The translations under genes were made by a program, and so were the position numbers. A model generated the notes under the pieces. The model was given only the letters and a program-made list of their open reading frames with translations. It ran no database searches and was not told where the DNA came from. 49,180 bases of DNA. It comes from Gammaproteobacteria bacterium. GTDB lineage: Bacteria; Pseudomonadota; Gammaproteobacteria; Pseudomonadales; Azotimanducaceae. Numbering within the stretch: the stretch's first letter is position 1; each line of letters starts with the position of its first letter. Positions 1 to 49,180 of the stretch are shown here, piece by piece. Location: assembly GCA_002726655.1 (NCBI GenBank), contig PBRP01000096.1, positions 1 to 49,180 on the forward strand. Direction: 5' to 3'.

Positions 1-75
1 GCGCCCTGAACAGGAGTCGAACCTGTGACCCTCCGCTTAGGAGGCGGATGCTCTATCCAACTGAGCTACCAGGGC
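1..75 (-). tRNA. tRNA-Arg (anticodon CCT)
   Basis: Read on the minus strand the segment folds as a cloverleaf. The acceptor GCCCTGG (75-69) pairs with TCAGGGC near positions 3-9. The D-arm contains TAGCTCAGTTGG, the anticodon loop is CTCCTAA (anticodon CCT), and the T-arm is ACAGG-TTCGACT-CCTGT. The last visible base after the discriminator G is the first C of a probable encoded CCA, cut by the window edge. The isoacceptor decodes AGG. The fold is seen directly; only the 3' terminus is incomplete. Confidence 0.95.
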
Positions 76-134
76 GTTGTGGGGATTGTAACATCTAGTT
101 TGATGAGATCCTTCGATATGCTGAGATTGTCGAG

Positions 135-1145
135 TTACACGATGCCTAACTCAATCGGACTCTTTGCTCCTGCCTTAATGGCTTCTTCCGGGGTACGGGG
201 TTGCCAGCCAATATTGAGCGCAGGGGTACAGTCCAGCCTTTTTATACTTCCTACTTCGTTACGGATACTGGCAATTTCTTTGACGAATAGTGCGAAAAAA
301 CTAAGCAGAATATTTGGCATTCGCCTGTGCGGAATTTTTCCTCGATAGTCAGGAAATTCTTTTCTTAACTGTTCTGTGATAGCAATGAACTATCTGAAGC
401 CGGCGGCACATAAGAATCGCTGGCCGGCTGCTTCCGGATGCTCGAAGGCGAGTCTGTGCAAGGTGGCCACATCACGAACATCGACGATCTCATAACCAAC
501 ATTCGGCACGAGCGGCAGCTCTCCTGTGAGCAGTTTGTATAAAAGCTCCAGTGATGTGCCGTAGTCTGTTTCGAGTGCAGGTCCAAGGACTACAACGGGA
601 TTAATGACGGCGAGTTCCGAACCCCCACCTGCAGCCATCTCCCATGCTTTTTTCTCAGCTATGGTTTTGCTGACTGAATAAGCCGTAAGATTGGAATCCA
701 GCGGGTCACTCCAGTCATCGCAGGTGTAGGTACGTTCACTGACCTTCTCGCTTCCCGTGACAGCAGCGGCGGAGGAAGTGAGCACCACCCTTTTGATACC
801 TGCGTTCTTCGCAGCGGTTAGAACATTGACTGTTCCTTGTCTTGCGGGTTCAATAAGTTCGTTTGAGTCTTTTGGTAGAACAGCAGACACTGGAGATGCG
901 ACATGAAAAACTCCATCGCATCCATCAATCGCCTCAGCCCAGCCGTCAGCGCTGGTGAGGTTGGCTTCAGCAAATTCTATTTCAGATGCGCCGCTGTGGT
1001 GTTTTGCGATGATATCGCGCAGTTTTTCGCTACGATCAAGGTTTCGCAAGGTTCCCCTGACCGCGTAGCCATGTTGTAAAAGGTCTAGAATGCAGTGGCT
1101 CGCGATAAAACCGGAGGCGCCGGTGACAAGTATTTTTTCAGGCAT
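135..1145 (-). pseudogene. NAD-dependent epimerase/dihydroflavonol-reductase-like SDR, interrupted by an in-frame amber stop
   Basis: The first 251 codons encode an extended short-chain dehydrogenase. It has a Rossmann motif GASGFIAS at residues 9-16, a TSSAAAV segment near residue 123 and the catalytic YSVSK at 156-160, as in dihydroflavonol-4-reductase-like NADPH oxidoreductases. A TAG codon at 390-392 stops translation after AGFR. Reading on in the same frame restores the usual C-terminus of the family (FIAITEQLRKEFPDYRGK, then a segment ending AIKAGAKSPIELGIV) up to a TAA at 135-137. The total of about 336 codons is the normal family length. A TGG to TAG change would explain the lesion. 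It may be a real nonsense mutation, a sequencing error or a suppressed codon. Substrate unknown. The gene stands alone, with the tRNA downstream. Confidence 0.85.
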
Positions 1146-1349
1146 TAATGTTTCGCTTGGTCTGAACTTCTTACAAGTATAAGCCTTTTGTTGGCGAGAG
1201 CCGTAGCTTCATGCTGACTCTTGTGTTCGTTGTGTACCGGGATGGTGAGATTAGCAAGCCTGCGACCTTGTGCTGATTGTCAGGGGAATTGCCCCACAGT
1301 TTTTTTTAGCGCAGAATGAATTCCTTCATTTACCAGATAAAGAGTTGTT

Positions 1350-1796
1350 ATGAGTAGCATACCTGCAGACCTGCCTGACTGGATAAGCAGTCATATTGAA
1401 TTGTATTTAACCGATCCTGAGAAGGCCCACATGTGGGATGCATCGGCAGCTGGCGGAACGGGGATGCTGCCCTGCCTGTTGCTTACCAGCCGGGGTCGGA
1501 AATCTGGAGAAGAGCGGATGTTACCGCTTATCTACAAGAAGGTAGGAGATGACTACATCATTGTCGCTTCTAAAGGTGGTTTTCCGACACACCCAGCCTG
1601 GTATTTGAATCTTGTCGCGACACCGGATTGTGAAATACGTGTGGGTCCAGAGATACACAAGGCACGTGCGCGAACTGCTGAGGGCGAAGAAAGGACTCGA
1701 TTATGGGGGGAACTTGCAGAAATTTATCCCCCCTACAATGATTACCAGACCTCAGCTGGCGACAGAGAGATTCCAGTAGTTGTTCTGGAGGTTTAG
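1350..1796 (+). CDS. Deazaflavin-dependent nitroreductase (DDN)-family protein
   Basis: This 148-residue protein matches the split beta-barrel DDN/nitroreductase family. It has the typical order LLLTSRGRKSGEERMLPL (about residues 44-61), a core DDYIIVASKGG near 68-78, then HPAWYLNLVATPDCEIRVG. Relatives in actinobacteria use F420, and some proteobacterial members may use FMN or heme. No F420 synthesis gene is visible here, so the cofactor is open. ATG at 1350 follows an AGAGTTGTT leader with a weak ribosome binding site. The gene is a single transcription unit, divergent from the broken SDR gene. Function is inferred from family only. Confidence 0.75.
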   Translation: MSSIPADLPDWISSHIELYLTDPEKAHMWDASAAGGTGMLPCLLLTSRGRKSGEERMLPLIYKKVGDDYIIVASKGGFPTHPAWYLNLVATPDCEIRVGPEIHKARARTAEGEERTRLWGELAEIYPPYNDYQTSAGDREIPVVVLEV

Positions 1797-1831
1797 AAGC
1801 TCTGGAAGTTTAAAGGCCGCGGTTTCTGACG

Positions 1832-2584
1832 TCAGTCAAAGTTTGGAACAAGATTGATACCACTCGTATCCGGCTCTTCCGGCTCAGTTCCCTGGTCACG
1901 CTCTTCTGGTTCCAGCATGTCTGAACCAGCCATGGCCAGGGTCATGCCGCTTGTGTTCGGGTTAAGTAACTCTTTTTCTTCCTGAAGTGTTTCCAGCACA
2001 GCGCCGGGTTCATCGAGGCCAAAATCAGGAACCTCGATTTCGGGCACCTCATCATCACTGGCTTCAACCAGCGGTGAACCGTCATTCTCCTGGACTGAGT
2101 ATTCACTGAGGTCCAGGTCGGCATGTTCTTCTTCGCTCTGCTCAACAAGAGGTGTCCCGTCATTATCTGCCACCGTAATACCACTGATATCAACATCTGG
2201 TGGGGGTGGTGGGGCAGAAGGCTCAATCAGATTGCCCTCGTTGGGCGCGAGGGAGATCGCTGAAATATCAACCACTGCTGGCGATTCTGTGGCTGGAGTT
2301 GCTTTTGGTTCTGCCTGTTGAACCTTTTTTTCTGGAAGCGGCGCATCAGACTTTATTACTCGAACTTTTACATCCGCACCAATCTTCTTGAGGGCGCTGC
2401 CATATTTTGCAGCTTCCTTTTTGTCAGCTGTTCGTTTTATAACGATCTGCTTACCGGAAAACAGCGCCTTCATCTTGTCGCCATCAGCCTTCAGGAGCTT
2501 GGCCATATGGGCCTTCACCGAAATCGGTTTGAAACCCTCGACGAGCTCTCCTTTAAATACAATTGCGTAAATAACTGAGCTCAT
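1832..2584 (-). CDS. Conserved hypothetical protein with basic N-terminal domain and acidic repeat tail
   Basis: The product is 250 residues in two parts. Residues 1-80 form a compact Lys-rich domain (FKGELVEGFKPISVKAHMAK, LFSGKQIVIKRTADKK, KYGSALKKIGADVKV) of the kind found at the start of many uncharacterised gammaproteobacterial proteins. Residues 105-250 are acidic and Pro-rich, with an imperfect repeat of the form D-I/L-S-x-I/Y-x-V/L-x-x-N-D/E-G-x-P/L-L-V/I-E at about 105, 130 and 157, and related DTSGI/NTSGM copies near the end. No signal peptide or membrane segment is seen. The tail is probably disordered. Function unknown. Confidence 0.65.
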   Translation of the reverse strand: MSSVIYAIVFKGELVEGFKPISVKAHMAKLLKADGDKMKALFSGKQIVIKRTADKKEAAKYGSALKKIGADVKVRVIKSDAPLPEKKVQQAEPKATPATESPAVVDISAISLAPNEGNLIEPSAPPPPPDVDISGITVADNDGTPLVEQSEEEHADLDLSEYSVQENDGSPLVEASDDEVPEIEVPDFGLDEPGAVLETLQEEKELLNPNTSGMTLAMAGSDMLEPEERDQGTEPEEPDTSGINLVPNFD

Positions 2585-2824
2585 AGGTATTTATGATAAA
2601 GGATGTTCTGTTTGAATTATAAAGACTCTTTCGTGAAAGGACAGCTTTGTTCCCGCTGGGATACAAGATTGTGCTTGCTTTGACATGATCCCGGACCTGG
2701 CATGGGTATAAAGGAGATGTTCCCGGTTGGCTTCTGTGTCCTGATTAGAAAAGAAAGATTTTGGCTCTCTATTGCCGGGAATTACTGATACATTCTTCTG
2801 CAAAGAAGAACTGGACTGAGTCAA

Positions 2825-4204
2825 ATGGCAGCTACTTTTCCCGGCGTAATCGCTTTCGCCTTCATGGTTTCGATGATACTCGCTGGTGTTATTCTCAGGG
2901 CTCGAATTACATTCCTGCAGAATAACCTGGTTCCAGCAAGCCTGATCGGGGGTGTCCTTGGCTTTGCGCTGGTGTCCAGTGGTCTGAGTTTTGGTTTCGA
3001 GAGTGCTCACTTTACCTCCTTTGCATTCCACTTTTTCACTTTGAGTTTTATGTCTCTGGTTCTGACGGGGGCGCCGCCAAAAGGACCGGATGATCGCTCA
3101 ATCGTGCCAGGTGGCTTGTGGCTGGCCATCATTTGGGTCATGAGCCTGGTGTTGCAGGGATTGGTTGGCTTAGCCGTCATCCTGCTTTTCAATCAGGTGA
3201 GCGGCGGTGAACTATCTCATCTGCTTGGCATGATCGCTACCCATGGTTTTACCCAGGGTCCCGGGCAGGCATTGGCACTAGGCAGCATATGGGAGAACGA
3301 GTTGGGAGTTACTCACGCCATTAGATTCGGGTTGATATACGCCTCGGTCGGCTTCCTTGTAGCTTTCGTCGTGGGCGTACCGGTTGCCAGGCGTGCCATT
3401 CGGGCCGGTCTGAATAGCAATCAGTCGGCGAGGATAGATGACGAATTTCTCCGGGGCATCCTGACTTCAGATATTTCTGCAGGCAAGCAGGTGACCCATT
3501 CCGCTAATGTAGACTCTTTAGTGTTTCATATTGCGATACTGGGTGTTGCCTATGTGATCACGGATCAGTACCTGAAGTTTGCCCATCCGTTTGCCAGCAT
3601 GGTAACTATCGATGTGATCAACCTCGGTCTATTTTTTAACCATAACCTGTTCTTTATTCATGGGCTGATTGTCTGCGTTATTCTGCGGGCACTGATGAAC
3701 AGGTTTGGTTGCGGTCATTTTATTGATGATGAAACACAACGCAGGATAACGGGTTCATCCGTTGACCTGATGGTTGTCGCAACCCTCATGAGTGTAGAGT
3801 TTGCCTTCCTCAGTGAGTTTGTTGTACCCATAGGGCTCGTTTCCCTTGCAGTGACTCTGGCAACCGCAGTGCTGTGCTTCGGTTTCGGGCGAAGGTTGCG
3901 TTCTTTTGGCGTTGAAAGAGCCGTGACCGTGTTCGGATGTTGCTGCGGTTCAACGGGAAGCGGTTTGCTGTTGCTGAGAATCCTGGATCCCGACCTGAGC
4001 ACACCGATAGCCAAAGAGCTTGCCTTTTTTAATATTGCGATCCTGTTTCTCAGTTTCCACATATTGGCGCTTATGGTACCGGTATTACCAAGTTTCGGTC
4101 TGATGACTATCTGTATTGTTTATGGTGGTACTTTTGTAGCGGGGATTGTAGCGTTACTCGTGTTCAGGAGATTCGATCCCACTCTTGTTGAACCCGGTCA
4201 ATGA
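2825..4204 (+). CDS. gltS: Sodium/glutamate symporter GltS family
   Basis: The 459-residue product is an integral membrane protein with about ten to twelve hydrophobic segments. Each half carries a re-entrant-loop-like motif typical of the ESS/GltS family: THGFTQGPGQALALG near residues 138-152 and FGCCCGSTGSGLLLLRILDP near residues 377-396. Family members import glutamate with sodium through the inner membrane. ATG at 2825 lies just before the first transmembrane helix (FPGVIAFAFMVSMILAGVIL). The 3' end overlaps coaE on the other strand by 41 nt. Substrate specificity is inferred; the family also includes transporters for other small acids. Confidence 0.8.
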   Translation: MAATFPGVIAFAFMVSMILAGVILRARITFLQNNLVPASLIGGVLGFALVSSGLSFGFESAHFTSFAFHFFTLSFMSLVLTGAPPKGPDDRSIVPGGLWLAIIWVMSLVLQGLVGLAVILLFNQVSGGELSHLLGMIATHGFTQGPGQALALGSIWENELGVTHAIRFGLIYASVGFLVAFVVGVPVARRAIRAGLNSNQSARIDDEFLRGILTSDISAGKQVTHSANVDSLVFHIAILGVAYVITDQYLKFAHPFASMVTIDVINLGLFFNHNLFFIHGLIVCVILRALMNRFGCGHFIDDETQRRITGSSVDLMVVATLMSVEFAFLSEFVVPIGLVSLAVTLATAVLCFGFGRRLRSFGVERAVTVFGCCCGSTGSGLLLLRILDPDLSTPIAKELAFFNIAILFLSFHILALMVPVLPSFGLMTICIVYGGTFVAGIVALLVFRRFDPTLVEPGQ

Positions 4205-4757
4205 GTTGCTGCTGATCGCCATTATTTTCGATGACAAAGTCAGATCTGCCGATACGCTCTTCATTATTCAACTGGGCATCCAGTTTCTTTTCGACTGCTT
4301 CCCGGCTACTGCCATCTCGGTTCACTGATCTTTCTATTGCCACGTCACGATCTACAACAACAACCCAGATTTCATCGCCAATATCTTCCCACCCTGCTTC
4401 AAACAGAACGGCGGCTTCCAGCACAACGATGCCATCCGGGTAAATCGCATCCAGCCCGGCTATCTCTAGTTCAGCGAGGCGTCTGATCTCGGGCCAGACG
4501 ATATCGGTCAGTTTCTTCAGTTCATCTGGGTGTCCAAAAACCATGCTGCCGAGGGCACTGCGGTCTATGTGCTGATCATCTGCAACCACATCGTCACCAA
4601 AGGTTTCAATCACTTCACGATAAGCTTGTGTGCCGGGGTCGTACACGCGGTGCCCAAGTTTGTCCGCATCAATGATATTGGCGCCTTTTTCAGTAAGGAG
4701 TGTACCGACAGTTGATTTGCCGGAGGCGAGTCCTCCCGTGAGACAGATGACTTTCAA
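4164..4757 (-). CDS. coaE: Dephospho-CoA kinase
   Basis: CoaE phosphorylates the 3'-OH of dephospho-CoA with ATP, the last step of CoA synthesis. The product has 197 residues, the usual length. The P-loop GGLASGKST is at residues 8-16, followed by the family motif IIDADKLGHRVYDPG near 29-43 and by VLEAAVLFEAGW near 112-123 and NNEERIGRSDFVIENNGD near the C-terminus. ATG at 4757 gives MKVICLTGG, the standard start. The 3' end overlaps gltS in convergent orientation. In many gammaproteobacteria coaE sits beside pilD and yacF, which are not here. Confidence 0.95.
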   Translation of the reverse strand: MKVICLTGGLASGKSTVGTLLTEKGANIIDADKLGHRVYDPGTQAYREVIETFGDDVVADDQHIDRSALGSMVFGHPDELKKLTDIVWPEIRRLAELEIAGLDAIYPDGIVVLEAAVLFEAGWEDIGDEIWVVVVDRDVAIERSVNRDGSSREAVEKKLDAQLNNEERIGRSDFVIENNGDQQQLIDRVQQEWDRIS

Positions 4758-5081
4758 ATAGCTATCCTTTTGCTGTTGTCAAAAAGCGCCTAACAGTTAT
4801 GAAGTCCGGCTCAATGATAGCAACAGGGTTACCTTACCGACAAGGGGCGACGTATTTGCTCATTAGGCTCTGGTACCCTGGTTTCGAGTCGGGTTGATGG
4901 GCGCGGCGGGAGGCTCTCTCACTGACTAGGTTCGGTTTGATTGCGCCAATTGATGGAATAGTGGACTATAGTTCGTTAGTTATTAGGTGGCATTGCTGTT
5001 CTGTCGAATATGGCTTCTAAGCGTTCTGGGTAAGTCCCAAGCCACCTGACAGTTAGTTGATTTGATTATGCAGGGAAAAAT
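4758..5081. other. Intergenic region between divergent coaE and thiolase-fold genes
   Basis: This 324-base gap has no convincing reading frame. It holds one possible long-range hairpin: AGGTGGC at about 4985-4991 pairs with GCCACCT at about 5040-5046. It ends with the leader of the 5082 gene, which has a weak AGGGAA ribosome binding site. Promoters for coaE and the 5082 gene are expected here, but no clear -35/-10 pair was identified. Confidence 0.4.
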
Positions 5082-6272
5082 ATGAAACAGAGAGATGCTG
5101 CCATTGTTGGTATTCACGAGTACCAGTCACGTGATGTGGAAGGCAAGGTTAGCGCGCTGCAAATAAAGGCAGAGAGTGCAGCACGCGCACTGGAAGATGC
5201 TGGACTCAGCTGGTCTGATGTTGATGCCATCTATGATGCCGGTGATGGTGGTGGCATGAATGGTTTGACTATTGCTGAGTATTTTGGCTTGAAACCCACT
5301 GTGATCGATACAACCAATGTCGGTGGCAGTTCCTACGAGTTCCACGCTGCGCATGCGAAAAGGGATATTGCATCGGGAAAAGCGAACGCTGCTTTGCTGA
5401 CCTATGGTTCCACCGCTCATAGTAATGCCCGAGCGATAGGTGTTGGTGGGGCTGGAGGGGCGGGGCGTCATCCTGCTGACAACATGGATGTGTTTTCTGG
5501 CATGACGCTGGTTGCTAACTATGCAATGGTGGCGCATCGGCATATGCATGATTATGGGACCACTAGTGAGCAGTTAGCCGAAATCTCGATTGCGACAAGG
5601 TGTCATGCAATGCGCAATCCGGATGCAGTAAGGGCGATGGAAGACCTTGAGTTTCTCGATATTCGCGAGACAACCATTGATGATGTGACGAACTCCCGGA
5701 TGATTGCAGACCCCCTGCACCTGCTCGAGTGTTGCATGATTTCCGATGGCGGCGGGGCTGTAGTTATAGCATCACCTGAGGTCGCGAAAAATTGCCGAAA
5801 AACGCCGGTTTGGGTTCTCGGCTCGGGCGAGGCTACCAAGTACCCTCAAGCTGGTGGTGATATTACTGCCAGTGCAGGTGCTTATTCTGGCGCGCAGGCC
5901 TTTGGTGAGGCTGGCATTACACCGGCCGAAATTGATATAGCCATGATCTATGACTCATTCAGTATCACCGTCATGGTGTTACTTGAGGACCTCGGCTTCT
6001 GCAAAAAGGGAGAAGGCGGTGCCTGGGTTGAAGGTGGGAGGCTGCGCTTTGACCGACCTTCTGATGGTCCGGCACTCAATACGGATGGTGGCGGTCTATC
6101 GTCGAATCACCCGGGTATGCGTGGCATTTTCCTGCTGATTGAAGCTGCCAGGCAACTGCGTGGTGAGTCATGTTCGCAGGTTCCTGATGCAAAACTGGCG
6201 GTCGCGCATGGCAATGGCGGTATGCTCGGTAGTCGGCATGCGGCGGGTACTATCATAATGGGGAGAGACTAA
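5082..6272 (+). CDS. Thiolase-fold protein lacking the catalytic cysteine (SCP-x/Ltp2-like)
   Basis: The 396-residue protein has the two-lobed thiolase fold of the SCP2/lipid-transfer-protein group. Where biosynthetic and degradative thiolases carry the nucleophilic cysteine it has NVGGSSYEFH (residues 79-88), and the usual H-D pair region reads MIYDSF with Tyr290. A C-terminal GGGLSSNHPG and HGNGGMLGSRH remain. Loss of Cys with Tyr at this place is what is known for Ltp2-type retro-aldolases, which cleave beta-hydroxyacyl-CoA side chains together with a DUF35 partner. The next gene is such a DUF35 protein, and its ATG overlaps this stop codon (TAATG). I infer an acyl-CoA aldolase rather than a thiolase; the substrate is unknown. 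Confidence 0.75.
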   Translation: MKQRDAAIVGIHEYQSRDVEGKVSALQIKAESAARALEDAGLSWSDVDAIYDAGDGGGMNGLTIAEYFGLKPTVIDTTNVGGSSYEFHAAHAKRDIASGKANAALLTYGSTAHSNARAIGVGGAGGAGRHPADNMDVFSGMTLVANYAMVAHRHMHDYGTTSEQLAEISIATRCHAMRNPDAVRAMEDLEFLDIRETTIDDVTNSRMIADPLHLLECCMISDGGGAVVIASPEVAKNCRKTPVWVLGSGEATKYPQAGGDITASAGAYSGAQAFGEAGITPAEIDIAMIYDSFSITVMVLLEDLGFCKKGEGGAWVEGGRLRFDRPSDGPALNTDGGGLSSNHPGMRGIFLLIEAARQLRGESCSQVPDAKLAVAHGNGGMLGSRHAAGTIIMGRD

Positions 6273-6688
6273 TGAACGAGCCAACCCGACCACTTCCTCG
6301 TGCCAATGAACTGGATACACAGGAGTTCTGGGCAGCGACAAAGAACAAAGAGCTTCGCTATCAACAGTGCGATGGCTGCAATACCGTTGTTTTCTATCCA
6401 CGCAGACATTGCACGGGATGTACGTCCGGGAATCTTACGTGGAAGTTATCCAAAGGGTTTGGAACGGTCTATACCTTCAGTGTTGTACGACAAAGCTACC
6501 ACCCGTTTTTCCGCGGTAAGGTTCCCTATGCAGTTGCCTGGATAGAACTGGAGGAAGGACCGCGAATACTTTCAAACGTCATCGACGTTGATGATCCGTT
6601 AGTTGATGTTCAGATTAGTATGAAGGTTGAGCTGGTGTGGGAGGAGCACGAGGAAATTAATATACCGCTCTTCAAGCCGGTAGACTGA
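6272..6688 (+). CDS. DUF35 OB-fold/zinc-ribbon acyl-CoA-associated protein
   Basis: This 138-residue protein has a rubredoxin-like zinc ribbon with Cys33-x2-Cys36 and Cys47-x2-Cys50, followed by an OB-fold (GTVYTFSVVRQSYHPFF, then VPYAVAWIELEEGPRILSNV). This is the DUF35 layout. Such proteins pair with thiolase-like enzymes, for example the DUF35 part of ChsH2 with Ltp2, and are needed for their activity. Its start codon overlaps the stop of the thiolase-fold gene by one base, so translation is probably coupled. Its 3' end overlaps the convergent MaoC gene by 17 nt. Confidence 0.85.
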   Translation: MNEPTRPLPRANELDTQEFWAATKNKELRYQQCDGCNTVVFYPRRHCTGCTSGNLTWKLSKGFGTVYTFSVVRQSYHPFFRGKVPYAVAWIELEEGPRILSNVIDVDDPLVDVQISMKVELVWEEHEEINIPLFKPVD

Positions 6689-7097
6689 CGGAAGCGGTTC
6701 CGAATACACGCGTCTCACCTTTTTCGTTGGCGACCGTTAGGTCGATTTCCACCAGTCCTTCATCTTCATTGATGTCGGTGACCACGCCGGTAATGGAATG
6801 GGGTTCGTCGGCGATGACCGGTGCGCGAAATACCGTATCGATCGCCTTTATTTCTGCCATGGGTGCCCACTGGTGGATCATGGCGACCAGGTAGCCCTGG
6901 CTGAGCACGCCCGGTACCATAGCGCCGGCCAGGCCTTCTTTTCTGGCAGCTTCATGGTCCCTGAATCTCGCGCCGTCCCAGCCGATAAGGGTAGCGAAGG
7001 TTTTTACTATCTCGAGGGAGGTGTCTGGTTCAAAAGCGGGCAGGTTAGCACCAAACTCGACATCCATAATCTTGCTAATAGTTTTGCTAATAGTCAC
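6672..7097 (-). CDS. MaoC-like (R)-hydratase/dehydratase, hotdog fold
   Basis: The 141-residue product is a single hotdog domain. The hydratase-like motif includes FRDHEAARKEGLAGAMVPG near residues 45-63 and GYLVAMIHQW, with the core FRAPVIADEPHSITGVVTDI. MaoC proteins hydrate 2-enoyl-CoA esters, often as heterodimers of a catalytic and a degenerate half. The gene follows another hotdog gene with one base between them, so the two probably form such a heterodimer. Facing them is the thiolase/DUF35 pair. Catalytic residues could not be aligned reliably by eye. Confidence 0.75.
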   Translation of the reverse strand: MTISKTISKIMDVEFGANLPAFEPDTSLEIVKTFATLIGWDGARFRDHEAARKEGLAGAMVPGVLSQGYLVAMIHQWAPMAEIKAIDTVFRAPVIADEPHSITGVVTDINEDEGLVEIDLTVANEKGETRVFGTASVSLPA

Positions 7098-7098
7098 G

Positions 7099-7533
7099 CT
7101 ACTTCTCCCGTATTACTGATCGACTGTCAGAATTGGCTAGATGCAGGCCGTTTTCATCAAAGAATTCGAGCCTTGATACGACAAACACCATGCGCCCAGA
7201 GCGCCCCGTTTTTGTGTAGATATCGTGCAAGTGGGTTCGACCCGTTAGTGTTGAACCTGGGCGAACAGGGTTCAGGCACTCAACACCTTTTCCGGCATCC
7301 ATGCCGATACCAAATCGGGGGAAGTCAATTGGCAGAGAACGGCGACCGCTGAGGCTCGCTATGTAAGTGGGCGGTGTCTGGAAATCGGGATGGTCTCTAT
7401 CCAGAAATCGGCCTGCAGTTTCTCCACAAAGGCGAGCATATTCAATCGTTACTGCAGGATCCATGTAGAAGGTTTTCTCATCGAATGGCTGATTGAGATA
7501 CTTTTCACGTAATTCGTCGATATCTGCGTCCAT
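7099..7533 (-). CDS. MaoC N-terminal-type hotdog dehydratase subunit
   Basis: This 144-residue protein resembles the FAS1-like/MaoC N-terminal dehydratase domain. The N-terminus (YMDPAVTIEYARLCGETAGRF) and HPDFQTPPTYIASLSG are typical of the substrate-side half of two-part hydratases such as ChsH1/ChsH2. The stop codon is one base before the ATG of the following hotdog gene. The most likely product is a heterodimeric enoyl-CoA hydratase acting with the aldolase-like pair opposite. The start at 7533 gives MDADIDELREKYLNQPF. Confidence 0.7.
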   Translation of the reverse strand: MDADIDELREKYLNQPFDEKTFYMDPAVTIEYARLCGETAGRFLDRDHPDFQTPPTYIASLSGRRSLPIDFPRFGIGMDAGKGVECLNPVRPGSTLTGRTHLHDIYTKTGRSGRMVFVVSRLEFFDENGLHLANSDSRSVIREK

Positions 7534-7553
7534 AAATACCTTCGTTGAAAAAG

Positions 7554-8225
7554 TTAATGCTTGAAACTGATTGCTTTGAATTCTTCACTTTTAAGCGCTT
7601 CGACCAGTTCGTCCATGTTGGCTATCTTAGCCGGAAATTTGGTACCGCAACGTCCTACATGACTGACGATATGTGAATCACTGCCACCAATTCCGAGGTA
7701 GCCAAATGCTTTAGCGTTCTTGATAGCTATCTGGTCTTCATTGTCCCTGCTTCCACCATTGTATATTTCCACGATTTTCACGCCCTTCGGGACACCAAGT
7801 TCCTCGGTGTGTGCAAACATGCCAACACGCTTTCGGCCCGGGTGGCAGGGAACTGCTACGGCGCCGTGTTGATCGCTGGTTTCCACAACCATCTCCAGGC
7901 TCAGGTTGATGCTGGCGAAATCAAAGGCTTTCGTCAGGCTCGCGCTAACGCCGTACACCAGTACGTGGCCATATTCGGTTTCCACTTCACTTGCTTTCAT
8001 AATGACCAGGTCGAATTTACTGGCAAGCGTAGAGTAGTCGGAATCCACATCGAATTGCCGGTGCTCTGTCAGTACAAAACCATCAACTGGTAGATTTTTC
8101 GAACGAATCCATTGGCAATAGTTTTCAACCTTGGCCCTGCCATCATCTGATTTGATGGAGTGGGTATGCAGATCCAGTATCACTTGATTCCCGGGACGGA
8201 TAAATATGATGCAACAAGCTGCCAC
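7554..8225 (-). CDS. PHP-domain metal-dependent phosphoesterase-like protein
   Basis: The protein shows the PHP metal-site motifs in order: LDLHTHSIKSDD, LTEHRQFD, a mid-domain Glu in KASEVETEYGHVLVYG, PCHPGR and GGSDSHIV near the C-terminus. Family members hydrolyse phosphoesters, for example nucleoside 3',5'-bisphosphates or histidinol phosphate. The listed ATG gives 223 residues with a 14-residue lead before V-I-L-D-L-H-T-H. A GTG immediately before ILDLHTH is an alternative start, and the hydrophobic lead is not typical. It lies 20 bases upstream of the hotdog pair and may share its transcript. Substrate unknown. Confidence 0.75.
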   Translation of the reverse strand: MAACCIIFIRPGNQVILDLHTHSIKSDDGRAKVENYCQWIRSKNLPVDGFVLTEHRQFDVDSDYSTLASKFDLVIMKASEVETEYGHVLVYGVSASLTKAFDFASINLSLEMVVETSDQHGAVAVPCHPGRKRVGMFAHTEELGVPKGVKIVEIYNGGSRDNEDQIAIKNAKAFGYLGIGGSDSHIVSHVGRCGTKFPAKIANMDELVEALKSEEFKAISFKH

Positions 8226-8260
8226 AGGTGTTGGTGATGTGCAAGTTTGATGGCCGTCAC

Positions 8261-8839
8261 CTAGGAGATGCTATCAAGCGACAGTGTCAGATTGTTGCTG
8301 CTTGTGGATTGCTGAATTTCCAGACCATCTTCCGTCAGCTGATAAATGGACGCATTAACGGAATCGCTGCTGATGTCCAGGATCCCGATAGTGCCTAGTC
8401 GCAGCGATTGGTTCCTGGGCAAAGTTGGCGACCCCGGGTTGATGATAAGCAGGTCCGCTACCTGGTGCAGCCCTTCCAGGTGAGTATGGCCATAGATCAG
8501 TACCTGGGGCCGGTGATCAAAATGCTGGTCCAGGTAGCCGATGATTTCGTCACTGGATTTTCTGGCCGGTGAAGGCAGGCGATGGATCATACCGACGGTG
8601 ATACCGGCTAATTCGAGTAGCCAGGCATCCTTGATACGGTCGTCCACCAGGCCTGAATCTCCATTTCCGCGAGATACATAAGTCGGAGCGAGCATGGAGA
8701 GCTGGTCGACTATATCAATGGAGTGCAGGTCACCGGCGTGCAGGATGCAGTCCACGTTCTCGAAAGCCGCCATAGCTTGTGGCCAGAGATCCTGAAGTGA
8801 CCCCGGCATATGGGTATCTGAAATAAGTCCAATGCGCAT
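8261..8839 (-). CDS. YfcE/MJ0936-type metallophosphoesterase
   Basis: The 192-residue product has the calcineurin-like metal motifs in order: LISDTHMP (residues 4-11), ILHAGDLHS, RGNGDSG and IYGHTHLEG, ending with LIINPGSPTLPRN as in YfcE-like phosphodiesterases. Length and motifs fit a single-domain cytoplasmic phosphodiesterase dependent on manganese or similar metals. It lies just upstream of the PHP-domain gene on the same strand with a 35-base gap, so two phosphoesterases may be co-transcribed. The natural substrate is unknown. Confidence 0.85.
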   Translation of the reverse strand: MRIGLISDTHMPGSLQDLWPQAMAAFENVDCILHAGDLHSIDIVDQLSMLAPTYVSRGNGDSGLVDDRIKDAWLLELAGITVGMIHRLPSPARKSSDEIIGYLDQHFDHRPQVLIYGHTHLEGLHQVADLLIINPGSPTLPRNQSLRLGTIGILDISSDSVNASIYQLTEDGLEIQQSTSSNNLTLSLDSIS

Positions 8840-8860
8840 CTACTTAGAATAGCGAGTTAC

Positions 8861-8966
8861 TGTTCAGATTTGAATATCGAGTGGGCCAGTTCCTTAATTA
8901 GTGATTGTTACACCCACCCGCTGCTCTATAGGAACTGGCTTGTTCCTGATCGGATTTGAATATGGT
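8861..8966. repeat. Short dispersed repeat, copy 1 (imperfect palindrome)
   Basis: Bases 8867-8909 match 26042-26085 in the same orientation with about eight differences; the shared core includes GATTTG(A/G)ATATCGAG and AGTTCCTT. Within this copy GCCAGTTCCT (8885-8894) pairs with AGGAACTGGC (8930-8939), and a partial repeat of the core (CGGATTTGAATAT) follows at about 8951. It sits between divergent genes and could be a small non-autonomous element or a structured regulatory sequence. Confidence 0.55.
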
Positions 8967-9055
8967 TCAGTTTGTTATATGGTCTTAGTATTAGTGGGCA
9001 TAGAGGGTGCCTGTAGACTGAAATTGGGAAATGGACTGGATTAGAGGATTGCCGA

Positions 9056-10282
9056 ATGAAAAAGATACTTAAGCGCCGTTCCTTCCTTCACCTCGGTGCC
9101 ATGACGGGGTTTGCTTCAGGTATCTCCTTGCCCGCATTTGGCGTACGAGGAAGCGAAACTGGCTCCACCCCAGGTGTCCAGCAATACAACACACTTGGTC
9201 GGACTGGCCTCAAAGTATCAGATATCTCGTTTGGATCCGCCAGATTGAGGCGTGGGGAAGAATACCTCGTTGAGCATGCGTTTGACCTGGGTATTAACTA
9301 TTTTGATACGGCGGAGAGCTACTCCAGAGGTCAGTCTGAGCCGGTCATTGGCAAGGCGCTCAAAGGCAAACGGGATAAGGTCATCCTAGTGACTAAAACC
9401 ATGGCGGGTGCCCGCACCAGGCGTGAAGAAATGATGGGTCTGCTGGAGGAAAGCTTAAGAAACCTGAAAACGGATTATGTGGATGTCTACTTCAATCACG
9501 CCGTTAACAATATTAACAGGCTTAAAAACCCGGAATGGGAAGCCTTTGTTGATAAGGCCAGGCAGCAGGGGAAGATCAGGTTTACGGGTATGTCTGGGCA
9601 TGCTGGCAGGCTTACCGAATGTGTAGATTACGCGGTGGAACAGGATATGTTTGATGTCTTGCTGCTGGCTCAGAATTTTGGCGAAGACCCGTCTTTTTAC
9701 GACAAGATCACCCAATCATTTGACTATGTTGCCAACCAGCATCAGTTGCCAGCTGCCATGGCGAAGGCCAGGGAAAAGAATATTGGTATTGTCGCCATGA
9801 AAGTGCTGCGTGGTGCGCGTCTAAATGACATGCGCCCTTATGAAAATGGCGGTGCAACGTTCGCCCAGGCAGCATTCCGCTGGTCACTGAATAATCCCAG
9901 TGTCGATACATTGATCATAACAATGACTTCAAGAGACAGGATTGATGAGTATCTGGGTGCATCAGGGTCAGGCGCGGTTACACAGGAAGACATGCGATTG
10001 TTACAGCAATATGCCGAGATGACCGACATGTCCTACTGCAGGCATGCCTGTAACGACTGTGAAGGAGCCTGTCCTAAGGGTGTGCCCATAGCAGATGTGC
10101 TGCGAACGCGTATGTATGCGACAGACTATGGTGATTTTTCGTTTGCCAGGGCTGAATATGGCTTGCTTGCAGGTTCAGCGGAAGCCTGCCTTGGTTGTGA
10201 TGGTAAACCCTGCAAGGATGCCTGCACGCACCAGATCCCTATTGCTGAACTGTGTGGTCCAACGCACCAGATGTTGAGCTGA
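9056..10282 (+). CDS. Tat-exported aldo/keto reductase with two C-terminal 4Fe-4S-type cysteine clusters
   Basis: The N-terminus (MKKILKRRSFLHLGAMTGF) is a twin-arginine signal with RRSFL, so the folded enzyme should be exported. Residues 45-320 form the aldo/keto reductase barrel: the active-site stretch YFDTAESYSRG holds Asp84 and Tyr89, and TKTMAG and NHAVN supply the Lys and His positions. The C-terminus adds a ferredoxin-like part with C328-x3-C332-x2-C335-x3-C339 and C378-x2-C381-x4-C386-x3-C390, enough for two clusters. The stop overlaps the larC start (TGATG), so it leads the larCEB operon. The link between this redox enzyme and the nickel-pincer cofactor is unexplained. Its substrate is unknown. 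Confidence 0.85.
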   Translation: MKKILKRRSFLHLGAMTGFASGISLPAFGVRGSETGSTPGVQQYNTLGRTGLKVSDISFGSARLRRGEEYLVEHAFDLGINYFDTAESYSRGQSEPVIGKALKGKRDKVILVTKTMAGARTRREEMMGLLEESLRNLKTDYVDVYFNHAVNNINRLKNPEWEAFVDKARQQGKIRFTGMSGHAGRLTECVDYAVEQDMFDVLLLAQNFGEDPSFYDKITQSFDYVANQHQLPAAMAKAREKNIGIVAMKVLRGARLNDMRPYENGGATFAQAAFRWSLNNPSVDTLIITMTSRDRIDEYLGASGSGAVTQEDMRLLQQYAEMTDMSYCRHACNDCEGACPKGVPIADVLRTRMYATDYGDFSFARAEYGLLAGSAEACLGCDGKPCKDACTHQIPIAELCGPTHQMLS

Positions 10283-11460
10283 TGCATATACATCTTGATT
10301 TGGTGGGTGGTATTTCCGGCGACATGTTTATCGGCGCCCTGCTTGATTGTTTTCCTGAGCGAAAGGAAAGACTGCCGGAGATTATGGAAGCCGCTGGTTT
10401 CGCTGACCTAGTGGATTTGCAGCATGAAGTGACTGGCGATGGCATTTTGACTGGTACGCACTTCAAGGTGATGGCTGGTGCTCAGGCGGAAGGTCACGAT
10501 CATCGGCACTATTCTGATATCAGGCAGAAAATAACTGACTCTTCCCTTGATGATGCCACCAAGAGGGTTGCCCTCGGTATATTTCAGTTGATTGCAGAAG
10601 CAGAGGCAAAGATCCATGGGAAGGACATTGATCAGGTAGCTTTCCATGAGGTGGGTGCATGGGATTCTATTGCGGATATCGTGTGCGCTGCCTCACTGAT
10701 TAGCAGTATTGGTGTTTCATCCTGGAGTGTTAGCCGTCTGCCGCTTGGCAGAGGTCAGGTGAAAACAGCTCACGGGCGGTTGCCAGTACCAGCACCGGCT
10801 ACCAGCCTGTTGCTGGAGGGCTTTGATTTTTTTGATGATGGGATAGAAGGGGAACGCATAACACCAACGGGTGCGGCAATTCTGAAGTATCTTGACCCAG
10901 CGCCTGGCATACCTGAAGGTGCCAACCTGAAGTGCTCTGGGTATGGTTTTGGTACCAGGAAGTTCCCCGGTATTTCGAATGTGCTTCGTTTGTTGGTTTT
11001 TAATCGCGTTCAGAGTGGTGGCTGGGATTCCGACCAGGTACTGCAGCTTGAATTTGAAGTGGATGATCAGACCCCGGAAGAACTCGCCGTGGCGCTCGAA
11101 AAGATTCGCGCTATGGAAGGAGTGATAGACGTGATTCAGGCCGCGGTATTCGCCAAGAAAGGCAGGCAAAGTACAACTATTCGGGTATTGGCAAGGCCTG
11201 AAATCGAGCAATTGCTGACGGAATACTGTTTTAATGTAACCAGCACACTGGGTATCAGGCATCAGTTAACGGCAAGATCAATCCTCAGACGCTCGCAATT
11301 CACGATAAACCACGAGGGGAAAGACTACCGGGTTAAGGTGGCCACGCGCCCTGGTGGGTTAACTGCTAAGGTGGAGATGGACGATTTGTTAGTGGATACT
11401 GATATTCGCCAATTGCTTGAGGGGTTGGCACTAGAGAAATTTAGAGAAACCGATGAGTAA
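10282..11460 (+). CDS. larC: Nickel-pincer cofactor biosynthesis protein LarC
   Basis: LarC inserts nickel into pyridinium-3,5-bisthiocarboxylate mononucleotide in a CTP-dependent step and so completes the NPN cofactor. The product has 392 residues and starts MHIHLDLVGGISGDMF, the diagnostic N-terminus. It continues with FHEVGAWDSIADIV and RGQVKTAHGRLPVPAPA, and ends with the C-terminal domain seen in LarC2. It is one continuous frame here; in Lactiplantibacillus plantarum larC is joined by programmed frameshifting. The chosen ATG overlaps the upstream stop by one base; an ATG 30 bases upstream is possible but would add non-family residues. The 3' end overlaps larE by 8 nt. Confidence 0.93.
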   Translation: MHIHLDLVGGISGDMFIGALLDCFPERKERLPEIMEAAGFADLVDLQHEVTGDGILTGTHFKVMAGAQAEGHDHRHYSDIRQKITDSSLDDATKRVALGIFQLIAEAEAKIHGKDIDQVAFHEVGAWDSIADIVCAASLISSIGVSSWSVSRLPLGRGQVKTAHGRLPVPAPATSLLLEGFDFFDDGIEGERITPTGAAILKYLDPAPGIPEGANLKCSGYGFGTRKFPGISNVLRLLVFNRVQSGGWDSDQVLQLEFEVDDQTPEELAVALEKIRAMEGVIDVIQAAVFAKKGRQSTTIRVLARPEIEQLLTEYCFNVTSTLGIRHQLTARSILRRSQFTINHEGKDYRVKVATRPGGLTAKVEMDDLLVDTDIRQLLEGLALEKFRETDE

Positions 11461-12280
11461 ACTTGTAGGATTGAAAACTGTCCTCGAACAGATGGGGCCT
11501 GTAGCCGTGGCCGTCAGTGGTGGTGTCGACAGCATGACCCTCGCGGTTGTTGCGCATCGCGTCAACAGGGAGAACCGGATTTTCCATGCCCTGTCTCCCG
11601 CTGTTCCAGAGCAGGCAACCATGAGAGTCCGGCACTATGCCAAAAAGGAAGGATGGGCTCTTGATTTGATCGATGCGGGTGAAATTCTTGATCCGCAATA
11701 CCGGGCTAACCCTGCCAACCGTTGTTATTACTGTAAGACCAATCTCTATGAAACCATTTGCAGGCAAGTGGATCTGGGGGTGATATCAGGAACAAATCAG
11801 GACGACCTGGCGGACTATCGACCAGGGCTGGTTGCAGCGGACGAACATGCAGTGAGACACCCCTATGTTGAGGTCGGAATCGACAAATCGGAAGTCAGAA
11901 ATATCGCCAGGTCCCTGGGCTTGACTGATCTGCAGGATTTACCGGCTGCGCCCTGCCTTTCAAGTCGTGTTATGACCGGCATTGCCATTGATGAGAAGTT
12001 GTTGCCGGTTATCAATGCGGCGGAAGAATCCCTGTGGCAAAGTCTGCGGCGCTCTATTCCGATCAAGGGTGTTCGCTGCCGCATTCGTCCCTTTGAGGTC
12101 GCCATCGAAATTGATAGCCAGGAAGATGTGGATGCAAGATCTGAATATGCCCGTGAAGCGATTGATATAGTTACGGGTTTATTTGAAAAACATGGTTACC
12201 AGGAATATCTACGGACTATATCTGTCGAACCTTATAGGCGTGGTAGTGCATTCCTGGTTGAAACCCTACAGGTAGACTGA
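11453..12280 (+). CDS. larE: Nickel-pincer cofactor sulfur transferase LarE, three-cysteine type
   Basis: LarE adenylates the carboxylates of P2CMN and installs sulfur. The 275-residue protein carries the PP-loop SGGVDS at residues 22-27 and the family region DLADYRPGL. It has Cys91 and Cys94 (NRCYYCK) and Cys168 (APCLSSR). The L. plantarum enzyme has only the last of these and sacrifices its sulfur. Forms with all three cysteines are reported to hold a 4Fe-4S cluster that can carry the extra sulfide and work catalytically. I infer the cluster type here. The ATG overlaps larC by 8 nt and the stop overlaps larB by one base. Confidence 0.93.
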   Translation: MSKLVGLKTVLEQMGPVAVAVSGGVDSMTLAVVAHRVNRENRIFHALSPAVPEQATMRVRHYAKKEGWALDLIDAGEILDPQYRANPANRCYYCKTNLYETICRQVDLGVISGTNQDDLADYRPGLVAADEHAVRHPYVEVGIDKSEVRNIARSLGLTDLQDLPAAPCLSSRVMTGIAIDEKLLPVINAAEESLWQSLRRSIPIKGVRCRIRPFEVAIEIDSQEDVDARSEYAREAIDIVTGLFEKHGYQEYLRTISVEPYRRGSAFLVETLQVD

Positions 12281-12960
12281 TGAATGAGGTTCCATCAATG
12301 AATGAGGTCAACCTGGACTTTGACCGGGAGAACAGGACGGGTCTCGCTGAAGCTGTGTTTTGCCAGAGTAAGAGCCTGCAGCAGCTACAGGATATCTGCG
12401 CGCGGATTCGTCAGGCGGAGAAACCGATGTTGTTCACGAAGCTGGACCCTGCACAGTTCGAGCAGCTTCAGGGAGACCTGCCCGCTGGATTTCTGGAATA
12501 CAATTCAGTCTCTCAAACTGCATTCCATAAGCCCTATCAGATAAGGTCGAGTGATCTGGTTGCCGTCGTTACGGGTGGCAGCTCTGATGTGCCCGTCGCC
12601 AGGGAAGCATCACGAACACTCCGGTTTTATGGACACGAGACGCTGACCATTGATGATGCCGGTGTAGCAGGATTATGGCGGATAACCGAGAAACTGGATG
12701 CCCTAAAAGAACGAAAGATCGTAATCTGTATTGCTGGTATGGATGCAGCATTACCAACAGTGCTTGGCGGCCTGATTCCGGCATCAATCATCGCGGTACC
12801 GACATCCGTTGGCTATGGCATGGCAAGGAATGGGGAAACAGCATTACATGCATTGCTGGTCAGCTGTGCCCCCGGCCTGGTAGTGGTTAATATCGACAAC
12901 GGCTATGGCGCCGCCTGTGCCGCTATCCGGATGCTGAATGGCCTAGCTGTCACCGGCTAA
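12280..12960 (+). CDS. larB: Nickel-pincer cofactor biosynthesis carboxylase/hydrolase LarB
   Basis: LarB carboxylates and dephosphorylates nicotinic acid adenine dinucleotide to give P2CMN, the first step of NPN synthesis. The 226-residue protein has the LarB N-terminal motif (NRTGLAEAVFCQSKS, residues 18-32) and the PurE-like core VAVVTGGSSDVPVAREA, plus CIAGMDAALPTVLGGL and VVNIDNGYGAACAA. It is slightly short at the N-terminus compared with some homologues. The sequence ATGAATGAGGT occurs twice (12280 and 12298), so two in-frame starts are possible; 12280 overlaps the larE stop. No larA (lactate racemase) lies in the window. Confidence 0.93.
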   Translation: MNEVPSMNEVNLDFDRENRTGLAEAVFCQSKSLQQLQDICARIRQAEKPMLFTKLDPAQFEQLQGDLPAGFLEYNSVSQTAFHKPYQIRSSDLVAVVTGGSSDVPVAREASRTLRFYGHETLTIDDAGVAGLWRITEKLDALKERKIVICIAGMDAALPTVLGGLIPASIIAVPTSVGYGMARNGETALHALLVSCAPGLVVVNIDNGYGAACAAIRMLNGLAVTG

Positions 12961-13030
12961 ACAATTTGTTGAATAGCTTGTGTCAAACTAGTCCAACTAT
13001 TTGCCCTTTCATTACTTTAAGCGATAAGCA

Positions 13031-13150
13031 ATTCCGGATTGGAGAGTTAGGTACTTGATTTGTAGTGACTAGCGCCAGGGATGGACGCGGGACGGGACAT
13101 GGATGTCCCCTGGAACGAAAAATTGAGTACCTAACTCTCCAATCCGGAAT
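13031..13150. repeat. MITE-like palindromic element, copy A
   Basis: A perfect 25-bp inverted repeat (13031-13055 with 13126-13150) flanks a 70-base centre that contains CTAGCGCCAGGGA and an internal perfect hairpin GGGACAT-GG-ATGTCCC. The ends (GGATTGGA, then AGTT) and the CTAGCGCCAGGG core are shared with the elements near 24.85 and 45.1 kb, though this copy is the most diverged and lacks their outer flank. It lies between larB and a convergent aldo/keto reductase gene, where it may also work as a bidirectional terminator. Confidence 0.8.
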
Positions 13151-13197
13151 CAGGGCCCCTACAAATGTCAAATTAACCTGAGGGTTGAGTATTTAGG

Positions 13198-14088
13198 TTA
13201 ATCAAGACTGTCGTGTGCACCGCGTTCAAAAAGCGGCTCCAGCTGTAGGTCTGTCACATCGGCAGTGATATCTTCCTCAAGGTTGCCTACATTGGCAGGG
13301 TCAAAATCCTCGGCAGCCTGGATGATCCTGGGCAGGAGGGTTGCATCACTTGAAGTATTAAGGAACAGGCCGGGTCGTCGCAGCACCCAGTGTACAGCCC
13401 TGCGCAGTGCATCTTCCTCACGAATCGGCTCATACCAACTGAAGTGGGGTGATTCATCGTCTTCCCGCCAGCGTCGTCTCACAATTGACTTGATGGTCTG
13501 CATCGCGACATTTTTCCCCCTGCATAGTGCGTAGAGCTCCTCGAACTCCTTTGCATATTGCTCGTCATGCATCAGCATCTGGTTGTAGGGCAGCAGGACA
13601 GATGTAAACTCAAATTCTGCCAGGCTCTTCAGGTGCATTTCGGCAATTCGAGTTCCGTGACCGGTAACGCCGATAAAGCGAACCAAACCCTGATCTCTCG
13701 CCTGCAGTGCAGCCTCCAGCGCTCCATTCGGACCCATGACGACATCCCACTCCGGATCGGTCGAAAGGTTATGAAACTGGATAAGGTCAATTTGTTCCAC
13801 CTGCATTCGGTCAAGCGAGCGCTCGATACTTGCCCTCGCATCGTCTCCTGACCGGTCAGGGGTCTTGGTGGCAAGAAAGAAGTCTTTGCGGTGATCCTGG
13901 AGGAACGGTGCCAGCCTTATTTCTGCATCACCGTAGCTGGCTGCAACATCGATATGATTGATTCCCGCATCCTTCACTATCTGCAGCACCGAGTCGGCCT
14001 TTTCCTGGTTCATGCCTCCGAGGGCGGCGGCACCGAACAACAGTCGTGTGCTCTGGTGGCCAGTATTTCCAAATGTTTGCCTTTCCAT
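13198..14088 (-). CDS. Aldo/keto reductase
   Basis: This 296-residue protein is a cytoplasmic aldo/keto reductase barrel with no signal peptide. The active-site stretch HIDVAASYGDAEIRL (near residues 45-59) holds the Asp and Tyr, ATKTPDRSG the Lys, and IQFHNLS the His. GLVRFIGVTGHG is the usual core strand and loop. It lacks the ferredoxin tail of the other aldo/keto reductase at 9.1 kb and is on the opposite strand. It precedes nothing obvious on its transcript. Substrate unknown. Confidence 0.85.
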   Translation of the reverse strand: MERQTFGNTGHQSTRLLFGAAALGGMNQEKADSVLQIVKDAGINHIDVAASYGDAEIRLAPFLQDHRKDFFLATKTPDRSGDDARASIERSLDRMQVEQIDLIQFHNLSTDPEWDVVMGPNGALEAALQARDQGLVRFIGVTGHGTRIAEMHLKSLAEFEFTSVLLPYNQMLMHDEQYAKEFEELYALCRGKNVAMQTIKSIVRRRWREDDESPHFSWYEPIREEDALRRAVHWVLRRPGLFLNTSSDATLLPRIIQAAEDFDPANVGNLEEDITADVTDLQLEPLFERGAHDSLD

Positions 14089-14102
14089 GTGTATCTCCGA
14101 GG

Positions 14103-15071
14103 CTAATTGAGGGATTTCAGAAATTGAGTAAATTCATTGACGCACCAGTCTATTCGATGTGGAGCCGTGATATCACCAACAAACACATGCTCTTCGTTAT
14201 CACCATCAATGGGAACCTGAATCAGTTGCTTGCGTTTACTGCCCCACCGGTGGTGTCCTGCGACTGCCGCCTTCGGGTCAATGGTTGAATCATTCTTCAT
14301 ATACATGGTTGCGAGGGGGATTTGCTGACGGGAGAAATCAACTTTCGATAACCAATCCACGACTTTTTGCATTTCGATCACGGATAGAGTCGAGTAGGTG
14401 CTGGTCCAGTATTTTGCAGCCATTTCATTTTCGGGTTCCCAACTGATTTCTTTACCGAGAACACGCCTTACCCAGTATTTCGCCCATGGCCAGGTAAGAA
14501 GAAAGGCGAAACGGTTTCTGATCTTGAAATTTGGCGACATAAACAGGAAAGCATGAATTCTGTTTTTGGTCAGGGCCTGCTCGGCTAGCCAGATAGCAAG
14601 AGGAGCGCCGGTAGACGTGGCCACGATGACCACCTTGTTCCCAAGCCTGGCAGCTACCGCCCAGGCGTCAATAACACTCTGCAGCCAGGTTTCGGAGACC
14701 ATGAGCATACCCTCGCTGCCTACACCATGTCCTTCAAGGCGTGCATGAAAGCTGTTTGCATCAAACTCAGCCGCTATCAAGTCGGTGACCGGTGCCGTTT
14801 CCTGCCGGGTGGCGGAAAACCCGTGGATATACAAAAAACTCAAATCGGTTTTGCCGGGATCGTCAGGGTTTGCCCAGTGGATGCAAGCTTCAGCACCAGG
14901 GGTCAGGTCTAGAACCGCGTCCTCTTTACTGTTAACCCAGCGTTCCAGCTCATCAGGTGATAGATTTTCCGGTACCAGTGACTCTGGTGCCTTGGCATTC
15001 AATCTTGGTCGTGCATACTGACCCAGCACAAACAGGACGACGATTCCGGAAATGATAATTGCTGCAGTCAT
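14103..15071 (-). CDS. Alpha/beta hydrolase (serine-hydrolase, S33-like), membrane-anchored
   Basis: The chosen ATG at 15071 gives 322 residues starting with one membrane helix (AAIIISGIVVLFVLGQYA) after a GGTGA ribosome binding site. Longer starts would run into smc on the other strand. The fold motifs are LYIHGFSATRQE (oxyanion region), the nucleophile elbow ATSTGAPLA with Ser in T-x-S-x-G, a late Asp in KNDSTIDPKAAV and His in DNEEHVFVGD. It is probably an esterase or lipase facing the periplasm. It lies 14 bases upstream of the aldo/keto reductase on the same strand. Substrate unknown. Confidence 0.75.
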   Translation of the reverse strand: MTAAIIISGIVVLFVLGQYARPRLNAKAPESLVPENLSPDELERWVNSKEDAVLDLTPGAEACIHWANPDDPGKTDLSFLYIHGFSATRQETAPVTDLIAAEFDANSFHARLEGHGVGSEGMLMVSETWLQSVIDAWAVAARLGNKVVIVATSTGAPLAIWLAEQALTKNRIHAFLFMSPNFKIRNRFAFLLTWPWAKYWVRRVLGKEISWEPENEMAAKYWTSTYSTLSVIEMQKVVDWLSKVDFSRQQIPLATMYMKNDSTIDPKAAVAGHHRWGSKRKQLIQVPIDGDNEEHVFVGDITAPHRIDWCVNEFTQFLKSLN

Positions 15072-15180
15072 TTTTTCACCATTTCTTAGATGCTCGACGT
15101 ATACGGAAGTATTGAGTTTGTAATAGAATAGCGCGCTTTTGCCGGTTCCTATGATCGGCATGTTGGGGTAACATAAGTTT

Positions 15181-18100
15181 ATGCGTTTGCAGGCAATTAA
15201 GCTCGCTGGTTTCAAATCCTTTGTAGATCCTACAACAGTCCCTTTCCCCTCCAATCTTTGTGCAGTCGTCGGCCCTAACGGGTGTGGCAAATCCAATATT
15301 ATTGACGCGGTTCGCTGGGTCATGGGTGAGTCATCAGCAAAGACCCTACGTGGTGAATCAATGGCAGACGTTATTTTTAACGGCTCTACTAGTCGCAAAC
15401 CCGTCGGGCAGGCCAGTATTGAATTGCTGTTTGATAATACGGAAGGACGCCTGAATGGAGAATACGCGGCCTACAGTGAGCTTTCCATCAAGCGCCAGGT
15501 ATCCAGGGATGGCCAGTCCAACTATTACCTGAACAGCCAGAAATGCAGGCGAAAGGATATTACTGATATTTTTCTGGGTACTGGTCTCGGTCCGAGGAGT
15601 TATTCGATCATTGAGCAGGGGATGATCAGTCAACTTATTGAAGCAAAGCCTGAAGACTTGCGAGTTTATATTGAGGAAGCGGCTGGTATTTCAAAGTACA
15701 AAGAAAGACGCAGGGAAACTGAACGTCGTATCAAGCACACCCGGGATAACCTTGATCGACTAAGTGACCTGCGAGAAGAGTTGGGAAGACAGCTTCATCA
15801 CCTGGAGCGCCAGGCGAAGGCGGCAGAACGATATACTGGGCACAAAAAAGAAGAGCGTCGTGTTAAGGCTCAGTTGCAGGGGCTGAAGTGGCAGGCCATC
15901 ACCCGGGAAGCTGTCAGCAAAGAAGAAAATATCAGTCGTTTACAGATTGAGCAGGAAGCCCGAATTGCCGACCAGCGCCATGTGGATGCCGAGATTGAAG
16001 CAGAGCGAGACAAACTCGTGCAGTTCTCGGATGAACTGAACAATGTACAGAAACAGTTCTACGACTTTGGTACTGAAATAGCGAGAATTGAAGACGGTAT
16101 TCAATTTCAGAACGAGCGTAATAGAGAACTCAACACGGACCTGGAACAGGTTTCTGAAAACTGGCAAAAGGTCAGGGCTGACCTGGAGGATGATGAGCGT
16201 CTTTGTGGCGATATACGAAATGAAATAGCTGAAATAGCGCCGCAGCAGAAAGAAATGGAAGAGCATGAGGAAGTTTCGGGGACGAAACTTCTGGAAGCTG
16301 AAGGGGCAATGCAGGACTGGCAGCGCGAGTGGGACAGTTTTAATCATACGGCAGCCGAATCCAGGCAGGAAGGTGAGGTGGGGCAGTCCAGGATTAGCCA
16401 CCTGGAAGAGTCAATTGAGCGCCTCGATAATCGCCTCTTGATTCTGAGGAATGATTTGCAACGTCTTCAAGATCAGAGTGTGGAAGAAGAAATAGAGCCT
16501 CTGGAATCGATGCTTCAGGTCCAGGAGCAGCAACTGGCACGCATCGGGCAGGAAATCGCTGAACTGTCTGCGCAGATTGAAACTGGACGAGAGCAGAATT
16601 CTAAATTTGATTCAGACCTGGATATCGGAAGAAGCGAACTTCAAGCAATCAAGGGCCGGTTTGCCTCACTCGAGGCTCTACAGCAAACTGCTCTTGGTCA
16701 ACAGGATGATGCTGAAATGGGCTGGCTGGAAAAGCATGGGCTCAGTAACAAGGATCGCCTGGCCGAGAAGATCAGGGTGGAGCCGAGCTGGGAATTGGCG
16801 ATTGAGACGGTTCTCGGGGACTACCTGCAGTCAGTTTTTGTCGAAGATCTGGAAGCTTTGCCAACCCTTCTCGCCGATTTTGACAAGGGTGCACTTAATT
16901 TCATCGCGGACACTACGGCTGGTTCATCTATCAGTGAATTTGAGACGCTGGCATCAAAAGTGACTGGTGACATCAGTATCGAATCATTTCTTGGCAATGT
17001 GCTTGTTGCCACCGACCTGGATGCGGCGATGACAATGCGTTCAACCTTGGTGCCAGGACAATCAATTGTCACACCGGATGGAGTGTGGATAGGCAGCAAC
17101 TGGCTACGAATCAGCAAGGATCATGACGCGACAGCGGGCGTCATAAAGCGTCAGGCTGAAATGGAAACTATGGCCCTGCGTATTGAACAGCAAGAGCAGG
17201 AAGTCGCCAGCCTTACGCAGGCGCTTGAGTCGGGTAACGCCGGGCTAGCCCAGGTGGAAGCTGATCGAGACAAGCAACAGGCGCGGCTCGCAGAGCAACA
17301 ACGAACATTTGGTGAGACCAGGGCGCAACTGGTGGCGAAAAAACTGCAGGCCGAACAGCTAAAGACTGATCTGGCGAGAGCCAACAGTGAAATTGAATCC
17401 AGCACCAGCCACCTGCAGGAAGACCACGACAACCTGGGTATCGCACGAAACAAGTTGCAGGTTGCGATGGACAGGATGGAAGAAGACACGAAACTAAGGC
17501 AGCGTCTCATCAGCCAGCGGGATCAGGTTCAGCAGAGGCTTGATGAAGTACGTTCCAAGGCAAAAACTGATCGTGATGCCGTACACCAGCTGGCATTACG
17601 CGTTCAGTCTCTCAATTCCAGGATGTCATCGACCGAGTTAGCAAGGTCACGCCTGCAGGACCAGGAGCGAATACTTGGTGACAGAAAAGCCTCACTGGAG
17701 AAGGATATTCGTGAGAGCGAAGAGCCGCAGGGGCAGTTGAAAACAGAGCTGGCAGAACAACTGGAAAAACGACTTGAAGTGGAAAATGAGCTAACCCGTG
17801 TCCGCCAGAAGTCAGAGGCAACGGAGCATAAGATCAGGCAGCTGGAACAGGACCGTGCGGGTTTTGAAGAACAGGTTGAGTTGGTTCGAACCAGCCTTGA
17901 GCAGGTACGCATTGATTTTCAAGGCCTTGAAGTCCGGCGCGATACCATCAGAGAACAGATGGCTGAGGAGAATCAGGATCTTGATGAAGTATTGCGCCTC
18001 TTGCCAGAGGAAGCTAATGAAGAAGAGTGGGAAGATCTGATGCGCCGGGTCAATAATCGTATTCTGCGGCTGGGCGCAATAAATCTTGCTGCAATTGATG

Positions 18101-18684
18101 AATTCAAGGTTCAATCTGAACGAAAACAGTATCTTGATGCACAGAATGAAGATCTCGAGAGGGCGCTCCAGACGCTGGAGAATGCTATCCGCAAGATAGA
18201 TGTTGAAACCAGAACCCGATTTAAGGAGACCTTCGATAAGGTCAACGTCAAGTTGCAGCAGATTTTCCCCAAATTATTTGCCGGTGGGCACGCATACCTG
18301 GAGATGACCGGTGAGGATCTGCTGGATACAGGTATTGGCCTGATGGCCCGTCCCCCCGGGAAGAGAAATTCCAGCATTCATCTTCTATCGGGTGGTGAAA
18401 AGGCGCTCACGGCTATCGCACTGGTGTTTTCTATCTTTAGCCTGAATCCCGCACCTTTCTGCCTTTTGGATGAGGTCGATGCACCGCTAGATGATACCAA
18501 TGTACAGCGTTATTCTGATCTGGTGAAGGAGATGTCGCGCACCGTTCAATTTATCTACATCACCCACAATAAGATTGCGATGGAGATGGGTGAGCAGCTA
18601 ATGGGAGTGACAATGCATGAACCTGGCGTTTCAAGGTTGGTCTCTGTTGATGTTGATGAGGCTGTGGCGATGGCCGCGGTTTAA
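15181..18684 (+). CDS. smc: Chromosome partition protein SMC
   Basis: SMC forms the ring-shaped condensin that organises the chromosome. The 1167-residue product has the Walker A GPNGCGKSN at 31-39, long coiled coils at about 165-500 and 660-1000, a hinge near 505-645, the ABC signature LSGGEKALTA about 100 residues before the end, and Walker B FCLLDEVDAPLDD. ATG at 15181 starts MRLQAIKLAGFKSF, the standard N-terminus. It is followed after 5 bases by zipA and then ligA, the conserved gammaproteobacterial order. The smc start is 109 bases from the divergent hydrolase start. Confidence 0.97.
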   Translation: MRLQAIKLAGFKSFVDPTTVPFPSNLCAVVGPNGCGKSNIIDAVRWVMGESSAKTLRGESMADVIFNGSTSRKPVGQASIELLFDNTEGRLNGEYAAYSELSIKRQVSRDGQSNYYLNSQKCRRKDITDIFLGTGLGPRSYSIIEQGMISQLIEAKPEDLRVYIEEAAGISKYKERRRETERRIKHTRDNLDRLSDLREELGRQLHHLERQAKAAERYTGHKKEERRVKAQLQGLKWQAITREAVSKEENISRLQIEQEARIADQRHVDAEIEAERDKLVQFSDELNNVQKQFYDFGTEIARIEDGIQFQNERNRELNTDLEQVSENWQKVRADLEDDERLCGDIRNEIAEIAPQQKEMEEHEEVSGTKLLEAEGAMQDWQREWDSFNHTAAESRQEGEVGQSRISHLEESIERLDNRLLILRNDLQRLQDQSVEEEIEPLESMLQVQEQQLARIGQEIAELSAQIETGREQNSKFDSDLDIGRSELQAIKGRFASLEALQQTALGQQDDAEMGWLEKHGLSNKDRLAEKIRVEPSWELAIETVLGDYLQSVFVEDLEALPTLLADFDKGALNFIADTTAGSSISEFETLASKVTGDISIESFLGNVLVATDLDAAMTMRSTLVPGQSIVTPDGVWIGSNWLRISKDHDATAGVIKRQAEMETMALRIEQQEQEVASLTQALESGNAGLAQVEADRDKQQARLAEQQRTFGETRAQLVAKKLQAEQLKTDLARANSEIESSTSHLQEDHDNLGIARNKLQVAMDRMEEDTKLRQRLISQRDQVQQRLDEVRSKAKTDRDAVHQLALRVQSLNSRMSSTELARSRLQDQERILGDRKASLEKDIRESEEPQGQLKTELAEQLEKRLEVENELTRVRQKSEATEHKIRQLEQDRAGFEEQVELVRTSLEQVRIDFQGLEVRRDTIREQMAEENQDLDEVLRLLPEEANEEEWEDLMRRVNNRILRLGAINLAAIDEFKVQSERKQYLDAQNEDLERALQTLENAIRKIDVETRTRFKETFDKVNVKLQQIFPKLFAGGHAYLEMTGEDLLDTGIGLMARPPGKRNSSIHLLSGGEKALTAIALVFSIFSLNPAPFCLLDEVDAPLDDTNVQRYSDLVKEMSRTVQFIYITHNKIAMEMGEQLMGVTMHEPGVSRLVSVDVDEAVAMAAV

Positions 18685-18689
18685 AAGCT

Positions 18690-19517
18690 ATGGAATTTGA
18701 CCTGAGAGGTTGGTTGCTGATCCTGGGACCGATATTCATATCGTTAGTGCTTATTCAAGGTTACTGGCGCATGCGCTGGGGCAGGAATGAGCTAAAAATG
18801 AAGCTCGACAAATCTTTTCTTAGTCTCCCCGGCGATGCGCTGGGTGGAGATGATTTGGACCTCTTTAAAGCTGAACTACCCAATGGCGGTGCAAGAATCG
18901 CTGGTGAACAGGTGCCTGTATTGATGGAATCTGTGGAAGTACCATCATCAAATATCGAACCTGTACAGGAAATATCCGGGAAAGCAGAACAAGAGGTTGC
19001 AGAGCAGGCAATAGAGCAGGCAATAGTGGATACCAGGGAGACACAACCCACAAGGGTTGAGCCCCTTCCGGAGCGGGCACCACCAGTACGCAAACCGCTG
19101 CTGGAGAAACCTGAGAAATTTGTCGTTATAAACGTTCTTTCGGAAACATCATATGGAGGTCAGGACTTACTAGAGGTGCTGAATGAAATGGGTTTGGATT
19201 TTGGTGAGATGGATATATTTCACCGCCTGGGTGAGAACGGTGAAGTACAGTTCAGTCTTGTTAATGCGGTGGAACCTGGAACGTTCGATCTGGGCTCCAT
19301 GAACGAAATCCAGACCCCTGGTGTAACACTGTTTATGCGTGCTCATGAAGTTCAAGATCCGATGAGAGTTTATGACGATATGCTGGAGGCCGCTCAAACC
19401 CTTGCGCTTGAATTGGGGGGTGAGCTGAAAGACGAGTCTCGAAGTGCTATTACCAGCCAAACAATCAGCCACTGTCGCCAGGGAATTCAGGATTTTCAAT
19501 ACAAGTATTCTGCCTGA
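18690..19517 (+). CDS. zipA: Cell division protein ZipA
   Basis: ZipA tethers FtsZ to the inner membrane at mid-cell. The 275-residue protein has the expected layout: an N-terminal membrane anchor (about residues 6-26, LRGWLLILGPIFISLVLIQG), a charged and Pro/Glu-rich linker to about residue 140, and the C-terminal FtsZ-binding domain starting FVVINVLSE. Typical family elements include GLDFGEMDIFHR, FSLVNAVEPGTFD and GVTLFMR. It sits 5 bases after smc and 11 bases before ligA, so the three are probably one transcript. Confidence 0.93.
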   Translation: MEFDLRGWLLILGPIFISLVLIQGYWRMRWGRNELKMKLDKSFLSLPGDALGGDDLDLFKAELPNGGARIAGEQVPVLMESVEVPSSNIEPVQEISGKAEQEVAEQAIEQAIVDTRETQPTRVEPLPERAPPVRKPLLEKPEKFVVINVLSETSYGGQDLLEVLNEMGLDFGEMDIFHRLGENGEVQFSLVNAVEPGTFDLGSMNEIQTPGVTLFMRAHEVQDPMRVYDDMLEAAQTLALELGGELKDESRSAITSQTISHCRQGIQDFQYKYSA

Positions 19518-19528
19518 ACCTCGCATAG

Positions 19529-21553
<2,025 letters not shown>

Positions 21554-21554
21554 T

Positions 21555-22166
21555 ATGTTTATGCGTTCAAGTGTCTCCTTGATCTTCTTAACGTTGCTGG
21601 CTGGCTGTACTACAACACCCCCGGAAGAGTTGGAAAATGTCTGCGACATATTCCAGGAAAAGAAGGGCTGGTATAAGAAAGCACGCCGGGCTTCCAGGCG
21701 ATGGGGGACATCTATTCCCGTAATGATGTCATTTGTTCACCAGGAATCGAAATTCAGGGCCAAGGCGAAACCACCACGCAAGAAAATTCTCTGGGTAATC
21801 CCCGGGCCGCGTCCGGCGAGTGCTTACGGCTATGCCCAGGCAACGGATGAAACCTGGCGCGTCTATAAGAAATCAACCGGAAAGTGGGCAGCGGACCGAA
21901 ATGACTTTGATGATGCCATGGATTTTATTGGCTGGTATAACGACCAGAGTCAGCGCAAGAACAAGATTAAAAAGAGTGACGCCTATCACCTCTACCTTGC
22001 TTATCACGAGGGTCAGGGCGGATATGCAAAAAGAACATACAAAAAGAAAAAATGGCTGACGGACGTGGCGAAAAAAGTATCCCAGCGATCAAACATGTAT
22101 GGCAAGCAATTGAATGGGTGTGAGAAAAAGTTGAACCGGGGTTTTTTCGGGCGTCTGTTTTCGTGA
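21555..22166 (+). CDS. SLT-domain (lytic transglycosylase-like) lipoprotein
   Basis: The protein begins with a lipoprotein signal ending in LTLLAGC, so the mature part is lipid-anchored. A soluble-lytic-transglycosylase-like domain follows, with the catalytic Glu in FVHQESKF, then PASAYGYAQATDETW and YHLYLAYHEGQGGYAK. Such enzymes cleave peptidoglycan glycan chains in the periplasm. The domain is shorter than Slt70 and lies within about 200 residues. Start choice is uncertain: ATG at 21543 (close to GAGGA), 21555 or 21561 all keep the signal peptide. The gene follows the ligA stop directly. Confidence 0.8.
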   Translation: MFMRSSVSLIFLTLLAGCTTTPPEELENVCDIFQEKKGWYKKARRASRRWGTSIPVMMSFVHQESKFRAKAKPPRKKILWVIPGPRPASAYGYAQATDETWRVYKKSTGKWAADRNDFDDAMDFIGWYNDQSQRKNKIKKSDAYHLYLAYHEGQGGYAKRTYKKKKWLTDVAKKVSQRSNMYGKQLNGCEKKLNRGFFGRLFS

Positions 22167-22191
22167 ATATTCCTGTGAAAGTTGAAGGCCT

Positions 22192-23172
22192 TTGTTGAAA
22201 CTCACTGAGATCAGAGAACTACGTGAGCAGTTAGGAGGGCACGTCGATACAACGCCGGTGCATCGATGGCACAGCCCGGTCGTTGCCGAAAGGCTCGGGG
22301 CCGGCACTGAGGTATTTATGAAGCTGGAACTTTTTCAGCGTACCGGCACCTTTAAACCTCGCGGAGCTCTGTCAAACATGCTGAGCCTAGGTTCGAGCGA
22401 CCTCAAGAATGGCATCTGCGCCGTGAGTGCAGGGAATCATGCTATTGCCGCCGCCTATGCGGCGAAGGAACTGGGCACCAGTGCAAAGGTCGTGATGATC
22501 AAGACCGCCAATCCTTTCAGGATTGAGCGGTGCCTTCACTATGGCGCTGAGGTTGAAATGGCTGACAATGCCCATGTTGCCTTTGAACGTGTAACTCAGA
22601 TTGAGCAGGAGGAATCCCGGTCACTGGTACATCCCTTCGAGGGGCACCGGACCGCGCTTGGTACAGCGACGGTTGGTATGGAACTCTGCGATCAGGTTGC
22701 CGGTCTGGATGCGGTCATAGTACCGATAGGTGGAGGTGGGCTTTGCGCCGGTGTCGCTACAGCGGTCAAATTGATGCAACCTGACTGTCTGGTCTATGGT
22801 GTTGAACCCGAAGGTGCCGATACCATGCACCGGAGTTTTGCCGCTGGTTCCCCACAGTCCATTGAGCAAGTCAATACGATTGCAGATAGCCTTGGTGCGC
22901 CCTATGCGGCACCCTACACCTTCGAGTTATGCCGGGATCATGTAGATGAACTGGTAATGATTGATGATGATGCTATGCGCCAGGCTATGGGATTGCTGTT
23001 CCATGAACTAAAACTTGCCGTTGAGCCGGCAGGTGCAGCCGCAACAGCAGCCATGTGGGGTCCCCTGCGCACGCGGCTGCAAGGTAAACGGGTTGGCGTG
23101 ATTGTCTGTGGCACTAATATTGATGCGGCATCCTTTAGCACCTTGATCCAGGCTAGCCCGGATAATTCATGA
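22192..23172 (+). CDS. PLP-dependent threonine/serine dehydratase-like enzyme
   Basis: The 326-residue product is a fold-type II PLP enzyme of the threonine dehydratase group. The Schiff-base lysine is in TGTFKPRGA (near residue 50), the asparagine loop in SAGNHAIAAAYAA, and the phosphate-binding glycine loop is PIGGGGLCAG. The C-terminal part is VEPAGAAATAAM and there is no ACT regulatory domain, so it resembles a catabolic or serine-racemase-like form. Translation starts at TTG (22192 or 22195) after GAAGG; no ATG fits. Substrate could be threonine, serine or hydroxyaspartate. Confidence 0.85.
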   Translation: MLKLTEIRELREQLGGHVDTTPVHRWHSPVVAERLGAGTEVFMKLELFQRTGTFKPRGALSNMLSLGSSDLKNGICAVSAGNHAIAAAYAAKELGTSAKVVMIKTANPFRIERCLHYGAEVEMADNAHVAFERVTQIEQEESRSLVHPFEGHRTALGTATVGMELCDQVAGLDAVIVPIGGGGLCAGVATAVKLMQPDCLVYGVEPEGADTMHRSFAAGSPQSIEQVNTIADSLGAPYAAPYTFELCRDHVDELVMIDDDAMRQAMGLLFHELKLAVEPAGAAATAAMWGPLRTRLQGKRVGVIVCGTNIDAASFSTLIQASPDNS

Positions 23173-23398
23173 AGGGACCGGAGTTTAGGATGGATATGGC
23201 AAAGCATATTGGGCTAACTCCTGAAGAATCATAGCCGTAGCTATGGTTCAAGGGAGTTCGCTCAATAGGCAAAGCCAGATTCATACTAAAACCGGGCAGG
23301 TACAAACTGGATTTTTCAGAACACTCTCAATTTTCTGTAACCTATTGAAATTTGATGTGCTAATGCCATCAATAGACCGCCTTCGTGAAATATCCAGG

Positions 23399-23911
23399 CT
23401 AGTCCAGCGACCACTCGTTGATGATGTCATAGCGAACACCAGACCGGGTTGATACCGATTCATAAAGAACAAAATTTGAAAACTCCTGCGTGAAGCAGGG
23501 AGGAATGATTGCAGCTGGTGGCGGTGACTCACAACGCCTTGCCAGGGTCACGTGTGGTTGATAGTTTCTTTTGTCAGACGCAAAGCCTAACTGGTTCGCT
23601 ATGTGTTTAGTCTTTTTTGCCAGGGAGAGAAGTATCGGTGATGGTTCTTTACAACCTAACCACAAGAGGCCGGGCTTGTTCCAGAATCCAAGCTCATCCA
23701 ATATAAGCGCAAATGGCTGGAAGCGTATTTCATCGGCAGCCCTGGTTAACTGCCCGAGGCGCCTTTGATCCAGGTTTCCCAGAAACGCCAGGGTGATATG
23801 AAAGTTGACTAAAGGTACCGGACGCGTGAGTGGTGGTAGTGATGTAGTTGTCCAGTGCTCAATGCCAAGGCAGGTTTGCTTGCTAAGCTGCAGGCCAAAA
23901 AATAGTCTCAT
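23399..23911 (-). CDS. thpR: RNA 2',3'-cyclic phosphodiesterase (2'-5' RNA ligase-like)
   Basis: This 170-residue protein belongs to the 2H phosphoesterase superfamily. The two catalytic motifs are FHITLAFLGN (His38) and QPHVTLAR (His120), with the start MRLFFGLQLS typical of ThpR. The enzyme hydrolyses 2',3'-cyclic phosphate ends of RNA and can ligate tRNA halves in vitro. Its start lies 30 bases from the divergent nitroreductase start, so the two share a promoter region. The 226 bases between this gene and the dehydratase hold nothing recognisable. Confidence 0.88.
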   Translation of the reverse strand: MRLFFGLQLSKQTCLGIEHWTTTSLPPLTRPVPLVNFHITLAFLGNLDQRRLGQLTRAADEIRFQPFALILDELGFWNKPGLLWLGCKEPSPILLSLAKKTKHIANQLGFASDKRNYQPHVTLARRCESPPPAAIIPPCFTQEFSNFVLYESVSTRSGVRYDIINEWSLD

Positions 23912-23941
23912 GGCATGATTATAGCCGCCAAGGATGGAATA

Positions 23942-24652
23942 ATGGGCAACTCATACAAGCCATACCAGGAGCCCGCAGTGTCATTGGATTCATCATCAGA
24001 CATAGACCTCATCCCGACTGACCGTCTTCTCACGACAACCCGGTCGGTGCGCAAGCGGATTGATTTTGATCGCGCAGTTGATCCAGTGATTCTCCAGGAA
24101 TGCCTGGAAATAGCCATTCAGGCACCCACAGGCTCTAACAGTCAGGGCTGGCACTTTCTCGTTGTTACCGATCCTGACAAGAAGCTTGCGCTGGCGGAAT
24201 TGTATCGGCGTGGTTTTAACGAATACGCCAGCGTACCGCAGGTGCCGCGCTTCGGTGCCGACGACCCGCGCGCCGGGCAGATGCGTGGAATATTAAGTTC
24301 AGCGGCTTACCTCAGCAAGCGCCTGCATGAAGTGCCGGTCATGGTTGTCCCCTGTGTTGATGGGCGCTGGGATGATCTCAGCGTGTTTCACCAGGCTGGT
24401 GCTTATGGATCGATCTTTCCAGCCGTTTGGTCATTTATGCTTGCGCTTCGTGCCCGCGGAGTGGGCTCCTCGTTGACGACACTCCACCTCATGTACGAGC
24501 AGGAAGCGGCTGAGATTTTGGGGGTCCCAGACGATATTACACAGGTCGCTCTTTTACCCATCGGCTATTACATGGGTGATACGTTCAAAACGGCTGGTCG
24601 AATATCAGCGGATCAGCGAACCTATTGGGATAGTTGGGGAGAGACGCGGTAA
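23942..24652 (+). CDS. Nitroreductase family protein
   Basis: The 236-residue product fits the FMN-dependent nitroreductase fold. It has TTRSVRKRIDFDRAV near the N-terminus, IQAPTGSNSQGWHFLVV (FMN and core), a central AAYLSKRLHEVPVMVVPC, and a C-terminal PIGYYMGD. Start ATG at 23942 has AAGGA seven bases upstream and is preferred to the ATG at 23915, which has no ribosome binding site. Such enzymes reduce nitro groups, quinones or related acceptors with NAD(P)H. The substrate is unknown. It is divergent from thpR. Confidence 0.85.
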   Translation: MGNSYKPYQEPAVSLDSSSDIDLIPTDRLLTTTRSVRKRIDFDRAVDPVILQECLEIAIQAPTGSNSQGWHFLVVTDPDKKLALAELYRRGFNEYASVPQVPRFGADDPRAGQMRGILSSAAYLSKRLHEVPVMVVPCVDGRWDDLSVFHQAGAYGSIFPAVWSFMLALRARGVGSSLTTLHLMYEQEAAEILGVPDDITQVALLPIGYYMGDTFKTAGRISADQRTYWDSWGETR

Positions 24653-24983
24653 GTGGTATTTGACCTGACAATAAGATTCCACCAATGCCCCCGATTATGC
24701 TCTAAGTCGTAGTGAACTGACGAATTTGGTCCAGTCCACCAGACCATTCGTGATAATTACGATAGCCTTGAGCTACACATCGGATTGAATAGTCTGGCAC
24801 CCAATCTTCTGTGGCATCGGCTCGGCGCCCCCGGCCATCCATGGCTGGGTCCCGCGTCTAGGCGACCCCGTCCGTCCCTGGCGCTAGCCACGTCAGATCG
24901 GGTACCAGACTATCCAATCCTAATACTGAAATTCATCGAATTAGTGTCAAATCATTTTGTCTGGTTACCATACCTCTCCCTGG
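24653..24983. other. Intergenic region holding repeat copy B
   Basis: This gap of 331 bases between two convergent genes contains the MITE-like element described at 24768-24949. The remaining 115 bases on the left and 35 on the right show no reading frame, tRNA or clear terminator. Confidence 0.5.
24768..24949 (+). repeat. MITE-like palindromic element, copy B
   Basis: The ends at 24782-24802 and 24900-24920 are 21-bp inverted repeats with two mismatches (GGATTGAATAGTCTGG on the left). The interior contains GGCTCGGCGCCCCCGGC and TCCCTGGCGCTAGCCACGTC. The reverse complement of 45020-45190 matches it along its length, including the outer stretch CTGAAATTC(A/G)TCGA(A/G)TTAGTGTC. No coding capacity is present. 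It is probably a non-autonomous mobile repeat. Confidence 0.8.
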
Positions 24984-26027
24984 CTAAGGTTTGCTCCGAT
25001 CACTGGAGTTTACAATCTGTCGGAAGAGATCTGCTGATTTTCTGATAAACCTGCTTTTAACTGAAGACCGCTCCGGAAGAGTAAATGGTTTGCCGTTGCT
25101 AACGGTATTGTCAAGGTGTAACTCAGAGGTGTTGAGGTCTGCTTTTATAAAGCTCACGTCTCCCTGGCCAAAATCAGTGTTGTTAAAGTGAATGCCGCAG
25201 TTGTGGAAATTTGCTTCACCAAAGTCAATATTCCCGCTGCCAAAGACTGCGTCCATAAAGGAGACGACTGATTCCGAAAACTCCCCACTGTGGAACGAAA
25301 CATTGCCGTCAGCAAAATTTACCGCACCGAAGGCTACAACACCGTTGCTAAACAGGGCTCTATCAAAGTAAATATTTCCGTTGCCAAACTGTGCTTTATT
25401 GAAAAAAGTATTGCCGTCACCAAAATGTGTATTGGAAAAATCCACATTGCCGTCACCAAATCGAGTTTCAACAAAGTTAACGCTGCCCTTGCCGAACTTC
25501 GCACCGGCCAAATCGAAGCTGCCGTCACCAAAATGAACATCCGAGAAATCTACATCACCATAACCGAACTGAGCATTGGTAAGAGATACGGTGCCCCTGC
25601 CAAATCTGGCGCCGCCAAAATCAACATCACCATCGCTAAAGTGACAACCATCAAAGCGGACATCACCGTTGCCAAATCTAGCCTCCATAAAGGAAAGACC
25701 GGCACCCTCAAATCGAGTTCCACTGAAATCTACGGTTCCTTCACCAAACTCAGCTTTGTCAAATAGAACAGGCCCTTGTGCAAAATGGGTGTTACAAAAC
25801 GAGACATCCGCTGCATCAAACAGGGTTCCCCGAAATGAGGCCGGTGCCGGGAATATGTAGTTATCAAAGCTGGCAGAACGATTCGGGTCACTGTTGAAAT
25901 CCAGGCCGCTAAAATCAATACGGGAATATTGATGGATAGTTTCATTCCAGGTGTCCTTGCCCTTATCAAAGAGTGCGAGAGCGTTTCGACCACGAAGTGC
26001 TTTGGCCTTGTCATTCGGTTGGCTCAA
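24984..26027 (-). CDS. Dodecapeptide-repeat right-handed beta-helix protein (pentapeptide-repeat-like)
   Basis: The 347-residue protein has a charged N-terminal 45 residues, then about 18 near-perfect 12-residue repeats up to about residue 310 with consensus F-G-x-G-x-V-x-F-x-x-A-x. Examples are FGDGNVDFSNTH, FGDGNTFFNKAQ and FGNGNIYFDRAL. Each unit can be read as one pentapeptide plus one seven-residue coil, so a quadrilateral beta-helix like that of pentapeptide-repeat proteins is expected. No signal peptide, enzyme domain or anchor is seen. Pentapeptide proteins include gyrase-protecting Qnr-like forms, but the repeat here differs and no function is claimed. The unusual opposite-strand open frame is a repeat artefact. 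Confidence 0.8.
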   Translation of the reverse strand: MSQPNDKAKALRGRNALALFDKGKDTWNETIHQYSRIDFSGLDFNSDPNRSASFDNYIFPAPASFRGTLFDAADVSFCNTHFAQGPVLFDKAEFGEGTVDFSGTRFEGAGLSFMEARFGNGDVRFDGCHFSDGDVDFGGARFGRGTVSLTNAQFGYGDVDFSDVHFGDGSFDLAGAKFGKGSVNFVETRFGDGNVDFSNTHFGDGNTFFNKAQFGNGNIYFDRALFSNGVVAFGAVNFADGNVSFHSGEFSESVVSFMDAVFGSGNIDFGEANFHNCGIHFNNTDFGQGDVSFIKADLNTSELHLDNTVSNGKPFTLPERSSVKSRFIRKSADLFRQIVNSSDRSKP

Positions 26028-26160
26028 GCTAGTTCTTGTCCGGATTTGGATATCGAGCGGGCTAGTTCCTTCATAAGCGATTGTTTTATATACCTAACGT
26101 TATTGTTGTGCTGTGAATTTTTGCCAAGATCGCCTATTTTCGAACAGGAACAAGCTAGGT
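26028..26160. repeat. Short dispersed repeat, copy 2
   Basis: Bases 26042-26085 match 8867-8909 in the same orientation (GGATTTGGATATCGAGCGGG then CTAGTTCCTT). The element is bounded by roughly inverted ends, AAGCTAGTTCTTGTCCG on the left and CGAACAGGAACAAGCTAGG on the right (about 26028 and 26141). It separates the beta-helix gene from the respiratory cluster. Confidence 0.55.
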
Positions 26161-26526
26161 CCCGATTTTTATCAGTTGCGGCTCTTTCCCCTCGGCAAGT
26201 ACTTCTTTAGTCCCTTGTGTACTGCTGTTACCTTCGTATAGATATCGCTCTTCCAGGATCACCTCACCTTGCTTGTAGCGTTTAAACAGAATTACCCTGC
26301 TGCTCGAGTCATAGCGGGCTTCATAATAGGTGTAGAACTGGTATACCTCCTCGATATTCTTGTCCTCCGCCAGATCCTTGATCCCGTCAATTTGCGTATA
26401 GTCATCAGAGAAGTAGGACATGCCTTCCTTGACTATTTCCGAGCGAGAATAGGCAGGCGCATAAACAGACAGTAGGGTCAGGATCGCCCGGGGTGCGAGA
26501 GTTAGCCGTTGTATTGTCGAAATCAT
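26155..26526 (-). CDS. Small secreted hypothetical protein
   Basis: The 123-residue product has an N-terminal hydrophobic segment (LAPRAILTLLSVYAPAYS) that looks like a cleavable signal peptide. The mature part is charged and Tyr-rich (EVYQFYTYYEARYD, then VILFKRYKQGEVILEERY) and has no cysteine or heme motif. I do not recognise a family. It follows the cupredoxin gene by 18 bases and is probably the last gene of the respiratory transcript. A periplasmic location is inferred. Confidence 0.6.
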   Translation of the reverse strand: MISTIQRLTLAPRAILTLLSVYAPAYSRSEIVKEGMSYFSDDYTQIDGIKDLAEDKNIEEVYQFYTYYEARYDSSSRVILFKRYKQGEVILEERYLYEGNSSTQGTKEVLAEGKEPQLIKIGT

Positions 26527-26544
26527 TTCATAAGAGCCTTATGG

Positions 26545-26976
26545 TTATTCCACCGTTATCGTGCCTTTCATATCGTAGTCTTCGTGGATCTTGCAGACAT
26601 AGTGAAATGTTCCCTTCTCTTTGAAAACCAGTGAGTATTCCTTGGTTTTCCTTACTTTTACAGGTGCTGTTCGGGTTGGCGCCGTATCGAATTCAATTTC
26701 GAAAGCTATGTTGTGATTGGTGTCATCATCGTTTAACCAGGTCACAACATCATCCGCCTGTATTGTCAGTGAAGCAGGGTTGAACTCCCAGCCCTCCATG
26801 CCGATTCTATGTTCCTGCGCAAGGCTGGCATCGGAAAATGAAATGGCACCAAATAGCAGCAGCATCGAAACAGAGGCGTATTGTCGGAATGCTGCTCGTT
26901 TTCCCCGGTATGTGGTGGGAGCCTCAGAGATTGTTGAAACGATTTTTGAAACCATGTTTCTTTCAGGACTGATCAC
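26545..26976 (-). CDS. Cupredoxin-domain (plastocyanin/azurin-like) periplasmic protein
   Basis: This 143-residue protein has an N-terminal region with a hydrophobic stretch (SVSMLLLFGAISFSDASLAQ) followed by a cupredoxin fold. Type 1 copper ligands are visible: His in DTNHNIAF, then Cys, His and Met in YVCKIHEDYDMKG. Such proteins shuttle single electrons in the periplasm and can donate to cytochrome cd1. It lies downstream of the molybdoenzyme/cytochrome genes. The listed start gives a long leader before the signal; ATG at about 26955 (MVSKIV) is an alternative. Confidence 0.85.
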   Translation of the reverse strand: MISPERNMVSKIVSTISEAPTTYRGKRAAFRQYASVSMLLLFGAISFSDASLAQEHRIGMEGWEFNPASLTIQADDVVTWLNDDDTNHNIAFEIEFDTAPTRTAPVKVRKTKEYSLVFKEKGTFHYVCKIHEDYDMKGTITVE

Positions 26977-27060
26977 GGGTGATCCAGATTCTCACTTTCA
27001 CTGAATCTTACACGACTTGATGAGTACCCGAAATCATAACAGGAACCTGACTGTTCGATA

Positions 27061-27881
27061 CTAGGAACCGGGCAGGAATAGGTTGGGGGGTGTTGACCGA
27101 TTGTAGCCAATAAAGTGTTTCTGCACGATTTCCTGGCCCTGAGGTGAAAGTACCCAATCGATAAAATTCTTAACCTCGCCCTTGGGTTCTCCCTTGGTCA
27201 ATAGGTAAATCGGGCGGGTAATAGGATAGGTCTGGTTCTGGATACTGCAAACCTCGCCATCGATGCTCAGGATTGTAACTTCCTCGTTTCCCTGAATCAG
27301 GGCAACACTGATTTGCCCTATTCCCCCCTCTTCGCTAGCTACCTTAGAAATGATATCAATATCGGGGGATATCTTCTTTGCTTTCCATAGTCCTTGTGAC
27401 GAAGCACCGCCTCCCTAAAAACCTTGTAGGTCCCGGAGGTTTCTTTTGGGATGAATACCTTGATCGATCTGTCGGACCCACCGAGTTCAGCCCAGTTCGT
27501 AATATCCCCAGAGAAGATTCCGCTGAGGTGACAGGAAGTCATTTCGTTGAGGAGGTTGTTCTTGTTGACGATTGCCGCGATGGCATCGTAGCCAATAAGT
27601 GTGGCAACCACACCCTTCTCAAGGTAACGCTCATTAACTGGCCTGGCGACACCACCCAGGTCACATCTGCCTCGATAGGAACATATTTCGCCACCACTGC
27701 TCTCTGGAAGTGTATCGATGGTGAAGGTTGATGATGTGTAAGCTTCCTGTGCATCTTGCATAAACTTCCCGACGGTTGAGGAGCCTGTGTAGGTGAGGGT
27801 CCCAGCCTGTGCCTTTAGTGCAAAGATGCATAAAAGGCATGAAAGCAATATGGACACCAGATTCCGTCGGTGAAAATGCAT
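27061..27881 (-). pseudogene. PstS-like periplasmic solute-binding protein, frameshifted
   Basis: From ATG at 27881 (MHFHRRNLVSILL...) the gene encodes a signal peptide and a PBP-like domain (GTLTYTGSSTVGKFMQDAQ, ESSGGEICSYRGRCDLGGVA, FSGDITNWAELGGSDRSIKV). After ETSGTYKVFREAVL the frame changes. The visible frame runs into a short wrong tail, while the family sequence resumes in another frame as GGASSQGLWKAKKISPDI, VASEEGGIGQISVAL, then VKNFIDWVLSPQGQEIVQKH, ending at TAG 27061-27063. The net lesion is a loss of one base or a gain of two near 27400-27420. An upstream ATG at 27917 is possible but less likely. The ligand is unknown; a respiratory setting suggests an oxyanion. Confidence 0.8.
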
Positions 27882-27921
27882 CTTGTCTGTCTCCCGGACT
27901 TTCCCTAGTAAAAACATTCAG

Positions 27922-28623
27922 CTATTTGTGGTTTTCATCCCAATCTACATCGCCGTGAACCAGGTTGTAGTGGCAATGGATGCAGGTTTTCTCGCTGCTC
28001 TTCTGCATGGATTTATGTTGCTTGATATCATTGAACCATTCGCTCTCGGTCTTATGACATACCGTACATTTCTCACTCTTCTCTTCGATCATGGTTTCCC
28101 TGACATTTTTTGCCAGCTCGACTCGCAGTTCTTCCCATGCAGGGATATCCCGCATTGAGTTGGATATGGCATGAAAAGGACTCTCGCCAACACCACCTCT
28201 ATTGACATAGAAAAACTTCCACTTAACGACTTGTGCAAGGCTATGCGGATTGTGGCAGCCAACACAACCAGGGCGGACGCCGAAATCACTGTCATAGTGT
28301 GGTGAATCGAGATACTCGTTGTAAGGGTAGGCATGACATTCACCACAGCCAATGGTGACATTGAAATGCCCCGGATCGAACTCCCTAGTAGGGTTGAAAT
28401 CTTCAATTGATGTACTCAAGTCACCCAGGGGTGCATATTCCTTTTCATTGACGAAGATCTCATGGCACACGGTACAACCACTAATTCGAGTAAATCGAGT
28501 ATCGCTCCAGAAGAGGACCATGATCATAAAAATAACCAGCAGAACAAACACACCGCCTGCTCCTACCATAAGCCATTGATTGGCTGTCAGCTTTCTCAAT
28601 CTATCGATACTCCATCCGTACAT
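27922..28623 (-). CDS. Membrane-anchored pentaheme cytochrome c, NapC/NirT-like
   Basis: The 233-residue protein starts with one transmembrane helix (about residues 17-40, LMVGAGGVFVLLVIFMIM) and then has five CxxCH heme sites in the periplasm: CTVCH, CGECH, CVGCH, CTVCH and CIHCH. NapC/NirT/NrfH proteins normally show four; they oxidise quinol and pass electrons to periplasmic reductases. The gene follows the molybdoenzyme by 11 bases, so the two proteins probably form a quinol-linked pair. The fifth site is unusual and shifts its class toward TorC-like forms, though the TorC C-terminal domain is absent. Confidence 0.88.
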   Translation of the reverse strand: MYGWSIDRLRKLTANQWLMVGAGGVFVLLVIFMIMVLFWSDTRFTRISGCTVCHEIFVNEKEYAPLGDLSTSIEDFNPTREFDPGHFNVTIGCGECHAYPYNEYLDSPHYDSDFGVRPGCVGCHNPHSLAQVVKWKFFYVNRGGVGESPFHAISNSMRDIPAWEELRVELAKNVRETMIEEKSEKCTVCHKTESEWFNDIKQHKSMQKSSEKTCIHCHYNLVHGDVDWDENHK

Positions 28624-28634
28624 CAGTCAGCCTC

Positions 28635-31040
28635 TTAGGTCCCAGAGCCAGTAGCAAACATGCTTTTATAGATAGCCATGTGCTTTTCGTTACTTGTCTG
28701 AATATCCCCGTAATTGTCACCGGGCTCGGCGGCTGAGACGGTTACCACTGTATCGTTCCAGGCTTGCACACCACTGTCAGTGTCGATTGAAATTGGGATG
28801 ATATCGTTTGGGTTTACGCCACTGTCACGCCACCAGAGGTTGTGATCAATATCGTCGTCATGCTGGCTGGCTTTCGCAAAGATGGCCTTCGCTTCCGGGT
28901 TAGCCAGTGATACGCGGCCATAGGATGACCTGCCAACCGATGTCGAAAGACCGACTGCCTGCGGATGAATGCCCTGGGTTAACCAGGCACGTGTAACCAG
29001 GTATCCAGCATCACTTTTAACCCTGACGAGATCACCATCGGAAATCCCTTTCACTGCTGCCGTCTGGGCGTTGATCCACAGGGGATTCGAATGCCAGAGC
29101 TCGGCCAGGTATTTCAGGTTGGAGGTCATCGAAAGTGTATGGAAAGCAACCTTGAACGTGATGAGCACAAATTGATCGGGCTGCTCCTGCAGACGCACCT
29201 TGGCCAGACTTTCATTTTCCTTCCAGGAGGGAATAGAGATTTCAATTTTTCCCGAAGGTGTGTTGAAACCGTCTTTGCTGTAGGTCTGGTATTTCGCTTG
29301 GGCTGGTTTGCCTTTTTTCATCAACAGCCTTGTATTCGGATCGATCTTGCCGTAGTTGGGCCACACACCCTTCCTGCGCATTTTTTTGTATGCCTTGCGC
29401 AGTCCATCGGTCGCTTCGATCTGATTTTTGACCCACTCTCCCGTGTCGTTAAATTTCCAGAAGGGTTTCATGCCAAGCTGGCTGTGAGGATCCAACTGCT
29501 CAACAACCTTTTTCAAGACAAGTCTCACGTCCATGGGTGAACACCGGTGTTGTCCGGCGGGCATCGTCATACTGGCCCATGGAAGCAACGCGGTTGGACT
29601 ACTGCCGACATCATCGCGTTCAACAGCAACCACATCGGGTAGAATCAGATCGGCATAGTCTGCCGTCTCACTCATGAAGGGGCTGAAGTCAACGATATAG
29701 GGAACCAGCTTTTCATCCTGCAAGATCTCACTCCACATACTCGCGGCCGGAGATGCGTAGACGGGATTACTCATGTGATTGAACAGCACCTGTACATTGT
29801 GATCACCTTCTTTGAGTTCGAAGGGGAAGGCGTGATTCAGACGTCGGACCAGGCTGCCTTTCTGTACTGGTGCAGGTTGTGGTTGCGGAATATCGAATTG
29901 ACGTGGCAGGCAATATCCACCTTCGTTGTCGATATTCCCAGTAATAACCGCCAAAAGCAGGAATGCTGTTTCACTGGCGGTTCCGTTCTTGTGAAAGTTC
30001 ACGCCATTTTGGCTTATGATGGTGGCGGGCCTTGTCTTGGCAAATTCTCTGGCAATGCTAATAATTGTTTTAGCAGGTACACCACTGGCTTCTTCCGCTT
30101 GTTCCGGTGTAAAAGTGGACAAGCTTTTCGCCAGATCTTCCGCTTTGTGGTTGGTCCATTTATTGATGAAGTTGGTATCGGCGAGACCCTCTGACAGGAT
30201 GACATTGCTCATTGCCAGTGCCACGATGCTGTCACTGCCCGGAAAGACGGGAATCCATTCATTGCTTCGCCCGGCGGTGTTGGACAGCCGAACGTCGAAG
30301 GTCACGAGTTTCAGACGGTTGTTTACGACACCATCAGTTAGGCGTTGTGCCAGGGGTGGCGCGGTCTCAAATATATTGGCGCCAAAGTTCAGTACGTAAT
30401 GCGTGTTCTCGAGGTCCGGCAACAGAAAATCCACGCCGATGGCATTTTCGAGGGCGGTCTGTTTTGCCATATTGCTGATTGACGGAAAGCGGCTTCGAAT
30501 AACAGAACTGGAACCTATGGTATCCATGAACCGCAGGCTGCCGCCGTCTTTAAATGCACCTTCATTAAGGTAGACACTGTCCGGGCCATGGTCAGAGATG
30601 GCTCCACCTACTTTGCTGGCAACTTCTGCAATCGCCTCACCCCAGCTGATTTCCTGCCACTGGCCATCACCCCTTTTGCCAACCCGCTTAAGCGGTTGCA
30701 GAATTCTGTCCGGATCGGCAGCATTGAAAAACGATGCCAGGCCCTTTGAACACAACTTCCCTCTGGTTGCAATGTGATCCGGGATACCTTCCACCTTCTT
30801 AATGTCACCCTTTTCAAAGTAAGTGAATCCCCCATCGAAATAGGGGCACATAGTACAGAGAAAGACTTTCTTGTCTCGGGGCGCAAAAGTTCTGATCTGA
30901 TGGAAATCTTTGCCGCCCATCTCCAATTCCATCCCATTCAGGGCAATCGGGCAGGACGCCGCCGTTGTTACCACAACACTGGCTTTAAGAAACTCTCGCC
31001 GGTCCATTGCTAACGGCTTTATCTTGTTTTGATCTGACAT
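28635..31040 (-). CDS. Tat-exported molybdopterin oxidoreductase, DMSO reductase (CISM) family
   Basis: The 801-residue catalytic subunit has a twin-arginine signal (MDRREFLKAS, Arg14-Arg15) and the molybdopterin domains of the PsrA/PhsA/SoeA group, including RPATIISQNGVNFHKNGTAS and a C-terminal MoCo-binding domain ending in GDLVRVKSDAGYL and HNLWW. The expected 4Fe-4S motif C-x2-C-x3-C-x27-C reads Cys62, Cys65, Asp69, Cys97: the third ligand is Asp with canonical spacing. No Cys or SeCys is evident at the Mo position, where the sequence is RSRFPSISN. The gene lies between a broken ferredoxin subunit and the pentaheme cytochrome. Its electron acceptor or donor is not identifiable. Confidence 0.88.
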   Translation of the reverse strand: MSDQNKIKPLAMDRREFLKASVVVTTAASCPIALNGMELEMGGKDFHQIRTFAPRDKKVFLCTMCPYFDGGFTYFEKGDIKKVEGIPDHIATRGKLCSKGLASFFNAADPDRILQPLKRVGKRGDGQWQEISWGEAIAEVASKVGGAISDHGPDSVYLNEGAFKDGGSLRFMDTIGSSSVIRSRFPSISNMAKQTALENAIGVDFLLPDLENTHYVLNFGANIFETAPPLAQRLTDGVVNNRLKLVTFDVRLSNTAGRSNEWIPVFPGSDSIVALAMSNVILSEGLADTNFINKWTNHKAEDLAKSLSTFTPEQAEEASGVPAKTIISIAREFAKTRPATIISQNGVNFHKNGTASETAFLLLAVITGNIDNEGGYCLPRQFDIPQPQPAPVQKGSLVRRLNHAFPFELKEGDHNVQVLFNHMSNPVYASPAASMWSEILQDEKLVPYIVDFSPFMSETADYADLILPDVVAVERDDVGSSPTALLPWASMTMPAGQHRCSPMDVRLVLKKVVEQLDPHSQLGMKPFWKFNDTGEWVKNQIEATDGLRKAYKKMRRKGVWPNYGKIDPNTRLLMKKGKPAQAKYQTYSKDGFNTPSGKIEISIPSWKENESLAKVRLQEQPDQFVLITFKVAFHTLSMTSNLKYLAELWHSNPLWINAQTAAVKGISDGDLVRVKSDAGYLVTRAWLTQGIHPQAVGLSTSVGRSSYGRVSLANPEAKAIFAKASQHDDDIDHNLWWRDSGVNPNDIIPISIDTDSGVQAWNDTVVTVSAAEPGDNYGDIQTSNEKHMAIYKSMFATGSGT

Positions 31041-31077
31041 ACTTTCCTCAATAGGCTATGTCTGAAGAAATTAACTT

Positions 31078-31422
31078 CTAGTAGAACGTTTGCAGATACT
31101 GACCACCCATGACCCACCAGTTACGCACACAGACAGGGTAGTCGCAGTGATTACATAACCGGGGCATAAATATACGCCGGGTATTTGGATAACGGCCCTT
31201 GTCTGCAACCTTAACCCAGGTACGCCAAACTCCCAGAGCGACACCAAACTCTGCCTTACAGGCGACCACACAGGATTGGCAACCGATGCACCGCCTCAGG
31301 TCAATAACCATGGCATACCGTTTTTTGCCTGCAACTCCCTTGCTTCCTGGCGTTTGCAGACCATAGGCGCGTGGGCCACTGTGGGTATCGGTGACGTCCT
31401 TGACTTTAATTTGATCAGCCAT
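31078..31422 (-). pseudogene. DmsB/PsrB-like 4Fe-4S ferredoxin subunit, truncated (probable deletion fusion)
   Basis: The 114-residue frame begins like an intact electron-transfer subunit: Cys45-x2-Cys48-x2-Cys51-x3-Cys55 is one 4Fe-4S set, and LCNHCDYPVCVRN starts the second with Cys90, Cys93 and Cys98. The family then continues with a cysteine and two further clusters (about 100 more residues). Instead this reads NWWVMGGQYLQTFY and stops. The tail looks like the extreme C-terminus of a NrfD-type membrane anchor, so I infer a deletion of about 1 kb or more that joined the B subunit to the end of a lost anchor gene. It starts 33 bases after the cytochrome c gene. Confidence 0.75.
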
Positions 31423-31455
31423 AGCTACTGAGGTACTGCTCCTGAGAAGATGCTT

Positions 31456-31893
31456 TTAGTTGGCGAATTTGGCGTGCATGAAGCTAATAAGGTTCCAAAT
31501 TTCTTCTTCAGAGACATTGACGTCCGTACCGGGTCCGAACGCTTCCATTTCCGTGCCCTCGCTACCTTCTTTGATGATCCAGAACAGCTGTCCATCCGCT
31601 CTCTCTTCCATGTAACCTGCCACGGTAAAATCGGTCGGCTTGATTTCGATATCCTCGGCGGCAGAACCCTGGCCATCGCCATCGGTGCCGTGACACTTCT
31701 TGCATTTACGCTTGTAGAGTTTTCCTGCTGACTTGAGAAAATCATCATCCACGTCATCTGGATCATTCGGGTTTTCCATTGCCAGAAAATCTTCTGGTGC
31801 AGTCGCTGTTTGATGATCGCCCGCCGCAAAAACCGATGCTGAGAGCAGCATCAGCAGACTCGCAATTATAGAAATAATGCCTTTTGCATTCAT
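31456..31893 (-). CDS. Periplasmic monoheme cytochrome c
   Basis: The 145-residue product has a signal peptide (ISIIASLLMLLSASVFAAG) and one heme site, CKKCH near residue 64, in a class-I cytochrome c context (LYKRKCKKCHGTDGDGQG). A likely axial Met is in EMEAFGPG, and the C-terminal helix is EEEIWNLISFMHAKF. An acidic insert precedes the heme. It is the gene after nirS and may donate electrons to cytochrome cd1 (NirM/NirC-like role) or link nirS to the molybdoenzyme. ATG at 31893 has GAGGAATC upstream. Confidence 0.88.
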   Translation of the reverse strand: MNAKGIISIIASLLMLLSASVFAAGDHQTATAPEDFLAMENPNDPDDVDDDFLKSAGKLYKRKCKKCHGTDGDGQGSAAEDIEIKPTDFTVAGYMEERADGQLFWIIKEGSEGTEMEAFGPGTDVNVSEEEIWNLISFMHAKFAN

Positions 31894-31916
31894 TGTTGAT
31901 TCCTCTTCTGTGTGCC

Positions 31917-31964
31917 AAGAAAAAGGGATTGCAAGAACTCAATATTTAAGCTCCGGCAATCCCT
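31917..31964 (-). terminator. Factor-independent terminator/attenuator after nirS
   Basis: On the minus strand GGGATTGC (31963-31956) pairs with GCAATCCC (31932-31925) across a 23-base loop, and is followed by TTTTTCTT. It lies between the nirS stop and the cytochrome c gene. Partial read-through would set a higher level for nirS than for the downstream genes. The long loop weakens the call. Confidence 0.55.
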
Positions 31965-31996
31965 CTCTTGTTTCGAAAGGGCTAGCTACTAACCGG

Positions 31997-33606
31997 CTAG
32001 TAAATATCCTTCATCGTGTTGTAAACGTTGAATTTACCGGTTGGTGTGTGTAGACCCTTGATACGTGCTTTTTCTTTATGGGTTTTGTCATCCAGAATCA
32101 CGATCTCGCCTTCTTTGTCCCACAGGCTGATCCAGACTTCATCACCTTTCTTGTTGTACTCCATGTGTACAACCTTCTTCTTGAACTCAATTTCCTTTGC
32201 AGGAGCTTCTGGGTTCTTAATATCAAATATCGTCAGAACGTTGGACTTATTTTTGTTGATCGTGTTGTCGCAATAAACCCACCTGCTCTTGGGGTGTGTC
32301 TTGATGAACAGGGAGTTACCATCGAGTTCCCACTCTCTGACAACAGTCCAGGCCCACTTCTTCTTGGGGTCTGTGCTGATGATCGACACCAGACCTTCGC
32401 CAAGATGCACTGTGGCCCAAACTCTGCCGTACTTGGGATCTACCCAGTTAGCACCGCGGCCAGGATGTGGCTTTGTTCCGGTGACGATGTTTTTGACCAG
32501 CTTACGTTCAACCGTATCGATAACTGAAATGGTATCACGGGCATTGGCTGCAACCAGGAAGTAACGCTTGGTTGAGTCCCAACCGCCATCGTGCAGGAAC
32601 CGCTCAGCATTGATTTTGGTTTCAGTAATTGTGCCTTCGTCAAGCTTGCTGTAGTCAACGAGCAGTACAACGCCTGTTTCCTTCAGGTTGAGCACCCACT
32701 CTGGTGCATTATGAGAAGAAACAATTGACGCCACTCGAGATGAGAAGAAACAATTGACGCCACTCGAGGCTCGGGATGATACTCATTGGTATCGTAGGTA
32801 TAGCCACGGGTACCGACAATCTTGATTGGCTTCAAGGTATCCCCTTCCATGATGACATAGTGTGGTGGCCAGTAGTCACCAACGACCGCATACTTGTCCT
32901 CAAACCCCTTGAACTTGCTGGTATCAATAGATCTTGCGTCAATACCTGTTCTGACTTCAGCTACCAGATTGGGTGGCTCCGCCCACATGTCCATCATTGT
33001 TGCTTTGCCATCGCGGCCAATCGCAAACATGTAGCGGCCTGATGCAGATGTCCTGAGAATGTGTGTAGCAAATCCAGATGGAATGGTGGTAAGCACTTCC
33101 TTGGTGTCGCCATCAATGATGGAGATCTTGCCAACGTCACGAAGCACAACACCGAAATAGTTCAGCCAGTTCTTACCTTTAGGTGGCTTGGCTGGTCTAT
33201 CCTTGACCGGTACGTGCACTTTCCATGAAGCCATCATTTCTTTCATGCCCCATTCTGGAGGCATTGGTGGTTCGATCTGAACATATTTGGCCATCAACGC
33301 GGTTTCTTCGTGCGTCATGAAGCCGTCTCGTCCCCAGCCAGGCATACCACCATCGGTACCATCAAAGAGAACCTTGTCAAGTTTGGCAAGGGTCTTCTTC
33401 AATGTCTTCGCGGGGGTGATATTTGGGCCGGTTGCACCTTTTCTCAATGCACCATGACAATCGGAGCATCGATCAAAGTAGATGAATTGGGCTTTTTTGA
33501 AATCCTGTTCGGATAGGGTTGGTATGGGTTGAAGCGATGCTGCTCCAATGCTTCCTGCAAATACTGCAGCGCAAATTGCAAGCGCCACGTCCATGTATCT
33601 CTTCAT
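31997..33606 (-). pseudogene. nirS: Cytochrome cd1 nitrite reductase NirS, disrupted by a 29-bp tandem duplication
   Basis: The N-terminal part (start MKRYMDVALAICAAVFAG, signal peptide; heme c site CSDCH; GWGRDGF) and the C-terminal d1 propeller (ETGVVLLVDYSKLDEGT, KPHPGRGANWVDP, TPTGKFNVYNTMKDIY) lie in different frames. The expected d1-site histidines are in EYHPEPRVA and KPHPGRG, as in Pseudomonas NirS His327 and His369. The frames break exactly at a perfect direct repeat of 29 bases (32711-32739 and 32740-32768). Removing one copy restores a 526-residue protein. NirS reduces nitrite to nitric oxide in the periplasm. No heme d1 synthesis genes are in the window. Confidence 0.93.
32711..32768. 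repeat. Perfect 29-bp tandem duplication inside nirS
   Basis: The unit begins ATGAGAAGAAACAATTGACG and occurs twice with no mismatch and no spacer. Because 29 is not a multiple of three, the nirS frame is lost: the upstream part runs into a short wrong tail (SSHLEWRQLFLL) and the downstream half can only be read from an internal GTG at 32734. Confidence 0.97.
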
Positions 33607-33655
33607 AACACTTTCCTCGTCCTTGGGGATTAGTTAACAAACTAGAGTGCCGCGA

Positions 33656-33697
33656 ATTTTATGGAAAGCAGAATGGACTGTCACTGATCCAGATCAA
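33656..33697 (-). promoter_or_regulatory. FNR/DNR-type box and -10 element upstream of nirS
   Basis: On the minus strand TTGATCTGGATCAG (33697-33684) matches the FNR/ANR/DNR consensus TTGAT-N4-ATCAA with one mismatch at the last base. If it is centred at -41.5 the start site is 33649, and the hexamer at -12 to -7 (33661-33656) is TAAAAT, one change from TATAAT. A 43-base leader with GAGGA then leads to the nirS ATG. The geometry is that of a class II anaerobic promoter. Binding by FNR or a nitric-oxide-sensing DNR cannot be separated by eye. Confidence 0.82.
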
Positions 33698-33739
33698 GTT
33701 CTTACAAAAAAATGATGTCGCAGTAATCGTTAATATAAG

Positions 33740-33769
33740 CAGCTGGATTGCAGCCCAGCTGGATTGCAG
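33740..33769. repeat. 14-bp tandem direct repeat upstream of the nirS promoter
   Basis: CAGCTGGATTGCAG occurs at 33740-33753 and 33756-33769, separated by CC. It lies 43 bases upstream of the FNR box, between it and the 3' end of the CrtC/AttH-like gene. It may be a regulator site or a small slippage product. Confidence 0.5.
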
Positions 33770-33787
33770 AAAAGTGTTTACCCCGGG

Positions 33788-34915
33788 CTAGGTGAAGCCA
33801 TAGCGTGGATAAGGTCCGACAAGACTGGCAGCAAGGTGGCCATAGGTGACGATGCCGTTTTCTTGCACACGAATGGGTCCTTCACCCATTTTGTAGGGAA
33901 GTGTGTCGCCATCCAGGTCCCTGACAACACCAGGATCTGAAACGTCCCATACTTCACCTTCTGTGTGCAGCAGTCCCCTGTAGACGCCATGACCTTTACC
34001 GTCATGGAAACCACCATAGCCATAACCGGGTCCGACGTAGGCAAAGGGTTCCTTCACTGGCGAAATGTTGATCTCACGCTTTCTGCCTTCCTCATCGGTG
34101 ATGAGATAAGTTCCCGACTTTACGCGTCGCGTGCCGCTGTAAAATTGCAGTTCGTGCTCCACGCTTGTGAGTCTTAGTTCACGTGGCTGATCTCCGGACA
34201 GGTCCATCAGAGAACTGTCCAGTGGATGCCACATTTCTCCACCCTCATTCAACAGGAACCAGCATGTATAGTCATTGCCTTGCCACAGCATCCAGTTAAA
34301 AAGACCGCCCATTGCCGGTGGTGGCGGTTCTGATGCGGTTGTCGGCTCGAAACCGCCCGCGTGCTGATAGCGCAAACCCCAGGAATGGTCGCGGACTGCT
34401 GACCAGTTTGTTTTGCTGGCCTCGTAGCGTTTCCCGTTGACGCTCACCCAGCCCGCAGCAGAACCTGCCTGGTCAAAGCGGGTATAGTCCTGCACCAGAC
34501 GACCGTCGCGACGATGATAGTAGTGGCTTTCTTCATGGGGGGGCGCCGCTGCCTCGAACTCGAGTTCGAATGCATGTCCAAAGTCATTTTCTTCAAGCCG
34601 TATCCTATGGCGTTTTAATGGTTCAAGCAGTTCAAAGTGCAGAGGCCCTGCACCCATTCGATCCATGTCCGGGCGCAATTGTCGAGACACTCGCAAGTTG
34701 TGTTGCCTGCCCGCTGTGGTGTCCAGAACACATCCGGCACCATCGAGTACATTGCTGTTTTTGTAGATACCCATGGTGGTGACAACCATTACCTCCCCGT
34801 TCTCAGCAAATATTGAAAACCAGTAGCGATCATAGAAACGGTGATCACTTGTATATACATGATCAAAGGTGGTTGCCGTCTGATGGTGCAGCGTGTCGTC
34901 CAGGGCGGATATCAT
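33788..34915 (-). CDS. CrtC/AttH-like lipocalin-fold protein (DUF7064 type)
   Basis: The 375-residue protein is soluble, with no signal peptide, and rich in aromatic beta strands. The central VRDHSWGLRYQHAGG is the typical motif of the hydroxyneurosporene synthase/AttH group, in which two lipocalin-like domains lie in tandem; later segments are NWMLWQGNDYTCWFLLN and YGHLAASLVGPYPRYGFT. A second family member lies at 41.3-42.3 kb with the same R-D-H-S-W motif. Some family members hydrate isoprenoids, but the function of these is unknown. The gene is divergent from xsc. Confidence 0.7.
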   Translation of the reverse strand: MISALDDTLHHQTATTFDHVYTSDHRFYDRYWFSIFAENGEVMVVTTMGIYKNSNVLDGAGCVLDTTAGRQHNLRVSRQLRPDMDRMGAGPLHFELLEPLKRHRIRLEENDFGHAFELEFEAAAPPHEESHYYHRRDGRLVQDYTRFDQAGSAAGWVSVNGKRYEASKTNWSAVRDHSWGLRYQHAGGFEPTTASEPPPPAMGGLFNWMLWQGNDYTCWFLLNEGGEMWHPLDSSLMDLSGDQPRELRLTSVEHELQFYSGTRRVKSGTYLITDEEGRKREINISPVKEPFAYVGPGYGYGGFHDGKGHGVYRGLLHTEGEVWDVSDPGVVRDLDGDTLPYKMGEGPIRVQENGIVTYGHLAASLVGPYPRYGFT

Positions 34916-35080
34916 GAAGAGGCGTCCGATTAGAAGTGAGAAAGGGAAAATTAAACACAGTTACAAATATTGTTCAATCACTCTGATGCCAATCTACTCT
35001 TTGCCTCGATCGGAACATTATGTAACCGGCGCCATTCTGCTACAGTATCCAGTCACCCGGAGACTTTTAGAGGATCAGCA

Positions 35081-36853
35081 ATGACCCAAATGACTACAGA
35101 AGAGGCCTTTGTGAAGGTTCTGCAAATGCATGGAATCGAGCATGGATTCGGTATTATCGGATCCGCATTCATGCCCATTTCAGATTTATTTCCACAGGCA
35201 GGTATAAAGTTCTGGGATGTTGCGCATGAATGCAATGGTGGTCTTGTCTGCGATGGCTATACGCGTTCCACCGGCAAGATAGCCATGGTGCTTGCACAGA
35301 ATGGCCCGGGCATCACCAACTTTGTGACACCCGTCAAGACGGCTTACTGGAACCATACACCCATGCTGTTGATTACGCCCCAGGCTGCCAACAAAACAAT
35401 TGGGCAAGGTGGTTTTCAGGAAGTTGAACAGATGGCATTATTTAAAGACATGGTGTGTTACCAGGAAGAGGTTCGTGATCCCTCTCGCATGGCTGAAGTT
35501 CTCAATCGCGTGATCGGAAAAGCCATCAGAGGCACTGCTCCAGCACAGATTAACGTACCGCGTGATTTTTGGACTCAGGTTATTGACATAGAGCTGCCAC
35601 AGATTGTGCGCTTTGAACGACCGGCTGGTGGCGCGGATGCCATCGCGGAAGCTGCCAGATTACTCTCTGATGCGGCATTCCCAGTTATTTTGTCGGGTGC
35701 TGGAGTCGTTCTAGGTGATGCGATTGGCGAATGTCGGTCCCTTGCTGAGCGACTTGATGCACCCGTCTGTAGCGGCTATCAGCATAATGACAGCTTTCCC
35801 GGCAGTCACCCGCTGGGTTGTGGTCCACTTGGTTACAATGGCTCCAAAGCAGCCATGGAACTGATCTCCAGGGCGGATGTGGTCCTTGCCCTTGGCACGC
35901 GGCTCAACCCTTTTTCGACGCTGCCAGGTTATGGCATTGATTACTGGCCGGAAGACGCCAGTATCATCCAGGTAGATATTAATGCTGATCGTATTGGCCT
36001 GACCAAGAAGGTTGAGGTCGGAATCTGTGGTGATGCCGGGCAGGTGGCCACACGGATTCTTGAGCAGTTGTCCTCCACCGCCGGTGACAGTGGCAGGGCG
36101 GATCGCAAGCTGTTAATTCATGAGACAAAATCTGGGTGGAGGCAAACGCTGGCTAGCCTTGACCATGAGGAGGATGACCCGGGAACCAGCTGGAACGCGG
36201 ATGCCCGCGAACGAGATGCGGATCTTATGTCACCACGCCAGGCGTGGCGCGCTATTCAGGCTGGTCTGCCTGATAATGCGATCACTTCCAGTGATATCGG
36301 AAACAACTGTGCCATCGGCAACGCTTATCCGACCTTTGATGAGGGCCGCAAGTATCTGGCTCCCGGATTGTTTGGACCCTGTGGTTATGGGTTCCCGTCT
36401 ATTCTTGGTGCCAAGATTGGTTGTCCGGATGTGCAGGTTGTTGGTTTTTCGGGAGATGGCGCCTTCGGCATCTCGGTGAACGAAATGACTTCTTGTGGGC
36501 GTGATGAGTGGCCAGCCATTACCATGGTTGTGTTCCGTAACTTTCAGTGGGGTGCTGAAAAACGTAACAGTATCTTGTGGTATGACAATAACTTCGTGGG
36601 TACCGAGCTGAATCGTGAAGTCAGTTACGCCAGTATTGCACAGGGATGTGGCCTCGCGGGTGTGGTAGTAAAGACGCCGGCTGAACTGACCCAGGCGCTT
36701 GAGGATGCGTGCAAATCCCAGGATGAAGGGATTACCACTTTTATAGAAGTTGTGCTGAATCAGGAACTAGGTGAACCATTTCGTCGCGATGCTATGAAGA
36801 CACCTGTTGTTGTTGCCGGTATTGACCCTGATGACATGTGCCCACAAGGATGA
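35081..36853 (+). CDS. xsc: Sulfoacetaldehyde acetyltransferase
   Basis: Xsc uses thiamine diphosphate and phosphate to turn sulfoacetaldehyde into acetyl phosphate and sulfite, the key C-S cleavage step in taurine and isethionate use. The 590-residue product starts MTQMTTEEAFVKVLQMHGIE and has AQNGPGITNFVTPVKTAYWN, NKTIGQGGFQEVEQM and the ThDP site GFSGDGAFGISVNE, closely matching known Xsc. ATG at 35081 follows AGAGGA; an ATG 111 bases upstream has no family support. No pta, tauABC, tpa or sulfite oxidase gene lies nearby. A related ThDP enzyme of other specificity cannot be excluded. Confidence 0.88.
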   Translation: MTQMTTEEAFVKVLQMHGIEHGFGIIGSAFMPISDLFPQAGIKFWDVAHECNGGLVCDGYTRSTGKIAMVLAQNGPGITNFVTPVKTAYWNHTPMLLITPQAANKTIGQGGFQEVEQMALFKDMVCYQEEVRDPSRMAEVLNRVIGKAIRGTAPAQINVPRDFWTQVIDIELPQIVRFERPAGGADAIAEAARLLSDAAFPVILSGAGVVLGDAIGECRSLAERLDAPVCSGYQHNDSFPGSHPLGCGPLGYNGSKAAMELISRADVVLALGTRLNPFSTLPGYGIDYWPEDASIIQVDINADRIGLTKKVEVGICGDAGQVATRILEQLSSTAGDSGRADRKLLIHETKSGWRQTLASLDHEEDDPGTSWNADARERDADLMSPRQAWRAIQAGLPDNAITSSDIGNNCAIGNAYPTFDEGRKYLAPGLFGPCGYGFPSILGAKIGCPDVQVVGFSGDGAFGISVNEMTSCGRDEWPAITMVVFRNFQWGAEKRNSILWYDNNFVGTELNREVSYASIAQGCGLAGVVVKTPAELTQALEDACKSQDEGITTFIEVVLNQELGEPFRRDAMKTPVVVAGIDPDDMCPQG

Positions 36854-36907
36854 TGGCGCGGACTCTGATCATTTCAACGCCAGGGAAATGATGCTGGTGG
36901 TGAGAAA

Positions 36908-37666
36908 TTGAGGTTAGTAAAGCTACGGGATACGGATCTCACCTTGGAACTGCATGATCATCATGATATGGTTTCAGACATGCTGCAAGAGGCCGGGGAG
37001 TGGGAGCCATATGAGACCCGGCTTATTAAGGAAAGGTTGCAGCCTGGCGATGTCATGGTCGATGCTGGTGCAAATATCGGCTACTACTCTGTGCTGGCCA
37101 GCCGGATTTGTGGACCGGCAGGCAGTGTTTTTGCCTTTGAACCCCAAAATCAAAACTACGTTCTGCTGCGGAAGAATATTGAAAGAAATCACTGCGAGAA
37201 TGTACAGACACATCGGGCCGGTTTGTGGTTTGAATCGAAAGCTGCGCAGCTACATCTTAATGACGAGAATTTTGGTGATCATCAACTGGCAGTCAATTCT
37301 GAGCGGAGTCAGGAAACCGTAACGCTCCACCCGGGAGATGACCTCCTTCCCGGTACAATTGATTTCCTGAAGGTTGATACTCAGGGAGCAGAATTTGGCG
37401 TGCTTCTGGGTATGGAGAAAACGCTGCAAAAATCACCAAACCTGCGGATGATTCTGGAGTTCTGGCCCTATGGGCTTGCCAACTGTGGCCATTCGGCTGA
37501 TCAGTTGATTCAGTTCCTCGGCAGCTACGCGTATGACTACAGTATTATCGACCAGGAAAACGAACGGCTGGTGCCCACGACACTCCCGGCATTGCTGGAT
37601 TTCACCAGGACTCAGCTGACAGTTGAGAGTCAGGGATTTATCAATCTGCTGGTAGAATCAAAATAG
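36908..37666 (+). CDS. FkbM-family SAM-dependent methyltransferase
   Basis: The 252-residue protein has the FkbM layout. The SAM-binding motif VDAGANIGYYSVLASR is near residue 51, FAFEPQNQNYVLLRKNIERN follows, and FLKVDTQGAEFGVLLGM is the diagnostic second motif. Members methylate hydroxyls of sugars, macrolides or other small molecules. It starts at TTG (36908) after a weak GGTGAGAA leader, 54 bases after xsc, and may share its transcript. Target unknown. Confidence 0.85.
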   Translation: MRLVKLRDTDLTLELHDHHDMVSDMLQEAGEWEPYETRLIKERLQPGDVMVDAGANIGYYSVLASRICGPAGSVFAFEPQNQNYVLLRKNIERNHCENVQTHRAGLWFESKAAQLHLNDENFGDHQLAVNSERSQETVTLHPGDDLLPGTIDFLKVDTQGAEFGVLLGMEKTLQKSPNLRMILEFWPYGLANCGHSADQLIQFLGSYAYDYSIIDQENERLVPTTLPALLDFTRTQLTVESQGFINLLVESK

Positions 37667-37771
37667 ATACAGGAGAGATTTTTCCACTGCGGTCACTTGG
37701 TGACCTCCGGTCGAGATGACGCTTTCTTTGCCCAGCGTGTTTGCCCAGGACAGTTGGTCGAATTGATCATG

Positions 37772-37951
37772 TCTGGAGCGACCCCGTCTGAGGCGACCCC
37801 GTCTGAAGCGACCCCGTCTGAGGCGACCCCGTCTGAGGCGACCCCGTCTGAGGCGACCCCGTCTGAAGCGACCTTGTCTGAGGCGACCCCGTCTGAAGCG
37901 ACCCTGTCTGAGGCGACCCCGTCTGAAGCGACCCTGTCTGAGGCTACCCCG
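37772..37951. repeat. Minisatellite of twelve 15-bp units
   Basis: Twelve uninterrupted copies of TCTGAGGCGACCCCG occur with changes at a few fixed positions (AGG/AAG, CCG/CTG/TTG), and a partial thirteenth at 37952-37958. The last units alternate and so form a 30-bp higher-order repeat. The unit length keeps both strands open: S-E-A-T-P on plus, V-A-S-D-G/R on minus. No start, ribosome binding site or domain supports either as a gene. It lies between the methyltransferase and an acyl-CoA ligase. Confidence 0.95.
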
Positions 37952-38027
37952 TCTGAAGTCAAGCATTGACTTGAGGACCGGAATCGCCAAACAATAGCCC
38001 CCTCGAAAAAGAATCAGGACACGACCA

Positions 38028-39578
38028 ATGGATGATTTACTGACTACCCTGGCACAGGAGCAGGGAGACAAGCTGGCTGTGGTCGATGACCGACCCGATG
38101 GGACACTGATCAAGTGGACCTTTTCGGACCTGGAAAGCAAGGCTAACCGCCTGGGCAGGGCCATGCAGAAACTCGGCGCAGTGCCAAAAACCAAAATAGT
38201 CTGGTGTGGTCAGAATTCAAGCTGGATTGTCGCCATGATGCATGCAGCCCGAAAAATCGGGTGTGTCGCCGTTCCCCTTAACTACCGCCTGGCACCGGAA
38301 GAGGCTGCCTATGTGGTGGATAATTCAGATGCGGAAATTGTCTATGCAGACACTGCTTATGCAGCAATGTTTGCGTCAATTCGTGGTGAACTGCCGAGTG
38401 TCAGGGAGTATGTCATTTTTGATGGGCCAGTCTCCGCAAATATGCACCTGCTGGAGGACCTGATTGCCGATGAACCTGATGGTCCAATCTCAGCGGAATT
38501 TGAGGAATCTGCAGGCACCATGATCTACACATCTGGAACGACCGGGAAACCCAAGGGTGCGGTCAAATATGGTGATGGTGACGCCGAAACCATGGAAAAG
38601 ATGCTGGCGGAGTTTGGATACAAGCCTGATGATGTTTATCTAACCACTGGTCCCCTGTATCACTCCGGACCTGGAGGTTTTATGGCTATCTCCCATACCC
38701 TGGGCAACACAGTAATTCTGCAGCGAAAATGGGATGCACTTGACTGGTTAAGGTTGTTTGACAAGTACAGTGTCACCTCGACCTTTTCATCACCAACGAC
38801 GATTCGCATGGTCTGTAACCTGCCTGACAACGAATTCAAGAAGTATGACGTCAGCACCATGCGCGTCATGATTGCTAACGCCGCTCCCTGGTCGTACGCC
38901 CTTAAGTTGAGCTACCTGGAGAAATTTCCTGCCGAGTCGTTGTTTGAAGTTTATGGCAGCACAGAATTGGGCGTGAATTGTATTCTGCGTCCGGAAGATC
39001 AAGTCGCCAAGAAAGGTTCCTGTGGCAAGCCCTCGCCGGGTGTGGTTATAACGCTCTATGATGATGAAGGTAACGTGGTGACTGAGCCGCATACACCCGG
39101 TGAGCTCTATGCTCGCAGTAAGAATATGTATTCCACTTACTACAATGCCGAGGATAAGTACAAGGAAGACACGCGTGGTGATAGTCACACGGTCGGTGAT
39201 ATAGCCTATTTTGATGAGGAAGGTTACTACTATATATGTGATAGAAAGAAGGACATGATCATTTCTGGTGGCATGAATGTCTATCCTGCTGAAGTAGAGG
39301 ATGCGCTCGAACACCATGATAAAATTCAGGATGTCGCGGTATTTGGTATACCCAGTGAAGAATGGGGGGAGATGATCCATGCGGTAGTGGTGGTCAAACC
39401 CGGTTCAGAACTGAGCGAGGAGGATATTGAACACTTCTCCCGCGAGCATCTCGCGAGTTATAAGATTCCAAGATCCATATCATTTGCTGATGATATCCCA
39501 AGAACAGGGTCAGGAAAGATTCTCAAACGGGATCTGCGTGCCCCTTTCTGGGCGGGGCACGAAACCCAGGTCCAGTAA
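38028..39578 (+). CDS. AMP-dependent acyl-CoA synthetase/ligase
   Basis: The 516-residue enzyme belongs to the ANL superfamily: YTSGTTGKPKG (about residues 167-177) is the P-loop, YGSTELGVN a central motif, TVGDIAYFDEEGYYYICDR the adenylate-binding stretch, and GSGKILKRDLR carries the C-terminal lysine. It activates a carboxylic acid as acyl-AMP and then acyl-CoA. Nearby enoyl-CoA hydratase and a second ligase suggest fatty or isoprenoid acid use. ATG at 38028 lies 76 bases after the minisatellite. Substrate unknown. Confidence 0.88.
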   Translation: MDDLLTTLAQEQGDKLAVVDDRPDGTLIKWTFSDLESKANRLGRAMQKLGAVPKTKIVWCGQNSSWIVAMMHAARKIGCVAVPLNYRLAPEEAAYVVDNSDAEIVYADTAYAAMFASIRGELPSVREYVIFDGPVSANMHLLEDLIADEPDGPISAEFEESAGTMIYTSGTTGKPKGAVKYGDGDAETMEKMLAEFGYKPDDVYLTTGPLYHSGPGGFMAISHTLGNTVILQRKWDALDWLRLFDKYSVTSTFSSPTTIRMVCNLPDNEFKKYDVSTMRVMIANAAPWSYALKLSYLEKFPAESLFEVYGSTELGVNCILRPEDQVAKKGSCGKPSPGVVITLYDDEGNVVTEPHTPGELYARSKNMYSTYYNAEDKYKEDTRGDSHTVGDIAYFDEEGYYYICDRKKDMIISGGMNVYPAEVEDALEHHDKIQDVAVFGIPSEEWGEMIHAVVVVKPGSELSEEDIEHFSREHLASYKIPRSISFADDIPRTGSGKILKRDLRAPFWAGHETQVQ

Positions 39579-39675
39579 GCCTGGGCTAAGAGTTATCAAA
39601 ATTCTGGCAACAGTGCGGTGGCCTGATTGCGAATAGTTTTGTCACGAACCAGTTCAGGTCGTTAGAGCTTAATAT

Positions 39676-41154
39676 TTATGAGGAAATGCGTTCAGATCTA
39701 AGTTGCGAACGCCGAACCTTGCCAGCATCATCTCGCAGTGGTTCCGAAGTAAATTCTATGCTCCTCGGGATCTTGTACCGCACCAATCGTTCCTGAAGGT
39801 GAGCCAACAGTGCTTGTTCGGTAATACCTTCGCGAGTCGATACTCCGGGTGTCGATGCTCCCGGAGCATCGACAATAGCATGTACGGCATTGCCTAGATC
39901 GTCATGGGGCAGGCCTATTACTGCAGAGCTTCTGATGCCGGGGAAAGAATCGATTGCAGCTTCGACTTCAGCCGGGTAGATGTTCGCACCGCCTGAAAGA
40001 ATCATGTCTGACTGGCGATCCGCCAGGTAAAGGTAACCATCTTCGTCCATGTAACCCATGTCGCCGAGGCTCTCCCAGCCACCTTCCAGCGACTTGGCTT
40101 CTGCGCCTATATATCGATAGGTACTGCCAGGACCAGTATATGGACGGAGAAACAGTTCACCTATCTCTCCGGCGGGCAGCTCTTCACCATCTTCACCAAC
40201 AATCTTCATTTCACCTACATCGCCCGGTTGCCCAACGGAACCACGATGTTGCAGCCACTCAACGCCATTGATGATGGTGCCACCGGTGCCTTCCGTACCG
40301 CCGTATAGCTCCCAGATAACTTCCGCGCCAAGCCAGTCAATGAAATTCTGCTTCAGCCATGCGGGGCAAGGTGCCGCCAGGTGCCATAAGGTCTTAAGGC
40401 TGGAGACATCGTATTTTGTTCGGGTGGATTCCGGTAACTTCCAAATTCGCTGCATCATGGTTGGTACCGTATAAATGATATCAACGCGGTGCTGTTCGAT
40501 GAGAGAAAGGGTCTGTTCGGCATCGAAGCGCGTCGTGATGCAAACGTGATTGCCCCTGAACAGCGCTATCATTGCCCACATAAATGGACCATTGTGATAA
40601 AGAGGGCCGGGAACCAGCATGGCACCCTGCTTCCGTATTTCCAGGTATTCGAAATCCACGTCCCATTCGGCAGGGGTCGTAGAAACAATGAGTTTCGGTC
40701 TTCCCGTGCTTCCTCCGGACGGCATGGCCTTGAATGACGGCGCGGTCTTTTCCCCGAGGGTTTCGTTCGATAGCGCGCTGCTGGGTTCATATCCGCTGGG
40801 TACTGTCGCTGCCATATCACTGGCGCCATCGACACCCACTACCAGGCTTGGTTTGCCGAGAACTATGATTTGATCTCTTTCAAATTTTGGCAATTTTGCT
40901 GAAACAGGTTGTGGGGTGGCACCAAGTTTCCAGGTAGCAAAGCAAGCCTTGAAGAACTCGATGCTGTTAGGCAAAGCGACTGTTACAAAATCACCCTCTT
41001 TTACCCCTAGTTCAGCATAGGCGCGTGCCAGCCGGTTAGTGTCGAGCTCAAGCTGATGCCAGCTTATGGATTCTTCTTCGTGGCTAATCGCTATCCGATC
41101 TGCCTGATTCTTCTCCCAGTAAGTCAGGATTTTTGATAACGAAACTAATTCCAT
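39676..41154 (-). CDS. AMP-dependent acyl-CoA ligase with variant P-loop
   Basis: This 492-residue ANL enzyme is distinct from the ligase at 38 kb. Its P-loop reads MPSGGSTGRPKLIV rather than TSGTTGKPKG, a form found in the subgroup of bile-acid/steroid- and crotonobetaine-like ligases. Other motifs are LYGGTEGTGG, SLGDMGYMDEDGYLYLADR and a C-terminal RDDAGKVRRSQ with the lysine. It converges on the other ligase with 97 bases between stops. It is 140 bases upstream-adjacent (on the minus strand) to the DUF7064-type protein. Substrate unknown. Confidence 0.85.
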   Translation of the reverse strand: MELVSLSKILTYWEKNQADRIAISHEEESISWHQLELDTNRLARAYAELGVKEGDFVTVALPNSIEFFKACFATWKLGATPQPVSAKLPKFERDQIIVLGKPSLVVGVDGASDMAATVPSGYEPSSALSNETLGEKTAPSFKAMPSGGSTGRPKLIVSTTPAEWDVDFEYLEIRKQGAMLVPGPLYHNGPFMWAMIALFRGNHVCITTRFDAEQTLSLIEQHRVDIIYTVPTMMQRIWKLPESTRTKYDVSSLKTLWHLAAPCPAWLKQNFIDWLGAEVIWELYGGTEGTGGTIINGVEWLQHRGSVGQPGDVGEMKIVGEDGEELPAGEIGELFLRPYTGPGSTYRYIGAEAKSLEGGWESLGDMGYMDEDGYLYLADRQSDMILSGGANIYPAEVEAAIDSFPGIRSSAVIGLPHDDLGNAVHAIVDAPGASTPGVSTREGITEQALLAHLQERLVRYKIPRSIEFTSEPLRDDAGKVRRSQLRSERISS

Positions 41155-41294
41155 AATTGCAGCCCTGGTATCCTAATTCAGCATGTATAATCGCATTGTG
41201 ACATCAGCTATTTATCAGGAGTTTTCGCAAGAAATAGGTTTAGAGTGGGGTTTGTGTGTCGCTCCTGCCGACACACAAACAACGACGTAAAAGC

Positions 41295-42302
41295 CTAGTA
41301 CCGCCAGCGTGGCAGTGGTGGGTGAATAGAATATTCGGCCACACCGTACCCACGTTCACCTGTTTCCTCAACTTCGAAATCAAAGAATCCCTCATAGCAG
41401 TCAAGCAGACATTCGGCATCATTCTCGCCGCGCATCAGACCATTCACAGACTGGGCATATTTGCGCCCGGTCTTCACGTGGATGATGTCTCCATCGGGTA
41501 AGGTGAACTGGTAGCGGAAACTCATTGCGGAGCGTCCATCCAGTTCCAGGCGGCATTCAAGACACTGGGCATCCTGAATGGGACGACTGCCATTCTTATC
41601 GGACAGGAAACCACCCAAAGGTATCTGCTCAGGGTTAATGATTCTTCGATTCGGATTCATTATGCCAAAGGCATTGAGATGGAAGTTGTCAGTTTGTATC
41701 GAAGGCCAGTAGTGACCCAGCGTGTTTTGCAGGGTGTTGGGTTGTTCAACTTCCCAGGGGGAAGCATGGGTAAATCGGTCACACCAGGAATGGTCACGGT
41801 GCGAATAGCAGTTGATTTCTCGGCGACCCTGCCTTGGCCCGGCGCGTACTTCGAACTCACCCTGGCACAATAAGCCCTGTTCATAGTGCCCGCCGTAAAC
41901 ACCAGCTGACTTGAGCGGGTTACCATTGATGCAGTCTTCATAGTCGAATACTGGGAAGCGACCGGTGAAGGTCACGTCATAACCATACTTTTCGTTGTCT
42001 GCCTGGAGCCTGAGTTCCTCCTGGGGTTTGATCACCTCATAGGTCATGCGGCCACCATCAGATAACTTGTCGAATTTTCCTATGTCATGATAGGGCACCT
42101 TGTTGGCCCAGGGCATGGGAATCCCATCGATCACCAGGCAGGTACTGAACCGCGCGTAACCCTTGTTGGTCACATGCATATGATTGATGCCGTGAATGTC
42201 GGCCTCGCGGTCTACAAACGAGAACCAGAGGTTGTCACTCCAGAGACCTTCTGTACCCTCTGGCGCCGGGTGCAGGTATTCGTCATCATCTTTGATAGTC
42301 AT
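41295..42302 (-). CDS. CrtC/AttH-like lipocalin-fold protein (DUF7064/DUF7065 type), second copy
   Basis: The 335-residue protein has no signal peptide and the tandem lipocalin-like pattern. CYSHRDHSWCDRF (near residues 165-177) matches the VRDHSWG motif of the protein at 33.8-34.9 kb, but overall identity between the two is low. Other segments are WSDNLWFSFVDREADIHG and FRYQFTLPDGDIIHV. It probably precedes the ligase at 39.7-41.2 kb on the same strand, so the pair may act on the same lipid-like substrate. Function unknown. Confidence 0.65.
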   Translation of the reverse strand: MTIKDDDEYLHPAPEGTEGLWSDNLWFSFVDREADIHGINHMHVTNKGYARFSTCLVIDGIPMPWANKVPYHDIGKFDKLSDGGRMTYEVIKPQEELRLQADNEKYGYDVTFTGRFPVFDYEDCINGNPLKSAGVYGGHYEQGLLCQGEFEVRAGPRQGRREINCYSHRDHSWCDRFTHASPWEVEQPNTLQNTLGHYWPSIQTDNFHLNAFGIMNPNRRIINPEQIPLGGFLSDKNGSRPIQDAQCLECRLELDGRSAMSFRYQFTLPDGDIIHVKTGRKYAQSVNGLMRGENDAECLLDCYEGFFDFEVEETGERGYGVAEYSIHPPLPRWRY

Positions 42303-42471
42303 TGAAAATATCCTTCAGGTATTTGGAAAGTAGCCTGAATAGACCATCTATATACAAGCATGTCAATGCGTCATCGAAATCGCCTAAACAGCTGGGAGTC
42401 TCTTTTTACTGGACAAGCGAAATTCAGTTAGATGACAATGGTGTTCCAGATCGCATAAAACGGATATCACG

Positions 42472-43212
42472 ATGGCAGGCACACTCGTTGTTAGAGAAGA
42501 CAGTAATGGAATAGCTACATTGACCCTGAACAGGCCTGAGAGCCTAAACGCTTTGAGCCCCAATTTGTTCATTGAATTGCGGGATCATCTTGAAGCCATA
42601 TCCGGGTCACCGGAAACAATAGGCTGCGTGATACTCCGTGGTGAAGGCCGATCGTTTTCAGCCGGCAACGATCTGAACGCGATCAAGGCAGGTGAGGTTG
42701 CACCATCAAAGCACTTCCAGGCGGAAACTCTCGAACTTATTGAAAACCTGCCACAACCGGTGATCGCTGCTGTTCAGGGGCATTGCTATACGGGTTCACT
42801 TGAACTGGCGCTGGCTTGTGATCTTCTAATTGCTGCGGAATCAGCCAAGTTTGCCGATACGCACGGAAAATGGGCGATGACACCTGTATGGGGTATGAGC
42901 CAAAGGCTGCCCAGACGCATTGGTCCTCTCAGGGCTAAAGAGATGATGTTCACCGGGCGCGTTGTGAGCGGCGCTGAAAGTGTAAGCATTGGACTTGCGA
43001 ATGATTGTGTCCCCGACGATGAACTGGTCGAGCGCACAAAAGCGCTCGCTGCAGAAATTGTTAAGAACTCCTGGCACACCTTGAGAGCAGACAAAATGCT
43101 TGTAAATGGTGGGATGAATCATCATCTTGGAGATGGGCTCCTATTCGAGATAGAAAATAGCCCAGGTCCCGGCCCGGATATGGCTGAGCGTCTGGCGGGC
43201 TTCGGCAAGTAA
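42472..43212 (+). CDS. Enoyl-CoA hydratase/isomerase (crotonase) family
   Basis: The 246-residue protein has crotonase motifs: RGEGRSFSAGNDLNAIK (first oxyanion-hole region, near residues 58-74) and VQGHCYTGSLELALACDLLI (second). By eye alignment with rat enoyl-CoA hydratase, the first catalytic Glu is kept in SLELAL, and the second (in PEI) is replaced by His in DTHGKW, so an isomerase or other activity is possible. ATG at 42472 follows a weak leader. It is 26 bases upstream of the pabB-pabC fusion, and the two may be co-transcribed. Confidence 0.85.
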   Translation: MAGTLVVREDSNGIATLTLNRPESLNALSPNLFIELRDHLEAISGSPETIGCVILRGEGRSFSAGNDLNAIKAGEVAPSKHFQAETLELIENLPQPVIAAVQGHCYTGSLELALACDLLIAAESAKFADTHGKWAMTPVWGMSQRLPRRIGPLRAKEMMFTGRVVSGAESVSIGLANDCVPDDELVERTKALAAEIVKNSWHTLRADKMLVNGGMNHHLGDGLLFEIENSPGPGPDMAERLAGFGK

Positions 43213-43238
43213 AGCTTCGATCTTTACCCGCAAAAAAT

Positions 43239-44972
43239 ATGATTAAGTCCATCGTTCTGCGATATGAAAGGGAGAACTGCTGGCTAAAATTTGAAACTCC
43301 CGTAGAAGTCATTGTCGCGAGGTCAATTGATGAGGTTCAACCTTTACTGAGAGAAGTTGAACTGATGGTCGAAGAGGGATATTACGCGGCGGGATTCCTT
43401 AGCTATGAAGCGGCCCCGGGCTTTGATGCGGCACTGAAAACGAAACCTCCATCAGGATTCCCCCTCTTATGCTTTGGCCTGTTCGAGGCACCCCAACAAA
43501 TTGAACAGCCCTCGGCTGTGGCTGCCTATTCCGCTGACTCGGCCTGGTCCACCCAACTGAGCCAGGATGAATTTAGCGGCAAGATAGCTCGGATCAAGGA
43601 TCGGCTACGGGCTGGAGATACCTACCAGGTGAATTTCACCATGCGGCGACACAAGGCATTCAGCGGCGATCCCTGGGAGCTGTTTACAGGCTTTGCCAGC
43701 GATGCACCTTATGCGGCCTTCATCGACCTGGAAGAATATGCCATTTGCTCTGCATCACCGGAATTGTTCTTTGACCTTCATGAAAGGACGATACGCCTGA
43801 GGCCAATGAAAGGGACGGCGCCGCGGGGCATGACCCTTGCCGAAGATCGCCAACGCAAGAAGCGCCTGCAGATGTCCGCAAAAGATCATGCAGAGAATGC
43901 AATGATCCTCGATATGATCCGAAATGATATCGGCAAAATAGCAGATGTTGGCAGCATAAGCGTTGACGAATCGTTCCAGCTGGAGAAATACCCCACCGTC
44001 TGGCAAATGACCTCAAGTGTCAGCGCCCGGACCAGCGCGTCAGTGTGCAACCTGATGCTGTCCCTTTTCCCTTGTGCGTCGATAACCGGTGCCCCCAAGG
44101 TTAATACGATGAATATCATTAATTCACTGGAAGACCTGCCGCGCGAAATATATACGGGCTGTATGGGCTTTTTTTCACCCAAAGGTGACGCGCAATTTAA
44201 CGTGGCTATACGAACGGCACTCATTAACAAAAAGTCGCAGTCGCTCAATTACGGTATCGGTGCCGGTATAGTCTGGGATTCAGTAGCTGACTTCGAGTAT
44301 GAAGAGTGCCAGCTAAAAGCCAGGGTAATCAATTCACCAATGCCCTGCAGCAGCTTCTCCCTGATCGAGACTATTCTGTGGCGCGCATCCGGTGGCTATT
44401 TCCTGCTCGAATATCACCTGAAGAGAATGAAAGATTCAGCCGAATATTTCGACTTCCCATTCGATGAGACTGAACTTCAGGCAAGGCTGGGCAAGCTGGA
44501 GCAGACGCTCGACCCCGGTGACATGAAAGTGCGCGTTCTTCTCGATCGAGAAGGGGGACTTGATATTAGTGTGAGCACTTTGCCGGCTAAACAATCAGAT
44601 GAACCGCAAACAGCAAGGCTGGCCGAGCAGGCTGTCAGCTTAATCAACCCCTACCTGTACCATAAAACGACTCGGCGTGAAGCGTATGAGCGGGCTCAGG
44701 CGGCGGCTCCTGATTGCAACGATGTCATTTTAACTAACGAGCAGGGTGAAGTGACGGAATCCACTATTGCCAATGTCGTTGTTCGCAGTGGAACTGACCT
44801 GATAACACCGCCCGTTGCCTGCGGGCTGCTGGCCGGCACCTTCAGGCAGTATTTACTGGATAAAGGAGAGATCAAGGAAGCTGTCATCTCGAGGAGTATG
44901 CTGATGGAGAGTGATGAAATCCACCTGGTTAATTCTGTTCGCCAGTGGCAAAGAGTTGTATTGCTAGATTGA
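43239..44972 (+). CDS. pabB: Fused aminodeoxychorismate synthase component I and 4-amino-4-deoxychorismate lyase (PabB-PabC)
   Basis: The 577-residue protein has a chorismate-binding part and a fold-IV PLP aminotransferase part. The first (about residues 1-355) shows RLRAGDTYQVNFTMR, RPMKGTAPRG, SAKDHAENAMILDMIRNDIG, ASITGAPKVNTM and NYGIGAGIVWDS. The second (about 360-577) shows FLLEYHLKRMKDSAEYF, YHKTTRREAYE with a likely PLP lysine, and a late TESTIANVVV. The fusion would convert chorismate to 4-aminobenzoate for folate in one chain. The amidotransferase partner (PabA) is not in the window. Confidence 0.9.
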   Translation: MIKSIVLRYERENCWLKFETPVEVIVARSIDEVQPLLREVELMVEEGYYAAGFLSYEAAPGFDAALKTKPPSGFPLLCFGLFEAPQQIEQPSAVAAYSADSAWSTQLSQDEFSGKIARIKDRLRAGDTYQVNFTMRRHKAFSGDPWELFTGFASDAPYAAFIDLEEYAICSASPELFFDLHERTIRLRPMKGTAPRGMTLAEDRQRKKRLQMSAKDHAENAMILDMIRNDIGKIADVGSISVDESFQLEKYPTVWQMTSSVSARTSASVCNLMLSLFPCASITGAPKVNTMNIINSLEDLPREIYTGCMGFFSPKGDAQFNVAIRTALINKKSQSLNYGIGAGIVWDSVADFEYEECQLKARVINSPMPCSSFSLIETILWRASGGYFLLEYHLKRMKDSAEYFDFPFDETELQARLGKLEQTLDPGDMKVRVLLDREGGLDISVSTLPAKQSDEPQTARLAEQAVSLINPYLYHKTTRREAYERAQAAAPDCNDVILTNEQGEVTESTIANVVVRSGTDLITPPVACGLLAGTFRQYLLDKGEIKEAVISRSMLMESDEIHLVNSVRQWQRVVLLD

Positions 44973-45299
44973 TTGAAATTTCCATCCCAACCCCATGACG
45001 AATCACCCGGGCTAGCTTTGACTAGACACTAACTCGACGAATTTCAGTAGTTAGGATTGAATAGTCTGGTGCCTGGTCTGACGTGGCTAGCGCCAGGGAC
45101 GGTCGGGGGCGCCTAGCCGGGGGCGCCGAGCCAAACGCCACAGAAGATCAGGTGCCAGACTATTTAATCCGGCGTTTAGCTCGGGAGTATTGTGAACGTC
45201 ACTAATGGCTTAGTTTTGTAGGCTAGTTCAGATTCGTCGATTTGCAGTAACTCACAGCATCCTCGGAGCCAATGAGAGGATACTATTGTCAGATCCAGG
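44973..45299. other. Intergenic region holding repeat copy C
   Basis: The 327-base gap contains the MITE-like element at 45020-45190. The rest shows a 6-bp hairpin (ATCCTC/GAGGAT) near 45258-45280 without a T-tract, and no other signal. Confidence 0.5.
45020..45190 (-). repeat. MITE-like palindromic element, copy C
   Basis: Inverted ends at 45054-45073 and 45151-45170 (GGATTGAATAGTCTGG and its near-complement) flank CTAGCGCCAGGGACGGTC and GGGGGCGCC blocks. The reverse complement matches copy B (24768-24949) over the whole element, including 25 bases outside the inverted ends on one side. The two copies therefore lie in opposite orientations. Confidence 0.8.
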
Positions 45300-45878
45300 C
45301 TAGCTTGTGAGGTCCACCTTAATGTCTTCGCCCAGATGCTTCTTGCCGGAGAGTATTTCCTCGTTAGTTAGTCCCACTAGTTCGTGGGGGAACACCAACC
45401 ACTGGTCAGTTTCGTGAAGATAGTAATCAGGCGTGATGGTAGTGATATTCTTCGTTGGTTTATACCAGGGGCACGCAATCTTCATAATATCTGGCATGTT
45501 CCCACCGGATTTTGTGTCAAGTTCGTCTAGAATAGCTTTTACACTTCGTCCGGAATCGAACACATCGTCAACCAGCAACAATGTTTGTTGTGAATGGACA
45601 TTATCGAGGACGTATTCGATACCATGAACCCTGACGGTTTCATCCTGTTTTCCAATGCCGTGATAGGACGATGTTCGTATGGCTATGTGGTCTGTCTCTA
45701 TTTCCTTAAAAGCAAAATATTCCTGTATGGCAATACCAACTGGAGTGCCACCACGCCAGACGCCAACGATAAAATCAGGGCGAAACCCGCTCTCATAAAT
45801 TAGCCGGCCAAGCCGAAAAGAATCGTCCAGAAGTTGATCTGCACTAATGAAATGCTTTTCCATTGATTTGCTATTCAT
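45300..45878 (-). CDS. Purine-type phosphoribosyltransferase
   Basis: The 192-residue protein carries the type I phosphoribosyltransferase PRPP motif LLLVDDVFDSGRS (near residues 99-111), with the flexible-loop region ahead (VGVWRGGTPVGIAIQEYF). It resembles hypoxanthine/xanthine phosphoribosyltransferases in length. It follows ppnN by 44 bases, in a group with nupC, so base salvage after nucleotide hydrolysis is the likely role. ATG at 45878 gives MNSKSMEKHF; the internal Met6 is an alternative. Base preference is not clear. Confidence 0.8.
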   Translation of the reverse strand: MNSKSMEKHFISADQLLDDSFRLGRLIYESGFRPDFIVGVWRGGTPVGIAIQEYFAFKEIETDHIAIRTSSYHGIGKQDETVRVHGIEYVLDNVHSQQTLLLVDDVFDSGRSVKAILDELDTKSGGNMPDIMKIACPWYKPTKNITTITPDYYLHETDQWLVFPHELVGLTNEEILSGKKHLGEDIKVDLTS

Positions 45879-45922
45879 TTATTCACCGGGAATCGGCATT
45901 GTATTTAGCCTTGGATATTTCA

Positions 45923-47305
45923 TCATTTCGATTTTCTGCTGACGATCTCATAGCAAGGAGTATAGTCATGTCCGGGTAGTTTCATCCTCTTTTCGTCGAC
46001 GAACGACTGTAGCAGTTCGTCCATGGCAGTCATTATTTCAGGCTCTCCAGTAAGGCGGTAGTTTCCGTGTTCTTCGATGGCACGAATACCTTGTTCTTTT
46101 ACATTACCAGCCACAATGCTGGAGAACACTCGCCTGAGGTCAGCAGCAAGTTTGTATGTGGGTTGGCCTTTACAAATGTTGAGTTTCGCCACGTTCTTGT
46201 GAGTTGGCAGGAATGGCTGCTGGAAGTCACGATACATTTTCAGGGTCCAGCTGAAAAAGTATGCATCACCTTTTGCTTTCCTGAATTTCCTTACGACTCG
46301 CAGCCCCGCAAGCAGTGTGTTGGCGACCCTGACTGGGTCTTCTATTATGATTTCATACCTGTCCTGCGCGCGTTTCCCCAAGGTTTTCCCAATAAATCTG
46401 TCAATCCGCTCGATATAGCTTCGGTCAGATTCTGAGGCAGTGAGTACGATTGGGAAGGGTAGTTTCTTGTTCTTTGGGTGAAGCAAGACCCCGAGAAGAT
46501 ACAGTATCTCCTCCATCGTCCCAACACCACCCGGAAATATAATGATGCCATGAGCAATGCGAACAAACGCCTCAAGCCTCTTTTCAATATCGGGAAGAAT
46601 GACTAGTTCATTTACTATTGGATTGGGTGCTTCAGAGCTGATAATTCCTGGTTCCGTTATTCCAATGTAGCGACCGGTTTGGATTCTTTGCTTTGCATGC
46701 CCAATGGTGGCGCCCTTCATGGGTCCTTTCATTGCCCCCGCCCCGCAGCCAGTGCAAATATCCATTCCCCTTAATCCCAGCTCGTAACCCACTTCTTTTG
46801 TGTAGTCATATTCGTGGCGCTGGATGGAGTGGCCGCCCCAGCAAACAACAATATTAGGGGGTGTTCGAGACCTTAAGGTGCCAGCGTTTCTAAGGATGTG
46901 GAAGACCGCGTCAGTGGTGCCTTTCGATTTTCCAAGATTGAATCTGGGGTTTTTGGTGATTTCGTTGTTGACATAAATGATATCCCGGAGCACAGAGAAT
47001 AGGTGCTCCTTTATTCCCCTGATCATCTTACCTTCTACGAACGCGACTGCTGGTGCATTGTGAAGCTCCAGGCGCAGCCCCCTTTCCACCTGTAAGACCT
47101 GGATCTTAAAGCTGGAAAATTTTTCTTGCAGCTGTCTGACATCGTCAGCATCTGAACCACAGTTGAGTACTGCCAGGGAGCAGGTGCGAAACAGGTGATA
47201 TAGCCCCCCCTTGCTGCTATCAAGTAAGCTGTTAACCTCTTCCTGGGACAGGATGTCCAGGTATCCCTCAGGGGAGACCCGAATACTGACGTCCGCGTCA
47301 CTCAT
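45923..47305 (-). CDS. ppnN: Nucleotide 5'-monophosphate nucleosidase PpnN (YgdH)
   Basis: PpnN hydrolyses purine and pyrimidine nucleotide monophosphates to the base and ribose 5-phosphate and is regulated by (p)ppGpp in E. coli. The 460-residue protein is the usual length. The LOG-family core is GGHSIQRHEYDYTKEVGYEL, GLRGMDICTGCGAGAMKGPM, then IIIFPGGVGTMEEILYL (nucleotide-binding). N- and C-terminal extensions typical of PpnN flank it. It is the middle gene of the nupC-ppnN-phosphoribosyltransferase set. Confidence 0.93.
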   Translation of the reverse strand: MSDADVSIRVSPEGYLDILSQEEVNSLLDSSKGGLYHLFRTCSLAVLNCGSDADDVRQLQEKFSSFKIQVLQVERGLRLELHNAPAVAFVEGKMIRGIKEHLFSVLRDIIYVNNEITKNPRFNLGKSKGTTDAVFHILRNAGTLRSRTPPNIVVCWGGHSIQRHEYDYTKEVGYELGLRGMDICTGCGAGAMKGPMKGATIGHAKQRIQTGRYIGITEPGIISSEAPNPIVNELVILPDIEKRLEAFVRIAHGIIIFPGGVGTMEEILYLLGVLLHPKNKKLPFPIVLTASESDRSYIERIDRFIGKTLGKRAQDRYEIIIEDPVRVANTLLAGLRVVRKFRKAKGDAYFFSWTLKMYRDFQQPFLPTHKNVAKLNICKGQPTYKLAADLRRVFSSIVAGNVKEQGIRAIEEHGNYRLTGEPEIMTAMDELLQSFVDEKRMKLPGHDYTPCYEIVSRKSK

Positions 47306-47424
47306 CTGTTTCTCCAGCGTAAATTCAGGCTTAAGTGCATCAAGGGCGTGAGTTTACTAGTAATAGACACTTTAATCCTGGACAGGCGCGGTCCTCCACA
47401 TTGGCTTCCACCAGGGGCGTAAAT

Positions 47425-48633
47425 TCAGAGGGAAAGAAACAGACCGGCAATCGACGCACTCATGAAATTGGCAAGGGATGCTGCAAACACAGCTTTGATT
47501 CCAAGTTGGGCAACCTCGGGTCTACGCTCGGGGGCCATTGCACCAATACCTCCCATTAGGATAGCGATACTCGCGAAGTTGGCGAACCCGCATAAGGCAA
47601 AAGTTACAACAGCCTGGGTGTGATTCGACAGAGACTCCCTGATATTGATGAATTCAACGTAGGCGACGAACTCATTGAGTACCAGTTTTTGTCCAATCAG
47701 ACTGCCAGCTGCATTTGCTTCAGACCAGGGAACACCCATGATCCAAGCAACCGGTTGAAATAAGTAACCTAGAATTATCTGGAAAGTAATATCGGGGAAT
47801 CCTATGAACCCGCCGGCCCAGCCAATGAGGCCATTGAGCATTGCAATCAGCGAGATAAATGCCAGAAGCATAGCGCCAACATTGAGCGCGATCTGGAGTC
47901 CAAATGAAGCACCAGCTGCGGCGGCATCCAGCACGTTTTCATATTGCTGGTGCGCCGTTTCTACGTCGTCCAGCTCATCTATCGGTTGTTCCGTCTCCGG
48001 GAGAATGATTTTGGCCATCATCAGGGCGCCGGGTGCGGCCATGAAACTTGCGGCCAGCAGGTATTTGAGGTCAATTCCCATACTGGCATACCCGGCCATT
48101 ACTGAACCGGCGATGGAGGCGAGACCACCCACCATGATGGCGAAAAGCTCAGAACGCGTCATGGTCGGTATAAACGGCCTAACCGCCAATGGTGCCTCCG
48201 TCGAACCCACAAATATGTTTGCTGCAGCGGACAGAGATTCTGGTCTGCTGGTTCCCAGCGCTTTTTGTAAGCCACCACCAATCAGCCTGACTACCCAGCC
48301 CATTATCCGCAGGTGGTAGAGAACCGCGATGAGTGAAGAGAAAAAAATGATGATGGGCAGTACCTGGAAAGCGAAGATAAACCCTATGGACTGGTCTCCG
48401 ATTTTACCGAAAACAAAATTAATGCCTTCCTGGCTGTAAGACAGAATGCTGGCTACGCCGCTGGCGATCACTTCCAGGACCCGCATGCCAGCGGGAATAT
48501 ACAGAGCAAATGCTCCGATAGATGCCTGAATCAGGAAAGCGCCAAGTACAGTTCTTGGATTCACCCGCCGTCGGTTTGAGGATGCAAGGTAAGCCAATGC
48601 AGGAATAAGAACAATGCCAAGCAAGCTAGTCAT
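47425..48633 (-). CDS. nupC: NupC-type concentrative nucleoside transporter
   Basis: The 402-residue membrane protein fits the CNT family: an N-terminal helix pair ([15 protein letters not shown]), a re-entrant region ([20 protein letters not shown]), then [17 protein letters not shown], which holds the substrate and cation site, [25 protein letters not shown], and a late [26 protein letters not shown] proteins take up nucleosides with protons or sodium. Its position 119 bases upstream of ppnN suggests a nucleoside uptake and salvage group. Specificity is not predictable. Confidence 0.9.
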
Positions 48634-48839
48634 GCACGCTTCCTTTGTTGCTGCTAACGAAAGACTATTTTCTATGAACCGCGGTTAGTGAAGCGGTGTG
48701 CCTGGTGTAAGCATATCAATATTCAGCCGGCAGCGCTTTTCATCGGGATTCCCTGATGCCCTCGCTGATACCCTCTCTGATATAAAGTTTCAAGCGGTAT
48801 GAAGAGCCCGAGAATCCCGGGCAAAGGTGAGAAAAGGTG

Positions 48840-48995
48840 CTAGGCAGCTCTTCTGATTGTGTTGCGGCGGCTGCCGGCTCGTCTTGAGGCCGTTCTACGC
48901 TCGGATTCACATTCTACATTTCCGGATCTTCGCTCAATGTCACGGCGATCGTCGTTGCGACGGTCACTGTCAGTATTACGATTTTCAGTTGTCAT
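48840..48995 (-). CDS. Small arginine-rich protein (hypothetical)
   Basis: A 51-residue frame reads MTTENRNTDSDRRNDDRRD followed by ERRSGN and ends SRRNTIRRAA. The D-R-R/E-R-R heptad-like spacing resembles small Arg-rich proteins seen in gammaproteobacteria. ATG at 48995 is preferred; an upstream ATG at 49028 adds 11 residues. The ribosome binding site is weak. It may be real or chance. Confidence 0.35.
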   Translation of the reverse strand: MTTENRNTDSDRRNDDRRDIERRSGNVECESERRTASRRAGSRRNTIRRAA

Positions 48996-49082
48996 GTCAG
49001 TTAATTTGCATAGGGTCATGATGTGCATGTTCGTTGTTTTTACCTGCCCAGGTCAAGGCTATCCGTCATGGGTGTAGCGCCA

Positions 49083-49180
49083 AAGTAGAAATGTCCGGTT
49101 TCTCCAAAGTTAAAGTGTCCTCTTTTGTTTTAGAGGAAACTTACTTTGACAGAGGAGATTTACAACATGAGCCGCAAAGA
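49083..49180 (+). mobile_element. Possible left end of an insertion sequence with start of transposase
   Basis: The last 98 bases have tandem AATGTCC/AGTGTCC motifs (TAGAAATGTCCGG, AAAGTGTCCTC), a small CCTCT/AGAGG hairpin and then a strong ribosome binding site (AGAGGAG) before ATG at 49167 (M-S-R-K). This resembles terminal regions of ISNCY/IS21-like elements and their transposase start. Only four codons are inside the window, so the assignment is tentative. Confidence 0.3.
49167..49180 (+). CDS. Partial reading frame at the window end (possible transposase)
   Basis: ATG at 49167 follows AGAGGAGATTTACAAC and reads M-S-R-K before the window ends. The strong ribosome binding site supports a gene. 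Nothing more can be said from four codons; a transposase is suggested only by the upstream repeats. Confidence 0.4.

Follow-up and report, generated by a model that had tools for sequence, protein, structure and literature searches.

A conserved gene module linking a distinct clade of cytochrome cd1 nitrite reductases to a CISM-NrfD-pentaheme complex, and its broken copy in a gammaproteobacterial genome

Genes for a cytochrome cd1 nitrite reductase (nirS) and a monoheme cytochrome c lie, in several bacteria, beside genes for an Fe-S protein with 16 cysteines (B), an NrfD-family membrane protein (C), a CISM-like protein (A) and a pentaheme cytochrome of the NapC/NirT family. This nirS-A cluster is conserved as a module and is no accident of gene placement. 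We lean towards the view that the intact module would be a dedicated electron supply for a distinct NirS clade, in which A, B, C and the pentaheme cytochrome form a complex resembling Qrc and alternative complex III, and that the copy in the 49,180-nucleotide stretch of DNA analysed here (the window) is a recent wreck.

The window's operon is encoded on the minus strand in the order nirS, monoheme cytochrome c, Fe-S protein, CISM A, five-heme NapC/NirT-family cytochrome, PBP_like_2/PstS-like protein, cupredoxin and small secreted-looking protein, with a pentapeptide-repeat protein next; from nirS to the small secreted protein, this is the order that the original prediction, made from the letters alone, had given. 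The features are as follows.

33684..33697, minus strand: FNR-like site TTGATCTGGATCAG, one mismatch, beginning 91 bp before nirS
31997..33606, minus strand: nirS (cytochrome cd1 nitrite reductase), broken, with Cytochrom_D1 on both pieces
32683-33606, minus strand: nirS ORF 1, heme c and start of the d1 domain
31997-32734, minus strand: nirS ORF 2, remainder of the d1 domain, overlapping ORF 1
32711..32768, no strand: 29-bp tandem duplication shifting the nirS frame, two copies, 100% match
31456..31893, minus strand: intact gene for the monoheme cytochrome c that accompanies module-type nirS
31078..31422, minus strand: B/C scar, Fe-S subunit B fused to the last residues of NrfD-like subunit C, with about 1.5 kb lost
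28635..31040, minus strand: CISM-like subunit A of 801 aa with a twin-arginine motif recognised by eye; its Fe-S ligand pattern is kept and its Mo-binding Cys is replaced (S189)
27922..28623, minus strand: NapC/NirT-family cytochrome with five hemes, apparently anchored in the membrane by its N-terminus
27339..27917, minus strand: frameshifted gene for a PstS-like periplasmic binding protein; its DNA still resembles the L001 copy as far as about 27101
26545..26976, minus strand: cupredoxin, plastocyanin/azurin family, homolog in L001
26155..26526, minus strand: small secreted-looking protein with no Pfam or NCBIfam match, homolog in L002; the L001 protein is similar to that of L002
24984..26027, minus strand: pentapeptide-repeat protein, after the operon; the genus-mate G002 retains no more than about 97 C-terminal residues of it

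That these genes form a functional module had been proposed from the window by itself, and the neighbourhood does recur in other genomes, so the idea that it is unique to the window was rejected. The nirS-cytochrome c pair shares a contig with the A complex in 6 of the 10 genomes examined (the window's, G059, G060, G061, G158 and G278), and thus in five besides the window's, in two gene orders; in G058 we infer the same pairing across a contig gap. All eight intact copies carry 16 cysteines in B, and C of L004 matches the NrfD Pfam family at 5e-29. Across a panel of 369 genomes of the class, the window's included, module-clade NirS occurred in five and module A in three, all three among the five. 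G789, the genome of L003, was outside the NirS searches. The pairing is not obligatory, because G275 and G376 carry module-type nirS-cytochrome c without module A at the threshold used, and L006, L007 and L008 carry the A complex without an adjacent nirS; in L006 and L007 a cytochrome c homolog also stands behind the pentaheme gene. Among loci with visible downstream DNA, only the window and L001 (G058) continue with the PstS-like and cupredoxin genes, which are therefore accessory. A full-text literature search, lying mostly outside subscription papers, yielded no description that we recognised of nirS with an A-B-C-pentaheme module.

The NirS proteins of the module form a clade of their own with support of 98/100, in a tree from which L040 was dropped as a duplicate of L068. 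They have the marks of true NirS: the L004 protein matches P. aeruginosa-type NirS chains at a phmmer E value of 4e-166, and the heme motif, PHPGRGAN and LHDGGWD are kept in the rows that cover them, with A for F in FLHDGGW in L086 and L087. FLHDGGW and PHPGRGAN are the d1-site His motifs. The window's own gene is frameshifted. As had been noted from the letters, heme d1 synthesis and nor genes were not seen among the 20 window proteins scanned (10 operon ORFs and 10 others), and in those proteins there is no complete denitrification nir cluster with its own heme d1 synthesis genes. NirJ scored above its cut-off in 8 of 11 module-bearing genomes, the exceptions being G000, G060 and G061. The FNR box placed before nirS by the original prediction is present with one mismatch; taken on its own it is weak, as the window holds five such sites against 2.7 expected and 15 of 100 shuffles reached as many. 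Sites with at most one mismatch occur in 5 of 16 upstream stretches examined, the window's among them.

What the window's organism has of this operon is a recent wreck, broken and being lost, with lesions that are visible in the assembly. Where nirS had been taken as intact, an exact 29-bp tandem duplication breaks the frame and splits the gene into two overlapping ORFs; intact full-length relatives are about 526-541 aa. The supposed ferredoxin subunit of 114 aa contains 7 Cys, and its last residues, WWVMGGQYLQTFY, are those that close the NrfD-like subunit in relatives, which identifies it as a fusion scar of B and C. The two end points of this scar lie 1481 bp apart in intact L004 and 1485 bp apart in L086, and the deletion took the second half of the Fe-S subunit and nearly all of the NrfD-like membrane subunit, which the original prediction missed as a result. 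The PstS-like protein, too, is not whole, being frameshifted and stopped at 192 aa compared with 275 aa in the L001 relative. These lesions are concentrated in the operon, because the surrounding genes align with the genus-mate G002 along most of their length. Misbinning of the window's contig is unlikely, since G002 is syntenic at about 80-99% protein identity over 13198-48633, except for the operon and the pentapeptide gene. Between the window and G058 synonymous sites are saturated, and pN/pS is a rough guide there.

Could the lesions instead be assembly errors, with the operon whole in the organism? The assembly is 91% complete and has 161 contigs, of which the window is one, and a duplication of exactly 29 bp could be an artefact of k-mer assembly. 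A second contig, G000:C47, carries a stretch 99.93% identical to window positions 34187-29697, the nirS duplication included, but comes from the same assembly and so gives no independent check. Against such errors stand three types of lesion within one operon whose flanking genes match G002 well, and a deletion scar in G002 itself that removes nearly the whole operon. Moreover, C47 leaves the same operon, within A, into an insertion element: a transposase gene with an rve domain, presumably IS3-like. We therefore regard assembly error as very unlikely, and the operon in the window's genome as probably no longer functional.

The Mo-binding Cys is absent from all 10 module A rows, where S, G or N takes its place; the incomplete A of L087 is left out of this count. 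The five rows that come nearest once the module and G121 are set aside (L074, L083, L089, L091 and L094) all have the Cys, as do the next five (L077-L081), and the A subunits fall next to such Cys-ligated CISM relatives in a tree that omits L073 and L075, whose longest ORF was in the wrong frame. Relative to 13 rows picked because they bear the Cys, which they thus have by construction, eight further positions (R130, R162, H183, S402, R492, Q493, H743 and I755) are replaced in all ten rows. Much of the fold is preserved: of the 103 columns conserved on that basis, 68 are kept throughout the ten, three Fe-S Cys included; and the Fe-S ligand pattern C62, C65, D69 and C97 is kept in 9/9 aligned rows. 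In the wider CISM list, L010, L011, L012, L020, L023, L092, DmsA and TorA also have no Cys at the ligand column. The best NCBIfam score of A is to PhsA, at 286 bits in the window and 246 bits in L004 against a cut-off of 694, and A passes no curated NCBIfam family cut-off, which places it outside the well-known molybdoenzyme clades. On both ligand Cys (0/10) and curated score, A stands apart from catalytic PSR/TTR/ARR-type molybdoenzymes. A structure prediction from nine rows reached a mean pLDDT of 31 and gave no usable model, and a TtrA reference search, with no match in 114 genomes nor in controls, was uninformative.

A TorD-type chaperone gene follows A in all three Cys-bearing relatives checked. 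A model built from those three TorD proteins, run on every ORF of 80 aa or more in the module loci, found none within module operons; the scan covered just 445 bp downstream of A in L003 and 695 bp in L005 and, on the upstream side, 720 bp in L001 and none in L087. The single match in the module loci belongs to another molybdoenzyme operon; the TorD-family gene of G060 lies about 9.4 kb before A, directly behind such an operon. The TorD-family ORF of L004, considered as a candidate chaperone for module A, follows a separate molybdoenzyme operon (a 931-aa CISM, an Fe-S protein and a tetraheme protein), and four minus-strand genes separate it from the next genes before nirS.

From these patterns A seems no longer to work as a molybdenum reductase, and it does not look like the reductase of a second oxyanion that the original prediction had envisaged. 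A missing Cys ligand need not mean inactivity, as DMSO and TMAO reductases have Ser as the ligand and in arsenite oxidase the protein supplies none. A might then still be an active molybdoenzyme of unusual ligation, reducing an oxyanion or N-oxide in a manner coupled to nitrite reduction. The retained twin-arginine motif, Fe-S ligands and conserved columns would fit such an enzyme, as would the existence of Cys-bearing relatives and the TorD gene in the wider G060 neighbourhood, and S183 or S187, both invariant in 9/9 rows, could in principle serve as a Mo ligand. We nevertheless consider this unlikely, given a ligand Cys and eight further conserved positions altered in every row, operons in which no TorD gene was found, and a related A in G121 that has lost its Fe-S Cys as well.

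Under the reading that we favour, the module would supply electrons to nitrite reduction, because NirS travels with a quinone-linked complex in several bacteria. The NrfD-like C would take electrons from quinol; the four-cluster B and the CISM-like A, which keeps its own Fe-S ligands, would pass them to the pentaheme cytochrome; and the monoheme cytochrome c would carry them on to NirS, which would reduce nitrite to NO. Both the direction of flow and the hand-over from cytochrome c to NirS are inferred. The pentaheme cytochrome of L004 has no PDB match by phmmer; G121 has related B and C next to a protein that joins a pentaheme domain to two cytochrome c domains. The complex would work, like alternative complex III or Qrc, beside cytochrome bc1. 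A replacement for bc1 was rejected, as 9 of the 10 module-bearing genomes searched have cytochrome c1, G062 being the exception; G121 has it too.

Electrons might also run the other way, from periplasmic cytochromes into the quinone pool as with Qrc in sulfate reducers, with nirS a merely co-regulated neighbour. Qrc, with its cofactor-free CISM subunit, reduces menaquinone according to PMC6303296 and PMC13059093, and hexaheme cytochromes adjoin the complex in L006 and L007. NirS, however, is an electron sink, and nirS-cytochrome c stays with the complex in two gene orders. NapC/NirT-type cytochromes, moreover, usually take electrons from quinol. Reverse flow accordingly strikes us as distinctly improbable.

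The usual view is that electrons reach NirS by way of cytochrome bc1 together with small cytochromes or cupredoxins. An NrfD-based complex with a genetic link to NirS would be another kind of supply line, possibly one that conserves energy. More tentatively, and with somewhat less confidence than in the reading above, A may be a retired molybdoenzyme subunit to be set beside QrcB and ActB, in a quinol:cytochrome c oxidoreductase that feeds a dedicated NirS clade and gives denitrifiers a bc1-independent route from quinol to nitrite. The module would offer a testable case of a molybdoenzyme turning into a scaffold, in hosts that are uncultured, partly marine and vent-derived bacteria. It also carries two warnings for annotation: such loci should not be labelled polysulfide, thiosulfate or tetrathionate reductases, and the window's nirS should not be counted as a working denitrification gene.

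Several known systems share parts of the module. A plasmid of Azospirillum brasilense Sp 7 brings together a NirS-like cytochrome d1 protein, a NapC/NirT cytochrome and an azurin-family protein, but the 7.6 kb shown lacks CISM, Fe-S and NrfD subunits. The polysulfide/thiosulfate, tetrathionate and arsenate reductases (PsrABC, PhsABC, TtrABC and ArrABC) overlap with the module as well: among NCBIfam models A is nearest PhsA, its nearest PDB entry is the thiosulfate reductase 2vpw, B comes nearest to TtrB, and C belongs to the NrfD family. Module A, however, misses every curated cut-off shown by far and has no Mo-ligand Cys, and the module operons have an added pentaheme cytochrome and no TorD gene.

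Qrc, as described in PMC6303296 and PMC13059093, combines the NrfD-like QrcD, the four-cluster QrcC, a multiheme cytochrome and a non-catalytic CISM-like subunit, QrcB, which the latter describes as having no redox cofactor. An NrfD-like membrane subunit with a four-cluster Fe-S partner is found in the module as well, and it is this part that the window has lost. Module A has lost the Mo-ligand Cys, keeps its Fe-S ligand pattern and scores far below the QrcB cut-off (150 bits in the window and 170 bits in L004, against 440); the module cytochrome has five CxxCH motifs and is of NapC/NirT type, whereas QrcA has six hemes; and the expected direction of electron flow is opposite.

In alternative complex III, ActB includes a CISM-like part. 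The complex comprises a pentaheme ActA, a monoheme ActE, an Fe-S ActB and an NrfD-like quinol subunit ActC, with quinol:cytochrome c/HiPIP activity, according to PMC8076601. The module likewise has pentaheme and monoheme cytochromes, an Fe-S subunit and an NrfD-like subunit. It differs in that no ActD, ActF or second NrfD gene was recognised, without profile searches, between nirS and the pentaheme gene (cyt5) in L002, L004 and L005; in that the CISM-like A and the Fe-S protein B are separate genes rather than one ActB; and in that its pentaheme cytochrome belongs to the NapC/NirT family and its partner is NirS.

The gene neighbourhood around nirS is a conserved module, of which the window carries a wreck. 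Its operon lies as follows:

33606 to about 24984, minus strand: operon of open reading frames (ORFs)

Pfam matches run from Cytochrom_D1 (two overlapping ORFs) through cytochrome c, 4Fe-4S and Molybdopterin to Cytochrom_NNT (NapC/NirT), PBP_like_2, Copper-bind and Pentapeptide_3, while the small secreted-looking protein has no Pfam match; the order proposed in the original prediction, from nirS to a PstS-like protein and cupredoxin, was correct. Three genes are broken. An exact 29-bp tandem duplication splits nirS, the PstS-like ORF ends prematurely, and the 114-aa Fe-S protein (subunit B) closes with the final residues of an NrfD-like membrane protein (subunit C) that is intact in relatives. 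As the points matching this junction lie 1481 bp apart in locus L004 and 1485 bp apart in L086, about 1.5 kb has been deleted, a loss that includes B's second half and almost the whole of C. Elsewhere in the window, a 15/30-bp tandem repeat array (GCGACCCCGTCTGAG) occupies 37771-37958, just before an acyl-CoA ligase-like gene at 38028.

We regard it as unlikely that these lesions are an assembly error; the decay is probably real. Contig C47 of the same assembly shares 4491 bases with window 34187-29697 (99.93% identity), nirS duplication included, and departs from the operon copy within the gene for the CISM-like molybdoenzyme subunit (A), into a transposase gene; it could be a strain variant, a rearrangement or a misassembly. 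Beyond the transposase gene lies a rho-like and hemB-like region (G000:C47:1-6400, L030). In genus-mate G002, syntenic with window 13198-48633, the pentapeptide-repeat gene is reduced to about 97 C-terminal residues, which are all that is left between the nitroreductase gene and the counterpart of the gene at 33788; this remnant stretch matches window 25014-25280, and the match to the 33788 gene comes shortly after. Across the four genus-mates G001-G004, matches to A do not exceed 31% identity. The damage looks recent, since the surviving genes give pN/pS of 0.08-0.46 against the closest relative, G058, with synonymous sites saturated.

Our search for related loci returned eight, with A subunits at 63-80% identity. 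In L004 (genome G060), nirS, a monoheme cytochrome c gene, B, C, A and a pentaheme cytochrome gene stand in line; L005 (G061) adds a porin-like gene before nirS, and L002 (G059) keeps the order with two cytochrome c genes and nirS cut by the contig end. The module of G058 is split between a contig with porin-nirS-cytochrome c-B and another, starting inside C, with C-A-pentaheme cytochrome-pstS-cupredoxin-small protein-pentapeptide, so we infer the adjacency of the two parts. G158 has B-C-A-pentaheme cytochrome, then nirS-cytochrome c, and G278 the same within reach of its contig, which begins inside A. L006, L007 and L008 hold B-C-A-pentaheme cytochrome without adjacent nirS; two of these genomes, G062 and G064, have a module-clade NirS at another place, and in G063 none was found. 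The neighbourhood, whose conservation the original prediction had left to a genome search, thus recurs: among ten genomes (window included), nirS and the A complex share a contig in six, with linkage inferred in one, the two unlinked in two and nirS not found in one. Of 369 genomes in a class panel that includes the window's, five have module-clade NirS (74-83% identity to L004, against 56% for the next best) and three have module A, all among those five; the other two (G275, G376) have the nirS-cytochrome c pair only, and at E up to 1e-120 nine further genomes match A with more distant CISMs. The same threshold in an order panel of 390 genomes recovered the window's genome and three others, these being more distant Cys-bearing relatives or their kin.

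An alginate-export-type porin gene lies directly 5' of nirS in L066 (3554-4798, Pfam match) and L005 (1-921); in the window an unrelated gene (33788-34915) occupies that position. Upstream of the intact nirS module of G060, the same contig carries two more molybdoenzyme operons (L126 2256-12168, G060:C152), with 850-aa and 931-aa CISM proteins, Fe-S partners, a tetraheme protein and a TorD-family gene.

With E 4e-166 to solved NirS chains, the protein of L004 is a genuine NirS; module NirS forms a separate clade (support 98/100). The window genome also encodes an intact second NirS that falls in the canonical clade (G000:C52, L062 8615-10339); genome searches with PF02239 and NirJ found no NirF, NirN or NirJ over cut-off there. 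Of 11 module-bearing genomes, eight have a NirJ above cut-off, the exceptions being G000, G060 and G061, two of which have intact nirS; incomplete assemblies are a simple explanation.

The FNR box predicted before window nirS reads as an FNR-like site. Scanning 16 upstream stretches of 350 bp for TTGATN4ATCAA with at most one mismatch, we found sites in five (window nirS; B in L086 and L008; nirS in L068 and L119), against a chance expectation of about 1% per random stretch, and none in the other 11, L004, L005 and L066 included. Three of the five read TTGAT-N4-GTCAA, which we take to resemble the NO-responsive DNR box.

The nearest curated models for A are PhsA and relatives, at scores far under cut-off. 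Its ten module rows form a single clade (100/100), neighboured by a degenerate copy from G121 and then by five Cys-bearing rows, including an Azoarcus KH32C plasmid gene. The Mo-ligand column holds Cys in these five and the next five; module A has S (window, L001, L003, L008, L086), G (L002, L004, L005, L007) or N (L006). Thirteen rows selected for having the ligand Cys served as a yardstick: at least 12 of them agree at 103 columns, of which 68 are retained by every one of the ten module rows and nine by none, the ligand Cys and eight others, so reduction of a second oxyanion, as first suggested, is a possible but unsupported and less likely reading. The Fe-S pattern C-x2-C-x3-D-x27-C recurs without change in all nine aligned rows, its Asp common to the closest Cys-bearing relatives. 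These sequence features, together with the TorD pattern below, fit a protein that would have kept its fold and Fe-S cluster and lost catalysis. Asp also replaces the third Fe-S Cys in Cys-ligated CISMs (L089, L091, L094, L074, L083, L078, L080, L081), making this unusual ligand pattern wider than the nirS-linked clade. In the related G121 complex (L092 2922-8279), A has lost the Mo ligand as well as Fe-S Cys, and NirJ was not found in that genome.

A TorD-type gene lies directly 3' of A in all three Cys-bearing relatives checked. A model built from these three genes and run over module-locus ORFs of at least 80 aa matched only once, in L004, 9.4 kb before A and directly 3' of a different molybdoenzyme operon; sitting with another molybdoenzyme, this gene leaves the odds for readings of A unchanged.

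B has 16 Cys (four clusters) in all eight intact module copies, C belongs to the NrfD family and the five-heme cytochrome to the NapC/NirT family. The G121 equivalent of this cytochrome has two additional cytochrome c domains fused, and a homologue of the monoheme cytochrome follows the pentaheme cytochrome gene in L006 and L007, which together point to electron hand-over from the pentaheme protein to cytochrome c. In L006 (13865-19347) and L007 (7565-8731), where nirS is not adjacent, the complex is followed by hexaheme proteins of the Cytochrome_C7 family, possibly another electron outlet. Cytochrome c1 of bc1 was found in nine of the ten module-bearing genomes searched, so the complex would work beside bc1.

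Our preferred reading of the module is a quinol:cytochrome c complex that would serve a NirS clade. Like alternative complex III, for which pentaheme, monoheme, Fe-S and NrfD-like subunits are listed (PMC8076601), the module has all four. Its molybdoenzyme-like subunit is unexpected and probably non-catalytic; in the quinone reductase complex, the CISM-like subunit QrcB is described as having no cofactors (PMC13059093).
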